60,102 nucleotides of DNA from NCBI GenBank assembly GCA_017551675.1, contig JAFZLC010000019.1:1-60102 (forward strand), given 5' to 3'. Under the pieces are notes generated by a model. The model had not been told where the DNA came from and did not search any database. It was given only the letters and a program-made list of their open reading frames with translations. The translations under genes and the position numbers were made by a program. Origin of the DNA: Paludibacteraceae bacterium (GTDB lineage Bacteria > Bacteroidota > Bacteroidia > Bacteroidales > Paludibacteraceae). Shown piece by piece: positions 1 to 60,102 of this stretch; positions within the stretch are counted from its first letter, which is position 1, and each line of letters begins with the position of its first letter.

Positions 1-341
1 AATGGCAAGAAGATACCCAACGATGCATACAACGAAGGACTGAACTTCTCCACCACCATTTCCACGATTTGTACAATACCAGCAATAACTGCGATAAAGA
101 GGATAAAACTTAAAAAGCTTAAGTCTACTCCTTCTACAATAGCGTTAGGTGCCAACACATAGTTCTCTAACAAATAGTTGATAGGAACAGTCACCAACAA
201 TACGAAAGTGACAGCTGCACCCAATCCAACAGCAGTCTTAACATTCTTCGACACTGCTAAGTAGGAACACATTCCTAAAAAGTAGGCGAAAATCATATTG
301 TCCACAAAGATGGACTTTATAAATAAACTTAAATACTCCAT
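1..341 (-). CDS. nqrE: Na+-translocating NADH:quinone reductase subunit E, partial
   Basis: This is the N-terminal 113 residues of NqrE; the gene runs off the start of the window. NqrE is an integral membrane subunit of the Na+-pumping NADH:ubiquinone oxidoreductase, paralogous to NqrD and to RnfA/RnfE. The sequence opens with [18 protein letters not shown], and the FVDN...[13 protein letters not shown] segment carries the conserved first-helix cysteine expected of the family. Three hydrophobic helices are visible in the part present. It starts 20 bp after the stop of nqrD and is the last nqr gene visible in the operon. Family assignment is secure; nothing can be said of the missing C-terminus. 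Confidence 0.93.
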
Positions 342-361
342 TTCTTTTACTTTATTAGGAA

Positions 362-997
362 TTAATTACTCTTTTCTTGCAAATCTGGATTCTTTGAACG
401 TTGGAACCAAATAAAACATGCAACAATGATCAATGCCATTGGAGGCAAAACCATCAGACCATTGTTCATATAACCACAGTCATATAGACATTGTGGAATG
501 ATTTGGAAATTCAACAATGTACCAGATCCCAACAACTCACGGAAGAAACCAACAACGACTAAGATTAATGCATAACCCAAGCCACTACCTAGTCCATCCA
601 AGAATGAATCCCAAGGTTTGTTTGTCATAGCAAATGCCTCCAAACGTCCCATCAAAATACAGTTGGTAATAATCAAACCAACATATACAGACAATTGAAC
701 GCTAACATCGTATGCAAAAGCCTTTAGAACCTGACTAACAATAGTTACCAACGCAGCTACAACCACCAATTGCACAATGATACGGATTCGATTAGGAATC
801 GTATTACGCAACAATGAGATAACAACATTGGCAAATGCCACGATGATAGTCACAGAAAGTCCCATCACTAAAGCCGGCTCCAATTTAGAAGTAACGGCCA
901 ATGCAGAACATATACCCAACACCTGAACTGCAACTGGGTTGTTCGACCAGAGTGGGGTTATAAATGCCTCTTTATTTTTCTTTGAAAATAATTCCAT
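362..997 (-). CDS. nqrD: Na+-translocating NADH:quinone reductase subunit D
   Basis: Integral membrane subunit of the Na+-NQR complex in the inner membrane, 211 residues, the usual family length. Six hydrophobic segments can be read. The characteristic [21 protein letters not shown] near the N-terminus carries the cysteine that, with its NqrE counterpart, is known to bind an intramembrane iron-sulfur centre. The paired motif [16 protein letters not shown] is also present. It lies 11 bp after nqrC and 20 bp before nqrE, so it is translated from the same mRNA. RnfE would be the alternative name, but the complete A-B-C-D-E gene order makes NQR the clear choice. Confidence 0.95.
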
Positions 998-1008
998 ACC
1001 GTATCCTC

Positions 1009-1680
1009 CTATTTATTAAAAAAGTTAGCATACTTAGACAAGCAGTCGTGCAACATGTTGTTAACACCCTTCGATGTGATTGTACCTCCAGAGATACCAT
1101 CCACCTCGCAAGATGAATCAGCCACCTTACCGTTCTTGACAACTGAAATCTTTACAGTTCCATTCTCTTGCAATACCATGCCAGGGAAACGGCTTTGGAA
1201 TTTCTCTGTTGCAATTTCAGCACCCAAACCTGGAGTTTCTCCTTCGTGAGAGAAATAGGTTCCATAAACAGTACGTTTGTCACTGTTAAAACTGATATAG
1301 CCCCAGATTGGTCCCCAAAGTCCTGCACCATACAAAGGAGCAACATACTTCGTTTCACCATTCACCTTGCACACATAAAGTGGAAGCTGATTGTCTATCT
1401 TCTTAGATTCAATGGCAAAACCACCATTTTGAGCGATTACATTACCATTTAAATCAAGAATCTGATCTGCTACGACATATTTGCGATAAGCAGTCTCTGC
1501 ATCTGCCTTCTCTGCCTCTGAAATATTCAAAGAAGTAAGGATCTGTTTCATCTTATCCAACTCGACATTCTTGTCTTGTTTTTCTTTTAATGAAGAGGAG
1601 ACGAATGCCAAAAGGAACGCAACGATAACCACCATTATCGAAGCATAAATTATAGTATAGCTATTACTATTTGTATTCAT
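1009..1680 (-). CDS. nqrC: Na+-translocating NADH:quinone reductase subunit C
   Basis: NqrC, 223 residues, has one N-terminal membrane helix (about residues 10-28) and a periplasmic FMN-binding domain. The covalent flavinylation motif is visible near the C-terminus as SGGTITSKGV (about residues 196-206); the threonine of this motif carries FMN through a phosphoester bond in characterised homologues. The mid-protein GLWGPIWGYISF segment is typical of NqrC/RnfG. Attachment of FMN needs the ApbE flavin transferase, which is not in this window. The gene sits between nqrB and nqrD with 11-19 bp gaps. Confidence 0.95.
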   Translation of the reverse strand: MNTNSNSYTIIYASIMVVIVAFLLAFVSSSLKEKQDKNVELDKMKQILTSLNISEAEKADAETAYRKYVVADQILDLNGNVIAQNGGFAIESKKIDNQLPLYVCKVNGETKYVAPLYGAGLWGPIWGYISFNSDKRTVYGTYFSHEGETPGLGAEIATEKFQSRFPGMVLQENGTVKISVVKNGKVADSSCEVDGISGGTITSKGVNNMLHDCLSKYANFFNK

Positions 1681-1699
1681 AACGATTCGATATTAATGA

Positions 1700-2890
1700 T
1701 TATTTATTGATTGCAACTCTATTTAATCTCTTCTTAATGTTATGCTGTACGAAACAATAGTCGATTAATGCAGCAAATACGTTCATTAACAAGATAGCCA
1801 ACATCATACCTTCTGGATAACCTGGGTTCAAGCAACGTACTACAATTGCAACAAATCCAATCATAAATCCATAGATATATTTTCCACATTCTGTTCTTGG
1901 AGCAGTAACTGGATCGGTAGCCATAAAGACAGCACCAAAGCAGAAACCACCTAAGAAGATATGCTCGTACCAAGGCAAGTTCATCACCTCATTAGCTCCG
2001 ACTGCATTAAACAACAATGCTGTGCATATACCGCCGGCGAAAACAGAGAACATAATCTTCCAACTTGCAATACCTGTCCATAACAAGATGATTGCACCAA
2101 TTCCAATAGCGATAACACTAGTCTCGCCGATTGAACCAGGATAGAAACCTAAGATCATATCCATTGGAGAGATACCAGAACCAATTGCATCTGTCAACTG
2201 AGTAGTAGCAGTAGCTTGACCCAACGGAGTAGCACCCGTAAAGCCATCAACCAATGCATTTGTACTACCTAAACCACATATAGGGTCTTGTGAAATCCAA
2301 ACAGACTCACCTGACATTTTAGATGGATATGCAAAGAACAAGAATGCACGCGTAATCAACGCTACATTGAAGATGTTGTAACCTGTTCCACCAAAGACCT
2401 CCTTAGCAAAGATAACTGCGAAAGCTGTTGCAATTGCTAAAATCCACAATGGACATTCAACAGGAACAATCAACGGAATCAACATACCGGAAACCAAGAA
2501 TCCCTCTTGAATCTCCTCGCCTCTCCATTGAGCTACAACAAACTCGATACCCAAACCAACCACATAGGAAACTACGATCTTTGGCAATACAGCCAAGAAA
2601 CCATAGAAGAAAGTAGCCAAGAAAGAGGCTTCTTCCCCATGTACTAAATAATGCTGGAAACCTACGTTATACATACCAAACAAAAGTGCTGGTAATAACG
2701 CAATCACAACCATAGACATCGCACGTTTAGAGTCGATGCAGTCATGAATGTGGCTTCCTCGTTTCGCAACTGTATTCGGAACGAACAAGAAAGTCTCAAA
2801 TCCGTCGAAAACAGAGCGAAAAGCGTGAAGTTTACCGCCCTCTTCAAATGACGGATTCACTTTGTCGAGAAAATTTCTTAACGCTTTCAA
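1700..2890 (-). CDS. nqrB: Na+-translocating NADH:quinone reductase subunit B
   Basis: NqrB, 396 residues, is the large multi-helix membrane subunit that carries a covalent FMN and takes part in Na+ translocation and quinone reduction. The flavinylation site is visible as DGFTGATPLGQ (about residues 215-225); in other bacteria the motif is SGAT, so a Thr replaces the first Ser here while the acceptor Thr is kept. At least eight hydrophobic segments are present. The gene follows nqrA by 31 bp and precedes nqrC by 19 bp. Length and gene order match Bacteroidales homologues. Confidence 0.95.
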   Translation of the reverse strand: MKALRNFLDKVNPSFEEGGKLHAFRSVFDGFETFLFVPNTVAKRGSHIHDCIDSKRAMSMVVIALLPALLFGMYNVGFQHYLVHGEEASFLATFFYGFLAVLPKIVVSYVVGLGIEFVVAQWRGEEIQEGFLVSGMLIPLIVPVECPLWILAIATAFAVIFAKEVFGGTGYNIFNVALITRAFLFFAYPSKMSGESVWISQDPICGLGSTNALVDGFTGATPLGQATATTQLTDAIGSGISPMDMILGFYPGSIGETSVIAIGIGAIILLWTGIASWKIMFSVFAGGICTALLFNAVGANEVMNLPWYEHIFLGGFCFGAVFMATDPVTAPRTECGKYIYGFMIGFVAIVVRCLNPGYPEGMMLAILLMNVFAALIDYCFVQHNIKKRLNRVAINK

Positions 2891-2921
2891 TTTTATTTCA
2901 TTTTAATTTGTTACACATTCA

Positions 2922-4277
2922 TTAAGCCAACTCCTTGCGCAGATAGTCTAATCCTTCACGCACAATACGTTGTGTCTCAATCTTTGAAGTACATACGAAT
3001 TCACACAAAGCAAAATCCTCTGGTGCCACTTCATAGATACCCAACTGCTCCATCTTATCAATGTCTTTTGCAATGATAGCCTTTACCAAGAACTCTGGAT
3101 AGATGTCCATTGGGAATACCTTATCATACTCACCAGACATGATGAAAGCACGCTGACCTCCATTCAAATTGGTATCTATATTATACTCTTTCTTACGTCC
3201 GAGCAACCATGAGAAATAAGAACGGCTGACACTGAACTTATTCAAACGAGGCATGATCCAACCCAACATTTCATCATTCTTGTCACCCTCAGGAATAACT
3301 GTGATTTGAGCATCAAAAGCGCCCAAGAATCCATCTGCTGGGATTTGTGTTCCCGTCAATGGATTACCACTAATGTAACGTACATTGTCACCTACGATGT
3401 TGTTAGCTACAATGTTACTGATACATTCACCTACAGTCATCTTGTAATAAGCAGGATTCTTAACACTTGCACCATTCAATACAATTGAGCGAGCAAAACT
3501 GATCTGACCCGTCTTAAATGCAGCACCAATCATAGCTACATCCAACGCGTTGATAGTCCATACGATATCGCCCTTATTGATTGGGTCAATGTGATGAATC
3601 TGTACACCAACATTACCTGCAGGGTGAGGACCTAAGAACTGATGGATTTCAACACCCTTCGTATGTGTATACAAATTAGATGAAACCTCAGCATTGATAC
3701 CCACATGAATCTTACCTTTGGTCAATTTGGCCAACGCATCAATTCCCAATTGGAAATCCTCTTCACGACCTACCAAAAGGTATTCGTAATTAGGTGCCAA
3801 TGGAGCGGAATCAAATCCAGAGATAAAGATTGCCTTCGGACAGTCATTTGGATCTGCGATTACATCATACGGACGTTGTTTGATGAAGGCAAAGAAACCT
3901 GCATTTAACAATGTCTCTTTCACATTCTCTGGTGTCATTTCAGAAGGACGACCCTTTGGAAATGATTCAGAAGTGAACTGACGATCTGATTTCAAACGAA
4001 TGTCTAGTACCTTTCGTTTGTCTCCTCTGTTCACAGCGAGAACCTCACCGCTGACAGGAGAAACGAATTTTAATTCTGGGTTCGTTTTGCTATAAAACAA
4101 AACGGTCCCGACCTTCACTGCATCTCCCTCATGGACAACCACTTTGGGTTTTATGCCGTGAAAATCATCCGGTCTGACTGAAAACAAGTCAGAAGCTTCT
4201 GCTTTCGCAGAAACTTCCTGAGCTTTTCCTTTCAAATTGATGTCTAGACCTTTTTTAATTCTAATCACCTCAGACAT
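2922..4277 (-). CDS. nqrA: Na+-translocating NADH:quinone reductase subunit A
   Basis: NqrA, 451 residues, is the peripheral cytoplasmic-side subunit of Na+-NQR. It begins with MSEVIRIKKGLDINLKGKA, the typical start of the family, and has no membrane helix. The PKVVVHEGDAVKVGTVLF segment followed by KFVSPVSGEVLAV is the lipoyl/barrel-sandwich-like region shared by NqrA and RnfC. It is the first nqr gene and starts 30 bp after lpxA with no obvious terminator between. I therefore infer that nqrA-E can be co-transcribed with the lipid A genes upstream. Confidence 0.95.
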   Translation of the reverse strand: MSEVIRIKKGLDINLKGKAQEVSAKAEASDLFSVRPDDFHGIKPKVVVHEGDAVKVGTVLFYSKTNPELKFVSPVSGEVLAVNRGDKRKVLDIRLKSDRQFTSESFPKGRPSEMTPENVKETLLNAGFFAFIKQRPYDVIADPNDCPKAIFISGFDSAPLAPNYEYLLVGREEDFQLGIDALAKLTKGKIHVGINAEVSSNLYTHTKGVEIHQFLGPHPAGNVGVQIHHIDPINKGDIVWTINALDVAMIGAAFKTGQISFARSIVLNGASVKNPAYYKMTVGECISNIVANNIVGDNVRYISGNPLTGTQIPADGFLGAFDAQITVIPEGDKNDEMLGWIMPRLNKFSVSRSYFSWLLGRKKEYNIDTNLNGGQRAFIMSGEYDKVFPMDIYPEFLVKAIIAKDIDKMEQLGIYEVAPEDFALCEFVCTSKIETQRIVREGLDYLRKELA

Positions 4278-4307
4278 AAATATTTATTTAATTGTAAATT
4301 ACTCGAA

Positions 4308-5078
4308 TTAGCCTCTGATTATACCCCTTTGTGAAGATTTTATAAAATCAACAATTATACTTTTTTCATCAGAATCCTCCACCTCCGAAGTAATTTTTTC
4401 TATTGCTTGTGTCGTATTCAATTCAGACTGATATACATAACGATAAATACTCTGAATACGATCTATTTGCTCGCTTGTAAATCCGCGTCGACGTAGTCCG
4501 ACAATATTCAACCCCACATAATTCAATGGGTCTCTTCCTGCCGTCACATACGGAGGCACATCCTTACCCACGCGAGAGCCACCCTGCACAATCACATGCG
4601 CTCCAATACGAGAGAATTGATGAATCAAGATTCCTCCTGAAAGAATAGCCCAATCATCAATAACCACCTCGCCTGCAATCTGAGTAGCATTACCTATTAT
4701 AATATTATTGCCCAACTTACAATCATGTGCAATATGAGAATAAGCCATTAATAAACAATTGGAACCTACAATTGTAGTTCCTTTGGATGCCGTACCTCTG
4801 TTAATCGTGACACATTCACGCACTGTTGTGTTATCATCAACTACAGCTGTCGTTTCTTCCCCTCTGAATTTCAAATCTTGGGGAATAGCCGATATTACCG
4901 CATTCGGAAATACACGCACATTCTTACCAATTCTGGCACCACTTAAAATAGTGGCGTGCGCCATAATTAAACATCCATCTCCTATTTCTACATTCTTATC
5001 AATGTAAACGAACGGACCAATCTCAACATTGGCCCCTATTTTCGCTTCGGGATGGATAAAAGACATTTCTTGTACCAT
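4308..5078 (-). CDS. lpxA: UDP-N-acetylglucosamine acyltransferase LpxA
   Basis: LpxA, 256 residues, catalyses the first step of lipid A synthesis, transferring a 3-hydroxyacyl chain from acyl-ACP to the 3-OH of UDP-GlcNAc. Left-handed beta-helix hexapeptide repeats run from about residue 8 to 180 (for example IGANVEIGPFVYIDKNVEIG). The catalytic histidine lies in AYSHIAHDCKLGNN. A helical C-terminal domain follows, with the GLNIVGLRRRGFT segment characteristic of LpxA rather than LpxD. The gene begins only 5 bp after the lpxC-fabZ stop, so coupling within the operon is likely. Confidence 0.96.
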   Translation of the reverse strand: MVQEMSFIHPEAKIGANVEIGPFVYIDKNVEIGDGCLIMAHATILSGARIGKNVRVFPNAVISAIPQDLKFRGEETTAVVDDNTTVRECVTINRGTASKGTTIVGSNCLLMAYSHIAHDCKLGNNIIIGNATQIAGEVVIDDWAILSGGILIHQFSRIGAHVIVQGGSRVGKDVPPYVTAGRDPLNYVGLNIVGLRRRGFTSEQIDRIQSIYRYVYQSELNTTQAIEKITSEVEDSDEKSIIVDFIKSSQRGIIRG

Positions 5079-5083
5079 AACAA

Positions 5084-6469
5084 TTATTTATTTTTACTGA
5101 CCTGTGCAAGGAATTCTGCCTCTGCCACTATCTTGTCGGCAACTATGGCATAACCCTTCATATAGGCACAGCCTCTTCTTATATCTGTAAGCAAGTCCAA
5201 CTTAAAGATGACCGTATCTCCCGGCTTCACCTTATTTCTAAACTTAACATTATCTATCTTCAAGAAATAGGTGGAATAATTCTGAGGGTCATCTAGTCGA
5301 CTTAACACTAGAATACCTCCCGTCTGAGCCATCGCCTCTACCAACAAAACACCTGGCATAATAGGCTCTCCTGGGAAATGTCCACAGAAGAATGTCTCAT
5401 TTCCTGTCACATTCTTCACGCCGACAACACCACGCTCCTTCAAATCAATAATCTTATCTATCAATAAGAATGGCCAACGATGTGGCAACAACTCCTTGAT
5501 TCGATTAATGTCCATTAAAGGCTCCTTTGACGGATCATATTCAGGGAAAAGTATCTCCTGTCTCTTTAATGTTTTAAATAGTTTCTTTGAAAATTCTGTA
5601 TTTACCTTGTGTCCTGGACATGTTGCAATTACCTGTCCTTTAATAGGCTTACCTATCAAAGCCAAATCACCTATAACATCCAACAACTTATGTCTTGCTG
5701 GTTCGTTTTCAAACATCAATGGTTTGCGTTGCAAATATCCTAACTGTGATACTTGAATGTGTGGCATACCAATCAAATCTGTCAAACCATCGATCTCGTT
5801 TTGCTCCATCGGTTTGTCATAGATAACAATGGCATTATCCAAATCTCCGCCCTTAATCAAATTATTCTTAAGCAGAGCTTCAATCTCACGAACGAAAACA
5901 AACGTACGACATCCAGCTATCTCCTTTGGAAAATCTGACAATGAATCTAATGTTGCAAACTGATTCGACAATACACATGAAGGATAATCAACATGCACAA
6001 TAACACTAAATTCGTCACTTGGTAAGATTACAATGGATGATCCTCCATCTGGATCCTTATATTCTAATTTCTTATTAACAACGAAATACTCCTTGTCATA
6101 ATTTTGTTCCTCTATGCCAACCTTTTCAATCTCATTGACAAACAGCAATGAACTGCCATCTAAAATAGGCACTTCTGGCTGATCCACTTGGATGATACAG
6201 TTATCAATTTCATAAGCATACAATGCAGCCATTGCATGTTCAATCGTACCTACTTTCACATCTCCTTTGGCAATAACAGTGCCTCGAGAAGTCTCAACGA
6301 CATTTTCTGCAACTGCATCAATAATTGGTTGCCCCTCTAAATCTATGCGTTGAAATTTGTATCCAGTATTAACAGGCGCTGGATTAAACGTTACAGTCAC
6401 GTTCAGACCGGTATGTAACCCCTTACCGGTGAGCGAGAAAGATCCTTTAAGTGTTTTCTGTTTAGGCAT
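5084..6469 (-). CDS. lpxC/fabZ: Bifunctional UDP-3-O-acyl-GlcNAc deacetylase / 3-hydroxyacyl-ACP dehydratase (LpxC-FabZ fusion)
   Basis: A 461-residue fusion. Residues 1 to about 310 are LpxC, the zinc-dependent deacetylase that commits lipid A synthesis. Its zinc and catalytic motifs are visible: EHAMAALYAYEIDN with the first histidine, and ARHKLLDVIGDLALIG with the second histidine and aspartate. Residues from about 318 are FabZ, which dehydrates 3-hydroxyacyl-ACP for fatty acid elongation; it has the hot-dog signature HRWPFLLIDK and the active-site GHFPGEPIMPGV with downstream E. The fusion is a known trait of Bacteroidetes and puts two enzymes that use 3-hydroxyacyl intermediates on one chain. 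It starts 6 bp after lpxD. Confidence 0.96.
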   Translation of the reverse strand: MPKQKTLKGSFSLTGKGLHTGLNVTVTFNPAPVNTGYKFQRIDLEGQPIIDAVAENVVETSRGTVIAKGDVKVGTIEHAMAALYAYEIDNCIIQVDQPEVPILDGSSLLFVNEIEKVGIEEQNYDKEYFVVNKKLEYKDPDGGSSIVILPSDEFSVIVHVDYPSCVLSNQFATLDSLSDFPKEIAGCRTFVFVREIEALLKNNLIKGGDLDNAIVIYDKPMEQNEIDGLTDLIGMPHIQVSQLGYLQRKPLMFENEPARHKLLDVIGDLALIGKPIKGQVIATCPGHKVNTEFSKKLFKTLKRQEILFPEYDPSKEPLMDINRIKELLPHRWPFLLIDKIIDLKERGVVGVKNVTGNETFFCGHFPGEPIMPGVLLVEAMAQTGGILVLSRLDDPQNYSTYFLKIDNVKFRNKVKPGDTVIFKLDLLTDIRRGCAYMKGYAIVADKIVAEAEFLAQVSKNK

Positions 6470-6475
6470 ATTAGG

Positions 6476-7528
6476 TTATTTTATATTGTTTAATTTTTCT
6501 TGTAACTCTTTTACTTGTTTTTGCAAATCCATCAAATCACGACGGAAGGAAGGGAAGTTTCTGAAGCATGCGATTGCTTTTTGATACTGATGTGCATCCA
6601 TGTGTGGATATCCATGATAAAATCCGTTAGGTGTTTTGATGTTGTTTGTAACAGCACAACGTGCTCCCATCACTGAATTATCTGCAATGGATAGGTGTCC
6701 AACAACACCTGCTTGTCCTCCGAACATACAGTGTTTTCCAATCTTTGAAGATCCTGCCACACCTGTCAAAGCTGCCATCACAGTGTTATCTCCGACCTCC
6801 ACATTATGTGCAATCTGTACCAAATTATCAAGTTTAACTCCTTGTCCGATAACAGTGGCTCCCATAGTAGAACGGTCTATCGTCGTATTAGCTCCCACCT
6901 CGACATCATCCATGATACGCACAATACCAATTTGAGGAATCTTGTCATATCGTCCATCTTCTGTAGGTGCAAAGCCAAATCCATCTGCACCAATCACTGC
7001 TCCAGCATGGATTATACAATTGTTTCCAACGACACATTCTTTGTAGATTTTCACACCTGGATATAATATCACATTATCTCCAATCTGTACATTATCACCT
7101 ACGTAAACCTGTGGATAAATCTGTACATTATTTCCTATCTTGGCTCCTGCCTCGATAACAGAATATGCTCCGATATAAGGATTCTCCCCTATCGTAGCTT
7201 TCTCTGATATACATGCCAACGATGAAACGCCACTCTTCTTTGGCTTCACACTATCCACCAATGTCAACAAAGAGGCTAACGCATCATACGAATTAGCCAC
7301 CTTGATCAATGTAGCCTGAACCTCTTTTGTAGGTTCAAAATCATCATTGACTAAAACAACACTTGCCTTTGTTGTATAAATATAATCCGTGTACTTAGGG
7401 TTGGACAAGAACGTTAGCGTTCCAGGTTCACCCACCTCAATTTTGGAAAAATTAGAAACCTTAATTTCTGGATTTCCAACCACCTTACCTTTTAGGTAAT
7501 CGGCTATTTGTTGCGCTGAAAACTCCAT
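6476..7528 (-). CDS. lpxD: UDP-3-O-(3-hydroxyacyl)glucosamine N-acyltransferase LpxD
   Basis: LpxD, 350 residues from the chosen start, adds the N-linked acyl chain in the third lipid A step. Residues 1 to about 95 form the uridine-binding domain starting [14 protein letters not shown]. Hexapeptide repeats follow ([18 protein letters not shown] onward), with the catalytic histidine in [12 protein letters not shown], and a C-terminal coiled-coil-like helix ([17 protein letters not shown]). A longer reading from an ATG at 7546 would add MYKNFF, but that codon lies within a TATTTTTG promoter box (7544-7551), and the family starts with MEF. It heads the run to lpxC-fabZ, lpxA and nqr. Confidence 0.94.
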
Positions 7529-7543
7529 AAAAAAATTTTTATA

Positions 7544-7551
7544 CAAAAATA
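7544..7551 (-). promoter_or_regulatory. -7 promoter element upstream of lpxD
   Basis: Reading the minus strand, TATTTTTG matches the Bacteroidetes sigma-factor -7 consensus TAnnTTTG. It ends 15 nt before the ATG at 7528, implying a leader of about ten bases. I see no exact TTTG at the -33 position; TTGC at 7566-7569 is a weak candidate. This would be the promoter for the lpx-nqr run. Confidence 0.5.
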
Positions 7552-7631
7552 AGGAAAATCAGTGAGCAAGAAAACTTTGTTTTCAGAAATTTTAACTTAA
7601 AATTCACTTTCATGCCTGAAAATGGAATTTC

Positions 7632-8867
7632 TCAGATCAAATCCTTGTCCCTGACATATCCAAAATAATACTTCTTTTCGTGTTTACTCAATAGCGTTAA
7701 ATTCAAAATATCAGAGGCATCTGATATGTCTTTCAACTCTCCATTTCCGTACAAAACCTTGATTCTATCAGATTTTGGACGATATGTGTATGCAGAAACG
7801 GGATGCAACGTCACCAGATAACGTGCCTCTTTTTCCGACACGTTCAACGCTTTCGCAAATTTCTTCGCCAACTCGGTTTCTTCTTGCTTCAGCGGTTTAT
7901 GCTCCCTCACCTCCATTTTGAACAGACGTCTATCCATCAGATTTCTACACAGAAGAGACAACACCTTATCATCACTCATCGTCCACACTTTAATAGCACT
8001 CATGATGTCTGAATCATCAAACAGTGCATAATATTTCAATGGTTCACTCTTCTGAAAGAAGTCCTCTTTGGTCACATCTTGTTTTAGAAAATAATCAAAC
8101 TGTGGCGCTGCAAAAAGCGACTTACCTGTTCTTGCCAACTCCTTCGCACGTTCCAATGTCTTGATCAACACTTGCTCTGCCGAAACGGATGTCTTATGCA
8201 GGTATACCTGCCAATACATCATACGTCGTGCAATTAGGAACTTTTCAATGGAGTACACGCCCTTCGACTCAACCACCAACTCATCATCACACACATTCAG
8301 CATTTTGATGATTCGAGCCGCTCCAACAGCTCCTTCTACTACTCCCGTGAAGAAACTGTCGCGTATTAAATAATCCAATCGGTCCATATCCAACTGACTG
8401 GAAACCAGTTGATGAAGGAACCTCTTCTGATATTTATTCTGAAAGATTTGTAAAGCCAAATCCAACGCACCGCCCATCTCTTTGTTGATCTGTTGCATCA
8501 TCAACAACGATATCTCTTCATGCGAGATCCCCTGCGTAATGGTACTCTCCAAAACATGAGAGAATGGTGCATGACCGATATCATGCAAAAGAATCGCAGC
8601 TAAAACGGCATTAGACTCTTCTTCTGTTATCTCATTTCCTTTGGAACGTAGCTGAGCGATGGTCTCCTCCATCAAGTGCATAGCACCTAATGAATGTTGA
8701 AATCGGGTATGTTGAGCTCCTGGATATACCATGTAACTCATTCCCAATTGCTTGATTCGATTTAACCGCTGAAAATACGGATGCTGTATCAAATCATAAT
8801 GCAACTCACTCGGAATGGTAATGAATCCATGAACCGGATCATTGACTATTTTTATCTTATTGTACAT
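7632..8867 (-). CDS. HD-domain phosphohydrolase (dNTPase-like)
   Basis: A 411-residue soluble protein of the HD superfamily. It begins NKIKIVNDPVHGFITIP and contains RIKQLGMSYMVYPGAQHTRFQHSLG followed by the metal-binding doublet in LLHDIGHAPFSHVLE (residues about 93-107). These are the H...HD...D ligands of the branch that includes dGTPase-like enzymes and Bacillus YwfO. Homologues hydrolyse dNTPs or related nucleotides; the substrate here is not readable from sequence. It lies downstream of pyrF on the same strand with a 48-bp gap that holds a half copy of the dispersed hairpin element and an AAAGACGTCTTT palindrome (8874-8885). Confidence 0.88.
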   Translation of the reverse strand: MYNKIKIVNDPVHGFITIPSELHYDLIQHPYFQRLNRIKQLGMSYMVYPGAQHTRFQHSLGAMHLMEETIAQLRSKGNEITEEESNAVLAAILLHDIGHAPFSHVLESTITQGISHEEISLLMMQQINKEMGGALDLALQIFQNKYQKRFLHQLVSSQLDMDRLDYLIRDSFFTGVVEGAVGAARIIKMLNVCDDELVVESKGVYSIEKFLIARRMMYWQVYLHKTSVSAEQVLIKTLERAKELARTGKSLFAAPQFDYFLKQDVTKEDFFQKSEPLKYYALFDDSDIMSAIKVWTMSDDKVLSLLCRNLMDRRLFKMEVREHKPLKQEETELAKKFAKALNVSEKEARYLVTLHPVSAYTYRPKSDRIKVLYGNGELKDISDASDILNLTLLSKHEKKYYFGYVRDKDLI

Positions 8868-8890
8868 TAATACAAAGACGTCTTTTTGTT

Positions 8891-8915
8891 TAAACGGTGA
8901 ATCTACAGAACTCTC
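8891..8915 (-). repeat. Dispersed hairpin element, left-half copy (H)
   Basis: On the minus strand this reads GAGTTCTGTAGATTCACCG followed by TTTAAAC, matching the left hairpin and following bases of the full copy at 30205-30271. The 5' arm has lost its GGT because the element abuts the pyrF stop codon. It lies in the gap upstream of the HD hydrolase in that gene's orientation. Confidence 0.5.
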
Positions 8916-9758
8916 TTATAAGTTCTTTAAAAAACCTGACATCTGTTGTTGTACTTTTTGAGCTTCTGCACGAGCAGCCTTTGCATAATCTTCTCCATTA
9001 GAAGCATACAAAATAGCTCTCGATGAATTCACCAACAATCCACATTGGCTATTCATACCATACTTCACAACTTCCGCTAAACTTCCTCCTTGTGCACCAA
9101 TTCCTGGCACCAACAAGAAGTGATTAGGAATAATCTTACGAATGTCTGACAACATCTCAGCCTTTGTGGCTCCCACCACATACATCATGTTATCTTCATT
9201 ACCCCATTTTAACGAAGTCTTTAATACTTTTTCAAATAGACGCTCCCCACTCTCCTTGTCTTCCATAAACTGAAAATCAAATGCGCCTTTATTGGATGTT
9301 AATGCTAGCAATGTCACCCACTTTCCTTTGTAATCATCCGTTAGGAATGGAGATACTGAATCTTCACCCATGTATGGTGCCACTGTTACTGAATCGACAT
9401 CCAACGCTCCGAAGAATGTTCGTGCATACATGGCAGACGTGTTACCTATGTCTCCACGCTTTGCATCTGCAATAATAAATTGATCAGGGTAATTTTTACG
9501 AATGTAATCTACGGTTCTTTCTAAAACATCCCATCCTTGTAAGCCCAGACTCTCATAAAAAGCAACGTTAGGCTTATATGCTACACACAAATCAGCTGTA
9601 GCGTCTATGATGTTTTTATTAAACTCAAAAATGGGATCTAAATCATCACCATCACGGTCGAAAAGGAACTCTGGAATCTTGTTAACATCCGTATCCAATC
9701 CCACACACAAAAAAGACTGCTTGCGTTTGATGTTTTCAAACAACTCTTCTCTATTCAT
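8916..9758 (-). CDS. pyrF: Orotidine 5'-phosphate decarboxylase
   Basis: OMP decarboxylase, 280 residues, performs the last step of UMP synthesis. The catalytic motif [17 protein letters not shown] is clear, with Asp-Lys-Asp in the expected spacing, and the start [23 protein letters not shown] belongs to the longer type 2 subfamily common in Bacteroidetes and mycobacteria. The phosphate-binding end [12 protein letters not shown] is also present. It is transcribed from a well-formed promoter at 9778-9809 and is followed by the HD hydrolase gene. Confidence 0.96.
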
Positions 9759-9777
9759 ATTCTAAAATTTTAGTCTA

Positions 9778-9809
9778 CAAATTTACGAGTATTTCCACAA
9801 TTTGCCAAA
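9778..9809 (-). promoter_or_regulatory. Promoter of pyrF
   Basis: On the minus strand, TTTG (9806-9809) is followed after 20 bases by TAAATTTG (9778-9785). This is a full match to the Bacteroidetes -33/-7 consensus with ideal spacing. The pyrF ATG lies 19 nt after the -7 box. Confidence 0.7.
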
Positions 9810-9855
9810 TTAATTTAGGATGGAGCCTTCTACTCTACCCTCTCAGTTCTTCTCA

Positions 9856-11244
9856 TTATGGCACAAGTGTATCTCTCTTTTCTTTATTGACTGTATCTTT
9901 CTCTTTTGTTACAATAGTATCCTTCTCAGCCTTGATCTTTTGTACCAATGTATCCACCTTCTTGGCTGTATCCTTTTTTACTGGCACTACCGACTTCACT
10001 GGTTCGTTAGAAAGGGCTGCTTTCACTTGTGAATAGTGATTGGATGCATTCCACAAAATCCATTCATCATATCCTGCATCGTAAACGGCTTGAATCTGGT
10101 CTTTTATCTGCTTACTTCCATAAGAGATATGTCCCTCCACCCACGGTGCAGAGAAGCATTGCAACCATGGTCGCACAACTGCAATCGCGGTTGAATCTGC
10201 CATCTTTAATTGTTCCTTCGACAAAAGACATGCTTTATATATCGTTTGATATGGATTTGCATCGGGCACGGGTATGCCGAAAGTTTTCTTTCCATAATGC
10301 GATGGGTAAATCATCGGACAGAGGGCATCCGTCATCGTTGCTAATTCTGCATAATTCTGTCCGGTACGACCTCGATCAATGTCACTGCCAATCACGGTTC
10401 CAAACAAATCTGCTCCGTATACGATTCCCTTAGCATGCAATCTCTTTTGTACATAGGCAAAGAAATCAGACAGACACTGCTCTTTACTGTATGTAGCTAG
10501 GTCAACCCCATAATCAGCTTTATTTGCGTCGGTTCCTATCGGGAAACGAACATAATCAAACTGTATCTCATCAAATCCATCTTTAGTGGCTTGTTCGGCT
10601 ATACTACAGATATAATCCCAAACCTTTTCCTTATAAGGATTCACCCAAGGCAACCCTTTACCATCTGTTACAGAAGTTCCATCTGGCTTACAGAGAGCCA
10701 AATCTTTGTCATACTTGGCTAAATAAGGATCCTTAAAACAGACGATTCGTCCTATCACATATATGCCTTGATCATGCAATTCTTTCAGCAATGCAGGCAT
10801 ATCACGCACATATCGCTTACATGCACCCACTTTTTGTGCCATGGTGTCTTGAATCTTATATGTGAGGTCTCCTCCATCATTTTTTATGTCCAATACGATT
10901 GTATTCATCTCTGTGGATGTCACCAGTTCCACCATCTCTTTCATACGTTTCGTACCTGCCGTCGGACCTGTCACATAGATTCCCTTCACCTTTACTTGAG
11001 GAATCAGCAACGATCCCCTTTGTATAGGCGCAGGACGCGTGATTTTCGACACAACACGTCTCGTCGAATCTTTCTGTAATGGAACTACACTATCTTGCTG
11101 AACACAGGTGGTATCATATGTGATCTTCTCCACCGTATCCGTTACAACTACCTCTTCATTCAACGGTTTCTTAGAGGATTCGCCATTTACACATCCCATC
11201 AAAATAAATGGCACAAAGAAAAACAAACAACTCTTAATTTTCAT
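9856..11244 (-). CDS. Putative glycoside-hydrolase-like lipoprotein (DUF4015 family)
   Basis: A 462-residue secreted lipoprotein. From the ATG at 11244 it begins MKIKSCLFFFVPFILMGC, a signal peptide ending in a lipobox (L-M-G-C). An earlier in-frame ATG would bury the signal and is rejected. From about residue 75 the sequence IPQVKVKGIYVTGPTAGT...LDIKNDGGDLTY...GFDEIQFDYVRFP matches, from memory, the TIM-barrel family DUF4015, related to glycosidases; DYVRFP and MIYPSHYG are hallmark strings. The C-terminal 40 residues are a Lys/Asp/Thr-rich low-complexity tail. Substrate unknown; a role in envelope polysaccharide turnover is an inference. Confidence 0.8.
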   Translation of the reverse strand: MKIKSCLFFFVPFILMGCVNGESSKKPLNEEVVVTDTVEKITYDTTCVQQDSVVPLQKDSTRRVVSKITRPAPIQRGSLLIPQVKVKGIYVTGPTAGTKRMKEMVELVTSTEMNTIVLDIKNDGGDLTYKIQDTMAQKVGACKRYVRDMPALLKELHDQGIYVIGRIVCFKDPYLAKYDKDLALCKPDGTSVTDGKGLPWVNPYKEKVWDYICSIAEQATKDGFDEIQFDYVRFPIGTDANKADYGVDLATYSKEQCLSDFFAYVQKRLHAKGIVYGADLFGTVIGSDIDRGRTGQNYAELATMTDALCPMIYPSHYGKKTFGIPVPDANPYQTIYKACLLSKEQLKMADSTAIAVVRPWLQCFSAPWVEGHISYGSKQIKDQIQAVYDAGYDEWILWNASNHYSQVKAALSNEPVKSVVPVKKDTAKKVDTLVQKIKAEKDTIVTKEKDTVNKEKRDTLVP

Positions 11245-11299
11245 TTTGTCTTGAGAAGCATACCTTCTCTTTAAATTTATTATTATCAAACATATTATC

Positions 11300-11338
11300 A
11301 AGGACTCTTCTAACGTCCTTTTTTCTTATGCAAAAATA
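11300..11338 (-). promoter_or_regulatory. Promoter and 5' leader hairpin of the DUF4015 lipoprotein gene
   Basis: On the minus strand TATTTTTG (11331-11338) is a -7 box; a TTGA (11357-11360) sits at an approximate -33 position. The predicted start is near 11324, so the transcript would begin with A residues and then a small hairpin, AAGGAC (11315-11320) pairing with GTCCTT (11300-11305). On the plus strand the same hairpin is followed by six T, but no plus-strand gene ends there. Confidence 0.45.
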
Positions 11339-11409
11339 ATACATAGTATTGAATAATCAAGCTGAAATCGAACTTCAAATCAACCTTTTTAGAAAAAATT
11401 TTAATCTAA

Positions 11410-11464
11410 CGGCGGATTCTATAAATTCGCCTAAATAGAAATTGATAAATAAACAAATCTACCT
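11410..11464 (+). repeat. Dispersed two-hairpin element, degenerate copy (G)
   Basis: The left hairpin is intact: GGCGGATT pairs with AATTCGCC. The right half is shortened but ends in the family's ACCT. The flanking TCTAACGGCG is shared with the copy at 32566. It lies in the 313-bp gap between the divergent lipoprotein and SpoIID-like genes. The rest of the gap is A/T-rich with promoter boxes only. A plausible promoter (TTTG 11509-11512, N19, TATCTTTA 11532-11539) lies downstream of this copy, so it may not be transcribed with the SpoIID-like gene. Confidence 0.6.
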
Positions 11465-11557
11465 GAGTATTTGAAATCATAAAGAAGTTAAAAAATTTAC
11501 AATAATTATTTGAGAGAAGCCCCAAAATTTCTATCTTTACAGAAACAATTTAATAAG

Positions 11558-12874
11558 ATGAAACAATATACAGCGGCTCCAACCATCCATGTCGGCATTC
11601 TTTTGCAAGAAAAGATTAAATTCAATCTCTACGGAACTTTCATGATAGAGAATGGAACAGAGGTGACAGGTCCCCAAGAAATTGAGATCTCGAATGGAGA
11701 AATCATGTTTCATGGAAAATCTTACTCCTCCCTATCTTTCATCGCTAAAGAAGAGTTGAACAGTTTTGAACTGATGGACGTGACAATTGGCATACAATTT
11801 CACTGGGAAAGAAAAGAAAACCAACGATTTAACGGTGATTTAAAATTTGTCATCATCGACAACAAAATCCAAGCCATCAACATAATCCATGTGGAGAAAT
11901 ACTTAACCAGTGTCATCTCTTCTGAAATGAGTGCCACCTCTTCATTAGAGTTGCTAAAAGCGCATGCAGTCATTTCCAGAAGTTGGTTGTTAAACAAACT
12001 GGAAGGAAAGAAAACCACCAGTTCCGCAGACGAGATGACCATTAGCGAGGATAAAATCATCCGATGGTACGACCACCAAGATCATACGCTTTTCGATGTT
12101 TGTGCAGACGACCACTGTCAGCGTTACCAGGGTATCACAAAATCTGGCACATTAGCCGTTCAAGAGGCTATTCAAGCCACCTATGGTCAGGTTCTAACAT
12201 ACGATGATAAGATATGCGACGCTCGTTTTTACAAAGCTTGCGGTGGTGCCACGGAATTGTTTGAGAACTGTTGGGAAGAGGTACACCACCCTTATCTCAT
12301 ATCCATTGCCGACAATAAAAACACACAACTGCCAGACCTTACCAACGAAAAACAGGCAGAAGAATGGATTGAGACAGAACCCATCGCATATTGCAATACA
12401 AAAGACAAAAAAATATTATCCCAAGTATTGAACAACTATGATCAAGAGACTCCCGATTTCTATCGTTGGGTGGTTGAATACTCGCAAGAGGAACTTACTC
12501 AACTGATAACAGAAAAGACTGGCATTGATTTTGGCAAAATAGAAGACCTCATACCTATCAAACGAGGGGCATCCGGACGAATCATCGAACTGAAGATTGT
12601 TGGAGAAAAAAAGACAATGGTCATAGGAAAAGAACTTGAAATACGGAAGATATTATCTCGCAGTCATCTCTATAGTTCTGCATTCATCGTCAGAAAGGAG
12701 ATTCGAAACAACACCATTCAGTTTCAATTGAAGGGTGCAGGTTGGGGACATGGTGTCGGACTCTGTCAGATTGGAGCTGCCGTCATGGCAAATGAAGGTT
12801 ATAGTTACAAAGAGATTTTACAACATTATTATCCCAACTCGGTTCTTAGTTCATTGTACGAGAGAAAGAATTAA
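11558..12874 (+). CDS. SpoIID/LytB domain protein
   Basis: A 438-residue protein with the SpoIID/LytB fold. The key region LLKAHAVISRSWLLNKL lies at about residues 130-146 and the C-terminal hallmark GAGWGHGVGLCQIGAAVMA at about 397-415. Spore SpoIID is a lytic transglycosylase that cuts denuded glycan; in non-sporulating Bacteroidetes the homologue's job is not established, with cell-wall remodelling the likely one. No signal peptide is visible at the chosen start. Start choice: ATG 11558 gives MKQYTAAPTIHVGILLQ; an upstream TTG (11510) overlaps a predicted -33 box and is rejected. Confidence 0.82.
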   Translation: MKQYTAAPTIHVGILLQEKIKFNLYGTFMIENGTEVTGPQEIEISNGEIMFHGKSYSSLSFIAKEELNSFELMDVTIGIQFHWERKENQRFNGDLKFVIIDNKIQAINIIHVEKYLTSVISSEMSATSSLELLKAHAVISRSWLLNKLEGKKTTSSADEMTISEDKIIRWYDHQDHTLFDVCADDHCQRYQGITKSGTLAVQEAIQATYGQVLTYDDKICDARFYKACGGATELFENCWEEVHHPYLISIADNKNTQLPDLTNEKQAEEWIETEPIAYCNTKDKKILSQVLNNYDQETPDFYRWVVEYSQEELTQLITEKTGIDFGKIEDLIPIKRGASGRIIELKIVGEKKTMVIGKELEIRKILSRSHLYSSAFIVRKEIRNNTIQFQLKGAGWGHGVGLCQIGAAVMANEGYSYKEILQHYYPNSVLSSLYERKN

Positions 12875-12910
12875 AAAGTTCCGCGAACGAAATAAAATGA
12901 CAGAAGGTAT

Positions 12911-13654
12911 ATGAAATTAACATTTTTAGGCACAGGCACTTCCACTGGCGTTCCATATATGACTTGCAATTGTGAGACATGCATGTCGAAAGACCCCAAA
13001 GACAAGAGACTTCGTTGTTCTTCCTTGTTAGAGGTAAATGGGAAAAACATATTGTTAGATTGCGGACCCGATTTTCGTCAACAAGCGTTGAATGTTGGAT
13101 TACAAAAGGTAGATGCCGTATTACTAACGCATAAGCACATGGATCATGTGTTGGGATTGGATGATTTGCGTCCCTATGGGAACGTCCGAATCTATTCTAA
13201 CCAAGAGACGATAGATGCCATTCACAAAGTGTTTTCCTATTGCTTTAACAACGACTACAAAGGGATACCTCAATTAGAGACTCATGTAATCACACAAGAG
13301 CCGTTCGACATAGATGGGATCACCATCACCCCTATTCTGATTTGGCATTACAAATTACCCGCATTCGGATATAGAATTAAAAATTTTGCATACATAACAG
13401 ATTATAAGAGTATCGACGAGGATCAATTAGAGAAGCTAAAAGGATTGGATGTATTGGTAATGGATGCTCTACGATGGGAGGAACATTTCTCGCATGCCAG
13501 TATAGACGAGGCTATAGCAATCTCCAAGAGATTAAATCCGAAAAGAACCTATTTCATTCACATGAGTCACTCTGCAGGTTTACATGAGCAGACTCAAAAG
13601 GTTCTGCCACCCAATATTTATTTAGCTTATGACGGACTAAGTATTGAAATATAG
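12911..13654 (+). CDS. MBL-fold metallohydrolase (PhnP-like)
   Basis: A 247-residue metallo-beta-lactamase-fold hydrolase. The zinc motif HKHMDHVLGLDD is at about residues 77-88 and matches HxHxDH; further ligands are expected at DALRWEEHFSHAS and FIHMSHSAG. The N-terminus LGTGTSTGVPYMTCNCETC with two further cysteines resembles the PhnP branch (phosphodiesterases acting on cyclic ribose phosphates and similar). No phn genes are nearby, so the substrate is open. It lies 36 bp after the SpoIID-like gene on the same strand. Confidence 0.85.
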   Translation: MKLTFLGTGTSTGVPYMTCNCETCMSKDPKDKRLRCSSLLEVNGKNILLDCGPDFRQQALNVGLQKVDAVLLTHKHMDHVLGLDDLRPYGNVRIYSNQETIDAIHKVFSYCFNNDYKGIPQLETHVITQEPFDIDGITITPILIWHYKLPAFGYRIKNFAYITDYKSIDEDQLEKLKGLDVLVMDALRWEEHFSHASIDEAIAISKRLNPKRTYFIHMSHSAGLHEQTQKVLPPNIYLAYDGLSIEI

Positions 13655-13715
13655 ATTGGTTCAATAAAGGGTTGTGTTTAAGATTTACTCATTTTACTTC
13701 GGCAAGACCGTTTCA

Positions 13716-13743
13716 TTATAATTCATGCACTATTGAATTATAA
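13716..13743. terminator. Possible bidirectional terminator hairpin
   Basis: TTATAATTCA and TGAATTATAA form a perfect 10-bp inverted repeat around an 8-base loop, between the convergent MBL hydrolase and DivIC genes. The stem is AT-rich and the following plus-strand sequence is T-rich, so termination is plausible but not certain. Confidence 0.4.
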
Positions 13744-13761
13744 GTTATATGTCGTTTTATT

Positions 13762-14070
13762 TTATTCTTCAAACAAGAAAATCTCTTCATCCGCTCTTTT
13801 CATCAAGAATTGTTCACGAGCGAATTTTTCCAAGCTTGACATATCAGATTCCAACTGATGCATCTTCTCTTGGCTATCAATGCTAAGTTCTTTATAGTAA
13901 GCTATTTCTCTTTCAATACGATTTTGGGTGATGGACAACTGATAGTAATCCACCAACGTATGAGAGTCGAAAAGCAAGAACCAGAGAACTGCCACAATAC
14001 ATGTCAGCAAATACTTGTTGGTAACTACTTTTTTTACGACAGCAACAATTTTATCTTTATTTATTTCCAT
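13762..14070 (-). CDS. Septum formation initiator protein (DivIC/FtsB family)
   Basis: A 102-residue bitopic membrane protein. It has a short cytoplasmic N-terminus, one membrane helix (TNKYLLTCIVAVLWFLLF), then a periplasmic coiled coil (about residues 38-85, including ITQNRIEREIAYYKEL and MHQLESDMSSLEKF). It ends with the conserved FAREQFLMKRADEEIFLFE block typical of DivIC/FtsB. Such proteins bridge FtsQ and FtsL at the division site. I chose the ATG at 14070 (MEINKDK); the ATG nine bases upstream is equally possible. No other division gene is adjacent. Confidence 0.85.
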   Translation of the reverse strand: MEINKDKIVAVVKKVVTNKYLLTCIVAVLWFLLFDSHTLVDYYQLSITQNRIEREIAYYKELSIDSQEKMHQLESDMSSLEKFAREQFLMKRADEEIFLFEE

Positions 14071-14204
14071 AATCGACAAAAAAGAATTTCAAGGAATTCT
14101 ATCAAAAAACAAATCAGCTACATTAAAACGTCAAAAGGGAAAGAAGGGAAACAAGGTATTAATCCTTATTCCCATTCCCTCCATATATGAGTTTTAAGAC
14201 AATA

Positions 14205-14672
14205 TTACTCTTCTGTATCTTCAAACTTAATCTGCTCCATCTCGTCGTCTTTCATATAAACAACAGAATAACGAGTAGCATTGGTAGGAGACATGATAGT
14301 TATACGATACTCTCCTGAGTCATATTCGTACAAACGAATATAATACTTATTAAGAGTAGAGGACTCCATACATTCGAAGTTAATGTACTTATAATCCTTT
14401 TTCGATGTCCATTTTTGCTGCTTGTCATAGATAGCATACTTAGTCTCCTTGTTGTTCAATTGATCCTTAACGATAATTGATTTTTGCGTAAAGTTCATAG
14501 CAAAAATGGTGGAACTTTGTTCCCAAGGGCCCCACACATAGACATCTTTGGACTTAGAAGTCACCATACCTTTTGTTTCTCGGAAGGAACGGAAGTTCGC
14601 ATTCTGAGCAGAGACTGAAGTCACTCCCAACAACAGTCCCAATAGAACTAAATATCTAATAATCGTATTCAT
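14205..14672 (-). CDS. Hypothetical secreted protein
   Basis: A 155-residue protein with a clear signal peptide (IIRYLVLLGLLLGVTSVSAQ, cleavage after SAQ or SVSA). I do not recognise the mature part: it is rich in Tyr, Lys and Ser, with an aromatic-alternating pattern suggesting beta strands, and an acidic C-terminus. It follows the lytic transglycosylase gene by 19 bp on the same strand, so it is probably co-transcribed and acts in the periplasm. No domain is claimed. Confidence 0.75.
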   Translation of the reverse strand: MNTIIRYLVLLGLLLGVTSVSAQNANFRSFRETKGMVTSKSKDVYVWGPWEQSSTIFAMNFTQKSIIVKDQLNNKETKYAIYDKQQKWTSKKDYKYINFECMESSTLNKYYIRLYEYDSGEYRITIMSPTNATRYSVVYMKDDEMEQIKFEDTEE

Positions 14673-14691
14673 AATATAATTACAGTCAACA

Positions 14692-15663
14692 TTAAGGATT
14701 TATAATCCAATTTTTATTATGGACCTTTATTCTATCTTTAGAGAAGTGCAGGTCCTCTTTTTTTGGAATACGAATAAAGAACTCTGTTTGGTTTTTATTC
14801 GTCAATTTATTCGTACGCAACCAAGGATTGGCATCTTTGAGCAACTGGTATGAGATACCATAACCTTTTGCAAAATCCGTCAAATTCTCGATGGTTGAAT
14901 CAACCTTAACGACATCCGACTCCACCATATAATACAAATCCTCTTTTTTAAGCATAAAGCCAAATTGCTGAGGATTTTCCATCACAAATTTCGCCATCAT
15001 AATTCGAAAGACATAGCGGTTGGTTTCTTCGCCAAAAAGCATGTCAAAATAGTTGTTAGTTTGTTGCACCTCCATCTGTTTCAAGACTCTTGCTCTACCA
15101 GAATTATAGGATGCAGCCGCCAACGACCAGCTTTGCGTCAACTCATACGTACGTTTCAAATATTGGCACGCAATGACGGTCGCCTTCTCAAGATTGTAAC
15201 GCTCATCCACATCATCATTCACAATCAAACCACTCTCCTGACCTGTCGTCGCTAAAATCTGCCAAATACCAGCAGCCTTGGCTGGTGACAATGCCCTCTG
15301 ATCCAAATTGCTCTCTATCAATGCTAGATATTTGAAATCATCAGGAACACCCTCTCGCGCGAGGATGGGCTCTATAATGGGGAAAAACTTATTCGCACGT
15401 TTTATAATCAGAAACATCTGAGAATGCCAATAACTGAAACTCGTCAGTTCTCGATCAAATCTCTCCCGCATATAATAGTTGGTTAAATCAACCGTCTCTC
15501 CAAAGATAGTAAAAGAATCTGGCATCTGTGGTGCAAAATTATACTGCATCAACGAATCCGCAAACACTTTTACTGGATATTTCTTTTCTTCAGCATTCGT
15601 ACAATTCAAAAACATACACACCACTGCTGCAGAAACGAACAAAATCATCTTATTTCTCATCAC
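14692..15663 (-). CDS. Lytic transglycosylase (MltD-like) lipoprotein
   Basis: A 323-residue protein with an N-terminal signal and a candidate lipobox (FLNC, residues about 18-21). The SLT domain is visible: VPDDFKYLALIESNLDQRALSPAKAAGIWQI, with the catalytic glutamate in the LIES string, then TYELTQSWSLAAASYNSGRARV. The C-terminal ISYQLLKDANPWLRTNKL...FFIRIP segment is a LysM-like peptidoglycan-binding module. It should cleave murein glycan strands with 1,6-anhydro products. It lies 20 bp after the universal-stress gene. Confidence 0.87.
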   Translation of the reverse strand: MMRNKMILFVSAAVVCMFLNCTNAEEKKYPVKVFADSLMQYNFAPQMPDSFTIFGETVDLTNYYMRERFDRELTSFSYWHSQMFLIIKRANKFFPIIEPILAREGVPDDFKYLALIESNLDQRALSPAKAAGIWQILATTGQESGLIVNDDVDERYNLEKATVIACQYLKRTYELTQSWSLAAASYNSGRARVLKQMEVQQTNNYFDMLFGEETNRYVFRIMMAKFVMENPQQFGFMLKKEDLYYMVESDVVKVDSTIENLTDFAKGYGISYQLLKDANPWLRTNKLTNKNQTEFFIRIPKKEDLHFSKDRIKVHNKNWIINP

Positions 15664-15683
15664 TCAAAATTCAATATCATACC

Positions 15684-16793
15684 TTAGCTAGCATGGAACA
15701 CCAACATCGGTGTATTCGTATGAAAGACTATCTTTCTCGCCATACTTGGATTAAACATTCTCGTCAACAAACTCCTCCTGTGGGTGGTCAACGAGATGAC
15801 ATCCACTTCATTAGTTCTTATATATTCATCATAGGCCGTCAACAAATCCGGACCCTTCAACAAATGAGAACTCATTTTGATTGTCGGAAATTGCTCAGAA
15901 AAATAATCCTTCAAGCCTCTTAGTTTCACATCTGCCCACGGATCCTCGTTCGAATCATAATGTATGAAATGAACCATCACATCCGATGACGCCATCTTAC
16001 ATATTAGCTTTAAAAAATCTTCGTAATATTTTAAATCTTCATCATCAAAATTAGTCGAACATGCTATCTGCTTCACATTATCAAACGTAATGAAATGGGT
16101 GTTCTCCGGTATCGTAAATACTGGAACATTGGCCCTCTCCATCACCTCTGCAGTAACACTTCCTATCATATCCAGATCCTTCTGACTACATCCTCTTGTT
16201 CCCATCATTATCGCTAAAGGATGTACCAAATCTGAATACTCCAATATCTGTTCCTCTGGTATGCCCTCTCTAATCACACACATATACTCAACATTCGGCA
16301 TCTCTCTCATCGTTATCCGATTATTAATCATCTCTCGCAAGTGATTCATCTTCTCGGACGACTCCTTCTCTGCTTGCTTCTTATTCTCATCATCCTTCTT
16401 TGTCGCATACGCATCTCCTATCGTAGCCATCACTGTCTTCGCTACCGTATATGTATGAAACAAAATCGCTTTCAACCCTAATGTAGAAGCAACTCTAAAA
16501 CCAAATTCACATATCTTTATCGAATAATCTGAAAAATCAACAGGCATCAACAAAACCCTCTCTTCATTCAAGGCTTGCGATACCGCATCCTCATTCTTCA
16601 TATTCTCTATAATGTTCAACGCTTTATCTAAATCACTTTGACGAATACGAACCCGCACCCCTAACGACATCGCTGGAAGCAATGGATTAACATTCTGCAT
16701 AAAAACATCAATACCATGGATCTCAAGCACAGACCGCAATATCTGAGCCTTCTCGTATGTATGTATCGCTACCGTTACTAACGTATCCTCCAT
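15684..16793 (-). CDS. Universal stress protein with N-terminal DUF2007 domain
   Basis: A 369-residue cytoplasmic protein in three parts. Residues 1 to about 65 (VTVAIHTYEKAQILRSVLEIHGIDVF...VRVRIRQSDLDKAL) resemble the DUF2007 putative signal-transducing domain. Residues about 80-225 are a UspA domain (RVLLMPVDFSDYSIKICEF ... MMGTRGCSQKDLDMIGSVTAEVM ... VPVFTIPE) with the G-x2-G-x9-G(S) nucleotide loop partly kept. Residues about 233-369 form a second, degenerate Usp domain ending ARKIVFHTNTPMLVFHA with the loop glycines lost. Tandem Usp pairs often have one ATP-binding and one structural half; that reading is an inference here. Confidence 0.82.
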   Translation of the reverse strand: MEDTLVTVAIHTYEKAQILRSVLEIHGIDVFMQNVNPLLPAMSLGVRVRIRQSDLDKALNIIENMKNEDAVSQALNEERVLLMPVDFSDYSIKICEFGFRVASTLGLKAILFHTYTVAKTVMATIGDAYATKKDDENKKQAEKESSEKMNHLREMINNRITMREMPNVEYMCVIREGIPEEQILEYSDLVHPLAIMMGTRGCSQKDLDMIGSVTAEVMERANVPVFTIPENTHFITFDNVKQIACSTNFDDEDLKYYEDFLKLICKMASSDVMVHFIHYDSNEDPWADVKLRGLKDYFSEQFPTIKMSSHLLKGPDLLTAYDEYIRTNEVDVISLTTHRRSLLTRMFNPSMARKIVFHTNTPMLVFHAS

Positions 16794-16843
16794 AATACCT
16801 TTCTACTTCTATGATCAAATTCCAAGATTTAGTAAATATTTCC

Positions 16844-16851
16844 CAAATATA
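16844..16851 (-). promoter_or_regulatory. -7 promoter element of the universal stress gene
   Basis: TATATTTG on the minus strand matches TAnnTTTG and lies 50 nt before the ATG at 16793. No -33 TTTG is visible. The rest of the 237-bp divergent gap to ispE is A/T-rich with no other structure that I can support. Confidence 0.4.
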
Positions 16852-17030
16852 GAAATTTAATTTTTAAAATCATATCTTTTGACAACAATTTTATTCTTCT
16901 AGCTTCTCACATATGAAGAATTATTTATTTATTTTTGCTCAAATTTTCGATGAAATTCTTCTTTTTTTTCTCCAAAGAATTGACTCAAAAATTTGCAAAA
17001 TATTCATTTTCAATGTATTAAAGCAAAATT

Positions 17031-17843
17031 ATGATTTCATTTCCTAATGCGAAAATTAATATTGGACTAAATATCACTGAAAAAAGACCCGATAATTATC
17101 ATAATCTGGAAAGTTTCTTCTACCCTATCCCCATCAAAGACATACTTGAAATCGTAGAATCTTCGAATCAAGAAACTCGGCTACATCTTTCTGGTATTTC
17201 CATTGATGGCAATTCTGAAGATAACCTCATTATGAAAGCTTATCGACTACTTGCTGCCGACTATTCTATCCCAGCAGTTGACATCTATTTGGAAAAGAAA
17301 ATCCCTTTTGGTGCTGGCTTGGGTGGTGGCTCCTCTGACGCTGCCTTCACACTTAAAATGCTCAACGAAATGTTCTCCCTCCAATTATCTACCGAAGCAT
17401 TAGAGAATTATGCTTCTAAATTGGGCGCAGATTGTCCATTTTTCATTCAAAACAAACCGGTATTCGCAACTGGCATTGGAAATATCTTCACACAAATAGA
17501 CTTTTCCTTGAATCAGGTCTTCATGGTATTGGTTAAACCTGATGTTCATATTTCCACCAAAGAGGCTTACTCCTTAATCAAACCTCAAAAAACAACCATA
17601 CCTGTATGTGAACGGATCAAACAACCGATGGAGACTTGGAAAGATACGATTGTGAACGATTTCGAATATAGCGTCTTTCCTCAACATCCTTCCGTCAAAG
17701 CCATCAAAGATAAACTATACGAGAATGGTGCTATTTATGCTTCCATGTCGGGCTCTGGCTCCTCTGTCTATGGCTTCTTCTCCCAACCGACTGACTTGAA
17801 ACACCTCTTCCCAAGTGAATATGTCTTTCAAGGGGGTATATAA
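17031..17843 (+). CDS. ispE: 4-diphosphocytidyl-2-C-methyl-D-erythritol kinase
   Basis: IspE, 270 residues, is the ATP-dependent kinase of the non-mevalonate isoprenoid pathway. It starts FPNAKINIGLNITEKRPDNYHNLESFFYPI, the usual N-terminal motif with the catalytic Lys and the substrate-binding YHN. The GHMP phosphate loop is KKIPFGAGLGGGSSDAA (about residues 87-103), and the GHMP C-terminal motif is SMSGSGSSVYGFF. It stands alone: the upstream gene is divergent and the downstream gene convergent. Confidence 0.96.
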   Translation: MISFPNAKINIGLNITEKRPDNYHNLESFFYPIPIKDILEIVESSNQETRLHLSGISIDGNSEDNLIMKAYRLLAADYSIPAVDIYLEKKIPFGAGLGGGSSDAAFTLKMLNEMFSLQLSTEALENYASKLGADCPFFIQNKPVFATGIGNIFTQIDFSLNQVFMVLVKPDVHISTKEAYSLIKPQKTTIPVCERIKQPMETWKDTIVNDFEYSVFPQHPSVKAIKDKLYENGAIYASMSGSGSSVYGFFSQPTDLKHLFPSEYVFQGGI

Positions 17844-17849
17844 CACGTT

Positions 17850-17871
17850 GAGACGCACGGCCGTGCGTCTC
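17850..17871. repeat. REP-like palindrome 1 (GAGACG family)
   Basis: A perfect 22-bp palindrome with arms GAGACGCACGG / CCGTGCGTCTC between the convergent ispE and LRR genes, touching the LRR stop codon. It could fold as a terminator hairpin for either gene, but it lacks a T tail on the plus strand. The core shares GAGACG...CGTCTC with three other sites in the window. Confidence 0.7.
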
Positions 17872-19106
17872 TATCGTTTGGTCTTTTGTATCTCTTCTTT
17901 CACAAATTTTGTACCATCATACCTGATTTGATAGGTAAAGGATTCATTTCGTTCTACTTTTAGATATTTTGGAGCCGGAATTATTTCCCCATTCTTTTCA
18001 TCATAATGAGGTTCATAATACTTTTTCTGATAAGCATCCATAATATTCAACACATAAAACCCATTGATAATTTTATCTGAAATGTTCCATACACATTTAC
18101 ATTTAGTTTCGCTATAATATTCCTCACCACTTCTTCCTTCTATTCTCGTATCATGAGAACGGCCATAAGTATATGAATGTTTACATATAAATTTTAAAGA
18201 ATGGGCACTCACCGCTATGAAATATAAATCAGTAAAATTTTCATAAGAATCCCTCGGCCTAGTTATTGGTAAATAGATATCATAATTCATTTTTATCATA
18301 AAGACCTGTGTAGTATCATTAATATTACCTATCCATTTTTTTTCTAATGTTGGATATCTACCATCGAAAGACAGACTAACGTTCAATGAATCGATTATAA
18401 TGATATTAATATTTTCGTCTTGTTCATTATCTTCGGGTTCTTTCAAATAGTATAGACTTAAAAAAAATTGATAATCATGAGGATAGCAATAACTAACATC
18501 CTCTTTATCTGAGAGACACTCTAGTTTAAAGTTGATGGAATCAGCAATTTGTGTGTTTTCCAACTCTGAAAATTCATAATTAAAGTTATCCAAAAACCAA
18601 TCGGGATATGTTCCTTTATAATCATAATGATATAGGAGTTCTTCTTGGAAATCACTATAAGCTATCGACGAAAAATCTTTTGGTAAGGAGATTGATTTCA
18701 ATTTATAACAACCTGACAAGGCATGTTCACAAACAATATCGATTTTAGTCTTTTCCGAAAAACAAATTGAATCTAATTGACCACAATAATAAAAAGCATA
18801 ATTACCTATGCGCCTCACACTATCGCCGACTATCAATGTTTTCAATAAAGAATTTGCCATGAAAGCGCTATCTCCTATCTCATTCACCTTATATTTTCGT
18901 CTTCTTTCCTTGATTACGTTTGGAACCATTACACGACATCCACTCTTTTTTCCATCCACTAACTTTGCTGTACGTGTGTTCGGATCTAACTCATACGTAA
19001 TACTATCGCGCACTACCCTAAACGGGGCTGCTGTATTCTTCGCCATACACATCATGGAAAGGAGGAGGAAGCATAATAGGGGAATGAAACGAATTGTGTT
19101 TTGCAT
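17871..19106 (-). CDS. BspA-type leucine-rich-repeat secreted protein
   Basis: A 411-residue protein with a signal peptide (FIPLLCFLLLSMMCMAKN). After a strand-rich stretch, residues about 65-145 contain LRR_5/BspA-type repeats: YKVNEIGDSAFMANSLLKTLIVGDS, VRRIGNYAFYYCGQLDSI and CEHALSGCYKLKSISLP. The remaining 260 residues are not recognised; they are rich in Tyr, Asp and Asn. BspA-type proteins are surface or secreted binding proteins in Bacteroidetes. No type IX tail is visible. It has no evident operon partners. Confidence 0.7.
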   Translation of the reverse strand: MQNTIRFIPLLCFLLLSMMCMAKNTAAPFRVVRDSITYELDPNTRTAKLVDGKKSGCRVMVPNVIKERRRKYKVNEIGDSAFMANSLLKTLIVGDSVRRIGNYAFYYCGQLDSICFSEKTKIDIVCEHALSGCYKLKSISLPKDFSSIAYSDFQEELLYHYDYKGTYPDWFLDNFNYEFSELENTQIADSINFKLECLSDKEDVSYCYPHDYQFFLSLYYLKEPEDNEQDENINIIIIDSLNVSLSFDGRYPTLEKKWIGNINDTTQVFMIKMNYDIYLPITRPRDSYENFTDLYFIAVSAHSLKFICKHSYTYGRSHDTRIEGRSGEEYYSETKCKCVWNISDKIINGFYVLNIMDAYQKKYYEPHYDEKNGEIIPAPKYLKVERNESFTYQIRYDGTKFVKEEIQKTKR

Positions 19107-19131
19107 GTTATATTATTTTGTTATTGATTGT

Positions 19132-19157
19132 TAGAGACGGTGTGCACACCGTCTCTA
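19132..19157. repeat. REP-like palindrome 2 (GAGACG family)
   Basis: A perfect 26-bp palindrome, TAGAGACGGTGTG followed by its exact reverse complement, between the LRR gene start and the glnN stop. On the minus strand it could terminate glnN transcription. The outer arms TAGAGACG/CGTCTCTA are shared with the pair at 37095-37179. Confidence 0.75.
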
Positions 19158-19167
19158 CATCAAACAT

Positions 19168-21357
19168 TTATTTGGCGAATAACAATTCTCGATATTTAGG
19201 CAATGGCCATATATCATCGTCTATCACCAATTCCAATGCATCAATATGTGTTCTGATTTCCTCCATCGTCGGACGAACCACCTTGTCGTAGACAATCGCC
19301 TTCTCTTCTTCTGTATTGGATGTGTTGGCTGTTCTACGCTCTTCCGTCATTCTCTTCAACAGCTTCTTAATGGCAGTCACATGCAATGAAATCTCTCGTA
19401 TCAAATCCTTACGATCCTCCGACAATTCATCATACTCTGCCTCTGAAAAGAGCTGCTTCAAACCACACAAATTCTCAATCAAACGATTTTGATAGGCTAC
19501 TGCCGTTGGAACAATGTGATTCAATGCGATATCACCCAATGTACGTGATTCAATCTGAACCTTTTTAGAGAACTTTTCATACTCCACCTCTACACGTCCG
19601 TGCAACTCAATCTCGTTGAATATTTTCTCTCCAATTAGCACTTCTTTGGATGATTTATCCAAATACTTCCCAATAGCTTCTGGAGCACTGGTAATATTGG
19701 TCAAGCCTCTCTTGGCAGCCTCTTTCTTCCACTCATCTGAATAGCCATCACCTTCAAAACGTACTGCCTTGGATTCTACAATCAGTTTCTTTAAAACTTG
19801 GAAGATGGCCTCATCTTTACCTTTTCCTTTTGCTATCAATCCATCCACCTCTTTTCTGAACTCATTCAACTGATGTGCCACTGCAGCGTCTAAGGCAATA
19901 ATGGATGCGGCACAATTGGCAGAAGAACCTACTGCACGGAACTCAAAACGATTTCCCGTGAAGGCAAACGGAGAGGTACGGTTTCGGTCTGTATTATCCA
20001 ACATAATATCTGGAATACGTGCAATACCCAACTTCAAAGCTGTCTTCTCCTCTGGAGTCATCTTACTATCTCCTACCTGATTGGCTAGATTATCCAACAT
20101 GGAAGATAGATTCTGTCCCAAAAAGACAGAAAGAATAGCTGGAGGTGCTTCGTTAGCCCCCAAACGATAGGTGTTACCTGCACTCATGATAGAGGCACGC
20201 AACAGATCCTGATGCTTATAAACAGCAGTCATGACATTCACTAAGAACGTAAGGAAAAGCATGTTTCCCTTCGGATTTTTAGCTGGCGACAATAAATTGA
20301 TACCAGTATCCGTCGTCAATGACCAGTTATTATGTTTACCTGAACCATTCACACTTGCGAATGGTTTTTCGTGCAATAAGACTTGAAAATGATGTTTGCG
20401 AGCAATACGCTTCATCAAATCCATCATCAACTGATTGTGGTCGTTCGCCAAATTCGCCTCTTCATAAATAGGAGCAAATTCAAATTGATTAGGTGCCACC
20501 TCATTATGACGGGTTTTCAAAGGAATACCCAGTTTGTGTGCTTCGAACTCCACATCACGCATATAGGCAGTTACACGTTCTGGAATAGATCCGAAGTAGT
20601 GGTCATCCAACTGCTGATCTTTTGCCGAAGCATGTCCCATCAACGTGCGACCTGTCATACAGAGGTCGGGGCGCGCATTGTAAAGAGCCGAATCAACCAA
20701 AAAATATTCTTGTTCCCAACCCAAGTTGGTATTTACTTTCGTAACATTCTTATCGAAATACTGGCAAACTGCAACAGCAGCCTTGTCAACAGCAGAAGTG
20801 GCCTTCAACAGTGGGGTTTTATAATCCAACGCCTCTCCTGTATACGAGATGAAAATAGTTGGGATACACAAAGTAGAGCCGACCACGAAAGCTGGCGAAG
20901 AGAGATCCCAAGCTGTATATCCACGAGCTTCGAAGGTGTTACGAATACCACCATTGGGGAATGATGAAGCATCTGGTTCCTGTTGAACAAGCAATTTACC
21001 TGAAAAGCGTTCGATTACATCTCCATTCTCATCAAAATCAATAAAACCATCATGTTTCTCGGCTGTGCCATCCGTCAAAGGTTGAAACCAGTGTGTATAG
21101 TGAGTAGCACCTCTTTCGCGTGCCCATTTGCGCATTCCTGTAGCAATCTGATCGGCTATGTTTCGATCGAACAACACTCCTTGTTCCACAGCAGCAATAA
21201 AAGCATTGAAAGCATCTTTGGAAAGATACTCACGCATTTTATCTTTCGTAAATACATTGATTGCAAAATAATCGGACAATCGGTCAGAGGGTGTTTCAAT
21301 CTCTCTTGGTCGTCTGCGAGATAACTCACGCAACGCATTAAATCTCATTATTGACAT
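19168..21357 (-). CDS. glnN: Glutamine synthetase, type III
   Basis: GSIII, 729 residues, makes glutamine from glutamate, ammonia and ATP and is the main ammonia-assimilating enzyme of many Bacteroidales. The N-terminal GSIII-specific region (RPREIETPSDRLSDYFAINVFT) is followed by the catalytic core, with LGWEQEYFLVD (Glu metal ligands), TRHNEVAPNQFEFAPI, and NGSGKHNNWSL for ATP/ammonia binding. Length and motifs exclude types I and II. The upstream region carries a -7 box and unusual CCCCTATTTTTT repeats, consistent with regulated expression. Confidence 0.96.
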   Translation of the reverse strand: MSIMRFNALRELSRRRPREIETPSDRLSDYFAINVFTKDKMREYLSKDAFNAFIAAVEQGVLFDRNIADQIATGMRKWARERGATHYTHWFQPLTDGTAEKHDGFIDFDENGDVIERFSGKLLVQQEPDASSFPNGGIRNTFEARGYTAWDLSSPAFVVGSTLCIPTIFISYTGEALDYKTPLLKATSAVDKAAVAVCQYFDKNVTKVNTNLGWEQEYFLVDSALYNARPDLCMTGRTLMGHASAKDQQLDDHYFGSIPERVTAYMRDVEFEAHKLGIPLKTRHNEVAPNQFEFAPIYEEANLANDHNQLMMDLMKRIARKHHFQVLLHEKPFASVNGSGKHNNWSLTTDTGINLLSPAKNPKGNMLFLTFLVNVMTAVYKHQDLLRASIMSAGNTYRLGANEAPPAILSVFLGQNLSSMLDNLANQVGDSKMTPEEKTALKLGIARIPDIMLDNTDRNRTSPFAFTGNRFEFRAVGSSANCAASIIALDAAVAHQLNEFRKEVDGLIAKGKGKDEAIFQVLKKLIVESKAVRFEGDGYSDEWKKEAAKRGLTNITSAPEAIGKYLDKSSKEVLIGEKIFNEIELHGRVEVEYEKFSKKVQIESRTLGDIALNHIVPTAVAYQNRLIENLCGLKQLFSEAEYDELSEDRKDLIREISLHVTAIKKLLKRMTEERRTANTSNTEEEKAIVYDKVVRPTMEEIRTHIDALELVIDDDIWPLPKYRELLFAK

Positions 21358-21390
21358 ACTAACCTTATTTTTACAGTTTTTTTTCTACAT

Positions 21391-21460
21391 ACCCCCTATT
21401 TTTTAGGGTTCACCTTGCAAAAATAGGTATTTTTCACGAACTAACCCCTATTTTTTGTGG
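21391..21460 (-). promoter_or_regulatory. glnN upstream region with -7 box and duplicated CCCCTATTTTTT motif
   Basis: On the minus strand TATTTTTG (21418-21425) fits the -7 consensus. The 12-bp string CCCCTATTTTTT occurs identically on the plus strand at 21393-21404 and 21445-21456, 52 bp apart and bracketing the box. The first copy also forms the inverted repeat CCCTA-N5-TAGGG. A further inverted repeat AAAAATA-GG-TATTTTT spans 21419-21434. Binding sites for a nitrogen-responsive regulator are a reasonable guess, not a demonstrated fact. Confidence 0.5.
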
Positions 21461-21524
21461 GTATATTTCAAAAAAAAATGCAAATTTTATTTTTTTCTAT
21501 GGGGATGAACAGAAAACAATTATT

Positions 21525-23033
21525 TTAATCTTTTATTATACCATTTCCCTTTTCATCTATGAAAAAATAACGATTCCCTAATTTTATTCGAAGCAGTCCT
21601 TCAGAAAAGTAACCGACCTCATCCACATTAAATGGCAAGAGTTCTGCACCATCCCAACGTACAACATTCAGTTTCTGATAAGATTTCTTCAAATAAAAAT
21701 GACAATTCCGATAGTTATCCTTATCACTCAATTCTTTCTTATAATTACAAAGCAATTCGACATTAGGCAAATTAGTCATTTTAACAATACCAGCCTTTAA
21801 ATAATCGGCATACTGAGATGGTATAGTATCTCCAGTATCAGTAAGAAGCAAACCTTCTCCATATGTATCAGGGAAGCCTATCTCAACCATATTTTGAAAG
21901 CGATGAAATGGTTTAAACCGATTCGGATAAACAAGATCTCCGCCTTCGTCTTCCAATTGCCAATATCCATCATCGTCAGGACGCAGATAGTTCTTCCCTA
22001 ATTGGAATCGTGAGACTTCCTTCCCGTTCATATCTAGCCATTTTGTTTCACTATTTATCTCAGGAATCTTACTTTCATCACAACCAAGCATATCACTCCA
22101 CCACTTTCTATCCCCAGCACCATCAGCAGCTTTAAAACAAAACATTCCCATGCTTGCATAGAGTTCATTGGTAGTTGGAATATGTTTATACAACAAAGAT
22201 CCATCTTTGTAAATATTACAACAAACTTCCATTTTTTCCATAAATGTTTGTTCAACAACATAGATATTCTCTATCAACAACCCATAGCACAAACATATTT
22301 TATTATCATACTGAAACGGCACAACAACATTACCTTTTTCATCGACAATTCCATATTTATTTGTCTTATTATCATAAAGAGTAATTAAACCAACGCCATC
22401 AAAACTACAATTCAAAGATGGAGAAACTGTATAGCCATATTTTGTTTCCAATGTTTCCTTTCCTACGAGGTTTCCATCACACAGTTTTTCCAATGAAAAG
22501 TAAATTTGTTCACAATCTTCAGGATTATTGTAATTCCAATTTGTTACTATTACAGGATATTCATTTTCGTACGATTCCATCTTTATGACAGTATCTTTTT
22601 TCACAAAATAAGTGCTATGTCCAGAATCATTGTCAACATACATAACGTCAAAATCTCTAGTTTTATTTATAGTAATACGTTTACCTGAATATAACTCGTT
22701 ACCATTTTTATCTATTATGTACGCATTAGAATTTTCTGTGGGAGGTATATAGCATCGTCCATTGTTAAACAGAACATTCTCATCCAGTCTAAACGCTCTT
22801 TGATTGGTCGCATCCCATTTCATTGGAATCACCAAATCTCCAGACTTGTCGATAAATCCTATTTTCCCATCTTTTACAACAGCAGCAAGACCCTCATGGA
22901 AAATTCCTACATACTCATACTCCTTGATTTTTTCGTTTAATTTTTTTATACCACTTACAGAAAGTCCATCAGAAGCAATCAAAAGAATACTATGAGTAAT
23001 AAATAATAATGCAAAAAGAGTTTTTTTATTCAT
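21525..23033 (-). CDS. WG-repeat-containing secreted protein
   Basis: A 502-residue exported protein starting MNKKTLFALLFITHSILLIA (signal peptide). It contains WG-type repeats of about 30 residues: GLAAVVKDGKIGFIDKSGDLVIP near the start, GLITLYDNKTNKYGIVDEKGNVVVPFQYD in the middle and GLLRIKLGNRYFFIDEKGNGII at the end, with degenerate copies between. WG repeats form beta-propeller-like modules of unknown function. I chose ATG 23033; the longer reading adds a non-signal prefix. The gene ends 167 bp upstream of glnN on the same strand, with the glnN promoter between. Confidence 0.75.
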   Translation of the reverse strand: MNKKTLFALLFITHSILLIASDGLSVSGIKKLNEKIKEYEYVGIFHEGLAAVVKDGKIGFIDKSGDLVIPMKWDATNQRAFRLDENVLFNNGRCYIPPTENSNAYIIDKNGNELYSGKRITINKTRDFDVMYVDNDSGHSTYFVKKDTVIKMESYENEYPVIVTNWNYNNPEDCEQIYFSLEKLCDGNLVGKETLETKYGYTVSPSLNCSFDGVGLITLYDNKTNKYGIVDEKGNVVVPFQYDNKICLCYGLLIENIYVVEQTFMEKMEVCCNIYKDGSLLYKHIPTTNELYASMGMFCFKAADGAGDRKWWSDMLGCDESKIPEINSETKWLDMNGKEVSRFQLGKNYLRPDDDGYWQLEDEGGDLVYPNRFKPFHRFQNMVEIGFPDTYGEGLLLTDTGDTIPSQYADYLKAGIVKMTNLPNVELLCNYKKELSDKDNYRNCHFYLKKSYQKLNVVRWDGAELLPFNVDEVGYFSEGLLRIKLGNRYFFIDEKGNGIIKD

Positions 23034-23088
23034 TCGTGAATTCAATTTTAAATCAATGAGAATAAGAATCTCCAATCAGAGCTGTCTT

Positions 23089-23985
23089 CTACAATGCATC
23101 CGTAGAAGGTTCTGCATGTATGCTTATCTGTGTTAGCTGTCCATAGTTCTTCCGTAAGGCTTCTTCCACCTGAATGGTAATATCATGTGCGCAGACCAAT
23201 GTGATTTGAGGATCCATCACAACATGCACATCAATGATCACATGTGGACCATTCCGACGCGTCTTTAACTCATGAACATCTTCCACTCCTTCTACCGACT
23301 CTATAATCTGCGTGATCTTCTTCTCTTCCTCTTCTGGCAACGAAGCCTCCAATAATTCCGAAAGTGCAGGTAATGCCATTTTCACTGCCACCACAATAAT
23401 GAAGATACTTATCGCACAACCTACAAGTGGGTCCAACAACGTCCACTTCTCTCCCAATAAGATTGCACCACCGATACCGATTGCAGAAGCAATAGACGAA
23501 AAAGCATCCGTACGATGATGCCATGCATTGGCCATCACCACCGGACTTCCCTCCTTACGTCCTGTACGCCACGTGATTTGATACAGAAACTCTTTAAAAA
23601 CAATAGATATGATTGCTACTGCAAATGCGATCCAACTTGGATGTGGAGTTTCTGCTCCTCCCAAAATCTGGCATACCGATGTGATACCAGACGTCATAAG
23701 TTTCACTGCCACAATAAGCAATATCACACTTACAATCAACGTGGCTAACGTCTCAAACTTTCCATGTCCATACCTATGACTTCGATCATTCTTCTTCGAC
23801 GAGATACGAACAAAACATAGTACAATGCCATCACTGATCAAATCGGACAATGAGTGTATTCCATCTGCCACCATGGCAGCACTCTGTCCGACTACGCCTG
23901 ACACCAATTTAATGACGGTTAAAAACAAATTGACAATCGTTCCTAACAATGTCACTTTAACAATAGATTTTTCCCTATTCTCCAT
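23089..23985 (-). CDS. Cation diffusion facilitator family transporter
   Basis: A 298-residue inner-membrane CDF antiporter exporting divalent cations (Zn, Mn, Fe or Co). Six membrane segments can be read. Metal-site motifs are MVADGIHSLSDLISD (H-x3-D in helix 2) and NAWHHRTDAFSSIAS (HxxxD in helix 5), the zinc-type pattern. The cytoplasmic C-terminal domain (ESVEGVEDVHELKTRRNGPHVIIDVHVVMDP) is the ferredoxin-like CDF dimer domain. It is the last gene of a minus-strand run from 25697 and starts 4 bp after the methyltransferase. Confidence 0.92.
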   Translation of the reverse strand: MENREKSIVKVTLLGTIVNLFLTVIKLVSGVVGQSAAMVADGIHSLSDLISDGIVLCFVRISSKKNDRSHRYGHGKFETLATLIVSVILLIVAVKLMTSGITSVCQILGGAETPHPSWIAFAVAIISIVFKEFLYQITWRTGRKEGSPVVMANAWHHRTDAFSSIASAIGIGGAILLGEKWTLLDPLVGCAISIFIIVVAVKMALPALSELLEASLPEEEEKKITQIIESVEGVEDVHELKTRRNGPHVIIDVHVVMDPQITLVCAHDITIQVEEALRKNYGQLTQISIHAEPSTDAL

Positions 23986-23989
23986 AGTC

Positions 23990-24523
23990 TCACAAACTCC
24001 TCAATTGTTCAAAAAAGCTCCAAACAACGATGCCGGCAGTGACCGACACATTCAGAGAATGTTTTGTGCCATATTGTGGTATTTCAATACATGCGTCAGA
24101 CATATCCACCACCTCTTGTTGAACACCTTTCACTTCATTACCCAACACAACCGCATATTTCTTATTCGGATCCAACTGAAGGTCTGGCAACATAATACTA
24201 CCCTCCACCTGTTCAATGGTGAATACATAATATCCTTGTGATTGCAGTTCACGCACAGCCTCTTGAGCCGTTGCATACGCTTGCCAATCCATAGAAAACT
24301 CAGCGCCCAATGCGGTCTTATGTATTTCAGGATTAGGAGGCGTGGAGGTGATACCACACAGACAAATCTTTTCAACTAAAAATGCATCGCTCGTACGAAA
24401 TACGGAGCCCACATTATACAAACTTCTTACATTATCCAAAACCACCACCAAAGGTAGTTTCTTTGCTTTTTTAAAATCTTCCGTAGAGATACGATTCAGC
24501 TCTGTAACTTCCAGTTTTCTCAT
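23990..24523 (-). CDS. SpoU/TrmH-family RNA 2'-O-methyltransferase
   Basis: A 177-residue SPOUT enzyme, the size of the minimal TrmL-like or TrmH domain. Motif 1 is VVVLDNVRSLYNVGSVFRTSDAF, motif 2 is VVLGNEVKGVQQEVVD, and motif 3 is EIPQYGTKHSLNVSVTAGIVVW, which form the deep trefoil knot that binds S-adenosylmethionine. The target (tRNA or rRNA ribose) cannot be told from sequence. The start overlaps the sirtuin stop by 4 bp, indicating translational coupling. Confidence 0.92.
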   Translation of the reverse strand: MRKLEVTELNRISTEDFKKAKKLPLVVVLDNVRSLYNVGSVFRTSDAFLVEKICLCGITSTPPNPEIHKTALGAEFSMDWQAYATAQEAVRELQSQGYYVFTIEQVEGSIMLPDLQLDPNKKYAVVLGNEVKGVQQEVVDMSDACIEIPQYGTKHSLNVSVTAGIVVWSFFEQLRSL

Positions 24524-25209
24524 GCTTTCACCATCTTGATAAAGTCTTTCATTCCTTCTGAAGCACCTTTTTGAATCATGGTAATCTTTCTCGTTGACGG
24601 AACTGGAACAGGTTTCGGATCGATAATGTATATAGGTGTTTCGTAAGGCACATAATTAATCAGACCAGCAGCAGGATATACATTCAAAGAGGTTCCCACG
24701 ATAAGGAATATATCCGCCTGTTGTGCCAATTCGACAGCTGGTTCAAAATTAGGAACCGCCTCTCCAAACCATACGATATCTGGACGCAACTGAGCTCCAT
24801 CTGTAGCTTTATCTCCCAAATGAATCTCACAATTATCATCCGTTAATGTCGTCACCAAATTAGGATTACGAACAGAGCGAACCTTCATCAGTTCTCCATG
24901 AAGATGCAAGACACTCTTGCTACCAGCCCGCTCATGCAAATCATCTATATTTTGTGTGACAATGCGCACATCAAAATCTGCCTCCAACTCTTTCAACCCT
25001 ACATGTCCGTAATTAGGCTGATGCAATTGGTGCTCTTTACGCATGTCATTGTAAAAATTCAAAACTAATTCAGGATTTCGTTCGAAGCCTTCTGGTGTGG
25101 CAACATCTTCTACTCTATATTCATTCCACAATCCATCAGAATCACGAAAAGTACGTATACCACTCTCCGCACTAATGCCTGCCCCTGTAAGAACGACTAA
25201 CTTTTTCAT
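24520..25209 (-). CDS. cobB: NAD-dependent protein deacylase (Sir2 family)
   Basis: A 229-residue sirtuin. NAD-binding motifs are LTGAGISAESGIRTFRDSDGLW, the catalytic TQNIDDLHERAG with the HLHGE histidine, and IVGTSLNVYPAAGL. The zinc ribbon seen in most sirtuins is absent: only one Cys occurs in the region between LMKVRS and LRPDIVWFGEAVP. The class III signature Tyr-x-x-Arg that selects acidic acyl groups reads YNDM-R here, so the Arg is displaced by one position. Deacylation is expected; acyl preference is uncertain. It sits between a small membrane protein and a methyltransferase. Confidence 0.9.
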   Translation of the reverse strand: MKKLVVLTGAGISAESGIRTFRDSDGLWNEYRVEDVATPEGFERNPELVLNFYNDMRKEHQLHQPNYGHVGLKELEADFDVRIVTQNIDDLHERAGSKSVLHLHGELMKVRSVRNPNLVTTLTDDNCEIHLGDKATDGAQLRPDIVWFGEAVPNFEPAVELAQQADIFLIVGTSLNVYPAAGLINYVPYETPIYIIDPKPVPVPSTRKITMIQKGASEGMKDFIKMVKA

Positions 25210-25229
25210 ATTCTTCTTTGACTACAATA

Positions 25230-25697
25230 TCAATATTTACGATTAAATATCTCTGCATATATAAATGCACGACGAATCTCATCCGAATCATCTAGATTCA
25301 ATTCTATCGGAGCTATTTTCTCTTCTTCAATTGGAGCCATCACACGACTACTTTTATGTACATCAACAATAGCAGATGCGCCCTCCTCGGTAGCCAAGAA
25401 AGCAGTTGATGGTTGCTGTTTTTTCTTCTTGGAGGTTTTATTCTCTTTTACAACTGGTTGTGAATTTTGACTTTCAATGATATCTTCCAACTTCTTTCGA
25501 AGAGTATCCAATGGATTATGTTCAATCACAACTGTCTCGTCATCAGACTGAGAAATAACATCTCTGGTTCTGCCCGACATCCGACGTTCCTGTTGTTCCA
25601 ATTCCTTTTCTTCATTAAACTTTTTGATGTTTTTTATAATGTTAACACCTATAATAATGACAAAGGCGATTATATATATCAAATTTCCTGAATCCAT
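25230..25697 (-). CDS. Hypothetical single-pass membrane protein
   Basis: A 155-residue protein with an N-terminal membrane helix (NLIYIIAFVIIIGVNIIKNI, residues about 5-24), then a charged cytoplasmic-type region rich in Glu, Lys and Gln. A polylysine stretch (NKTSKKKKQQ) lies near residue 90. The conserved-looking C-terminal LNLDDSDEIRRAFIYAEIFNRKY resembles the tail of small Bacteroidales membrane proteins of unknown function. It is the first gene of the run with the sirtuin, methyltransferase and CDF genes, and a promoter lies just upstream. Confidence 0.7.
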   Translation of the reverse strand: MDSGNLIYIIAFVIIIGVNIIKNIKKFNEEKELEQQERRMSGRTRDVISQSDDETVVIEHNPLDTLRKKLEDIIESQNSQPVVKENKTSKKKKQQPSTAFLATEEGASAIVDVHKSSRVMAPIEEEKIAPIELNLDDSDEIRRAFIYAEIFNRKY

Positions 25698-25720
25698 AAT
25701 AACATATATTGGTTATAATG

Positions 25721-25754
25721 CAAATATAACTAATTTCAAACTTCAAATCACAAA
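25721..25754 (-). promoter_or_regulatory. Promoter of the membrane protein/sirtuin/methyltransferase/CDF run
   Basis: On the minus strand TATATTTG (25721-25728) is a -7 match. TTTG occurs at 25744-25747 (15-base spacer) and at 25751-25754 (22-base spacer). The ATG at 25697 is 23 nt after the -7 box. Confidence 0.5.
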
Positions 25755-25805
25755 AAAATAAAAAAAATTATTTAGATAGGTATTTCAAATTCACGTCATC
25801 TGTTT

Positions 25806-25837
25806 TTTGGATTTATTTCGAGTAAAATCTATTTTTG
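25806..25837 (+). promoter_or_regulatory. Promoter of vsr with near-leaderless spacing
   Basis: TTTG (25806-25809), 20-base spacer, TATTTTTG (25830-25837): a full consensus match. The first ATG of vsr is only 9 nt after the -7 box, so the mRNA would have a leader of about three bases or none. A TTG at 25835 that would lengthen the protein overlaps the box and is ruled out by this reading. Confidence 0.65.
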
Positions 25838-25846
25838 CACCCTGTT

Positions 25847-26365
25847 ATGGATACGATATCACCAGAGAAAAGAAGTTGGACAATGAGTAGGATTCGTAGT
25901 AAAAACACGAAACCTGAATTGTTGGTTCGTCGATACTTGTATGCGAATGGATTTCGATACAGGGTAAACGTTGCCTCATTACCAGGCAAACCTGATATTG
26001 TATTGAAAAAATACCATACGGTCATATTCATACATGGGTGTTTTTGGCATGGCCATAGCTGTCTGCAAGGTAAAACGCCACAAACCAACCCTCTCTTCTG
26101 GCAAAATAAATTTAAGCGGAACAAAGAACGTGATATAGAGGTACGAAACGAATTAAAAGCATTAGGATGGAACACACTGGTCATTTGGGAATGCCAACTT
26201 AAGCCCAAGACACGACAAAAAACATTGGAAGAGATTACCTACTGGCTAAACGAGGCCTACCTCGACAGATTTAGACTAAAGAAAAACCAATATTCATTTG
26301 CAGAAGAAGAACCTCTCTCAATAGCAGCAGAAGGTGACACAAGTTACTCGTCAGACAACCAATAA
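25847..26365 (+). CDS. vsr: Very short patch repair endonuclease Vsr
   Basis: A 172-residue Vsr-type endonuclease, which nicks 5' of T:G mismatches arising from deamination of 5-methylcytosine. Visible motifs are MSRIRSKNTKPELLVRRYL at the N-terminus, SLPGKPDIVLKKYHTVIFIHGCFWHGHSC with the catalytic Asp and the zinc/active-site His-Cys cluster, and VIWECQLKPK. The usual partner, a C5-cytosine methyltransferase, is not adjacent, nor is any restriction gene. The last 30 residues (after YWLNEAYL) are an acidic/Ser-rich tail beyond the usual end. The gene is flanked by divergent and convergent genes, so it is a single-gene unit. Confidence 0.93.
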   Translation: MDTISPEKRSWTMSRIRSKNTKPELLVRRYLYANGFRYRVNVASLPGKPDIVLKKYHTVIFIHGCFWHGHSCLQGKTPQTNPLFWQNKFKRNKERDIEVRNELKALGWNTLVIWECQLKPKTRQKTLEEITYWLNEAYLDRFRLKKNQYSFAEEEPLSIAAEGDTSYSSDNQ

Positions 26366-26440
26366 TCATACGCTTCTCACCTATTAAGATTTAAGAGAGA
26401 CCATTGTTTTGTTCAGCCGCATTATTGCCTGACAATCTGG

Positions 26441-26480
26441 ATAAAAAGAAACCAGACTCTACGCAATTGCATGAGTCTGG
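26441..26480 (-). terminator. Rho-independent terminator of serS
   Basis: On the minus strand CCAGACTC (26473-26480) pairs with GAGTCTGG (26452-26459), followed by TTTCTTTTT. The loop contains the palindrome GCAATTGC, so a second small stem may form. It lies 31 bp past the serS stop. Confidence 0.8.
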
Positions 26481-26510
26481 CTATAATTAATGATGTTTTA
26501 CTTAATCGTA

Positions 26511-27782
26511 TTAACGAATCATGTCACATCCCATATAAGGAACCAACACTTTTGGAATCTTAATTCCATCTGGTGTTTGATTATTTTCCAATAGAGAAGC
26601 AACGATTCTAGGCAAAGCCAATGCACTACCATTCAAGGTGTGACACAACTGAGCCTTCTTATCTGCGCCTTTGAATCTACATTTCAAACGATTAGCTTGG
26701 TAAGAATCGAAATTAGAAACTGACGAAACCTCCAACCAGCGTTTTTGTGCAGCAGAGAATACTTCAAAATCATAACAAGTTGCAGCCGTAAAGCTCATAT
26801 CACCACCACAAAGATGAAGAATACGATAAGGAAGTTCCAATTTCTTTAACAATCCCTCTACGTGATCCAACATCTCTTTGTGAGACTCTTTTGAGTGTTC
26901 TGGTGTATCGATGCGTACGATCTCAATTTTTGAGAACTCATGCAAACGGTTCAATCCACGAACATCCTTTCCATAAGAACCTGCCTCACGACGGAAGCAT
27001 TGTGTATACGCACAATTCTTAATTGGAAGATCTTTTTCATCCAAGATAACATCGCGATAAATATTAGTAACCGGAACCTCAGCGGTTGGGATCAAATACA
27101 AATCATCCACTTCGCAATGATACATCTGGCCCTCTTTATCAGGCAACTGACCTGTTCCATAACCTGAAGCTTGATTCACTACAGTTGGAGGCATGATTTC
27201 CAAATAACCAGCCGCACGAGCTTCATCAAGGAAAAAGTTGATTAAGGCACGTTGCAATCTTGCACCCCATCCTTTGTAAACAGGGAAACCAGCACCAGTA
27301 ATCTTAACACCCAACTCAAAATCGATCAAGTCATATTTTTTTGCCAATTCCCAGTGAGGCAATGCGTTTTCTGGCAAAGCAGGAACTTCATTACCCATCT
27401 TCACCACCTCATTGTCTTCTGCAGTCTTTCCATCAGGAACATCATCATAAGGCATGTTAGGAATTGTATATAATATTTTGTTGATTTCCTCTTGTGAAGA
27501 ATCCATTGAAGTTTGCAAGTCAGTAGTCTTCTCCTTCAGCGAAGCGACTTTTTCTTTCACACTCTGAGCTTCATCTTTCTTACCCTCTTTCATCAACTGT
27601 CCGACACTTTTCGACAAGGTGTTGATTTCAGCCAATACAGCGTCCAAAGAAGATTGCGATGCTCTGCGGACTTTATCTAATTCTAACACTTTTGAAATAG
27701 GCTCTTTCGCATCAAAATGCTTTCTTGCCAGTTTGCGGATTACTTCTTCCGGATTTTCGGTGATAACCTTTAACGTCAACAT
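26511..27782 (-). CDS. serS: Seryl-tRNA synthetase
   Basis: SerRS, 423 residues, a class II synthetase charging tRNA-Ser (and tRNA-Sec where present). The N-terminal long coiled-coil arm that grips the tRNA variable arm spans about residues 30-105. Catalytic motif 2 is FRREAGSYGKDVRGLNRLHEF and motif 3 is LNGSALALPRIVASLLENNQ. Motif 1 lies around GAGFPVYKGWGARLQRALINF. Length is normal. It carries a full copy of the dispersed two-hairpin element in its upstream gap and a good terminator downstream. Confidence 0.97.
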   Translation of the reverse strand: MLTLKVITENPEEVIRKLARKHFDAKEPISKVLELDKVRRASQSSLDAVLAEINTLSKSVGQLMKEGKKDEAQSVKEKVASLKEKTTDLQTSMDSSQEEINKILYTIPNMPYDDVPDGKTAEDNEVVKMGNEVPALPENALPHWELAKKYDLIDFELGVKITGAGFPVYKGWGARLQRALINFFLDEARAAGYLEIMPPTVVNQASGYGTGQLPDKEGQMYHCEVDDLYLIPTAEVPVTNIYRDVILDEKDLPIKNCAYTQCFRREAGSYGKDVRGLNRLHEFSKIEIVRIDTPEHSKESHKEMLDHVEGLLKKLELPYRILHLCGGDMSFTAATCYDFEVFSAAQKRWLEVSSVSNFDSYQANRLKCRFKGADKKAQLCHTLNGSALALPRIVASLLENNQTPDGIKIPKVLVPYMGCDMIR

Positions 27783-27851
27783 ATCTTCAACAATAATTAT
27801 ACTGTTAAGGAAGAATCATAAATCTTCCATTTTTATTATTTCTTATACCAT

Positions 27852-27925
27852 AGGTGGATTCAACAAAGAACGTTCAAATCCACAATTTATATTATTTCTT
27901 AACGGCGAATGGATTGGATTCACCT
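27852..27925 (-). repeat. Dispersed two-hairpin element, full copy (C)
   Basis: On the minus strand: left hairpin GGTGAAT/ATTCGCC, conserved linker with AATATAAATTG, right hairpin GTGGATT/AATCCAC, ending CCACCT. The right stem has A-T where other copies have G-C (GTGGGTT/AACCCAC), a compensatory pair. It ends 69 nt upstream of the serS ATG in the same orientation. TCATTTTG (27938-27945), one base off the -7 consensus, lies 12 nt before it, and a full match TACCTTTG lies at 27956-27963. Confidence 0.8.
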
Positions 27926-27947
27926 GTTTTTTTTATTCAAAATGAAA

Positions 27948-28472
27948 TTACTCCACAAAGGTAATAGAATCCAATTTTATATCATAATATAAAGCGGAAT
28001 ATTCTAACACCTTAATTGTATCATTTCCTTTTTCTGTACGATTAACAAAAACTTTAGAGGATGAACCATACATCAAATAGTAAGGAACATACAATCTGTA
28101 TTTTGAACCTTCATTCATGTGGCGAAGTCCAATATGGAAAGCTTCATTCACATCCTCCATAGCCGAACGAGAACTATCCGAAATAAATTGTTTTCCGCTC
28201 AATATATAACCATCATAATGGAAAAAGACCGTGTCTTTTGGCCCTGGTTTCGCTCCTTTAGAAGCCTCCAACTCTCTATATAGCAATCCAGAAGGATCAG
28301 TCTTCACATTTTCCTCCTTACTTTTATCTCTCAAATAGGCTTCACCCTTTTCTTTATTCTGTTGTATAACCAATATGTTATCAGTCTTATTCTCATCCTC
28401 CTTCTTGCATGAAGCATAAGAAAGAAGGAATATAGCACCAATCACCAAGGGGAAAAACTTTATATTATTCAT
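27948..28472 (-). CDS. FKBP-type peptidyl-prolyl isomerase-like lipoprotein
   Basis: A 174-residue lipoprotein. The signal MNNIKFFPLVIGAIFLLSYASC ends in a plausible lipobox cysteine followed by KKEDEN. The mature domain KPGPKDTVFFHYDGYILSGKQFISDS...AFHIGLRHMNEGSKYRLYVPYYLMYG resembles an FKBP fold with typical YDG and FxxG-like positions, but several active-site aromatics cannot be confirmed by eye. It may therefore be a chaperone-like domain rather than an active isomerase. It follows the O-methyltransferase by 7 bp. Confidence 0.78.
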   Translation of the reverse strand: MNNIKFFPLVIGAIFLLSYASCKKEDENKTDNILVIQQNKEKGEAYLRDKSKEENVKTDPSGLLYRELEASKGAKPGPKDTVFFHYDGYILSGKQFISDSSRSAMEDVNEAFHIGLRHMNEGSKYRLYVPYYLMYGSSSKVFVNRTEKGNDTIKVLEYSALYYDIKLDSITFVE

Positions 28473-28479
28473 AACTTCG

Positions 28480-29121
28480 TTAATTATTTTTTTTCTTAAT
28501 AAGAGTCATACCATCACGCACAGGGACAATCACTCTTTCAATGCGATCGTCAGTCATGATCAGGTCATTAAATTTTTGGATTCCAACAGTTTGAGCATCT
28601 TTCGAATCCTCCAGCACGTGACCATCCCACAATGTATTATCAGCAATAATCAGACCACCCTCTCGCAACTTAGGGAAGACTACTTGATAATAATCCACAT
28701 AATGACGTTTGTTACCATCCATAAAAACAACGTCAAACAAGCCATCAAGTGTTGGTATGATTTGAGTTGCATCACCAATATGCAGATGAATTTTCGATGA
28801 AAATCCGTTAGTATCAAACATCTGAAGCAGGAAGTCCTCTAATTCATCGTTGATTTCTATCGTATGCAATTCGCCATCATCTGGTAAGGATTCAGCCATA
28901 CACAAAGCAGAATAGCCCGTAAACGTTCCGATTTCAAGGATTCGTTTAGCGGACATCATAGAACAAAACATTTTCAACATTCTACCCTGAAGATGACCAG
29001 ACAGCATACGAGGCTTCAATGTGTGTAAATTGGTGTCTCGCACTAATTTTTTTAAATAATCTGGCTCACTGTCAATGTGAGCCAGAATATATTTTTCCAA
29101 ATTATCGTCCTTCAAATCCAT
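28480..29121 (-). CDS. O-methyltransferase (caffeoyl-CoA OMT family)
   Basis: A 213-residue class I methyltransferase. The SAM-binding motif is ILEIGTFTGYSALCMAESL, acidic loop ELHTIEIND, metal/catalytic region FDVVFMDGNKRHYVDYY, and IIADNTLWDGHVLED. These are hallmarks of the divalent-cation-dependent catechol/caffeoyl-CoA family, whose substrates in Bacteroidetes are unknown. A TATCTTTG box (29130-29137) ends 8 nt before the ATG, so the leader would be very short. It is co-transcribed with the FKBP-like lipoprotein gene. Confidence 0.88.
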   Translation of the reverse strand: MDLKDDNLEKYILAHIDSEPDYLKKLVRDTNLHTLKPRMLSGHLQGRMLKMFCSMMSAKRILEIGTFTGYSALCMAESLPDDGELHTIEINDELEDFLLQMFDTNGFSSKIHLHIGDATQIIPTLDGLFDVVFMDGNKRHYVDYYQVVFPKLREGGLIIADNTLWDGHVLEDSKDAQTVGIQKFNDLIMTDDRIERVIVPVRDGMTLIKKKNN

Positions 29122-29129
29122 ATCGGTTG

Positions 29130-29137
29130 CAAAGATA
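29130..29137 (-). promoter_or_regulatory. -7 promoter element of the O-methyltransferase gene
   Basis: TATCTTTG on the minus strand fits TAnnTTTG, with only eight bases between it and the ATG at 29121. No ideally spaced TTTG is visible; TTTG at 29148-29151 is only 10 bases away. Confidence 0.4.
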
Positions 29138-29157
29138 CAGAATTTTTCAAATAATGA

Positions 29158-30141
29158 TTACCAATATACAACAGGACATGGATATTTTTCGTGCTTACGT
29201 ATAATATAGATTAAATTAATTTCATGAGACCACGATCCATTCTTTTTTGCATACGACGTAAACAAATCATATACATAACTAAATTGGAAGCTACCAAACT
29301 GCAAACCTGCCATGAAAGATGGGGTATGTAAATCGACCAAATCAGATTTAAATGCTGCGCCAATCAGCAACGGACTATAAAGGAGTCCGACTCCTGCATA
29401 AAAGTTCTGGAATTGCTCCTGCATTTGGTAATAAACATTAGCAAACAGATAATTATTAGAAAGATCCGCACGTCCGAACAATCCATTTTGCGACTGCAAA
29501 TCTTTAAAATAACTAGCATGAATCGTTAATTTACGTTCCAATACATTATCTTGCTTATCCAAGAAACCATTCTTTGGTTCTCCAATATGATATACAGCAG
29601 CACCAACAGTCAACACATTCTCAATCACAAACGAACCTCCCGCAGAGAAATCTACGTATGTACGAGAATCATTTGACAAATTTTCCGCCGTCGGATTTTC
29701 TACGCGTCGATAATGTGGATTGTACATATCCTCAAACTCATAATTGTCTCCCAAAAAACAAGCAAACAAAGTAGCTTGTACTCCTAAACGAATAAAATAA
29801 TGTTCCTTCAATCGTATTGTATGTGCATACAACAAATCAAACTCATGTTCTTGATAGGATCCCCCACCCAAATTATCATAGGTGTAGGCAAAACCCGCAG
29901 AGCACATCTGCTTGTAAAAGTTTTGATCGTATGATGCACGTAACGTATGAAATTTATTATCCAACGCTGGCCAGTGCTGTCTATAATTTAATCCAAAACG
30001 GATGGAATTTGCTGCTCCTGCCAAAGAGGGATTCAATGCAAATGGCATCGTGTTATGGCTCGTCATCGAATAGTCCTGAGCAAAGGTACTCATCGAGAAT
30101 GCACACACCGACATCAATATTCCTATAAAAATTCTCTTCAT
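29158..30141 (-). CDS. PorP/SprF family type IX secretion membrane protein
   Basis: A 327-residue outer-membrane beta-barrel protein with a signal peptide (IFIGILMSVCAFSMSTFAQ). The start of the mature part, YSMTSHNTMPFALNPSLAGAANSIRFGLNYRQHWPAL, is the conserved PorP/SprF N-terminus. Later strands such as VYHIGEPKNGFL and GLLYSPLLIGAAFKSDLV fit the family. PorP and SprF belong to or associate with the type IX secretion system; many paralogues occur per genome, and stand-alone copies like this one often pair with specific cargo. No porK/L/M/N genes are adjacent. A two-hairpin element lies upstream. Confidence 0.87.
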   Translation of the reverse strand: MKRIFIGILMSVCAFSMSTFAQDYSMTSHNTMPFALNPSLAGAANSIRFGLNYRQHWPALDNKFHTLRASYDQNFYKQMCSAGFAYTYDNLGGGSYQEHEFDLLYAHTIRLKEHYFIRLGVQATLFACFLGDNYEFEDMYNPHYRRVENPTAENLSNDSRTYVDFSAGGSFVIENVLTVGAAVYHIGEPKNGFLDKQDNVLERKLTIHASYFKDLQSQNGLFGRADLSNNYLFANVYYQMQEQFQNFYAGVGLLYSPLLIGAAFKSDLVDLHTPSFMAGLQFGSFQFSYVYDLFTSYAKKNGSWSHEINLIYIIRKHEKYPCPVVYW

Positions 30142-30204
30142 TGTTATCCAATTTTATAATTGACACAAACCTTTTTTCTCTCCATCTTTCCGATGAATTT
30201 GTAT

Positions 30205-30271
30205 AGGTGGGTAACAGCTATCAACCCACAATTCATACTACTTTTAAACGGTGGATCTACTGAACTCACCT
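30205..30271 (-). repeat. Dispersed two-hairpin element, full copy (D)
   Basis: Minus strand: left hairpin GGTGAGTT...GATCCACC (two non-canonical pairs), linker with TAGTATGAATTG identical to the copy at 51429, right hairpin GTGGGT/ACCCAC, ending CCACCT. It ends 63 nt upstream of the porP/sprF-like ATG in the same orientation. The surrounding 467-bp gap (30142-30608) holds nothing else beyond T-rich tracts and a possible -7 box TATCTTTG on the minus strand at 30445-30452, which would give a leader of about 300 nt. Confidence 0.8.
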
Positions 30272-30608
30272 ACAGTTCTCTATGTTCATCTTCTTTCTTT
30301 CTGCACATTTTTTCGTAAAAACAAGGATATTTTTCCAACTCTCCTTCATTGATTTTCATACTAAAAAATAGTGAAAATATACGTTCTCGTCCTACTTTCC
30401 CTATTTCTTAATCATTACATTCAACACTTCTTACGAACATTCTCCAAAGATACATTTAAATCTGAACAATCATAAACTTAATCTCTTTTTTTTTACATAT
30501 TTTTTATATTTTTTTTGTGACAACATAAAAAACATGTCCTATCTGAAACAAACTTACACAGGTGATCCTTGCTCCCTTTTTTAATTTTTTCAAATTAATT
30601 CTGCTTTA

Positions 30609-31850
30609 TCACAGTTTTCCTTGATATACCAACATTGACAATCGATCTGCACACAAGACGTCATTCATAACCTCTGAAATAACAGTTGGTGTTACCTCAC
30701 CCAACTGATTATAAACATATTCCAAAGTCTCAAACTTATTGAAATAGAGAATGCTTTTGGCCATCGACAAAACGAGGTTTTCTCTGTTCTCTTGCATAAT
30801 AGTCATCTGACCTATTAACTGCTTTTTATATTTCTCTAACTGTATTTTTGTAAATGGCACCTCACGCAATCGTTTCAACTCAGCATAGACCAAATCCGTG
30901 CATTTTTCCCGATTTCGTTCCTCTGTCCCGAAATAGATGGACAACAGACCTGAATCCGAATAGGAAGTGTAGGTCGACTCTATGTTATATGCCATACCAT
31001 TTTTCTCTCGCAACAATAGATTCAATCTACTATTCAACGAAGGTCCCCCAATGATATTATTCAACAAACTCATCGGCAAACGTCTGTCATCTGAAAGATC
31101 ATATGACGGACAACCCACCATCACATGCGCCTGAGAAGTGTGTTTTCGAACCATCTTTTCAAATGGTTCATAGCTACTTCTCACGACATTGGTAATTACG
31201 CTTCTCTTCTCCTGTACATCAGTCAAATACTTCTCTGCCAATCGTTTCACCCGACTAAACGGAATCTTTCCTAACGAGAAAAAGACAATCTTATCCGTAC
31301 AATAGGTTCTTCTTACAAAATTGATGGCATCTTGCGTTGTATACTTCTTTAATCTTTTGGCATCTCCCAAAATATTTCTTCCTAACGGCGTATTGGCAAA
31401 AACCAACTCTTCAAAATCATCATAAATCTGTTCCGACGGAGTATCCTTATACGACTGGATCTCATCTATGATTACATCCACCTCTTTGTCCAATTCTTTC
31501 TGTGGAAATGTGGCATGAAACACTATATCCGAACAAATATCCACGGCCTTTTCATAATCTTCACACAAGAAATTGGCATATACGAATGTCTCCTCCTTGG
31601 TAGTATAGGCATTCAATTCTCCTCCAACGGATTCCAAACTGTTGACAATATGCCACGATTTTCTCTTTTGCGTACCCTTAAATAGTGTATGCTCAATAAA
31701 ATGAGCCATACCCGACTCCTCCGGCAACTCATCTCTCGTGCCCACATTAATGGCAAAACCACAATATGCCACAGGAGAATCATCATACAAATGAACAACA
31801 CGTATTCCATTGGGCATTTCCCAAAACGAAAGATCTTTTGACAAATCCAT
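30609..31850 (-). CDS. M16 family zinc metallopeptidase
   Basis: A 413-residue pitrilysin-type peptidase. The inverted zinc motif HFIEHTLFKGT (HxxEH) is at about residues 47-57, with the third ligand expected in the downstream DVIIDEIQSYKDTPSEQIYDDF glutamates. NIIGGPSLNSRLNLLLREKNGMAYNIESTYTSY is the conserved C-terminal half motif (R...Y). No signal peptide is present, so it is cytoplasmic unless exported otherwise; single-domain members act as dimers. It follows the DUF3109 gene by 1 bp, indicating translational coupling. Confidence 0.92.
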   Translation of the reverse strand: MDLSKDLSFWEMPNGIRVVHLYDDSPVAYCGFAINVGTRDELPEESGMAHFIEHTLFKGTQKRKSWHIVNSLESVGGELNAYTTKEETFVYANFLCEDYEKAVDICSDIVFHATFPQKELDKEVDVIIDEIQSYKDTPSEQIYDDFEELVFANTPLGRNILGDAKRLKKYTTQDAINFVRRTYCTDKIVFFSLGKIPFSRVKRLAEKYLTDVQEKRSVITNVVRSSYEPFEKMVRKHTSQAHVMVGCPSYDLSDDRRLPMSLLNNIIGGPSLNSRLNLLLREKNGMAYNIESTYTSYSDSGLLSIYFGTEERNREKCTDLVYAELKRLREVPFTKIQLEKYKKQLIGQMTIMQENRENLVLSMAKSILYFNKFETLEYVYNQLGEVTPTVISEVMNDVLCADRLSMLVYQGKL

Positions 31851-31851
31851 T

Positions 31852-32436
31852 CTATCGCTTTATTTTTTCAATTTCCGAAGCTGCTATACACACCTTCTCA
31901 TACCACTCTGCACCAAATCTTCTAATCAACGGCTCTTTCAAAAACTGGTAGACTGGAAGTCCCATCTTCTTACCCAATTCAAAAGCAGCCTGACACACCT
32001 TCCAACGATGGACATTGATGGCCACCGTTCCATTCCGAAGATTTTCCAATCGAACAGGATACAAATAACAGGAAATCGGCTTGTAAAAATCTATCCTTCC
32101 TTCTCGACAAGCCTTTTCTATAGCGCATTTACAGACTCCTTGTTCATCCACATAAGAAAACACACACTCACCTCCATTCACAATCGAGGTGACACGATCT
32201 CCTTCTATATCAACATACGATACGCCTTGCTTCTTAATCACTTCTTGCGACACTGGAGAAAGATCATCCCATATAACTGGTAATATTTGTTCCAAAATGG
32301 GCACCTCCGACTCCTCCAACGGAGCCCCCGAATCCCCCTCTATGCAACACTCTCCTTTGCATGCAGACAAATCACAACAGAACTGTTTATCAAACAAATC
32401 CATCGAGATAATCGTATCGTCAATCTGAATCATCAT
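31852..32436 (-). CDS. DUF3109 family cysteine-rich protein
   Basis: A 194-residue cytoplasmic protein. It begins MIQIDDTIISMDLFDKQFCCDLSACKGECCIEGDSGAPLEESEVPIL, the hallmark of DUF3109, with further cysteines at GGECVFSYVDEQGVCKCAIEKACREG and ISCYLYP. The cysteine pattern resembles YkgJ-type Zn/Fe binding clusters. Function unknown. A -7 box TAACTTTG on the minus strand (32461-32468) lies 24 nt upstream, and the M16 peptidase gene follows immediately. Confidence 0.85.
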   Translation of the reverse strand: MMIQIDDTIISMDLFDKQFCCDLSACKGECCIEGDSGAPLEESEVPILEQILPVIWDDLSPVSQEVIKKQGVSYVDIEGDRVTSIVNGGECVFSYVDEQGVCKCAIEKACREGRIDFYKPISCYLYPVRLENLRNGTVAINVHRWKVCQAAFELGKKMGLPVYQFLKEPLIRRFGAEWYEKVCIAASEIEKIKR

Positions 32437-32460
32437 AAGTCTCTATCTTATAAAACACTG

Positions 32461-32468
32461 CAAAGTTA
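32461..32468 (-). promoter_or_regulatory. -7 promoter element of the DUF3109/M16 operon
   Basis: TAACTTTG on the minus strand matches TAnnTTTG, 24 nt before the ATG at 32436. No well-placed -33 TTTG is seen. Confidence 0.45.
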
Positions 32469-32544
32469 AGGGAACTTCCACAATTTACCGATTTTATTAT
32501 TATTTTTTTGCAATTTTCACATTCAGAATCTAAAAACTATTCAA

Positions 32545-32552
32545 TAACTTTG
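32545..32552 (+). promoter_or_regulatory. -7 promoter element upstream of the DUF4403 gene
   Basis: TAACTTTG matches TAnnTTTG. It ends exactly 13 nt before the two-hairpin element at 32566, so the predicted transcript starts just a few bases before the element. Confidence 0.5.
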
Positions 32553-32565
32553 TACTCAAATCTAA

Positions 32566-32634
32566 CGGCGAGTTCTACAAATTCACCAAAAAAAACAGTA
32601 TGAATTGTGGGTTGACAAACGACAAGGCCCACCT
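32566..32634 (+). repeat. Dispersed two-hairpin element, full copy (B)
   Basis: Left hairpin GGCGAGTT...AATTCACC (one C/A mismatch), linker with CAGTATGAATTG, right hairpin GTGGGTT...GGCCCAC where two G-T wobbles keep the stem, ending CCACCT. It sits 13 nt after a -7 box and 14 nt before the ATG of the DUF4403 gene. Confidence 0.85.
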
Positions 32635-32648
32635 AAAAAAGGAATTAT

Positions 32649-34094
32649 ATGAAAGGTATCAGACTTTTACTCATATTAATCTTGTTTTCTCAAACAATAC
32701 TTGCAAAAAAAATTGTGGAGGAGGTGAAAATTGAAGACTCTCAGTTAGCTGCTCAATTAACCGACACCGTCGCCACCGACTCTGTCTTCTACGAAGAACG
32801 TCCTGAAGAAACATACGAAGAGGTGGTATACACGCCCAAGCAATCCGTCCTACATATCCCCCTCAGCATCAACGTCTCTTTGTTAGAGAGAAAACTAAAT
32901 GAGAATTTCAACGGATTGTTATACGAGGATGACAATATCGAAGACGATAGTTTGATGATCCGCGCATGGAAGGAAAACGACTTCAAAATTGCTTATGACC
33001 AAAACATTCTGAATTATAAAATTCCTATTAAAATATGGATCAAAAAACGGTTCAGCCTCGGTTTCACTCATACCGACCAAGAGATTGAAGGCACCATCAA
33101 CATGGAAATGCAAACGTCCATTAACTTTTCAAGGGACTGGGGACTAATCACCAAGACTGAAATGCTACAATACAATTGGATAAAAAAGCCTGTTTTGAAA
33201 CTAGGCATTATCGATATTCCAATCACATCCATCGTTGATAAAATTCTAAAGAACAACAAGCAACTGCTGAACGAGAGTGTCGATGAAACGGTCAAGCAAT
33301 ATGTCCCTCTGCAGAGCTACATACAAGAGATTTGGGAATCTATACAGAACCCAATCGACATCTCAACTAGCGGATACAAAGCATGGTTGAAAATAACGCC
33401 TAAGAATTTGTACACAACCCCGATTGTAGGTAGTCAGGGACAAATCAACACCACCATAGGAGTCAAATGTTTGTCTGAAATATATATGGATGTGCCACCA
33501 AAAGCCGGTCAAAAAGAGACAAAAATGCCTCGTTTCCAAATGTATACAAACACTGACAAACAGGTAAAAGTGAACTTATTAGCCGACATTCCATATACTA
33601 CTATCGACTCCATTGCCAACGATATCATGAAAAATGAGACTTTTGGCGAGGGCAGACACTCCATCATAGTGGATAGCATGGAAATCTTCGGACAAAAAGA
33701 GAAAATGATGATTGGAGTTCACGTGCACGGATTCATCAACGGCGCCATCTATCTAGAAGGTATTCCTTATTTCGAACAATCCTCCACCTCTATCCGCATC
33801 AAAGAGGTGGAATACAAGCTTAAAACCAAAAACGTGCTGGCTAAAATCGTCAACCTATTTTATAAAAAGGGCTTGAAAAAAATGATTGAGGAAAAGCTAA
33901 TCATCTCCCTCAAAGACGAAATAGCACTCATCAAGGAGAGCAGTCGAAACGAACTCTTCAACAAAGAGTTGATGGAAGATGTTTACATGAATGGTATGCT
34001 TAATCACATCACTGTGGAAGATATATTCCTTACTAAAAACGGATTGAAAGTTGGCATCATCTTATCCGGTAAAATCAATGTAAGGGTTGAATGA
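32649..34094 (+). CDS. DUF4403 family protein
   Basis: A 481-residue exported protein with a signal peptide (IRLLLILILFSQTILAK). The region from about residue 60, QSVLHIPLSINVSLLERKLNENFNGLLYED, and the closing LTKNGLKVGIILSGKINVRVE are typical of DUF4403, a Bacteroidetes family that by structure prediction resembles tubular lipid-binding or BPI-like repeats; function is not known. There is no lipobox. It stands alone, with a two-hairpin element as its leader and a 215-bp gap before the htrA-like gene. Confidence 0.75.
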   Translation: MKGIRLLLILILFSQTILAKKIVEEVKIEDSQLAAQLTDTVATDSVFYEERPEETYEEVVYTPKQSVLHIPLSINVSLLERKLNENFNGLLYEDDNIEDDSLMIRAWKENDFKIAYDQNILNYKIPIKIWIKKRFSLGFTHTDQEIEGTINMEMQTSINFSRDWGLITKTEMLQYNWIKKPVLKLGIIDIPITSIVDKILKNNKQLLNESVDETVKQYVPLQSYIQEIWESIQNPIDISTSGYKAWLKITPKNLYTTPIVGSQGQINTTIGVKCLSEIYMDVPPKAGQKETKMPRFQMYTNTDKQVKVNLLADIPYTTIDSIANDIMKNETFGEGRHSIIVDSMEIFGQKEKMMIGVHVHGFINGAIYLEGIPYFEQSSTSIRIKEVEYKLKTKNVLAKIVNLFYKKGLKKMIEEKLIISLKDEIALIKESSRNELFNKELMEDVYMNGMLNHITVEDIFLTKNGLKVGIILSGKINVRVE

Positions 34095-34180
34095 TGCAAG
34101 AGAGATGACATACTGTCTTTGTCAACTGACAAACGCTGTCAACATGGCATTAATCAATCTAAAAAAAACGGAGCAATCGC

Positions 34181-34271
34181 TTAATCTTTGTTAAAAGCTT
34201 TTCTTTATGGTTAATCTTCTTTAAACAGAAGAGATGTCAAACAATTTATGTACGTTATTTGTACGTTATTT
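34181..34271 (+). promoter_or_regulatory. Repeated motifs upstream of the htrA-type gene
   Basis: Two direct repeats occur. TTAATCTTTGTTAAA (34181-34195) and TTAATCTTCTTTAAA (34211-34225) match at 13 of 15 positions and are spaced 30 bp start to start, about three helical turns. GTACGTTATTT is repeated exactly in tandem at 34250-34260 and 34261-34271. Both pairs lie within 130 bp of the start codon and could be operator sites for an envelope-stress regulator; no promoter box of the usual type is clear. Confidence 0.45.
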
Positions 34272-34309
34272 AACAAATGAACTACAATACTAACTTAAAT
34301 TGAAAAGAC

Positions 34310-35770
34310 ATGAAACATTTGAAAGAATTAGGATTATTGGTAGCTGTAGCAGCTGTTAGCGCTGGCGTTTCCTGCCTTTACGTTAAACATTATGGAAACA
34401 ACGAAAAAATAATCATTCAAGAGAGCCAACAAGTTCCTGTACAATATTCATCCCTCACTCATGGAGGCGAACCGGTTGATTTCACCTATGCGGCAGACCA
34501 ATCGGTCAATGCGGTCGTACACGTCATGACCACCTATGAGGTTCAACAATCTCAGATGAGTGATCCATTTCTAGAGTATTTCTTTGGAGAACGTAATTTT
34601 CAACAGGCTCCACAGAAACGGCAAGCATCCGGTTCGGGTGTCATCATATCTAAAGATGGTTATATTGTCACCAATAACCACGTTGTGGATGGTGCAGCAC
34701 AAGTGAACGTCGTTTTGAACGACAAACGACAATTCAAAGCTGAAATCATCGGAACAGATCCGACAACCGACTTAGCTCTTTTGAAGGTAGATGCAGAAGG
34801 TCTTCCAACTCTACCAATTGGTAACTCAGACAATTTGAAAGTGGGTGAATGGGTCTTGGCTGTTGGTAATCCCTTCAACCTAACCTCTACTGTCACGGCT
34901 GGTATCGTTAGTGCCAAAGCACGTAACATTAATATTCTATCTGGTGATATGAAGATTGAGTCCTTCATTCAAACAGATGCAGCTGTCAATCCTGGTAACA
35001 GTGGTGGTGCATTAGTCAACACCCGAGGCGAATTAGTGGGAATCAATGCTGCCATTGCCTCTCAAACTGGTTCATACACAGGCTACGCATTTGCCATACC
35101 TACCTCTATCATGAGCAAAGTGGTGGCAGACTTGAAAGAATATGGAACAGTGCAACGTGCATTGTTGGGTGTTCAAATCAGAGATATCGATGCAGATTTT
35201 GCCAAAGAGAAGAACTTAGAGACAATGGAAGGTGCTTATGTTGCTTCCGTGGGCAGTCACAGTGCTGCTGGCGACGCAGGCATCAAGGAGGGTGACATCA
35301 TCACACACGTCTCTGGCAACAAAGTAAAGACCGTTTCTGAATTGCAAGAAAAGATCAGTCGCTTCCGCCCTGGTGACAAAGTTCAAATCACCATCCTAAG
35401 AAATGGCAAACAAGAAACAGTTTCCGTCACATTGAAAAACATGATGGGTAACACGAATGTGGTGAAGAACTATGACACCAAGCAATTAGGAGCCACTCTC
35501 ACTCCGCTTACCGACAAGCAGAAGAGTAGTTTGGGCATCAACTACGGACTACAAGTGACAAGTGTTGAGAAAGGTGGTCGTTTCCAACAAGCAGGTATTC
35601 CTAAGGGATACATCATCTTACGCATCAACAATCAGAAAGTGACATCAACAACAGATGTCGAAAGCGCCATCAGTTCTTTGAAAAACGAACAAGAGAAAGC
35701 TCTTTTCATATCAGGCATTCTACCGAACGGAAAGGTGGTTTACTATGCTGTGGATATGAATGAACCTTAA
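34310..35770 (+). CDS. degQ: Periplasmic serine protease, HtrA/DegQ family (Do)
   Basis: A 486-residue HtrA protease. The N-terminal hydrophobic segment (LGLLVAVAAVSAGVSCLYV) exports or anchors it. The catalytic triad is visible: His in VTNNHVVDGA, Asp in PTTDLALLKVD, Ser in NPGNSGGALVNTRGELVGI. Two PDZ domains follow at about residues 285-375 (LLGVQIRDIDADFAKEKNL...SGNKVKTVSELQEKI) and 390-480. It degrades and refolds misfolded envelope proteins. It is a single-gene unit ending at a strong terminator. DegP and DegQ cannot be told apart by sequence alone. Confidence 0.93.
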   Translation: MKHLKELGLLVAVAAVSAGVSCLYVKHYGNNEKIIIQESQQVPVQYSSLTHGGEPVDFTYAADQSVNAVVHVMTTYEVQQSQMSDPFLEYFFGERNFQQAPQKRQASGSGVIISKDGYIVTNNHVVDGAAQVNVVLNDKRQFKAEIIGTDPTTDLALLKVDAEGLPTLPIGNSDNLKVGEWVLAVGNPFNLTSTVTAGIVSAKARNINILSGDMKIESFIQTDAAVNPGNSGGALVNTRGELVGINAAIASQTGSYTGYAFAIPTSIMSKVVADLKEYGTVQRALLGVQIRDIDADFAKEKNLETMEGAYVASVGSHSAAGDAGIKEGDIITHVSGNKVKTVSELQEKISRFRPGDKVQITILRNGKQETVSVTLKNMMGNTNVVKNYDTKQLGATLTPLTDKQKSSLGINYGLQVTSVEKGGRFQQAGIPKGYIILRINNQKVTSTTDVESAISSLKNEQEKALFISGILPNGKVVYYAVDMNEP

Positions 35771-35786
35771 ACATAAAAGTTATTAT

Positions 35787-35855
35787 AGGTGAGTTCAACA
35801 AAACCCACCAAAAACAATAAAGGTGAGTCCTACTGGGCTCACCTTTGATTTTGTT
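35787..35855 (+). terminator. Terminator of degQ, related to the dispersed hairpin family (copy E)
   Basis: The stretch begins with the family's left hairpin (AGGTGAGTTCAACAAAACCCACC-like, 35787-35809). The second hairpin is AAAGGTGAG (35819-35827) with CTCACCTTT (35838-35846), extended inward by three pairs to a TACT loop, then TTTGATTTTGTTT. It is the only copy placed 3' of a gene and looks like a working terminator. Confidence 0.75.
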
Positions 35856-35927
35856 TCACTATCTTTCTATTCTTACATTTGACAATATAAGCAACGCAGT
35901 AACATAAAAAAAACTGTCCAACATTAT

Positions 35928-36338
35928 TCACTCCACAATCGTTGCCACGATTCTCCTTCTCCCCCCATAATTGCGAAACTCACACAAATAGATACCTTGC
36001 CACGTACCTAAATTCAGTCTGCCATTTGTAATCGGAATCGAAAGACTCACCCCCACCACCGTCGATTTAGCATGGGCAGGCATATCATCCAAGCCTTCTA
36101 ACGTATGATCATAATAGGTTTCTCCCTCTTTTATCATGCGATCAAAGATTTTCGCCATATCCGACCTCACATCAGGGTCTGCATTCTCATTGATAGACAA
36201 ACCACAACTGGTATGTTTTACAAACAAATGGAGCATTCCCACTTGTGGCAACGGACTAGGCAAATGCGAGAGGACCTCATTGGTAATCAAATGAAATCCT
36301 CTCGATTTTTCAGACAAAGAGAACTCTACCTGTCTCAT
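35928..36338 (-). CDS. YjbQ/UPF0047 family protein
   Basis: A 136-residue cytoplasmic protein of the secondary thiamine-phosphate synthase-like family (YjbQ). The conserved strings LFVKHTSCGLSINENADPDVRSDM and DDMPAHAKSTVVGVSLSIPI...LGTWQGIYLCEFRNYGGRRRIVATI are complete, including the histidines thought to form the active site. E. coli YjbQ has weak thiamine-phosphate synthase activity; the true role is unsettled. It begins 17 bp after the end of the membrane protein gene on the same strand. Confidence 0.92.
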   Translation of the reverse strand: MRQVEFSLSEKSRGFHLITNEVLSHLPSPLPQVGMLHLFVKHTSCGLSINENADPDVRSDMAKIFDRMIKEGETYYDHTLEGLDDMPAHAKSTVVGVSLSIPITNGRLNLGTWQGIYLCEFRNYGGRRRIVATIVE

Positions 36339-36355
36339 CTGCTTATATTCTACTT

Positions 36356-37009
36356 TTATTCAACATCATTCAAAGCCTTCACTGATTCCGACTTAACCAA
36401 CCAAGCAACGGAAAAAGCTGTCAGCATAATGAATTCACAGAACCATGTGTAAGGGAACCATGCAGGCACCCACGCAAAGACTGGAGTCTTGTGCAAAGCT
36501 AAGCACACAGCAAAGACAAATATCACAATGCCACACACCCTATACACAACGTTTCTTTTCCTTTTCTTCTCATTATTTACATTTCCGAGTGTAAACAGAA
36601 ACAAAATATTTACAGCAAAAGCGAAAAACAAAACCGATGCTGCCACCATGTGAATCGTATGACTAACATTTATTGGCAAGTCAAACATACCAACCGTCTC
36701 TGGTGCACCTGGCACCCTACAAGGGAAGACAACCACAAATAGGCAACACAAAGACTGAATAATAGCCATCACTCGATCTCTCCAGTCATACCCAGTATAA
36801 CACATAAAAAACACTGAAGCAGTGAACAGCAATCCAATCATCCACACCTTGGACGATGCATAATACGTGGCACTAACACTCATATACCAACCTTCCATAT
36901 TATGTTCTGCACCGAACAATCCAAATATAAGGCAAGCAGGTGCCAATACACCACAAAGTATTCCCAACATCTTACGTAGGAACAAATAATTTTTTACTTC
37001 TTCTTTCAT
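36356..37009 (-). CDS. Hypothetical multi-pass membrane protein
   Basis: A 217-residue protein with about six membrane segments: KMLGILCGVLAPACLIFGLFG, VWMIGLLFTASVFFMCYTGY, IIQSLCCLFVVVFPC, HTIHMVAASVLFFAFAVNILFLF, VCGIVIFVFAVCLALH and FCEFIMLTAFSVAWLV. The pattern of short polar loops with a conserved-looking SATYY resembles DUF998-type proteins, but I do not claim membership. I chose the ATG at 37009 (MKEEVKNYLFLRK); an ATG 30 bases upstream adds a non-conserved prefix. Confidence 0.7.
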   Translation of the reverse strand: MKEEVKNYLFLRKMLGILCGVLAPACLIFGLFGAEHNMEGWYMSVSATYYASSKVWMIGLLFTASVFFMCYTGYDWRDRVMAIIQSLCCLFVVVFPCRVPGAPETVGMFDLPINVSHTIHMVAASVLFFAFAVNILFLFTLGNVNNEKKRKRNVVYRVCGIVIFVFAVCLALHKTPVFAWVPAWFPYTWFCEFIMLTAFSVAWLVKSESVKALNDVE

Positions 37010-37094
37010 TATCGTTACAATATATTGTATTATTGTCATTTGCCAATATAATCCATAATGGTGAGACTATAAATTCATTTCGATTCCCTTTTTT

Positions 37095-37179
37095 GTAGAG
37101 ACGCAATGCTTTGCGTCTTTTTTACAGAAACAATGTACGTTAGTATCTTTTATAAAGACGATGTGCACATCGTCTCTAC
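37095..37179. repeat. Paired REP-like palindromes 3 and 4 (GAGACG family)
   Basis: An 85-bp unit with 9-bp terminal inverted repeats GTAGAGACG (37095-37103) and CGTCTCTAC (37171-37179). Inside, AGACGCAA-TGCT-TTGCGTCT (37099-37118) is a hairpin followed by TTTTTT, and the 20-bp palindrome AGACGATGTG plus its complement spans 37156-37175. The arrangement of two palindromes in inverted order recalls a bacterial interspersed mosaic element. It lies between hisB and the membrane protein gene. Confidence 0.7.
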
Positions 37180-37212
37180 AGCCGGAAGCGATAATCACCT
37201 AATTTTAATTAT

Positions 37213-38343
37213 TTATAGAGTCCCTTTAGTCGATGGCAACTCATATTTATAGATGTCTCGTTTCACCGCCATTTTAATGGAACGGGCCAAAGCTTTAAAG
37301 ATACCTTCAATCTTATGATGCTCATTATCACCTTCAGCCTTAATATTCAAATTCATTTTAGCCGAATCGCTCAATGACTTAAAGAAATGCAAGAACATCT
37401 CCGTAGGCATATCGCCCACATATTCCCGTTTAAATTCAGCATTCCAAACCAACCATGGTCTGCCACCGAAATCCAATGCCACAGAGCATAAGCAATCATC
37501 CATTGGAAGGCAATAGCCATAACGTTCAATACCTCTTTTATCACCCAATGCTTTTAACAAAGCTTCTCCCAATGCAATAGCCGTATCCTCAATGGTATGG
37601 TGTTCATCCACATTCAAATCGCCCTTCACACGAATGGTTAGATCGCAACCAGAGTGTTTGCCAATCTGTTCCAACATGTGATCGAAGAAACCGAGTCCTG
37701 ATGAGATCTCGCATTTGCCTGTTCCATCCAAATTCAATTGAACAAAGATATCTGTCTCCTTCGTCGTGCGTTGTACGGTTGCCACACGTTCTCCTGCGAA
37801 TAAGAATTCTGCAATTTGATCCCAACAATCAACAACCTTCGCACAAGAATCAGTCAATTGTTCATCTTCCACCATCTTCCGACCCTCTTCAATAGAAGGA
37901 GCTATCAAGATGGCCTTGCAACCAAGATTCTTTGCCAACATCACATCAGTCAGGCGATCACCAATCACAAAAGAGCGACTCATATCATACGAGCCATCCA
38001 TATACTCAGTGAGCATAGCCGTACCAGGTTTACGCGTAGGCTGGTTATCCTCTAAGAATGTCTTATCAATAAATATCTTATCAAATTCGACTCCCTCGCC
38101 CTTTAATGTTTCCAACAATTTTGATTGAACCGTATCGAAGTTAACCTGAGGATAAATCGGCGTACCCAATCCGTCCTGATTCGACACCATCACCAATTCA
38201 TGCGAGAGTTTCTGACGAATAAAATACAAATTACGCATGACCCCCGGAAGGAATGTCATTTGATCCAAGCGGTCCACTTGAAAGGTAACAGGAGGTTCAA
38301 CTATAAGAGTACCATCTCTATCAATAAAAAGAGCCGTTTTCAT
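37213..38343 (-). CDS. hisB: Bifunctional histidinol-phosphatase / imidazoleglycerol-phosphate dehydratase
   Basis: A 376-residue fusion catalysing two steps of histidine synthesis. Residues 1 to about 170 are the HAD-type histidinol phosphatase: [17 protein letters not shown] (DxDxT nucleophile) and [18 protein letters not shown] (motif IV). Residues about 185-376 are the dehydratase, with [35 protein letters not shown] and [18 protein letters not shown] supplying the Mn ligands. No other his gene is adjacent. An ATG 12 bases upstream is also possible; the chosen one matches the family start. The upstream gap holds a promoter and a short copy of the hairpin element. Confidence 0.96.
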
Positions 38344-38375
38344 ATTTTCAATCATTTTTTAACCATTATCATAAA

Positions 38376-38414
38376 AGGTCGGAGTTATAAATTCATAATT
38401 CTAAGAACTCACCT
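38376..38414 (-). repeat. Dispersed hairpin element, contracted copy (J)
   Basis: On the minus strand it begins AGGTGAGTTCTTAGAATT, keeps ATGAATT, and ends CCGACCT; the middle is deleted relative to full copies. It starts 13 nt after the hisB -7 box and ends about 32 nt before the chosen ATG. Confidence 0.6.
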
Positions 38415-38427
38415 GAATTAAGGAATG

Positions 38428-38456
38428 CAAAAATAATAAAAAACAGCAAACCCAAA
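38428..38456 (-). promoter_or_regulatory. Promoter of hisB
   Basis: Minus strand: TTTG (38453-38456), 17-base spacer, TATTTTTG (38428-38435). A second TTTG at 38447-38450 is too close. Good consensus match. Confidence 0.6.
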
Positions 38457-38643
38457 AGTTTAAATAAAAAAACACAACAGATAATTTGAATAAAAATTCA
38501 GAACAAAAAGGTATCACAGAAAGTACAAAAAAGTCCTAAAAACAAAGAGTATATCGAGGCAAGAGAGATTCAAAAAAAATTTTTTCTTAAATTTTGTGAA
38601 TATTTTTTCCATTCGAAACAATTATTCTTCGCAAAAAAATACG

Positions 38644-38651
38644 TAAATTTG
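38644..38651 (+). promoter_or_regulatory. -7 promoter element of the oad operon
   Basis: TAAATTTG matches TAnnTTTG and lies 40 nt before the oadG ATG. No -33 TTTG at proper distance is seen. The 348-bp divergent gap between the hisB and oadG start codons contains this, the hisB promoter and the contracted hairpin copy; the rest is A-rich. Confidence 0.45.
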
Positions 38652-38691
38652 GAAAATTAATTTAACAAAAAACATAAGCTTAATAAATAGT

Positions 38692-38955
38692 ATGGAAAAA
38701 CTTTTAGATTCGCTCCAACTAATGGTAATTGGATTAACGACCGTGTTCTCGGTGTTACTACTTGTAATTTATTTGGGAAAAGGGCTTATCACTTTGGTGA
38801 ACAGATTTGCACCTGAAGAGGAAAAGCCTAAAGCTGTAGCCAATAACGCATCTGCGAGCAACGTGGTAGATCCTAACGTGGCACAAGCTATCAATATGGC
38901 TATCAGTCAGCTGACAGCCGGAAAATCCCAAGCGACAAAGATTGAAAGGATATAA
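38692..38955 (+). CDS. oadG: Oxaloacetate decarboxylase gamma-type subunit
   Basis: An 87-residue small membrane protein. One membrane helix (LMVIGLTTVFSVLLLVIYLG, residues about 10-29) is followed by a cytoplasmic tail that in Na+-pumping decarboxylases binds zinc and holds the alpha and beta subunits together. The tail here is Ala/Asn-rich and lacks a His cluster. Identification rests on the helix signature GLTTVFSVLLLVIYLGKGL, size, and position directly upstream of oadA and oadB. Confidence 0.85.
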   Translation: MEKLLDSLQLMVIGLTTVFSVLLLVIYLGKGLITLVNRFAPEEEKPKAVANNASASNVVDPNVAQAINMAISQLTAGKSQATKIERI

Positions 38956-39046
38956 GAAAATTTAGATATAACTTAAATCTCTTAAAAAAAAGAATAATTA
39001 ATCGGGGAAGAAGAGGACGCCCCCACCATAAACAATTAATTATAAA

Positions 39047-40879
39047 ATGGCTAAAGAAGTAAAATTTAGTCTCGTTTTCAGAGACATGTGGCAAGCAGCT
39101 GGCAAGTACGTACCGCGTGTTGACCAACTGGTGAAAGTAGCACCTGCCATCATTAAGATGGGATGCTTTGACAGAGTAGAAACAAACGGAGGTGGTTTTG
39201 AGCAAGTCAACCTTCTCTATGGAGAAAACCCCAACAAAGCAGTTCGCGAATGGACAAAACCATTTCATGATGCTGGCATCCAAACACACATGTTAGATCG
39301 TGCATTGAACGGACTTCGTATGAGTCCCGTTCCTGCAGACGTACGTAAACTATTCTATCAAGTAAAGAAAAAACAAGGAACTGATATCACTCGTACATTC
39401 TGTGGATTGAATGATACCCGTAACATCATTCCTTCTATCGGATACGCTCACGATGGTGGCATGATTTCTCAATGTTGCCTTTGCATCACCTACTCTCCTA
39501 TTCACACTGTTGAATATTATACAAACATTGCAAAAGAGTTGATTGATGCTGGTTGTGATGAAATCTGCTTGAAAGATATGGCAGGAATCGGACGTCCTGC
39601 TTTCTTAGGAGAATTAACTAAAAACATCAAAGCAATCAAAGATATCACTATTCAATATCACAGTCACGCAGGACCTGGTTTCAACATGGCTTCTATTTTG
39701 GAAGTCTGCAAAGCTGGTTGCGACTACGTAGACGTTGGTATGGAACCTCTTTCATGGGGTACAGGACATGCAGATGTCATCGCCGTACAAGCCATGTTGA
39801 AAGATGCAGGTTTCAAAGTGAAAGAGATCAACATGAGTGCTTATATGGAGGCTCGTTCTCTCATCATCGAGATGATGGACGACTTCTTGGGATATTACAT
39901 TCCACCTCGTAACCGTATGATGAACTCATTATTGATCGGTCCAGGTCTTCCTGGCGGTATGATGGGATCATTGATGACTGACTTGGAGACCAACCTCGAA
40001 TCCATCAACAAGTGGAAAGAGAAGAATGGCAAACCTAAGATGAGTCAAGATGAATTGTTGATCAAGCTATTCGATGAGGTTAAATATGTATGGCCTATGA
40101 TGGGTTATCCTTGCTTGGTAACACCATTCTCTCAATATGTGAAGAACATGGCATTGATGAACGTAATGCAAATGGAAAAGGGCAAAGAGCGTTGGACCAT
40201 CATTGCAGACGAGATTTGGGATATGATGTTAGGAAAATCAGGAAAATTGCCTGGCCCATTGGCTCCTGAATTGGAAGCTATTGCTAAAGAGCAAGGAAGA
40301 GAATTCCATACTGAAGATCCTCAAAGCAACTTCCCTGATGCACTCGACACCTTCCGCGAGGAGATGAAGAAAGAGAATTGGGATTTGGGACAAGACAACG
40401 AAGAGCTCTTCGAGTTGGCTATGCACCCACAACAATATCGTGCATATAAATCAGGAAAAGCAAAAAGAGACTTCTTGGCTGACCTCGAAGAGAGAAAAGC
40501 TAAGAGAGCTGCAGTAAAAGGTGGTGTAGAATTGCCTCAAACCATAGTTGTTGATGTAAACGGAGTGAAGTACAACGTAACAGTCGGAGCAAACAACGGA
40601 GAGAATGCTAGCGCACCTGCAGGTGGAGCAACAGCCATCACTGGAGAAGGAAACGATTTATTGTCACCATTGGAAGGAAAAGCTTACTTAATAAAGAATG
40701 CAGGAGAGGTTCCTGTAAAAGTAGGTGATACCGTTAAGAAAGGACAAGTTGTATGTTACGTGGAATCCATGAAAAACTTCAACGCTATTTCTGCCGAAGC
40801 TGATGGTGTCATCACTCAAATTTGTTTCACCAGCGGTTCTTCTGTATCCGAGGATGATGTATTAATGAAAATCAAATAA
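39047..40879 (+). CDS. oadA: Biotin-dependent oxaloacetate/pyruvate carboxyltransferase alpha subunit
   Basis: A 610-residue protein. Residues 1 to about 300 are the carboxyltransferase TIM barrel: KFSLVFRDMWQAAGKY, CLKDMAGIGRPAFLGEL, and the metal ligands in IQYHSHAGPGFNMAS. Residues about 310-470 form the conserved helical domain. The last 75 are the biotinyl domain, LLSPLEGKAYLIKNAGEVPVKVGDTVKKGQVV, with the biotin lysine in VESMKNFNAIS; the usual motif is EAMKM, so Ser and Asn are substitutions flanking the Lys. With OadB and OadG it should decarboxylate oxaloacetate (or a related acid) and pump Na+. The standard reading could also be pyruvate carboxylase subunit B. Confidence 0.9.
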   Translation: MAKEVKFSLVFRDMWQAAGKYVPRVDQLVKVAPAIIKMGCFDRVETNGGGFEQVNLLYGENPNKAVREWTKPFHDAGIQTHMLDRALNGLRMSPVPADVRKLFYQVKKKQGTDITRTFCGLNDTRNIIPSIGYAHDGGMISQCCLCITYSPIHTVEYYTNIAKELIDAGCDEICLKDMAGIGRPAFLGELTKNIKAIKDITIQYHSHAGPGFNMASILEVCKAGCDYVDVGMEPLSWGTGHADVIAVQAMLKDAGFKVKEINMSAYMEARSLIIEMMDDFLGYYIPPRNRMMNSLLIGPGLPGGMMGSLMTDLETNLESINKWKEKNGKPKMSQDELLIKLFDEVKYVWPMMGYPCLVTPFSQYVKNMALMNVMQMEKGKERWTIIADEIWDMMLGKSGKLPGPLAPELEAIAKEQGREFHTEDPQSNFPDALDTFREEMKKENWDLGQDNEELFELAMHPQQYRAYKSGKAKRDFLADLEERKAKRAAVKGGVELPQTIVVDVNGVKYNVTVGANNGENASAPAGGATAITGEGNDLLSPLEGKAYLIKNAGEVPVKVGDTVKKGQVVCYVESMKNFNAISAEADGVITQICFTSGSSVSEDDVLMKIK

Positions 40880-40887
40880 AAGAAGTC

Positions 40888-42171
40888 ATGGTAGAAATAT
40901 TAGAAAAAATATATAGCATGACGGCGATTGGCAACTTCGTCGAGCATCCTCAATATATCATAATGATTCTTTTGGCCTTCGTCCTACTCTATTTGGGTAT
41001 TAAGAAGGAGTATGAGCCATTGCTTTTAGTACCTATTGCTTTTGGTGTATTGATCGCCAACTTTCCAGGTGGAGGTATGGGTGTATACGCAGCCTTAGAT
41101 ACTACTATCGATGGGGTTCTCTACCATAATGCTATAACATTCCCTGATGGTTCTTTATGGTGTGATGCAAATGGTATTCCTTACAACATCTATGAGGTGG
41201 GATTACCTCTAATCGCACACGACTTAGGTATCATAAACTATCTTTATTACGCATTGATTAAGTCTGGTTTGTTACCTCCTATCATCTTCATGGGTGTAGG
41301 TGCGTTGACAGACTTCGGACCAATGTTGCGTAACTTGAAGTTGGCTATTTTCGGTGCAGGCGCCCAATTCGGTATCTTTGCTGTGTTGTTGGTGGCAAGT
41401 CAATTCTTTGAAATGGAAGAAGCTGGTTCTTTGGCTATCATCGGTGGTGCTGATGGACCAACCGCTATTTTCACTACATTAAAATTGGCACCACACATGT
41501 TAGGTCCTATCGCTATTGCCGCTTATTCATACATGGCTTTGGTACCTGTGATTATTCCATTGGTAGTAAAATTGACATGTAGAGAAAAGGAATTGAAGAT
41601 CAACATGAGAGAGCAAGACAAATTGTTCCCTAACAAACAGGAATTCAAGAACATGAGAGTATTGAAGATTCTCTTCCCAATTGTCGTTACAACAATTGTG
41701 GCTATCATCGTTCCTGATGCTGTAGCACTGGTAGGTATGTTAATGTTCGGTAATTTGCTCAAGGAGATTGGTAGCAACACCTCTCGTTTGTTCAATGCAG
41801 CTTCCAATGGTATCATGAATGCAGCAACCATCTTCTTAGGACTTTGCGTCGGTGCCACTATGACAGTAGACGCCTTCTTAAATTTAAAAACAATCGGTAT
41901 CGTTGCTGGTGGATTCCTCGCATTTGGATTCTCCATTTTCGGTGGTATCTTACTTGTAAAAATTATGAACCGATTCTCAAAGAAGCAGATCAATCCATTG
42001 ATTGGTGCAACGGGTTTGAGTGCCGTTCCTATGGCTTCTCGTGTTGCTAATGAGATCGCTTTGAAGTATGATCCACGCAACCACGTGCTCAACTATTGTA
42101 TGTCATCCAACGTGGCTGGCGTCATCGGTTCTGCGGTTGCTGCCGGTATCTTGATTAAATTCTTAGGATAA
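40888..42171 (+). CDS. oadB: Na+-translocating decarboxylase beta subunit
   Basis: A 427-residue polytopic membrane protein that decarboxylates carboxybiotin while exporting Na+. The key motif GGADGPTAIFTTLKLAP (Asp in the first discontinuous helix) is present, as are GVGALTDFGPMLRN and the C-terminal NPLIGATGLSAVPMASRV and NYCMSSNVAGVIGSAVAAGIL. About ten membrane segments. It follows oadA by 8 bp and ends at a strong terminator. It works in the same sodium economy as the NQR complex at the start of the window. Confidence 0.94.
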   Translation: MVEILEKIYSMTAIGNFVEHPQYIIMILLAFVLLYLGIKKEYEPLLLVPIAFGVLIANFPGGGMGVYAALDTTIDGVLYHNAITFPDGSLWCDANGIPYNIYEVGLPLIAHDLGIINYLYYALIKSGLLPPIIFMGVGALTDFGPMLRNLKLAIFGAGAQFGIFAVLLVASQFFEMEEAGSLAIIGGADGPTAIFTTLKLAPHMLGPIAIAAYSYMALVPVIIPLVVKLTCREKELKINMREQDKLFPNKQEFKNMRVLKILFPIVVTTIVAIIVPDAVALVGMLMFGNLLKEIGSNTSRLFNAASNGIMNAATIFLGLCVGATMTVDAFLNLKTIGIVAGGFLAFGFSIFGGILLVKIMNRFSKKQINPLIGATGLSAVPMASRVANEIALKYDPRNHVLNYCMSSNVAGVIGSAVAAGILIKFLG

Positions 42172-42187
42172 AAACAATGACATTCAT

Positions 42188-42226
42188 AAGGGAACTGCTC
42201 TCTGGGTGGTTCCCTTTTTTATTTTT
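42188..42226 (+). terminator. Terminator of the oad operon
   Basis: AAGGGAAC (42188-42195) pairs with GTTCCCTT (42209-42216) around a 13-base loop, then T6 and a further T-rich stretch. It lies 17 bp past the oadB stop. Confidence 0.85.
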
Positions 42227-42290
42227 ACAGACATTTTTCGGCGATTTATAAAATTCTCTTTCTCGGGGATCCTCAATAAAAATACTTCGT

Positions 42291-43202
42291 ATGACTCCCA
42301 AATACTCAAATGAAAAATATTGGTTTGACTTTGCCTCTCAAAACATCGGTCAACCCATCGATATCTTCTACGTCTACCCTACTATCAACTCTGAACCTTT
42401 AAGCAACAGAGGCAGTGTTCCTTCCTATACAGACATCAAAAGAGCAGAAGTTCGTAATGCCGCACGAAAGAACCAATCCTATATTAAATCAGTTTATGCT
42501 GATGGCGACTTCAACTTCTATGCGCCCTACTACCGTCAGATGACCACCAAAGTTTTCGAAATGAGTCACACGGAGAGAAATGAACGTGCCAAACTATCCG
42601 TGTCGGATGTCAGACGCGCTTTTCAATATTATATGCGAGAATTCAACAACGGACGTCCCTATATTTTATTAAGTCACAGTCAGGGTTCTCAAATGCTTTT
42701 GGAACTACTAAAACATGGCATGACAGACAAACAATTCAGTCAAATGATTGCCGCCTATCTCATAGGCTTTGAAATCACAGAAAAAGACTTACAGAAATTC
42801 CCCAAAAGAATAATACCTGCCCAAGGAGAGTTGGACAAAGGTGTTGTGATTTCCTTTAATTCCGCCACCTCCGTTCAGGCTAAATCTCCCCTACTTGCCA
42901 ACACAGTCGTCTGCATCAATCCCCTCAATTGGAAAACAGACGAAACATTAGCACCAGCTTCTATGCATAAAGGGATTATTCGATATGATAAAAAGGCACA
43001 AGGTTACAAGACTACCCCCGAATTCACCAGTGTGCAAATACAAGACCATCTTCTTGTCTGTAAAGAGGTAGACCCAACCATCTGTTACAACGAAAAAATC
43101 AAGGAACCGTTTCCATTGGGCAATCTACATTTCGCAGACACATGGCTATACGCAGCCAATCTAAAGGAAAACATGCGAAAAAGAAGTGGGTTATACGTAT
43201 GA
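42291..43202 (+). CDS. DUF3089 family alpha/beta-hydrolase-like protein
   Basis: A 303-residue protein. The N-terminal PIDIFYVYPTINSE and FNFYAPYYRQMTTKVFEM and the nucleophile elbow YILLSHSQGSQMLLELL (GxSxG-like, with Ser in HSQG) are typical of DUF3089, an alpha/beta hydrolase family of unknown substrate. VVISFNSAT and DHLLVCKEVDP are further family blocks. No signal peptide is visible at this start, although many relatives are lipoproteins, so the N-terminus may be shortened relative to the family. It stands between the oad operon and a 479-bp gap. Confidence 0.8.
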   Translation: MTPKYSNEKYWFDFASQNIGQPIDIFYVYPTINSEPLSNRGSVPSYTDIKRAEVRNAARKNQSYIKSVYADGDFNFYAPYYRQMTTKVFEMSHTERNERAKLSVSDVRRAFQYYMREFNNGRPYILLSHSQGSQMLLELLKHGMTDKQFSQMIAAYLIGFEITEKDLQKFPKRIIPAQGELDKGVVISFNSATSVQAKSPLLANTVVCINPLNWKTDETLAPASMHKGIIRYDKKAQGYKTTPEFTSVQIQDHLLVCKEVDPTICYNEKIKEPFPLGNLHFADTWLYAANLKENMRKRSGLYV

Positions 43203-43326
43203 TTTTTAATGATTTTATAAGTCATGAGATTAAAATGATATTTATTCATAGAATTGTGTTTATGAAATAATCCGCACCGAGGACAAAAAGATTCTTTCAA
43301 AAAACGTTTAAATCAAAATAAATTCG

Positions 43327-43334
43327 TATCTTTG
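43327..43334 (+). promoter_or_regulatory. -7 promoter element with a 340-nt leader to the EamA gene
   Basis: TATCTTTG matches TAnnTTTG; TTTA (43307-43310) sits 16 bases upstream. If used, the transcript would carry a leader of about 340 nt before the ATG at 43682. That leader contains one hairpin of the dispersed family (43441-43467) but otherwise no structure I can name. The 479-bp gap from 43203 holds no gene that I can support. Confidence 0.4.
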
Positions 43335-43440
43335 TCACGTCTATCGCATATCGCTTTTTTATAATTCAAAGCACTAGATTTAAGTGATTTTTTCGATACG
43401 GCAAAGATTGTTCAGCACATTGTTGATCAAACCTTTACAA

Positions 43441-43467
43441 AGCGAGTTCTATAAATATCAATTCGCT
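43441..43467 (+). repeat. Dispersed hairpin element, left-half copy (K)
   Basis: AGCGAGTT pairs with AATTCGCT around an 11-base loop. The outer pairs differ from other copies (A-T, G-C, C-G in place of G-C, G-C, T-A) yet remain complementary. Same orientation as the EamA gene 214 nt downstream. Confidence 0.5.
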
Positions 43468-43681
43468 ATAGGATTATTTATTGGCAAAAAAGGGAAAAGT
43501 AAGTTGTGTTATTCGAGGGATAAAATTTGAATAAGCTTAACGAATCCAAAAAGATCTTGTATCATCACAATACAGAAAAAAAACTAATATGCTGAGGTAT
43601 TGTGGTTGGACACAAGATAGAGTGTATGTGAGTGACGTGATTGAATAATGAGATTTTATGTGGCAATTACATTAAAAAGGT

Positions 43682-44722
43682 ATGCACAATAGAGGAAGAA
43701 ATTTTTGGCATTTGATGGCCATTATTACAATGATTTTTTGGGGCACGAGTTTTGTATCAACCAAAATTCTGCTCGATTATGGTTTTTCATCCATATTTAT
43801 TTTCGTCGTACGGTTTATATTCACCTATTTTTTATTGTTGGTGTTATCACACGACATGATGTTCTCGCAGAACAAGAAAGATGAATTTCAACTGTTTTTA
43901 GGTGGACTGATGGGTGGCACACTCTATTTCTGGCTAGAAAATACTGCTCTCTCCAACTCTCCTTCATCAAACGTTTCTCTTCTTGTGTGCACGAGTCCGT
44001 TGATCATCTTGATCATCGTCAGTTTAATATTTAAGAAAGAGAAATTGAAGAAAAGACAAGTGGCTGGATCATTGCTCACCTTTCTCGGAATGGTTCTCGT
44101 TGTATTAAATGGCCATTTTTATCTGAAATTATCTCCCAAAGGAGACTTATTGGCATTAGGTGCATCGCTAGTATGGGTCATCTACTCCATCAGTGTGAAG
44201 AGATTACACAAAAAATACTCCACCCTTTTCATCACAAGAAAAGTCTTTTTCTACAGTTGTCTGACAGCAATACCCTTGCTTCCATTAGACGACGCAGTCA
44301 TCCCATGGGAGAATTTTTTAATACCCTCCGTGATCATAAACTTCCTATTGCTGACACTTTTCTCTTCTCTTTTTGGGTATTTAGTTTGGAACCTAGTACA
44401 AAGGGAACTCGGAGCTGTATTGGCCTCCAACTACATCTATTCGATGCCGTTGATTACAATCATCACCGCAGTAATCGTATTAGACGAGCAAGTGACATGG
44501 ATAGCTCTTATCGGTGCATTCGCCATTGTAACCGGAATGGTGTTAGCAGAATATAACGGGAAGAAGGAACCGCATCGGGATTATAATCTACAGAAACAAT
44601 ACCACGTGTTAACAGAATATAACGGGAAAAAGAAACAGCGTAAGGATTATAACCTACAAAAACAGCACCACGTGTTAGCTGAACATAACGGGAAAAAGAA
44701 ATCAATGTCAGAAAAGGTGTGA
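43682..44722 (+). CDS. EamA/DMT-family transporter with C-terminal tandem repeats
   Basis: A 346-residue inner-membrane protein with about ten helices in two EamA repeats: MIFWGTSFVSTKILLDYG at the start, NTALSNSPSSNVSLLVCTSPLIILI, LLALGASLVWVIYSISVKRLHKK, and VLASNYIYSMPLITIITAVIVLDEQVTWIALIGAFAIVTGMVLAEY. Such transporters export metabolites or drugs; the substrate is unknown. The last 60 residues are unusual: a 22-residue unit (VLAEYNGKK...YNLQKQ.H) occurs two and a half times, derived from the end of the last helix. Confidence 0.88.
   Translation: MHNRGRNFWHLMAIITMIFWGTSFVSTKILLDYGFSSIFIFVVRFIFTYFLLLVLSHDMMFSQNKKDEFQLFLGGLMGGTLYFWLENTALSNSPSSNVSLLVCTSPLIILIIVSLIFKKEKLKKRQVAGSLLTFLGMVLVVLNGHFYLKLSPKGDLLALGASLVWVIYSISVKRLHKKYSTLFITRKVFFYSCLTAIPLLPLDDAVIPWENFLIPSVIINFLLLTLFSSLFGYLVWNLVQRELGAVLASNYIYSMPLITIITAVIVLDEQVTWIALIGAFAIVTGMVLAEYNGKKEPHRDYNLQKQYHVLTEYNGKKKQRKDYNLQKQHHVLAEHNGKKKSMSEKV
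44540..44701 (+). repeat. 66-bp tandem repeat in the EamA gene
   Basis: Copies at 44540-44605, 44606-44671 and a partial at 44672-44701, each starting GTGTTA(G/A)C(A/T)GAA(T/C)ATAACGGG. The unit is a multiple of three and keeps the frame. It is absent from the family's usual architecture as I know it. Confidence 0.85.
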
Positions 44723-44993
44723 GGCGCTTCTTAAAAATCAAGCACTTCCATCATTATTTTTATTTTTTAGAAATAATTTTATTTTTTTTAGGTTAATTCA
44801 CAATAAATACATAGATTTGCTTACCATTAAGATGATGATTGGGCATAGCGACAAGTAATTTGTGTTAATGATTGGGTGATATAATTTTATGGTGAATATT
44901 CACAAACGGGTAGAATAGCAAATAGGCAAATGCACTTTTCGTTCGTGGCATCTAATGAATTTAAATTGGATATAGTTAATATAAATTGTCATT

Positions 44994-45776
44994 ATGAAAA
45001 AAGTTTCAGTAAAAACAAGATCTCTTATAAGAAAGGGAATTGCATCATTGTTATCAGCAATGGGATTTGTCACGTTGCACGCAGAAGAAAAAAAGATTGA
45101 TTCTGTCGAGCCTTTTGATCGTGACACAATCAAAGAATTCAATGGAAACGAAACAATCGTTTTGTATGGCTGTCCATACGCTGACTACAAATTCACGGGA
45201 CATGTTATTGACAAACATGGCAATCCACTAAACAATGTGGAAATTCAATTTGACATGTGCGAAGGAGAAGCAATTGCAAAAGCCACATCAGACGAAAACG
45301 GAGACTTCAAAGTGGAATACACATATGTTCCTTGGTGCAACATAAAGATATCTGCAAAGAACGATTTCTCTGCTGCTTATGATTCTATTTCAAAAGAAGA
45401 TATTGAGAGAGAAATTGTACCACCAACAAACGACATATGGTTAAATTATGGCGTATATAGCAAAGATTTAACCATTATTCTAAACGATAAGGGTGAATTA
45501 GGCAAAATCATATTCAACAGCACAGCAAACATCACTGATGCTAATGCTGAAAAAGTCCTATTGTTCTCAAACCCTGTAGAAAATTATTTGTGGTTCAACA
45601 TGGACGGTGCAGAAGATGCCAATGTTACTATTTATAATTTCAACGGAGAAAAAGTGATGAGCGCCTTCATTTCAAACGGAAGCAATCTTTACGTAGGTGA
45701 TCTTAAGAGTGGAAATTACATATTGACTGTCATTTCCAACGACAAAAAATACGTTGCTAAATTCATAAAGAAATAA
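44994..45776 (+). CDS. Radical SAM-associated exported protein with type IX secretion-like C-terminal domain
   Basis: A 260-residue exported protein, candidate partner of the radical SAM enzymes downstream. The N-terminus MKKVSVKTRSLIRKGIASLL resembles the rSAM/lipoprotein-system partners, but the lipobox cysteine is missing: the hydrophobic stretch ends GFVTLHAEEK, giving an ordinary signal peptide. Residues about 58-90 are LYGCPYADYKFTGHVIDKHG..., the family core followed by a carboxypeptidase-regulatory-like beta domain. The last 75 residues (LFSNPVENYLWFNMDG...VTIYNFNGEKVM...KSGNYILTV...KFIKK) match a type A C-terminal sorting domain. A strong terminator separates it from the enzyme gene. 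Whether it is modified is inference. Confidence 0.72.
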   Translation: MKKVSVKTRSLIRKGIASLLSAMGFVTLHAEEKKIDSVEPFDRDTIKEFNGNETIVLYGCPYADYKFTGHVIDKHGNPLNNVEIQFDMCEGEAIAKATSDENGDFKVEYTYVPWCNIKISAKNDFSAAYDSISKEDIEREIVPPTNDIWLNYGVYSKDLTIILNDKGELGKIIFNSTANITDANAEKVLLFSNPVENYLWFNMDGAEDANVTIYNFNGEKVMSAFISNGSNLYVGDLKSGNYILTVISNDKKYVAKFIKK

Positions 45777-45797
45777 GATTAGCACACATTTTAACAC

Positions 45798-45836
45798 AAA
45801 GGGTGTATCAAAATATGGATTTTGATACACCCTTTT
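45798..45836 (+). terminator. Perfect 16-bp-stem terminator between partner protein and radical SAM gene
   Basis: AAAGGGTGTATCAAAA (45798-45813) and its exact complement (45820-45835) flank the loop TATGGA, ending in TTTT. It lies 21 bp past the stop of the exported protein and 20 bp before the radical SAM ATG, so read-through would be needed for the enzyme unless another promoter exists. Confidence 0.85.
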
Positions 45837-45856
45837 AACTCTATAAACGATAACAC

Positions 45857-46942
45857 ATGGAGAATCCAAAAAAAATTCCATTAAAAAAAAGAATTGCATT
45901 AAAATTATTCGATATATATCGCCACAACGTAACCAAAGAACATAAGTTAAATTATATTTTCTGGGAATGCACCTTACGTTGTTCGTTAAACTGCCTACAT
46001 TGTGGCAGTGATTGTCGTCAATCTTCTGATGTCAACGACATGCCTGTCGAGGACTTCATCAAAGCCATCAAGCAAATCATGCCCATCGTCGACCCCCATC
46101 ATACGATTGTCGTCATCACTGGTGGAGAGGCTCTGGTTCGAAAAGATTTGGAACAAGCCGGACGTGAACTCTATAACCTTGGGTTCCCTTGGGGAATCGT
46201 CACCAATGGTTATTTAATGACCCCAGAGAGAATGAATTCCCTACTTCAAGCAGGGATGCGTGCCTGTACGGTAAGTCTTGATGGACTGCGCGACTCGCAC
46301 AACTGGTTACGACAAAACGCACTCTCTTACGACCGTGCCATCAATGCCATCAAGATGCTGCCTAAAACAGATCTTGAATATGACGTCATGACTTGTGTCA
46401 ACAACCGAAACTTCGATGAACTTCCACAAATCAAGCAAATGTTAATCGATTATGGCATAAAGAATTGGAGAATAGCGACCATTTTTCCTATAGGAAGAGC
46501 TGCTCAAAATCCCGAATTGCAACTGTCTAACGAGAAATTCAAAGCCGTATTCGATTTCATCGAGGAGACAAGGAATGAGGGTAAAATACGAGTAAATTAC
46601 GGATGCGAAGGCTTCCTAGGGGATTATGAAAGCCGCGTCAGAGACAACTTCTTTTTCTGTCGCGCAGGAATCAATGTGGGCTCCATACTCGTAGATGGAA
46701 GCATCTCTGCTTGTCCCGATCTGAGAGACCGTTTTATTCAAGGCAACATCTACAAAGACAACTTTGCCGACGTATGGCAAAACAGATATCAAATCATGCG
46801 TGATCGTTCTTGGACCAAAACAGGCATCTGCAAGGACTGCAAATTCTTCAAACATTGTGAAGGAAATGGACTACATCTTCGAAACACAGAGACCAACGAA
46901 GTTGCCTTTTGTCATCTAAAAAGAATGACCGGAGAAAAGTAA
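45857..46942 (+). CDS. Radical SAM/SPASM enzyme, rSAM/lipoprotein system (copy 1)
   Basis: A 361-residue radical SAM enzyme. The [4Fe-4S] motif is CSLNCLHC (CxxxCxxC, about residues 42-49); SAM-binding GGE follows in VVITGGEALVRKD. The C-terminal SPASM-type region has cysteines in FFCRAGIN, SISACPDLRDRF, GICKDCKFFKHCEGN and VAFCHLKR, enough for auxiliary clusters. From memory it fits TIGR04133, a Bacteroidales family encoded next to small lipoproteins. By analogy with other SPASM enzymes it should modify a peptide, perhaps the neighbouring exported protein; the chemistry is unknown. A near-copy lies 1.5 kb downstream. Confidence 0.88.
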   Translation: MENPKKIPLKKRIALKLFDIYRHNVTKEHKLNYIFWECTLRCSLNCLHCGSDCRQSSDVNDMPVEDFIKAIKQIMPIVDPHHTIVVITGGEALVRKDLEQAGRELYNLGFPWGIVTNGYLMTPERMNSLLQAGMRACTVSLDGLRDSHNWLRQNALSYDRAINAIKMLPKTDLEYDVMTCVNNRNFDELPQIKQMLIDYGIKNWRIATIFPIGRAAQNPELQLSNEKFKAVFDFIEETRNEGKIRVNYGCEGFLGDYESRVRDNFFFCRAGINVGSILVDGSISACPDLRDRFIQGNIYKDNFADVWQNRYQIMRDRSWTKTGICKDCKFFKHCEGNGLHLRNTETNEVAFCHLKRMTGEK

Positions 46943-47041
46943 CGCAACGAAGTTCATTCTAAATTATTACATTTTGCATTGTCTCTTGTTCCCGTGAAGA
47001 TGAAACTCTATCAAAAAGAGTTCCGTTTCACAAATATTTTT

Positions 47042-47049
47042 TACTTTTG
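47042..47049 (+). promoter_or_regulatory. -7 promoter element of the second radical SAM module
   Basis: TACTTTTG matches TAnnTTTG. A half copy of the dispersed hairpin element begins 13 nt after it, the same spacing as at 32545 and 38428. Confidence 0.5.
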
Positions 47050-47062
47050 TTTCACAAACAGA

Positions 47063-47094
47063 AGGTGGGTCCTACAAATTCACCCCAAAAGTAT
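47063..47094 (+). repeat. Dispersed hairpin element, left-half copy (F)
   Basis: GGTGGGT pairs with ATTCACC, then CCCCAAAAGTATG, corresponding to the linker of the full copies (AAAATAGTATG). The coding sequence of the small partner protein starts 7 bases later, where the right hairpin would be. Confidence 0.65.
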
Positions 47095-47100
47095 GGAGAT

Positions 47101-47373
47101 ATGAGGAACTTTATCAGCAAAATTTTATTAATGATAATAGGCTTTTTAGGATGTTCTTATTCATCCTACGCATGCCACAAAGAGAAAAAAGATGCAACTT
47201 GCACGCAAAGTCAAGCAAAAGAGAAAATCAACAAGAACGATAAGATCAATTGTTTGTATGGCGCTCCAAGTTCAGACTTCAAGTCTGTTGAATCTCAACA
47301 AAACAAAAAGGAATCCGACAGCAAGAAAAAGGATGATTCTGAGTCGAAAAAGAAAAACGAGAAATCAAAGTGA
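47101..47373 (+). CDS. Short radical SAM-associated putative lipoprotein
   Basis: A 90-residue exported protein. The signal MRNFISKILLMIIGFLGC has a plausible lipobox (F-L-G-C), though further Cys residues at 22-28 leave the exact site open. It contains NCLYGAPSSDFKSVE, matching the LYGCPYADYK core of the larger partner at 44994, then stops short in a Lys/Ser/Asp/Glu-only tail. It thus looks like a partner reduced to signal, core motif and charged tail. It starts a module with the second radical SAM gene, 20 bp downstream, with no terminator between. An upstream TTG start is excluded by the promoter position. Confidence 0.68.
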   Translation: MRNFISKILLMIIGFLGCSYSSYACHKEKKDATCTQSQAKEKINKNDKINCLYGAPSSDFKSVESQQNKKESDSKKKDDSESKKKNEKSK

Positions 47374-47393
47374 TAACCGCAGCATAAAAAGAG

Positions 47394-48479
47394 ATGGAGA
47401 ATCCGAAGAAATTATCTTTGAGAAAAAAGATTGCACTAAAATTATTCGACACATACCGTCATAACATGGCAAAAGAGCACAAACTGACCTATCTTTTTTG
47501 GGAAAGTACGCTCCGATGCACGTTAAACTGTTTACATTGTGGAAGTGACTGTCATCAAATGTCTTCAGTAAAAGACATGCCAGTGGAAGACTTCATCAAT
47601 GCAGTCAAGCAGATTATTCCAATTGTAGACCCACACAAGACGATGATTGTATTAACAGGCGGAGAGGTACTTGTGCGCAAAGACATTGAACAAGCGGGCA
47701 TACAACTCTACAATCTCGGATTTCCATGGGGCATCGTCAGCAATGGCTTTTTACTGACGAAAGAGCGTCTCACATCACTACTCAACGCGGGTATGCGTGC
47801 TTGCACTATCAGTCTCGACGGACTAAAAGAATCGCACAACTGGCTCCGACAAAACGAACTCTCCTTCGATCGTGCTATTAATGCCATCAAGATGTTGCCA
47901 ACCACAGATTTGCGTCACGACGTCGTAACCTGCGTAAACAACAGAAACTTTGACGAGTTACCACAAATCAAACAACTGCTCATTGACTGTGGAATCAAAG
48001 AATGGAGATTATTCACCATATTTCCCGTTGGCAGAGCTGCCGACAATCCCGACTTGCAATTATCCAATGAGAAATTCAAAGCCGTATTCGATTTCATTGT
48101 CGAAACGAGAAAAGAAGGCAAGATTACTGTCAGCTATGGTTGTGAAGGATTCTTAGGCGAATATGAAGCACAAGTACGAGATCATTTCTTTTTCTGCCGT
48201 GCAGGCATCAACGTTGCCTCCATTTTAGCAGATGGCAGCATATCAGCATGTCCTGACTTAAGGAGTCGTTTCATACAAGGAAATATATACAAAGATAATT
48301 TTGCAGATGTATGGCAAAACAGATACCAAGTGATGAGAGACCGTTCATGGACAAAGACAGGCATTTGCAAAGATTGTGAATTCTTCAAGCATTGTGAAGG
48401 AAATGGTTTGCATTTACGAAACGAAGAGACCAACGAGGTGGCATTTTGCCATCTGAAAAGGATTACTGGAGAACAATAA
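47394..48479 (+). CDS. Radical SAM/SPASM enzyme, rSAM/lipoprotein system (copy 2)
   Basis: A 361-residue paralogue of the enzyme at 45857, gap-free against it and by eye about four-fifths identical. The radical SAM motif is CTLNCLHC, GGE occurs in VLTGGEVLVRKD, and all SPASM-region cysteines are kept (FFCRAGIN, ISACPDLRSRF, GICKDCEFFKHCEGN, VAFCHLKR). One cysteine just before the CxxxCxxC motif in copy 1 is Ser here. Both copies look intact, so each may be tuned to a different partner. It is preceded by the 90-residue lipoprotein and faces the third small partner gene convergently. Confidence 0.88.
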   Translation: MENPKKLSLRKKIALKLFDTYRHNMAKEHKLTYLFWESTLRCTLNCLHCGSDCHQMSSVKDMPVEDFINAVKQIIPIVDPHKTMIVLTGGEVLVRKDIEQAGIQLYNLGFPWGIVSNGFLLTKERLTSLLNAGMRACTISLDGLKESHNWLRQNELSFDRAINAIKMLPTTDLRHDVVTCVNNRNFDELPQIKQLLIDCGIKEWRLFTIFPVGRAADNPDLQLSNEKFKAVFDFIVETRKEGKITVSYGCEGFLGEYEAQVRDHFFFCRAGINVASILADGSISACPDLRSRFIQGNIYKDNFADVWQNRYQVMRDRSWTKTGICKDCEFFKHCEGNGLHLRNEETNEVAFCHLKRITGEQ

Positions 48480-48511
48480 TTCTCCAATAATCAGCATTAA
48501 AATCAACGGGA

Positions 48512-48724
48512 TTAATTGATGGATTCTTCCGTAACCTCCGTATCATTTATCGTTGAATCATAAGATTCAACATCAGACTTTTCTTCACTATGATGAGGTC
48601 GGTTTCTCTCTTCCCATTCTATATCTTCATCTCCACCATATTCGCATTTGCAAGAAGTGCAACTAATGCCAAACAACCCCAATAATGCAATTAATAATTT
48701 AATTTTAAATTGTCTTTTCTTCAT
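48512..48724 (-). CDS. Short radical SAM-associated putative lipoprotein, convergent copy
   Basis: A 70-residue protein on the opposite strand. MKKRQFKIKLLIALLGLFGISC is a signal with lipobox-like G-I-S-C, and then TSCKCEYGGDEDIEWEE follows; CEYG corresponds to the start of the LYG core of the other two partners. The remainder is an acidic Ser/Glu/Asp/Thr tail. Start choice: the promoter TATCTTTG on the minus strand (48772-48779) places the transcript start near 48765, so the ATG at 48769 is excluded; ATG 48724 or 48730 fits. The partner assignment is weaker than for the other two because the motif is truncated. Confidence 0.6.
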   Translation of the reverse strand: MKKRQFKIKLLIALLGLFGISCTSCKCEYGGDEDIEWEERNRPHHSEEKSDVESYDSTINDTEVTEESIN

Positions 48725-48771
48725 ATCCATAAAACTATGATTCCATATACCTATTGCGCACAAACGCAAAG

Positions 48772-48779
48772 CAAAGATA
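48772..48779 (-). promoter_or_regulatory. -7 promoter element of the convergent small lipoprotein
   Basis: TATCTTTG on the minus strand matches TAnnTTTG, 47 nt before the chosen ATG. It gives the small gene its own transcription unit. Confidence 0.45.
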
Positions 48780-48795
48780 AATAAAAAAAATTTAG

Positions 48796-48823
48796 TTTGT
48801 TATCAATAAAAGAGTTATTTTTG
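48796..48823 (+). promoter_or_regulatory. Promoter of the GH9 cellulase gene
   Basis: TTTG (48796-48799), 16-base spacer, TATTTTTG (48816-48823). The ATG is 24 nt after the -7 box. Confidence 0.55.
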
Positions 48824-48847
48824 CATTAACCTAAGTTGATATAGATT

Positions 48848-50653
48848 ATGCAGAAAAAACTAATACCACTTTTACTCGCAACAATGAGTGTTTCGGCTTA
48901 TGCATACGATTACTCTTCGTATTCGGCAGCCTATAGTAATTCAGATTATCGTGAAGCCTTAAATATGGGCTTGAAGTTCTTTGGTGGACAGCGTTGTGGA
49001 GACAGTCACAACTGGATGCTGGTCAACAACTCAGAGCTTCAAAAGAATAATGAAGTATCTTGTCACACCCAAGATGGCAAAGGTTCTGTCAATGGTGGCG
49101 GCAATGGCAACTACGATTTAACTGGAGGATGGCATGACTGTGGAGACCACATTAAAGTGGGTACGACAATGGGTTATGCCGCAGTATCTCTGCTTATAGC
49201 ATACGATGTGTGGCCAGAAGCTTTTCAAGACAATTATGACGAGGCTTACGGAGAGCCCAACCAAATTCCCGATGTGTTGGATGAAGTGAAATATGCAACC
49301 GACTATTTCATAAAATGCTTTCCAAACGACAATACGTTTGTCTATTATGTAGGTTTTGAGGGCGATCACAATGTATGGAAGACGTCTGCCAGACAATCGA
49401 AGGATAAAGTAGAAAATGGTGGTGACCCACGTCCCGTATGGACAGCGAGCGACAAAGGAGGTCCGCAAGCAGCCAACTATGCATCCGCATTGGCATTGAT
49501 GTCACTAAATTATCCAGACCAGTCATACAAAGAGTTGTGCAAGACATACGCCATCAAAGCATATAATTTTGCAAAGAAAAACAAGTCTGCACATGCAAGC
49601 ATTCCTATCTTTTATTCCAATCCTAATCAAGAATGGACGGATGAGTTTGCACTTGCCGCCATTCTGCTATACAGACTGACAGGTGAAACTCAATACAAGA
49701 CAGAAGCATTAAGCTACCTAAGTGGCAAATGGGAATCCAATTCACCATTAGCGTGGGACACAATGTCTGACTTTGCATATTACTACATCGTAAAGGATGA
49801 TCCAACAGCTAACAATGGACAAGGAGGAACATATCTAAGTTTCCTAGAAAAAAATGTTTATAGATTGCATATACAAGATCCACAAGAACCAAGGAGCAGC
49901 GATTCCTCTTGCTCTAGCAACGGATTCCCATATTACAAAAGCAACTGGGGTACCAACAAGCTAGCACTTGGAGGTGCTGTCGCTGCAGCTTTATATGCAA
50001 AACTTGCAGAAGATGGTGTTATCACAACAACAAAAGACATCAAAAAGGCGAAAAATTTCACCCTCAGAATCATTGATTATGTATTAGGTAAAAATGAATT
50101 CAACCATACCTTCTTACATGGATTTAAGGGTGATATGACCCACAAAATACACCACCGTAATGCCATGGGAAGAAATGACAATCCGCCAACCGACGAAAAG
50201 AACAAAGCAGAGTTTATGTTTGCCAGTGGCGGTCTGATTGGAGGACCTTCCTCCTATGGTCAATTTGGCAATGTTGTCGAAGGAGGTTCTAGTTATACGG
50301 AAACGGAAGGTGGATGTGACTACAACGCACCATTTGTGGCTGCCATGGCTAGTTTGGTGGCAGAAAAAGATCCTGTAGAATTTGTAGATGCACCAACAAT
50401 ACTATCCGACCGCTCATACATGGTCTATCCTACCCTATTTGATGACTATTTCATCATTGACATGATAGAACATGCCTATGAAAAGGAGGTGATTGCACAG
50501 ATCTATACAATTGACGGACAATTAATTCAAACATACGATTTGAAAAATCAAATGTCAACTATAGTTTATACAAACAATTATCCAACAGGTTTCTACATCG
50601 TAAAGATAACAGCCGATGGCAAGTCTGTTTCGTATAAGTTGGTAAAAAAATAG
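48848..50653 (+). CDS. Glycoside hydrolase family 9 cellulase with type IX secretion C-terminal domain
   Basis: A 601-residue secreted endoglucanase. Signal peptide MQKKLIPLLLATMSVSAYA. The GH9 catalytic domain spans about residues 33-515: REALNMGLKFFGGQRCG, LTGGWHDCGDHIKVG with the nucleophile-activating Asp pair, GFKGDMTHKIHHRNAMG with the substrate-binding His/Arg, and YTETEGGCDYNAPFVAAMASL with the catalytic acid Glu. There is no Ig-like or CBM module before it. The last 80 residues (YMVYPTLFDDYFII...QIYTIDGQLIQTYDL...PTGFYIVKITADGKSVSYKLVKK) form a C-terminal sorting domain, so export and surface attachment through type IX secretion is expected. It suggests beta-glucan use. Confidence 0.93.
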   Translation: MQKKLIPLLLATMSVSAYAYDYSSYSAAYSNSDYREALNMGLKFFGGQRCGDSHNWMLVNNSELQKNNEVSCHTQDGKGSVNGGGNGNYDLTGGWHDCGDHIKVGTTMGYAAVSLLIAYDVWPEAFQDNYDEAYGEPNQIPDVLDEVKYATDYFIKCFPNDNTFVYYVGFEGDHNVWKTSARQSKDKVENGGDPRPVWTASDKGGPQAANYASALALMSLNYPDQSYKELCKTYAIKAYNFAKKNKSAHASIPIFYSNPNQEWTDEFALAAILLYRLTGETQYKTEALSYLSGKWESNSPLAWDTMSDFAYYYIVKDDPTANNGQGGTYLSFLEKNVYRLHIQDPQEPRSSDSSCSSNGFPYYKSNWGTNKLALGGAVAAALYAKLAEDGVITTTKDIKKAKNFTLRIIDYVLGKNEFNHTFLHGFKGDMTHKIHHRNAMGRNDNPPTDEKNKAEFMFASGGLIGGPSSYGQFGNVVEGGSSYTETEGGCDYNAPFVAAMASLVAEKDPVEFVDAPTILSDRSYMVYPTLFDDYFIIDMIEHAYEKEVIAQIYTIDGQLIQTYDLKNQMSTIVYTNNYPTGFYIVKITADGKSVSYKLVKK

Positions 50654-50671
50654 ACTAAATTTTATACAGTC

Positions 50672-51358
50672 ATGAAAATAAAGATATTCATCATTGTGAT
50701 TCTCCTTCTTCTTATCGGAGGAGGTATCTTTTTCGGAATACGTTACTACTACGTGTTTGGCGAAGGAGTGAAAAGTGGAGAATTAAATTTTGTGGTCAAA
50801 AAAGGATATGTTTTCAAGACATATGAAGGAAAGATGATTCAGAGTGGATTCAAAAGTTCCCCAAAAGCTGGTGCTATTCAATCCAACGAGTTTATCTTCT
50901 CCATTGAAGACAAAGAAACGGCAGAAAAGCTAATGACAATGGGCGGGAGACAAATCGATGTTCATTACAAAGAGTATTTTCATTCCCTTCCATGGAGAGG
51001 CAACAGTGAATTTGTCGTAGACAGTTTCGTCATTAAAGTTGAGAACATATCATTAGACAAGATCAAGCTAGACCTTGCCATTGGAGACAAAGAGAAACTT
51101 GTAGCCTCTGTTTATCCAGAAGACGCATCCAACCAAACAGTAAATTGGACATCTTCTAACGACAACATAGTTTCTGTCACTTCCGATGGAAGCATCGTAG
51201 CAAAAGCAGACGGCAAAGCCACTATCTATGCCACAGTCGAAAACAAGACAGTCAATTGTGAAGTGTTTGTAAGTGAAAAAAAGAAAGAAACAGAATCGCT
51301 TGATTGGCATCCACGATCAAGGAGCAATGAACCTCAAGAATATTACGAAGAATATTAA
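50672..51358 (+). CDS. Membrane-anchored protein with C-terminal Big_2 domain
   Basis: A 228-residue protein. One N-terminal membrane helix (IFIIVILLLLIGGGIFFGI), then a domain GELNFVVKKGYVFKTYEGKMIQSGF...EYFHSLPWRGNSEFVVDS that I recall from Bacteroidales proteins loosely named 6-phosphogluconate dehydrogenase, although no dehydrogenase motif is present. Residues about 128-205 are a bacterial Ig-like Big_2 domain (DKIKLDLAIGDKEKLVASVYP...VNWTSSNDNIVSV...GKATIYATVENKTVNCEV). The C-terminal tail is rich in Arg, Ser and Glu. It follows the cellulase by 18 bp and may be co-transcribed with it. Confidence 0.75.
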   Translation: MKIKIFIIVILLLLIGGGIFFGIRYYYVFGEGVKSGELNFVVKKGYVFKTYEGKMIQSGFKSSPKAGAIQSNEFIFSIEDKETAEKLMTMGGRQIDVHYKEYFHSLPWRGNSEFVVDSFVIKVENISLDKIKLDLAIGDKEKLVASVYPEDASNQTVNWTSSNDNIVSVTSDGSIVAKADGKATIYATVENKTVNCEVFVSEKKKETESLDWHPRSRSNEPQEYYEEY

Positions 51359-51382
51359 ACCATTTATCCGTAAAAAAGAGTT

Positions 51383-51414
51383 CTTGTTTTTTTCTGATTT
51401 TTTTGCTATATTCG
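51383..51414 (+). promoter_or_regulatory. Near-consensus promoter of the HU-type gene
   Basis: CTTG (51383-51386), 20-base spacer, TATATTCG (51407-51414): one mismatch in each box. The full two-hairpin element starts 14 nt after the -7 box. Confidence 0.4.
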
Positions 51415-51428
51415 TAGCAAATTTATAA

Positions 51429-51503
51429 AGGTGAGTTCAATAAATTCACCAATTAAAAAATAGTATGAATTGCGGGTTATAAACTTTTTAACGAACCCCA
51501 CCT
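51429..51503 (+). repeat. Dispersed two-hairpin element, full copy (A)
   Basis: The best-preserved copy, 75 bp. Left hairpin GGTGAGTT/AATTCACC, linker with TTAAAAAATAGTATGAATTG, right hairpin GGGTT/AACCC, ending CCACCT. It lies 14 nt upstream of the start codon of the HU-type gene, in its orientation. The 159-bp gap after the Big_2 gene holds only this and the promoter. Confidence 0.85.
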
Positions 51504-51517
51504 AAAACTCATATATT

Positions 51518-51793
51518 TTGAACACGAAAGAAATAACATCCGAGATTCGCAAACGTCTGCAGATAGACGCAGAAACTGCAGATGCTTTGTTTGCTTCATT
51601 TACCAACTGTTTGAAAGAGGAAATGTTGAATGGCAATTCGTTGTCCATACCGGGTTTTGGCATATTTGAGGCTAGAAGAAAAAAAGAGAGAATATCCATC
51701 AATCCTACAACAAAACAAAGGCTACTCTCTCCGCCGAAACAATCATTAGCTTTTAAGGTAAGCGCGATTCTCAAAGACAAATTTAACAATTAG
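51518..51793 (+). CDS. HU/IHF-family DNA-binding protein
   Basis: A 91-residue nucleoid protein. The fold is clear: TSEIRKRLQIDAETADALFASFTNCLKEEMLNGNSLSIPGFGIFEARRKKERISINPTTK, with the arm region kept but divergent (RLLSPPKQSLAFKVS in place of the usual PAGK-containing end). The start codon is TTG (TTGAACACG); no ATG lies nearby in frame, and the protein would lose helix 1 otherwise. It is followed 5 bp later by the membrane-anchored HU protein, so the two may form a heterodimer. Confidence 0.85.
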   Translation: MNTKEITSEIRKRLQIDAETADALFASFTNCLKEEMLNGNSLSIPGFGIFEARRKKERISINPTTKQRLLSPPKQSLAFKVSAILKDKFNN

Positions 51794-51798
51794 AAGTT

Positions 51799-53727
51799 AT
51801 GAACGAGAAAAAAAGTTTACAGGACATTTTAGGAAATATTGCGGAAGAAGCTGGAGTAACAAAAAAACTCTCCGAAAATTTCTTGCGTACTCTTTTTGAG
51901 ATAGTAGAAGAAGCCCTCAACAAAGATGGAATCGCAAAAATCCCCAATATAGGCACATTCAAAATCATCGCCATTGAAGAACGTAAAAGCGTAAACGTTC
52001 AGGATGGTAGCGAAATGATTATTCCTGCTCACAAAAAAGTCTCGTTCGTCCCTGAAAAAAATTTGAAAGAAGAAATCAACAAACCTTATGCTCATTTGGA
52101 AACTTACGTTTTGAAAGATGACGGACCTGTAGATACAGACACAGATGACGATTTCGATGATGAATCAGAAGATGAAACTCCTATCAGTTCTTCCTCTTCT
52201 ACTGTTTTCGTCAACAATGTATCTACAGAGGTTCCTTCTCAAGACATTATCAACACTCCTATACAAGAGCCAATAAATACTTCTACACAAGAGCCTATCT
52301 ACACTCCTACTCAAGAGTCAAGCAACACTCCTGTCCAAGAGAAAAGAGAGCTCAAAGTGGAAGAACACATAAACACACCATACCAAGAAAACAACAATTC
52401 TTCTGCAATTGATGACAAATATGCATCATACATACAGGAGATTCCACTGAATACCAACAATTCTAACCTCTCTTCTAATATGGCTGACGAAAACACACTA
52501 CAAAACAACATTGAATCGAATACGAATCCGACCAACGAGTTGGGAAGTAACGAAACAAAATCCGATATTGTGGAAAATCCAATTCCACAGAGTGATCCAA
52601 TTGTTTCAAATCAACCTGAGGTTCCTTCCTACGAACCAGTTGAAACAGTTATCAATAGTTCGTCAGTCGAACCAGTAGTGAATAATCCTATTGTTGAGCC
52701 TACAACAGAGACTCAAACAAATAACTATAACCAGACAATCGGAGGAGAATCCTCCAACAACATACAAGAGGAGATTCCGAGTGCAAGTCAGACAGACATC
52801 TCAAGTACCACAGAAACACAAGAGCCAAACGTGGTAGAGACAACGCCAGAAGCACCTGCACAACAACCTACAAGCGAGGAACCACAAACTCAAAGTGCAG
52901 AAAACACACAAGAGAAAAAAGAGGAACCTGCTGAGACAAAAGCTGAAACTGCTGATGCTCAAGGAAAAGAGAATAAAGAAACTGCCGTTCCTGCACCAAA
53001 AACAAAAGCAGAAAGACTCAAAGAAGAGAAGAGACAGAAAAAATTGAAGAGACAGAAAGAGAGAGAAGAGATGAACGCCAAGAGTCGCAAATGGATTAAA
53101 TGGATGTTCATCGGATTAGCCATTGTTTTGGCGCTTCTGTTTGGAATAAAATATGCAATGGATCACAACATATTAGACAATTCCGCTAAAGAGCAGAAAA
53201 CAGAAGCTCCTGTAGCCAACACGCCAACTTCCAATGAAGGAGAAAAGGCAACTGCAGCAACAAGCGAAAACAGCGACAGTGTTGATGAAACGAGCAGTTC
53301 TGCTGCAACTACAGAAAATGAGGATAACCTTACCTCTCAAGAGGAGAATCAGGAAAGTGCCATCGATGACAATTCCGCATTCTCTTCAGATGCTGACACG
53401 CATACATTCGATCAAAGACTGATTGATTATATGAAGAAGGAGCATCCAGAAATCAAATTCCCTTCCAAGATGAAGATAAGAGAAGAATATGTTGTGAAAG
53501 AAGGAAGTCGATTAGCACAGATATCAAGAAACAATTTTGATAATGTGATGAACTTCTGGGGATATATCTATTTCTTCAATACAGATGTATTGTCAAGTCC
53601 AAGTGAAGTGAGATCAGGTATGACCTTGAAGATTCCTGATTTAGGAAATGAATTTGGAAATACTAAATCATCCAAGTGCAAAGCATTGGCTGACGAAATC
53701 AATGATTTAGCGCTTAAATTCAAATAA
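51799..53727 (+). CDS. HU-domain membrane protein with LysM-like C-terminus
   Basis: A 642-residue protein with four parts. Residues 1 to about 95 are an HU/IHF DNA-binding domain (LQDILGNIAEEAGVTKKLSENFLRTLFEIVEEALNKDGIAKIPNIGTFKI). Residues about 110-400 are a low-complexity linker rich in Asn, Thr, Glu, Pro and Gln, with a degenerate NTPxQE(P) repeat near 150-195. A Lys/Arg-rich coiled stretch precedes one membrane helix (WMFIGLAIVLALLFGIKYAM, about 434-453). The last part has a LysM-like fold (EEYVVKEGSRLAQISRNNF...LKIPDL, about 560-615). The positive-inside rule puts HU in the cytoplasm and LysM in the periplasm. Confidence 0.85.
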   Translation: MNEKKSLQDILGNIAEEAGVTKKLSENFLRTLFEIVEEALNKDGIAKIPNIGTFKIIAIEERKSVNVQDGSEMIIPAHKKVSFVPEKNLKEEINKPYAHLETYVLKDDGPVDTDTDDDFDDESEDETPISSSSSTVFVNNVSTEVPSQDIINTPIQEPINTSTQEPIYTPTQESSNTPVQEKRELKVEEHINTPYQENNNSSAIDDKYASYIQEIPLNTNNSNLSSNMADENTLQNNIESNTNPTNELGSNETKSDIVENPIPQSDPIVSNQPEVPSYEPVETVINSSSVEPVVNNPIVEPTTETQTNNYNQTIGGESSNNIQEEIPSASQTDISSTTETQEPNVVETTPEAPAQQPTSEEPQTQSAENTQEKKEEPAETKAETADAQGKENKETAVPAPKTKAERLKEEKRQKKLKRQKEREEMNAKSRKWIKWMFIGLAIVLALLFGIKYAMDHNILDNSAKEQKTEAPVANTPTSNEGEKATAATSENSDSVDETSSSAATTENEDNLTSQEENQESAIDDNSAFSSDADTHTFDQRLIDYMKKEHPEIKFPSKMKIREEYVVKEGSRLAQISRNNFDNVMNFWGYIYFFNTDVLSSPSEVRSGMTLKIPDLGNEFGNTKSSKCKALADEINDLALKFK

Positions 53728-53849
53728 AGGTTAAATAAGGCTCATCCCCATTAAATATTGTTAAGAATGGTCTAAGCGAAACAATATATAAAATGAAGAT
53801 GAGTTTTGAAGTTAGAAACAAAATAAAACAATAAAAATATTTTTGTAAA

Positions 53850-54842
53850 ATGGACCAGATTGATATTAGAACATTGAACGAGAAGATTGAAAAACAAAGT
53901 TCTTTCGTTGATATGCTTATAATGGGAATGGATAAAACCATTGTCGGACAAAAGCATTTGGTTGAATCATTGTTAATTGGACTATTGGCAGACGGTCACG
54001 TTTTATTGGAAGGTGTACCAGGACTAGCTAAGACATTAGCAATAAAAACTTTGGGTGAATTGATTGATGCTAAATACAGTCGTATTCAGTTTACTCCAGA
54101 CTTGTTGCCTGCCGACGTTGTAGGAACAATGATCTATAGTCAGAAATCAGAGGAGTTTAACATCAAAAAGGGTCCTATCTTTGCAAATCTAGTACTTGCA
54201 GATGAGATTAACCGTGCTCCAGCAAAGGTACAGAGTGCGTTACTAGAGGCAATGCAAGAGCGTCAGGTAACCATTGGAGAAGAGACGTTCCAATTGCCAA
54301 AGCCATTCTTAGTATTGGCTACACAAAACCCTATTGAGCAAGAAGGTACATATCCGTTGCCAGAGGCTCAAGTAGACCGTTTCATGTTGAAGGTACACAT
54401 TACCTATCCTAAACCAGAGGAGGAGAAATTGATTATCCGCCAAAATATTAAAAAGGAGAAAACAGAAATCAAACCTATTCTTAAACCAGAAGACATCATA
54501 GCAGCTAGAAAAGTTGTTCAAGAAGTCTATTTGGATGAGAAAATAGAAAAATACATTGTTGACATTGTCAATGCAACACGTTATCCAGAGACATACAATC
54601 TAAAGGATTTGAAAGAGATGATATCCTTCGGAGGTTCACCTCGTGCATCCATCAATCTAGCATTAGCTGCACGTGCGTATGCATTTATCAAACGTAGAGG
54701 TTATGTCATTCCAGAAGACGTGCGTGCCATTGCCATGGATGTACTTCGTCATCGTATCGGACTCAGCTACGAGGCAGAGGCCAACAACATGACTTCCGAA
54801 GATGTTGTCAACGTAATACTGAACGCTGTCGAGGTGCCTTAA
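53850..54842 (+). CDS. MoxR-family AAA+ ATPase
   Basis: A 330-residue AAA+ ATPase of the MoxR type. Walker A is GVPGLAKTLAIKTLG (about residues 51-65), Walker B LVLADEINRAPAKVQ, sensor 1 LATQNPIEQEGTYPLPEAQVDRF, and sensor 2 around GGSPRASINLALAARAYA. MoxR ATPases act as chaperones with von Willebrand factor A proteins encoded beside them, which is the case here. It begins the moxR-DUF58-batA-batB-batC run. The upstream 122 bp have no clear terminator. Confidence 0.94.
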   Translation: MDQIDIRTLNEKIEKQSSFVDMLIMGMDKTIVGQKHLVESLLIGLLADGHVLLEGVPGLAKTLAIKTLGELIDAKYSRIQFTPDLLPADVVGTMIYSQKSEEFNIKKGPIFANLVLADEINRAPAKVQSALLEAMQERQVTIGEETFQLPKPFLVLATQNPIEQEGTYPLPEAQVDRFMLKVHITYPKPEEEKLIIRQNIKKEKTEIKPILKPEDIIAARKVVQEVYLDEKIEKYIVDIVNATRYPETYNLKDLKEMISFGGSPRASINLALAARAYAFIKRRGYVIPEDVRAIAMDVLRHRIGLSYEAEANNMTSEDVVNVILNAVEVP

Positions 54843-54884
54843 TCGTTTTTTCTTTCAGGACTGATCCTATAAAATTTATAAGCG

Positions 54885-55820
54885 ATGAAAGATACAAACG
54901 AAATATTAAAGAAAGTACGTAAAATAGAGATTAAGACGAAGGGACTCTCCAAAAACATTTTTGCAGGAGAGTATCATACCGCCTTCAAGGGACGTGGTAT
55001 GACCTTCTCTGAAGTCCGTGAATACCAATATGGCGACGATGTGAGAAACATCGACTGGAACGTTACCGCTCGTTTCAACAGACCTTACATAAAGGTTTTT
55101 GAAGAAGAGCGTGAGATGACTATGATGTTATTGGTAGATGTTTCCGGCAGTGGTGAATTTGGTACAACCAATCAAATCAAAAGAGACATGATGACTGAAT
55201 TAGCTGCAACAATCGCTTTTTCAGCCATTCAAAACAATGATAAAATTGGAGTCATCCTTTTCACCGACCAAATTGAGAAATTCATACCTCCTCAAAAAGG
55301 TAAGAAACACGTACTTTACATCATCCGCGAATTGCTTGGCTATGAACCAAAGAGCAAAAAGACGGATATTCAAGGTGCATTACAATACCTAACCAATGCT
55401 ATCAAGAAGAGATGTACGGCATTTGTCATTTCCGACTTTATCAATGGTAACATTTCACCTACAGATAAGAAAAACTTCTTTTCAAATTCAAAGACATTGA
55501 ACTCCAATAATTATGACTTCTCCCAGTCACTTACCATCGCCAACAGGAAACATGATGTAGTGGCTTTGCGAGTCTATGACCGAAGAGAAATGGAGCTTCC
55601 TTCTGTAGGATTATTGAAAGTGAAAGATGCAGAGTCTGGAGAGGATATGTGGATTGACACATCAGATAAGAAATTACGCAAATGTTATCGTCAGTATTGG
55701 GATAACAAAGAAATCCAATTGAAGCAATACTTCAATCAGAGTGGCATTGATTTCACTTCCATTGCAACGGACGAAGATTATGTAAAGGCACTTATGAAGT
55801 TGTTCAAACAAAGAGTTTGA
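54885..55820 (+). CDS. DUF58 domain protein (vWA-like)
   Basis: A 311-residue cytoplasmic protein. The DUF58 core is AFKGRGMTFSEVREYQYGDDVRNIDWNVTARFNRPYIKVFEEEREMTMMLLVDVSGSGEFG (about residues 33-93), in which DVSGSG is a MIDAS-like metal site of the vWA fold. The family regularly pairs with MoxR ATPases. It follows moxR by 42 bp and precedes the BatD-like gene by 17 bp. Confidence 0.92.
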   Translation: MKDTNEILKKVRKIEIKTKGLSKNIFAGEYHTAFKGRGMTFSEVREYQYGDDVRNIDWNVTARFNRPYIKVFEEEREMTMMLLVDVSGSGEFGTTNQIKRDMMTELAATIAFSAIQNNDKIGVILFTDQIEKFIPPQKGKKHVLYIIRELLGYEPKSKKTDIQGALQYLTNAIKKRCTAFVISDFINGNISPTDKKNFFSNSKTLNSNNYDFSQSLTIANRKHDVVALRVYDRREMELPSVGLLKVKDAESGEDMWIDTSDKKLRKCYRQYWDNKEIQLKQYFNQSGIDFTSIATDEDYVKALMKLFKQRV

Positions 55821-55837
55821 AATAAAATGCAATTATC

Positions 55838-57187
55838 ATGAATTCAATTAAACGATCCATATTTCTTTTCATTGGTATCCTTTTGGGTTGTTCAGCAATG
55901 GGTGACGCCATAGAAGTTGCAGCGACACTCTCCCCCTCTGAAATGAAAATTGGAGAACAAAGTAAAATACAACTTGAGATAACACAACCTCAAAGTGCAA
56001 GTGTACTTTTCCCCATTATTTCTAGCGATACGCTCATTCCAGGAATTGAAATTCTGAGCATTTCAAAATTGGATACAACAAAAGAGGGTGGAAACATAAA
56101 AGTTTCACAAGAAATCATTATAACATCTTTTGATTCTGGAAGTTATGCAATTCCTGCATTCATCTTTGAAAGCAAAGTGAAAAAATATGAGACGGAGAAG
56201 CTTTTCTTGAATGTTACGACCATCGAAGAAGACTTCGTTCATGCTCAAATCAAAGGCTTAAAAGACAATTACGATCCAGGAATCAATTGGAAGCGAATTT
56301 TCTTGTACATATCCATTTTTGCCATAATAGTTGGTCTAGCTTTTATTGGTTTCATTGTATATCAATATTACCTACGATTGAAAGATGCAGAAGTTAGGCA
56401 AAAAGTGAAAAAGGTAGATCCTCGCTTACCACACGAAATCGCCCTTGAGGAGCTAAACGTAATCAAGGAAGAAAAAGTATGGAAACAAGGTCAAACCAAG
56501 CAGTATTATACAAGTATCACAGACACTTTGCGTGAATATTTCGTCAAGAGATTCAAGATCTCTGCCATGGAGATGACATCCTCAGAAATCATTGACTCTC
56601 TGCAACGCAACAACGATGCTGCTCCTGTTATCGACAATATGAAACAGATATTTTCAACCTCCGACATGGTTAAGTTTGCTAAGCAAGAACCAACACTCGA
56701 GGAGAATGAATTATCTATTTTAAATGCATATCGAATCATCAATGAAACCATCTATATTCCGCCAAAAGAAGAAATAGATGACATTGAGGGAACACCTAAT
56801 AATGCAGGAAAGAAGGTAAAAGCAAGCTCTCCTATAAATAATATAAAGAGGAATATAAAAGGAATAGAAGAAGGGTTGACTGACGAGGAGATTAACAAAG
56901 AACTTGAACTAGGTGGTAAGTTTATACACTTCCAATATACAATATCCATTGTGGTAATGACATTTAAGCTCAATAGTAAATTATACTTTTTGAAAACAAA
57001 TGAATCTGCAATCAAATATGGATACAAGTATCTGTTGATTAGTCTAATCTTAGGATGGTGGGGAATTCCATGGGGACCACTCTATACCATCCAATCCATA
57101 AAAATAGCGTTTACAGGTAAAGATGTAACTAATGATTTGTTGAAAAAGATGGAAGAATCATCTTATGCGACAAAGAAAACCAAATGA
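55838..57187 (+). CDS. BatD-like membrane protein fused to a C-terminal GWWG domain
   Basis: A 449-residue protein. Signal peptide (IFLFIGILLGCSAMGDA), then a periplasmic beta domain resembling the first repeat of BatD (EVAATLSPSEMKIGEQSKIQLEITQP...DSGSYAIPAFIFESK). One membrane helix (IFLYISIFAIIVGLAFIGFIVY, about 154-175) is followed by a cytoplasmic helical part like DUF4381 (ALEELNVIKEEKVWKQGQTKQYYTSITDTLREYFVKRF). Residues about 360-436 are an extra module, GKFIHFQYTISIVVMTFK...LLISLILGWWGIPWGPLYTIQSI, which I know only as a free-standing membrane-associated domain. The fusion is unusual. It lies inside the Bat operon. Confidence 0.75.
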   Translation: MNSIKRSIFLFIGILLGCSAMGDAIEVAATLSPSEMKIGEQSKIQLEITQPQSASVLFPIISSDTLIPGIEILSISKLDTTKEGGNIKVSQEIIITSFDSGSYAIPAFIFESKVKKYETEKLFLNVTTIEEDFVHAQIKGLKDNYDPGINWKRIFLYISIFAIIVGLAFIGFIVYQYYLRLKDAEVRQKVKKVDPRLPHEIALEELNVIKEEKVWKQGQTKQYYTSITDTLREYFVKRFKISAMEMTSSEIIDSLQRNNDAAPVIDNMKQIFSTSDMVKFAKQEPTLEENELSILNAYRIINETIYIPPKEEIDDIEGTPNNAGKKVKASSPINNIKRNIKGIEEGLTDEEINKELELGGKFIHFQYTISIVVMTFKLNSKLYFLKTNESAIKYGYKYLLISLILGWWGIPWGPLYTIQSIKIAFTGKDVTNDLLKKMEESSYATKKTK

Positions 57188-57201
57188 TGAAGTAAAGGAG
57201 G

Positions 57202-58353
57202 TTGAACATGAAACTGAATAAACTATTCAATGGAATATCCGTCTGGATTGGAATATTCGCAGGTGCTGTTGTTGCAGTGCTTATAAAGATTCTGATTGAC
57301 TCAGGTGTATTTTCGAGCTTAAAAGATGCATTGTTTCACGATACTGGTGAACAAGTTAGTTCGTCTATAGAATTTGCACATCCTAAATTACTCTATTTAC
57401 TTCTGATTCTGATTCCTTTGGCAGCATGGTATTTCTTCAGAAGAAAGCGTACCACAGCCAATCTGCAGATATCTACGACAGAAGCATTTATGGGTGTCGG
57501 CAAAAGCTACAAATATTACCTGCTCCATCTTCCATTTATACTTCGAATGGGGGTTATTGCCTTACTCATCATTGTCTTGGCTCGTCCCCAATCCTCAAAC
57601 AACTGGTCGGATAAAGATGTAGAAGGTATAGACATCGTCATGGCGATGGATATTTCAGGAAGTATGATTGCGGAAGACTTGAAACCCAACCGTCTGGAGG
57701 CTGCCAAGTCTGTGGGAGTGGATTTCATCTCCTCTCGTCCAAACGACAACATTGGTATTGTCGTCTTTGCTGGTGAGAGTTTCACCTTGAGTCCGATGAC
57801 AACAGACAAAGCTTCTCTTGTCAGTTTAATGAACAATGTGTCCGACGAAATGATCGATGCTGATGGTACTGCCATCGGAATGGGATTGGCGAATGCAGTG
57901 AACAGAATCAAAGACAGTCAGGCGAAATCCAGAGTGATCATCTTGTTGACGGATGGTTCCAACAACAGAGGAGAGGTTGATCCGTTAACCGCTGCCGACT
58001 TAGCAAAAACGTACAACATACGCGTCTACACTATTGGTGTGGGAACTAAAGGACTAGCTCCCTACCCTGTAAGAACAGTCTTTGGTATACAAAGACAGAA
58101 CATGAAAGTAGACATTGATGAGAAAACGCTACAAGCAATTGCAGACAAAACAAACGGTAAATACTTCCGTGCTACAGACAACAAAACGTTGAAAGCTATC
58201 TATGCGGAGATAGATCAAATGGAAAAGACAAAAATACAAGTGACAGAGTATACGAAGAAGCAAGAAGAGTTTCTTCCATACGCAATTTGCGCACTATTAT
58301 TGCTTCTTCTCGAAGTGATCCTTCGTAACACCGTTTTGCGTCACATCCCATAA
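57202..58353 (+). CDS. batA: BatA: vWA-domain membrane protein
   Basis: A 383-residue Bat (Bacteroides aerotolerance) protein. The family normally begins near FAHPKLLYLLLILIPLAAWYFFRRK, which is residue 58 onward here; about 55 extra residues precede it and contain an additional membrane helix (VWIGIFAGAVVAVLIKILI). Membrane segments 1 and 2 are followed by the vWA domain with MIDAS motif MAMDISGSMIAEDLKPNRLEAAK, and a last helix (YAICALLLLLLEVIL). The vWA domain should face the side where it meets the MoxR ATPase. It starts 14 bp after the BatD-like gene. Confidence 0.88.
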   Translation: MNMKLNKLFNGISVWIGIFAGAVVAVLIKILIDSGVFSSLKDALFHDTGEQVSSSIEFAHPKLLYLLLILIPLAAWYFFRRKRTTANLQISTTEAFMGVGKSYKYYLLHLPFILRMGVIALLIIVLARPQSSNNWSDKDVEGIDIVMAMDISGSMIAEDLKPNRLEAAKSVGVDFISSRPNDNIGIVVFAGESFTLSPMTTDKASLVSLMNNVSDEMIDADGTAIGMGLANAVNRIKDSQAKSRVIILLTDGSNNRGEVDPLTAADLAKTYNIRVYTIGVGTKGLAPYPVRTVFGIQRQNMKVDIDEKTLQAIADKTNGKYFRATDNKTLKAIYAEIDQMEKTKIQVTEYTKKQEEFLPYAICALLLLLLEVILRNTVLRHIP

Positions 58354-58372
58354 ATGAAGAAAGGAGATTATT

Positions 58373-59407
58373 ATGCTATTTATATTTAGATTTGCAAATC
58401 AACAATATTTATATCTACTAATTATTATACCGATTTTAATAGGTGGATATATCTATACAAGAATACAAAGGAGAAAGAATTTGGAGAAGTTCGGCGACCT
58501 TGAATTATTGAAAAACCTAATGCCGGGGGCTTCTCAATTCAGACAAATCCTAAAATTTTGTATTCTAATGCTTGCAATGGCGGGAATCATCTTCGTGATT
58601 GCTCGACCACAATTTGGTTCCAAATTGGAGACCGTCAAAAAGAAAGGTTTAGAAGTAATGGTGGCATTAGACATATCCAACTCCATGCTGGCTGAGGATA
58701 TTCGTCCCAACAGATTGGAGAAATCTAAGCAGATGCTATACAAAATGCTTGACGATCTAAACAACGATAAGTTTGGTGTGATTATATTTGCTGGAAAACC
58801 TTTCACGCAACTACCTATCACGACAGACTATCAGGCTGCCAAGATGTTTATCTCTTCCATTCAGCCAGGTGCTATTCGTCAGCAAGGAACCGCTATTGGT
58901 GCAGCTTTAAATCTAGCTGCTCGTTCTTTCTCAGAGAATGAGGAAAAGAATAAAGGTCAGGCTGTCATCATCATCACAGATGGAGAGAACCACGAAGACG
59001 ATGCAGTGCAGACCGCAAAAGAGTTGGCTGAAAAAGGAATTCATGTCAACGTCATTGGTATCGGAGACCCTAATGGTGCACCAATTCCTATTGCGGGAAC
59101 CAACAGTATGAAGAAGGATAAAGAAGGAAACACCATCATCACCAAACTAAATGAGAACATGTGTAGAGAGATTGCTGAAGCAGGTGATGGCGTTTATATC
59201 CATGCAGATAATACAAACGATGCAGTCAAAGCATTGCAAAAAGAACTAGATAAATTCACAACTGATGAAGTTAACGAAAAAGTATACTCAGAATATGACG
59301 AACAATTTCCTCCTATTGTATGGGTTATCTTAGTGTTGCTCATCATTGAGGTTATCATTTTGGAACGTAAAAACGGATTATTCAGAGACTTTAAACTATT
59401 TGATTAA
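58373..59407 (+). CDS. batB: BatB: vWA-domain membrane protein
   Basis: A 344-residue paralogue of BatA of normal length. Helices at FANQQYLYLLIIIPILIGGYIY, ILKFCILMLAMAGIIFVIA and PPIVWVILVLLIIEVIIL flank a vWA domain whose MIDAS is VALDISNSMLAEDIRPNRLEKSKQM, with TDGENHEDDA as the fourth-loop metal site. It lies 19 bp after batA and 7 bp before the TPR gene. Confidence 0.9.
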   Translation: MLFIFRFANQQYLYLLIIIPILIGGYIYTRIQRRKNLEKFGDLELLKNLMPGASQFRQILKFCILMLAMAGIIFVIARPQFGSKLETVKKKGLEVMVALDISNSMLAEDIRPNRLEKSKQMLYKMLDDLNNDKFGVIIFAGKPFTQLPITTDYQAAKMFISSIQPGAIRQQGTAIGAALNLAARSFSENEEKNKGQAVIIITDGENHEDDAVQTAKELAEKGIHVNVIGIGDPNGAPIPIAGTNSMKKDKEGNTIITKLNENMCREIAEAGDGVYIHADNTNDAVKALQKELDKFTTDEVNEKVYSEYDEQFPPIVWVILVLLIIEVIILERKNGLFRDFKLFD

Positions 59408-59414
59408 TACGATT

Positions 59415-60102
59415 ATGAATAAAAAAGAGATCATCATAATAAGCATTATTGCAACCGTAATCATTGTCCTACTAATCTTATTGATCAGTAATCGTTCCCA
59501 ACTCTCATTCTTTCAAACGAATGATTACATCAACAGAGGAAATAGTTATTTTGAAGACAAGAAATACGACAATGCAATCATTCAATATACATCAGCTGCC
59601 ACTATAGACTCTATGAATACCGCTGCGTTATATAATGGCGCTAATACATATTATAAATTAGCTGAAAAAAACGGAACGGACCCCGGATTGTCTGATATGA
59701 TGTATGAGCAAGCTGTCAAATCCACAAAGAGAAGCGATGCACCACAAGAGTTCAAGGACCTTGCCGACGAAATATTACACAACAAAGGAAATTCAGTAAT
59801 GAAAAAACTGACGCCATTGGATTCTATTCTCACAAACAATGAGATGATTCAACAGGCGGAAGCACAAGGACGAAACGTCAATGAATTTAAGCAAGTGTTT
59901 TATAACTCATTGCAAGAAAATCTGAAGAAGGTCAATGCGCCCATCAATGACTACAAAGAGTCTTTGCGCAAAGATCCAGCTGACGATAGTACCCGTTTCA
60001 ATCTTGCTATGGCACAAGATTATCAGAAGAAGTTGTTAGAGATACTCTTGACAATGAATCCTCCAAGTCAGAACAATCAAAATCAACATCAAAATACCAC
60101 AG
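59415..60102 (+). CDS. batC: BatC: TPR-domain protein, partial
   Basis: The first 229 residues of a TPR protein cut by the window end. It has an N-terminal membrane helix (IIIISIIATVIIVLLILLI, about residues 6-24), then TPR units at NDYINRGNSYFEDKKYDNAIIQYTSAATIDSMNTAALYNGANTYYKLAE and later APINDYKESLRKDPADDSTRFNLAMAQDY, which is the usual BatC signature. The last residues enter a Gln/Asn-rich stretch. Position after batB supports the call. Confidence 0.85.
   Translation, partial: MNKKEIIIISIIATVIIVLLILLISNRSQLSFFQTNDYINRGNSYFEDKKYDNAIIQYTSAATIDSMNTAALYNGANTYYKLAEKNGTDPGLSDMMYEQAVKSTKRSDAPQEFKDLADEILHNKGNSVMKKLTPLDSILTNNEMIQQAEAQGRNVNEFKQVFYNSLQENLKKVNAPINDYKESLRKDPADDSTRFNLAMAQDYQKKLLEILLTMNPPSQNNQNQHQNTT

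Follow-up and report, generated by a model that had tools for sequence, protein, structure and literature searches.

The closest described chemistry is that of the PlpX splicease of Pleurocapsa (PlpXY), which cuts tyramine out of an X-Tyr-Gly (XYG) site and leaves an alpha-ketoamide behind (PMC10533398, PMC11002830). The closest described families are TIGR04133 and TIGR04134 (rSAM_w_lipo and lipo_with_rSAM). TIGR04133 is common: of 295 genomes sampled in the order to which our sequence belongs, 61 have an enzyme that scores above the cut-off (in genome G245 the match comes in two pieces), and such enzymes are also present in Fibrobacter contigs and on a Treponema plasmid, yet NCBIfam (June 2026) lists both families as 'hypoth_equivalog' with no reaction stated. 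In the papers searched the two family names were not found, nor did any title or abstract start listed for spliceases, spliceotides or radical SAM lipoproteins deal with this pair; Scott et al. 2022 (Chem 8:2659), the likeliest prior report, lies outside that coverage.

The window, by which we mean the whole stretch of 60,102 nucleotides that was analysed, carries two enzymes of this kind, E1 and E2, with three small exported partners, P1 to P3 (Table 1). The coordinates and frames given for all five genes in the preliminary description are correct. The partners look like real genes, since dN is below dS against the sister locus L044 (0.098 and 0.29 for P1, 0.091 and 0.46 for P2, 0.29 and 2.0 for P3). 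Rfam and tRNA searches across the whole window gave no match.

Table 1. Genes and sites of the locus, in positions of the window
Feature	Position	Strand	Remarks
P1 (partner 1)	44994-45776	+	260 aa; no lipobox in the signal peptide, then a disordered linker, the LYG site, a beta domain of TIGR04134 type and a type IX sorting domain
P1 signal-peptide segment LLSAMGF	45048..45068	+	LGF-type motif retained despite absent lipobox Cys; Gly24 invariant in 11 rows
P1 core site LYGCPYADYK	45162..45191	+	genome pattern match 45165-45188; the Tyr is Tyr58
P1 T9SS C-terminal sorting domain, residues 191-260	45564..45773	+	TIGR04183 profile match
E1, TIGR04133 radical SAM/SPASM enzyme	45857-46942	+	361 aa
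P2 (partner 2)	47101-47373	+	90 aa; signal, LYG site, charged low-complexity tail
P2 core site LYGAPSSDFK	47254..47283	+	sequence and genome pattern match; the Tyr is Tyr53
E2, TIGR04133 radical SAM/SPASM enzyme, E1 paralogue	47394-48479	+	361 aa
P3 (partner 3)	48512-48724	-	70 aa; lipoprotein-type signal, CEYG site, acidic tail
P3 site CEYGGDED	48623..48646	-	YG without proline after it

The profile searches bear out the names TIGR04133 and TIGR04134 given in the preliminary description. Over the whole protein E1 scores 567.2 and E2 566.4 bits on TIGR04133, far above the curated cut-off of 425, and the Pfam Radical_SAM and SPASM profiles match the enzymes over their cut-offs. As described beforehand, the two are gap-free paralogues; their identity is 82%. 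The cysteines of the radical SAM CX3CX2C motif (C42, C46, C49) and six of the SPASM region (C268, C286, C325, C328, C334, C352) are invariant in 13 aligned TIGR04133 members. At the CX3C step of SPASM the family reads CEGNG and lacks the Cys, and Cys250 is an extra invariant one, so the ligation of its auxiliary cluster may be different. In its structure model E1 has a single N-terminal helix ahead of the barrel. Enzymes that form thioethers or formylglycine are among those closest to E1 in fold; no splicease is named among the matches listed, which excludes nothing.

The partners are less uniform. P1 reaches 33.2 bits on TIGR04134 (E 4.6e-8, profile positions 26-104 of 150, cut-off 39.8), a match below threshold in the beta-domain region which goes together with a YGCP site; P2 and P3 have no match to this profile up to E 1, and no convincing family match in NCBIfam or Pfam, and are conserved in sister loci. 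P1 also differs from that family in being a non-lipoprotein with a T9SS tail. Its sorting domain is clear (TIGR04183, type A, 47.5 bits over residues 191-260, cut-off 23) and its signal has no lipobox Cys, both as proposed. Residues 26-58 of the P1 structure model have pLDDT under 50, and the first strand starts at 62. The shared motif of P1 and P2 was read exactly. The further claim that the YG of P3 lies at the same distance from the signal does not hold: Tyr29 of P3 sits 7 residues past Cys22, as against 28 residues past Ala30 in P1 (cleavage site guessed) and, in P2, 28 past Cys25 or 35 past Cys18. The lipid-bearing residue of P2 may be Cys25 rather than Cys18, since the former is kept in three aligned relatives. 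A block CEYGG.ED.EWEER in P3 is retained in L044 and L045.

Across relatives the partners have the Tyr-Gly site in common. Our sample, which leans towards close relatives, consisted of the best 80 of at least 588 confirmed loci and 29 loci of best matches; 6 of 110 sets without an enzyme were left out at the enzyme-pattern step (L082, L111, L030, L033, L035, L038). After de-duplication to 103 distinct enzymes of 109, 96 have a close upstream ORF on the same strand, and 89 of these ORFs encode a signal peptide. All 89 signal-bearing ORFs contain YG, where 39.4 would be expected on shuffling. Before de-duplication, an upstream ORF within range was missing for 7 of 109 enzymes, and 8 of 102 upstream ORFs had no signal by our test (two of them, in L039 and L069, are truncated where the contig starts). 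These partners range from beta-domain lipoproteins through tails of 61-110 aa to Fibrobacter proteins with several YG, and many consist of little beyond the signal and the YG region. Near the site only Y and G are fixed, with variation at X, at the position following G and at the proline. In L031 and L040 the YG lies within 10 residues of the C-terminus. The signal peptides carry an LGF-type motif of their own, according to motif counts against control signals that include some membrane proteins. A P1 HMM score of 1.1e-25 was discarded as circular, P1 having met the seed pattern. The YG count and the partners with little else strongly support the claim that the Tyr-Gly segment itself is read or altered by the enzyme, and neither outcome named beforehand as speaking against it was found (no HMM hit for any partner, or YG absent from the partners of orthologous enzymes).

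In our opinion, the best explanation, and a probable one, is that TIGR04133 acts like the PlpX splicease on exported XYG proteins. E1 and E2 would modify the X-Tyr-Gly site in the cytoplasm, ahead of Sec export, with the signal peptide and its family-specific LGF-type motif as the recognition leader. Tyramine would be excised, so that an alpha-ketoamide is left, Tyr is out of the backbone and a reactive ketone is present. Modified P2 and P3, together with two unlinked partners, would then reach the surface as lipoproteins, and modified P1 via type IX secretion. The parts of this proposal are not equally certain. The families, the common YG site, the signal motif and the co-occurrence of enzyme and partner can be read from the sequences directly. 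It is very likely that YG is modified; that the modification is tyramine excision is probable by analogy, and a leader function of the signal peptide is about equally so. The likeliest use would be that of a surface-displayed covalent protease inhibitor with specificity set by residue X (Leu in P1, Leu in P2, Glu in P3), a suggestion which we regard as doubtful.

The two unlinked partners are further TIGR04134 YG lipoproteins encoded in the same genome away from the locus, which suggests that the enzymes act in trans. The extended-motif pattern occurs at 8 places in this genome: P1, P2, these two lipoproteins and 4 others in frames that do not resemble exported partners. Exceptions exist elsewhere: G227, a genome 94% complete and with no enzyme, retains a YG partner with a T9SS tail, and G129, in which the enzyme is present, has one TIGR04134 protein without YG.

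The duplication, the minimal partners and the sorting-domain partner had been put forward as the new points, but all three recur. Further enzyme pairs are found in L044, L087 and L116; minimal partners in several loci, among them L031, L034, L040, L041, L045 and L049; and partners with a sorting domain in L044, where the Pfam cut-off is passed, in L051, where it is not, in L062 as judged from an alignment with P1, and in G227 by eye. Loci with one enzyme were seen in Phocaeicola coprocola DSM 17136 (L115) and Labilibaculum manganireducens (L064). In the enzyme tree E1 clusters (99/98) with two enzymes from single-enzyme loci, L051 and L062, both of which adjoin a P1-type partner. The nearest to E2 is the second enzyme of L044 and then that of L045, the latter link being one of path length and no supported clade; L045 has P2-like and P3-like partners. 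A two-module history of E1 is evident at the level of sequence. The E1 subclade goes along with the sorting-domain partner type. Since the kin of E1 are single-enzyme loci and pairs recur elsewhere, we no longer regard the duplication as the chief novelty. There is no sign that the two enzymes underwent gene conversion recently, their nucleotide identity being 0.68-0.82 in all twelve 90-base windows.

SPASM enzymes are known for crosslinks, epimerisation and oxidation, and YG might be modified by a radical SAM reaction of this sort, such as the formation of a crosslink centred on Tyr (a cyclophane or an ether), an epimerisation, or an oxidation at either Tyr or Gly. The thioether-forming and formylglycine-forming enzymes among the closest folds fit this, as do the missing CX3C Cys and the extra Cys250. 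However, because nothing near the site is fixed but Y and G, no obligate crosslink partner is visible, and the closest-looking substrate motif that we found belongs to a PlpX-family system; we consider another reaction unlikely.

A mere docking role for YG(x)P, with some other part modified (the signal peptide or lipobox region, for example) or with YGxP as the start of a folded domain, could draw on the motif of the signal peptide itself and on the site adjoining the first strand in the P1 model. It is improbable, given that YG is retained in partners without the beta domain, is repeated in the Fibrobacter proteins and comes close to the C-terminus in L031 and L040, and that P1 keeps the site without a lipobox. 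That the lipoproteins are neighbours and no substrates at all is the least credible: no biochemical link was found and partners occur away from the enzyme too, but linkage and co-occurrence are near-complete and the E1 subclade follows the partner type.

Returning to the splicease-like reading, its value is that the PlpX comparison yields a specific prediction, a loss of 135.07 Da at a named dipeptide, where the preliminary description had left the chemistry open. A wider generalisation is conceivable, and we put it forward tentatively: in Bacteroidota, Fibrobacterota and Spirochaetota, TIGR04133 enzymes would splice tyramine from the XYG sites of numerous exported proteins with no relation to each other, both in cis and in trans, with a Sec signal peptide as RiPP leader, and would thereby display encoded electrophiles, ketoamide warheads on lipoproteins and T9SS cargo, outside the cell. 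Should the predicted loss be borne out, many bacteria of the gut and rumen would carry lipoproteins with ketoamides, a signal peptide would have a second role as RiPP leader, and the abundance of YG in the Fibrobacter proteins could be accounted for. Small enzymes for putting ketones into proteins might also be obtained.

How close is the likeness to PlpX? In PlpX-type systems a radical SAM/SPASM enzyme has an adjoining XYG substrate, and E1 and E2 likewise adjoin proteins with an XYG site (LYG, LYG, EYG). A Nostoc PlpX-family enzyme adjoins a precursor ending ALYGLPPELF, which resembles LYGAPSSDFK of P2. In the enzyme tree, which does not include Pleurocapsa PlpX, PlpX and TIGR04133 are grouped at 78/80, which is not significant; two alternative topologies have AU p values of 0.021 and 0.023. 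A smaller tree of 26 rows, from which five distant ones had been taken out, was discarded, as it has just three clades and cannot test sisterhood. The PlpX clade and TIGR04133 have a pre-SPASM signature in common, seen by inspection and with patterns loosened afterwards (first stricter forms: 15/17 and 1/5 rows, or 17/17 and 3/5 rows). On TIGR04103, which we take to be the PlpX-type splicease family IPR026482, E1 scores 132.6 and E2 128.2 bits against a cut-off of 725. TIGR04053 gives 133.6 bits for E1, and for E2 TIGR04053 (139.5) and AhbD (129.8) rank above TIGR04103; we rejected NCBIfam rank as proof of a PlpX link, since several SPASM families score nearly equal.

There are also differences. 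Cys250 is mostly absent from five PlpX-clade rows (Agathobacter has a Cys nearby), and neither a PlpY-like gene nor a Nif11 or NHLP leader is seen at this locus, where the small proteins have no PqqD/RRE match listed in searches with the NCBIfam and Pfam profiles. Beside the Tropicibacter enzyme no clear YG peptide was seen. We count against the splicease reading the low TIGR04103 scores, the non-significant grouping, the signature by inspection, the fact that no PlpY-like RRE was seen here, the different SPASM Cys, the YA and YM of DUF1843 partners, Tropicibacter, G227, G129 and P3 without proline. The DUF1843 proteins are partners of TIGR03913, the GDL-motif radical SAM maturase, which the tree places within the PlpX clade; close to their N-terminus these small proteins have Tyr-Gly, Tyr-Ala or Tyr-Met, and they differ from ours in having no signal peptide by eye and no invariant Gly (5 proteins). 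Unlike those of PlpX, the substrates here are Sec-exported lipoproteins or T9SS cargo, with the signal peptide apparently in the position of the leader.

The conserved target of the TIGR04133 enzymes is, in our opinion, very probably the Tyr-Gly (YG) dipeptide of their small exported partners, as far as can be judged from sequence comparison. The locus holds two such enzymes, E1 and E2, and three partners, P1 to P3.

Genes of the radical SAM/SPASM locus
Gene	Position	Strand	Product
P1	44994-45776	+	exported partner
E1	45857-46942	+	radical SAM/SPASM enzyme, 361 aa
P2	47101-47373	+	exported partner
E2	47394-48479	+	radical SAM/SPASM enzyme, 361 aa
P3	48512-48724	-	exported partner

E1 and E2 are indeed gap-free paralogues, 82% identical, and their suspected membership of TIGR04133 is borne out (NCBIfam, 567 and 566 bits; cut-off 425). 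Both carry the Pfam domains Radical_SAM and SPASM, and no other protein of the genome exceeds that cut-off. The parallel proposal that the partners belong to TIGR04134 survives only in part: P1 has a sub-threshold match (33.2 bits; cut-off 39.8), and P2 and P3 have no convincing match to NCBIfam or Pfam profiles. P1 does possess the type IX sorting domain ascribed to it (a TIGR04183 match of 47.5 bits; cut-off 23), and its signal lacks a lipobox Cys, as was claimed. In P2 it is Cys25, not Cys18, that is kept in three aligned relatives. The preliminary description placed the YG of P3 at the same distance from the signal as in the other two, which is incorrect: it lies 7 residues past the lipobox Cys, versus at least 28 for P1 and P2. 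The proline of the fuller YGxP motif is also absent from P3. The sister locus L044 keeps all three partners, each with dN < dS. In the structural model of P1 (overall pLDDT only 68), pLDDT is below 50 at residues 26-58 and the first strand starts at 62, so the modelled YG (58-59) closes a flexible linker.

Several neighbours deserve a remark. The gene adjoining the locus (48848-50653) encodes a T9SS-tailed GH9 glycoside hydrolase, and ORFs resembling it (601 and 590 aa, judged by their N-termini) occupy the equivalent place in L044 and another relative, L045. The EamA transporter at 43682-44722 ends, past its second EamA domain, in an imperfect repeat (44546-44701) of the unit (A/T)E(Y/H)NGKK...DYNLQKQ.HVL, of which two copies and a partial third are present. 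A tandem pair of genes with HU/IHF-type DNA-binding domains lies at 51518-53727; the second (642 aa) has a long low-complexity stretch beyond its HU domain.

For the relatives we took the best 80 of 588 places found by a genome_contigs scan with a 13-enzyme alignment and 29 more loci from genomes of the window's order, 109 loci or 110 with the window. The enzyme is present by pattern in 104 of these 110, and within 1.5 kb of it there is an exported ORF with YG in 98 of the 104 and with YGxP in 94. Exported ORFs with YGxP number 135 of 530 near the enzyme versus 8 of 402 far from it (Fisher p 4e-27). Since these counts select for YG, we made an unselected recount on the 103 distinct sequences among 109 enzymes. 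A close same-strand upstream ORF exists for 96 of the 103, and 89 of these 96 have a signal peptide by a sequence test. In every one of the 89, YG follows the signal start (shuffled expectation 39.4), in 78 of them as YGxP; downstream control ORFs have YG in 17 of 30 cases. This strengthens the earlier suggestion that the YG segment is what the enzyme reads or alters. A motif-free HMM of the beta domain matched 96 ORFs, 91 with YG within 45 residues before the domain; in four of the five misses the domain begins at most 3 residues from the frame start, so the motif position is uncovered there.

The partners take several forms. Among 308 signal-bearing ORFs within 1.5 kb of enzymes, a beta-domain HMM recognises 91, and YGxP is present in a further 49; the two classes jointly account for 95 of 104 loci. 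In the second class, minimal partners of 61-110 aa (signal, spacer, YGxP and scarcely more) occur in L031, L034, L040, L041, L045, L049, L060 and L104, with YGxP at most 10 residues from the C-terminus in L031 and L040. Fibrobacter partner proteins have up to seven YG, and one (L077, 2239) repeats VPAYGVPSTSSS at least four times. In 45 distinct non-beta proteins, selected for YGxP and including at least four bystanders, 111 YG were observed against 27.7 expected. Sorting-domain partners are found in L044, L051 (below the Pfam cut-off) and L062 (recognised by alignment); a separate one in genome G227 was judged by eye. Two partner signals (L084, 4570; L091, 696) end VAAQYG.P without a lipobox Cys; cleavage after VAA would put the mature N-terminus one residue before the Tyr.

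YG is not the only block that partners share. The signal peptide holds a second: in 58 of 97 partner signals LG[FL] stands no further than 14 residues ahead of the lipobox Cys, versus 2 of the 55 other signals that these loci contributed. P1 keeps LLSAMGF in spite of its missing Cys, and its Gly24 is invariant across 11 aligned beta-domain partners, which were picked for YGxP and not by signal. Radical SAM enzymes are cytoplasmic, so the modification would have to come before export, on a partner still in the cytoplasm, and the signal peptide is probably a recognition leader for the enzyme.

Is the pair of enzymes a fresh duplication? E1 clusters with its counterparts in L051 and L062 (99/98), both beside a P1-type partner. 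E2 is nearest to the second enzyme of L044 and, after that, to the enzyme of L045, the latter link without a supported clade; L045 has P2- and P3-like partners. In our reading (P1-E1) and (P2-E2-P3) are two modules of older date, and the pair is not a fresh duplication.

Two further TIGR04134 lipoproteins, both over cut-off, are encoded on other contigs of the same genome, with the sites EYGCPHADY and LYGTPYADF. A genome search with the extended motif gave 8 places, where the convincing exported proteins were P1, P2 and these two, with no fifth. This suggests that the enzymes may act in trans on unlinked partners. Among 295 genomes of the window's order, TIGR04133 exceeds its cut-off in 61 and reaches E<=1e-50 in 70; TIGR04134 (E<=1e-8) is found in 40, namely 39 of the 70 with TIGR04133 and 1 of the 225 without. 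That one, G227 (94% complete), has no TIGR04133 enzyme at E<=1e-50 and only weak radical SAM matches; its protein has YG and a T9SS tail. At L169, about 3050-3390 (G227:C35:12552-12887), we observe a TIGR04134 domain, YGAIETHY and a T9SS-like tail. Counter to the rule, the enzyme-bearing G129 has one TIGR04134 protein without YG. This TIGR04134-type protein (L172, 1840-2211; G129:C146) has lost it (KMPHADYIFKGYV), and the genome has other YG partners.

As to chemistry, the enzymes can be compared with the PlpX spliceases. In a 31-enzyme tree the TIGR04133 rows (17) and the PlpX clade (5) come together (78/80, not significant); the data speak against two rival pairings that involve the TIGR04053-like rows (AU p 0.021 and 0.023; 0/1000 bootstraps). 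The signature G[FY][LYF][GS]x[YF]E stands directly before the first SPASM Cys in 17/17 TIGR04133, 4/5 PlpX-clade and 0/9 other rows; stricter forms give 17/17 and 3/5, or 15/17 and 1/5, for the first two groups. On a Tropicibacter plasmid (L130, 2674-6365) a PlpX-related radical SAM enzyme is directly followed by annotated trypsin-like peptidase and M23 metallopeptidase genes. A Nostoc plasmid encodes a TIGR04103 enzyme (853 bits; we take this family to be IPR026482), and its neighbour is a Nif11 precursor ending GGRGSIALYGLPPELF, which fits YGxPxx[DE][FYL], a pattern in common with P2. In Agathobacter, an unannotated ORF of 35 codons upstream of a more distant relative ends LFGPVMYGTGVRM. PlpX belongs to the subclass IPR026482 (PMC11002830). 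PlpX spliceases cut a tyramine equivalent out of XYG, so that the substrate loses 135.0757 Da and is left with an alpha-ketoamide; MYG and LYG serve as natural sites, and LYGLP and YGVVFP occur in tested tags (PMC10533398). Two papers (PMC10373908 and PMC11117315) credit Scott et al. 2022 with the finding that splicease products inhibit proteases. By this analogy, tyramine excision would be the most likely chemistry at YG, a view that we hold with moderate confidence.
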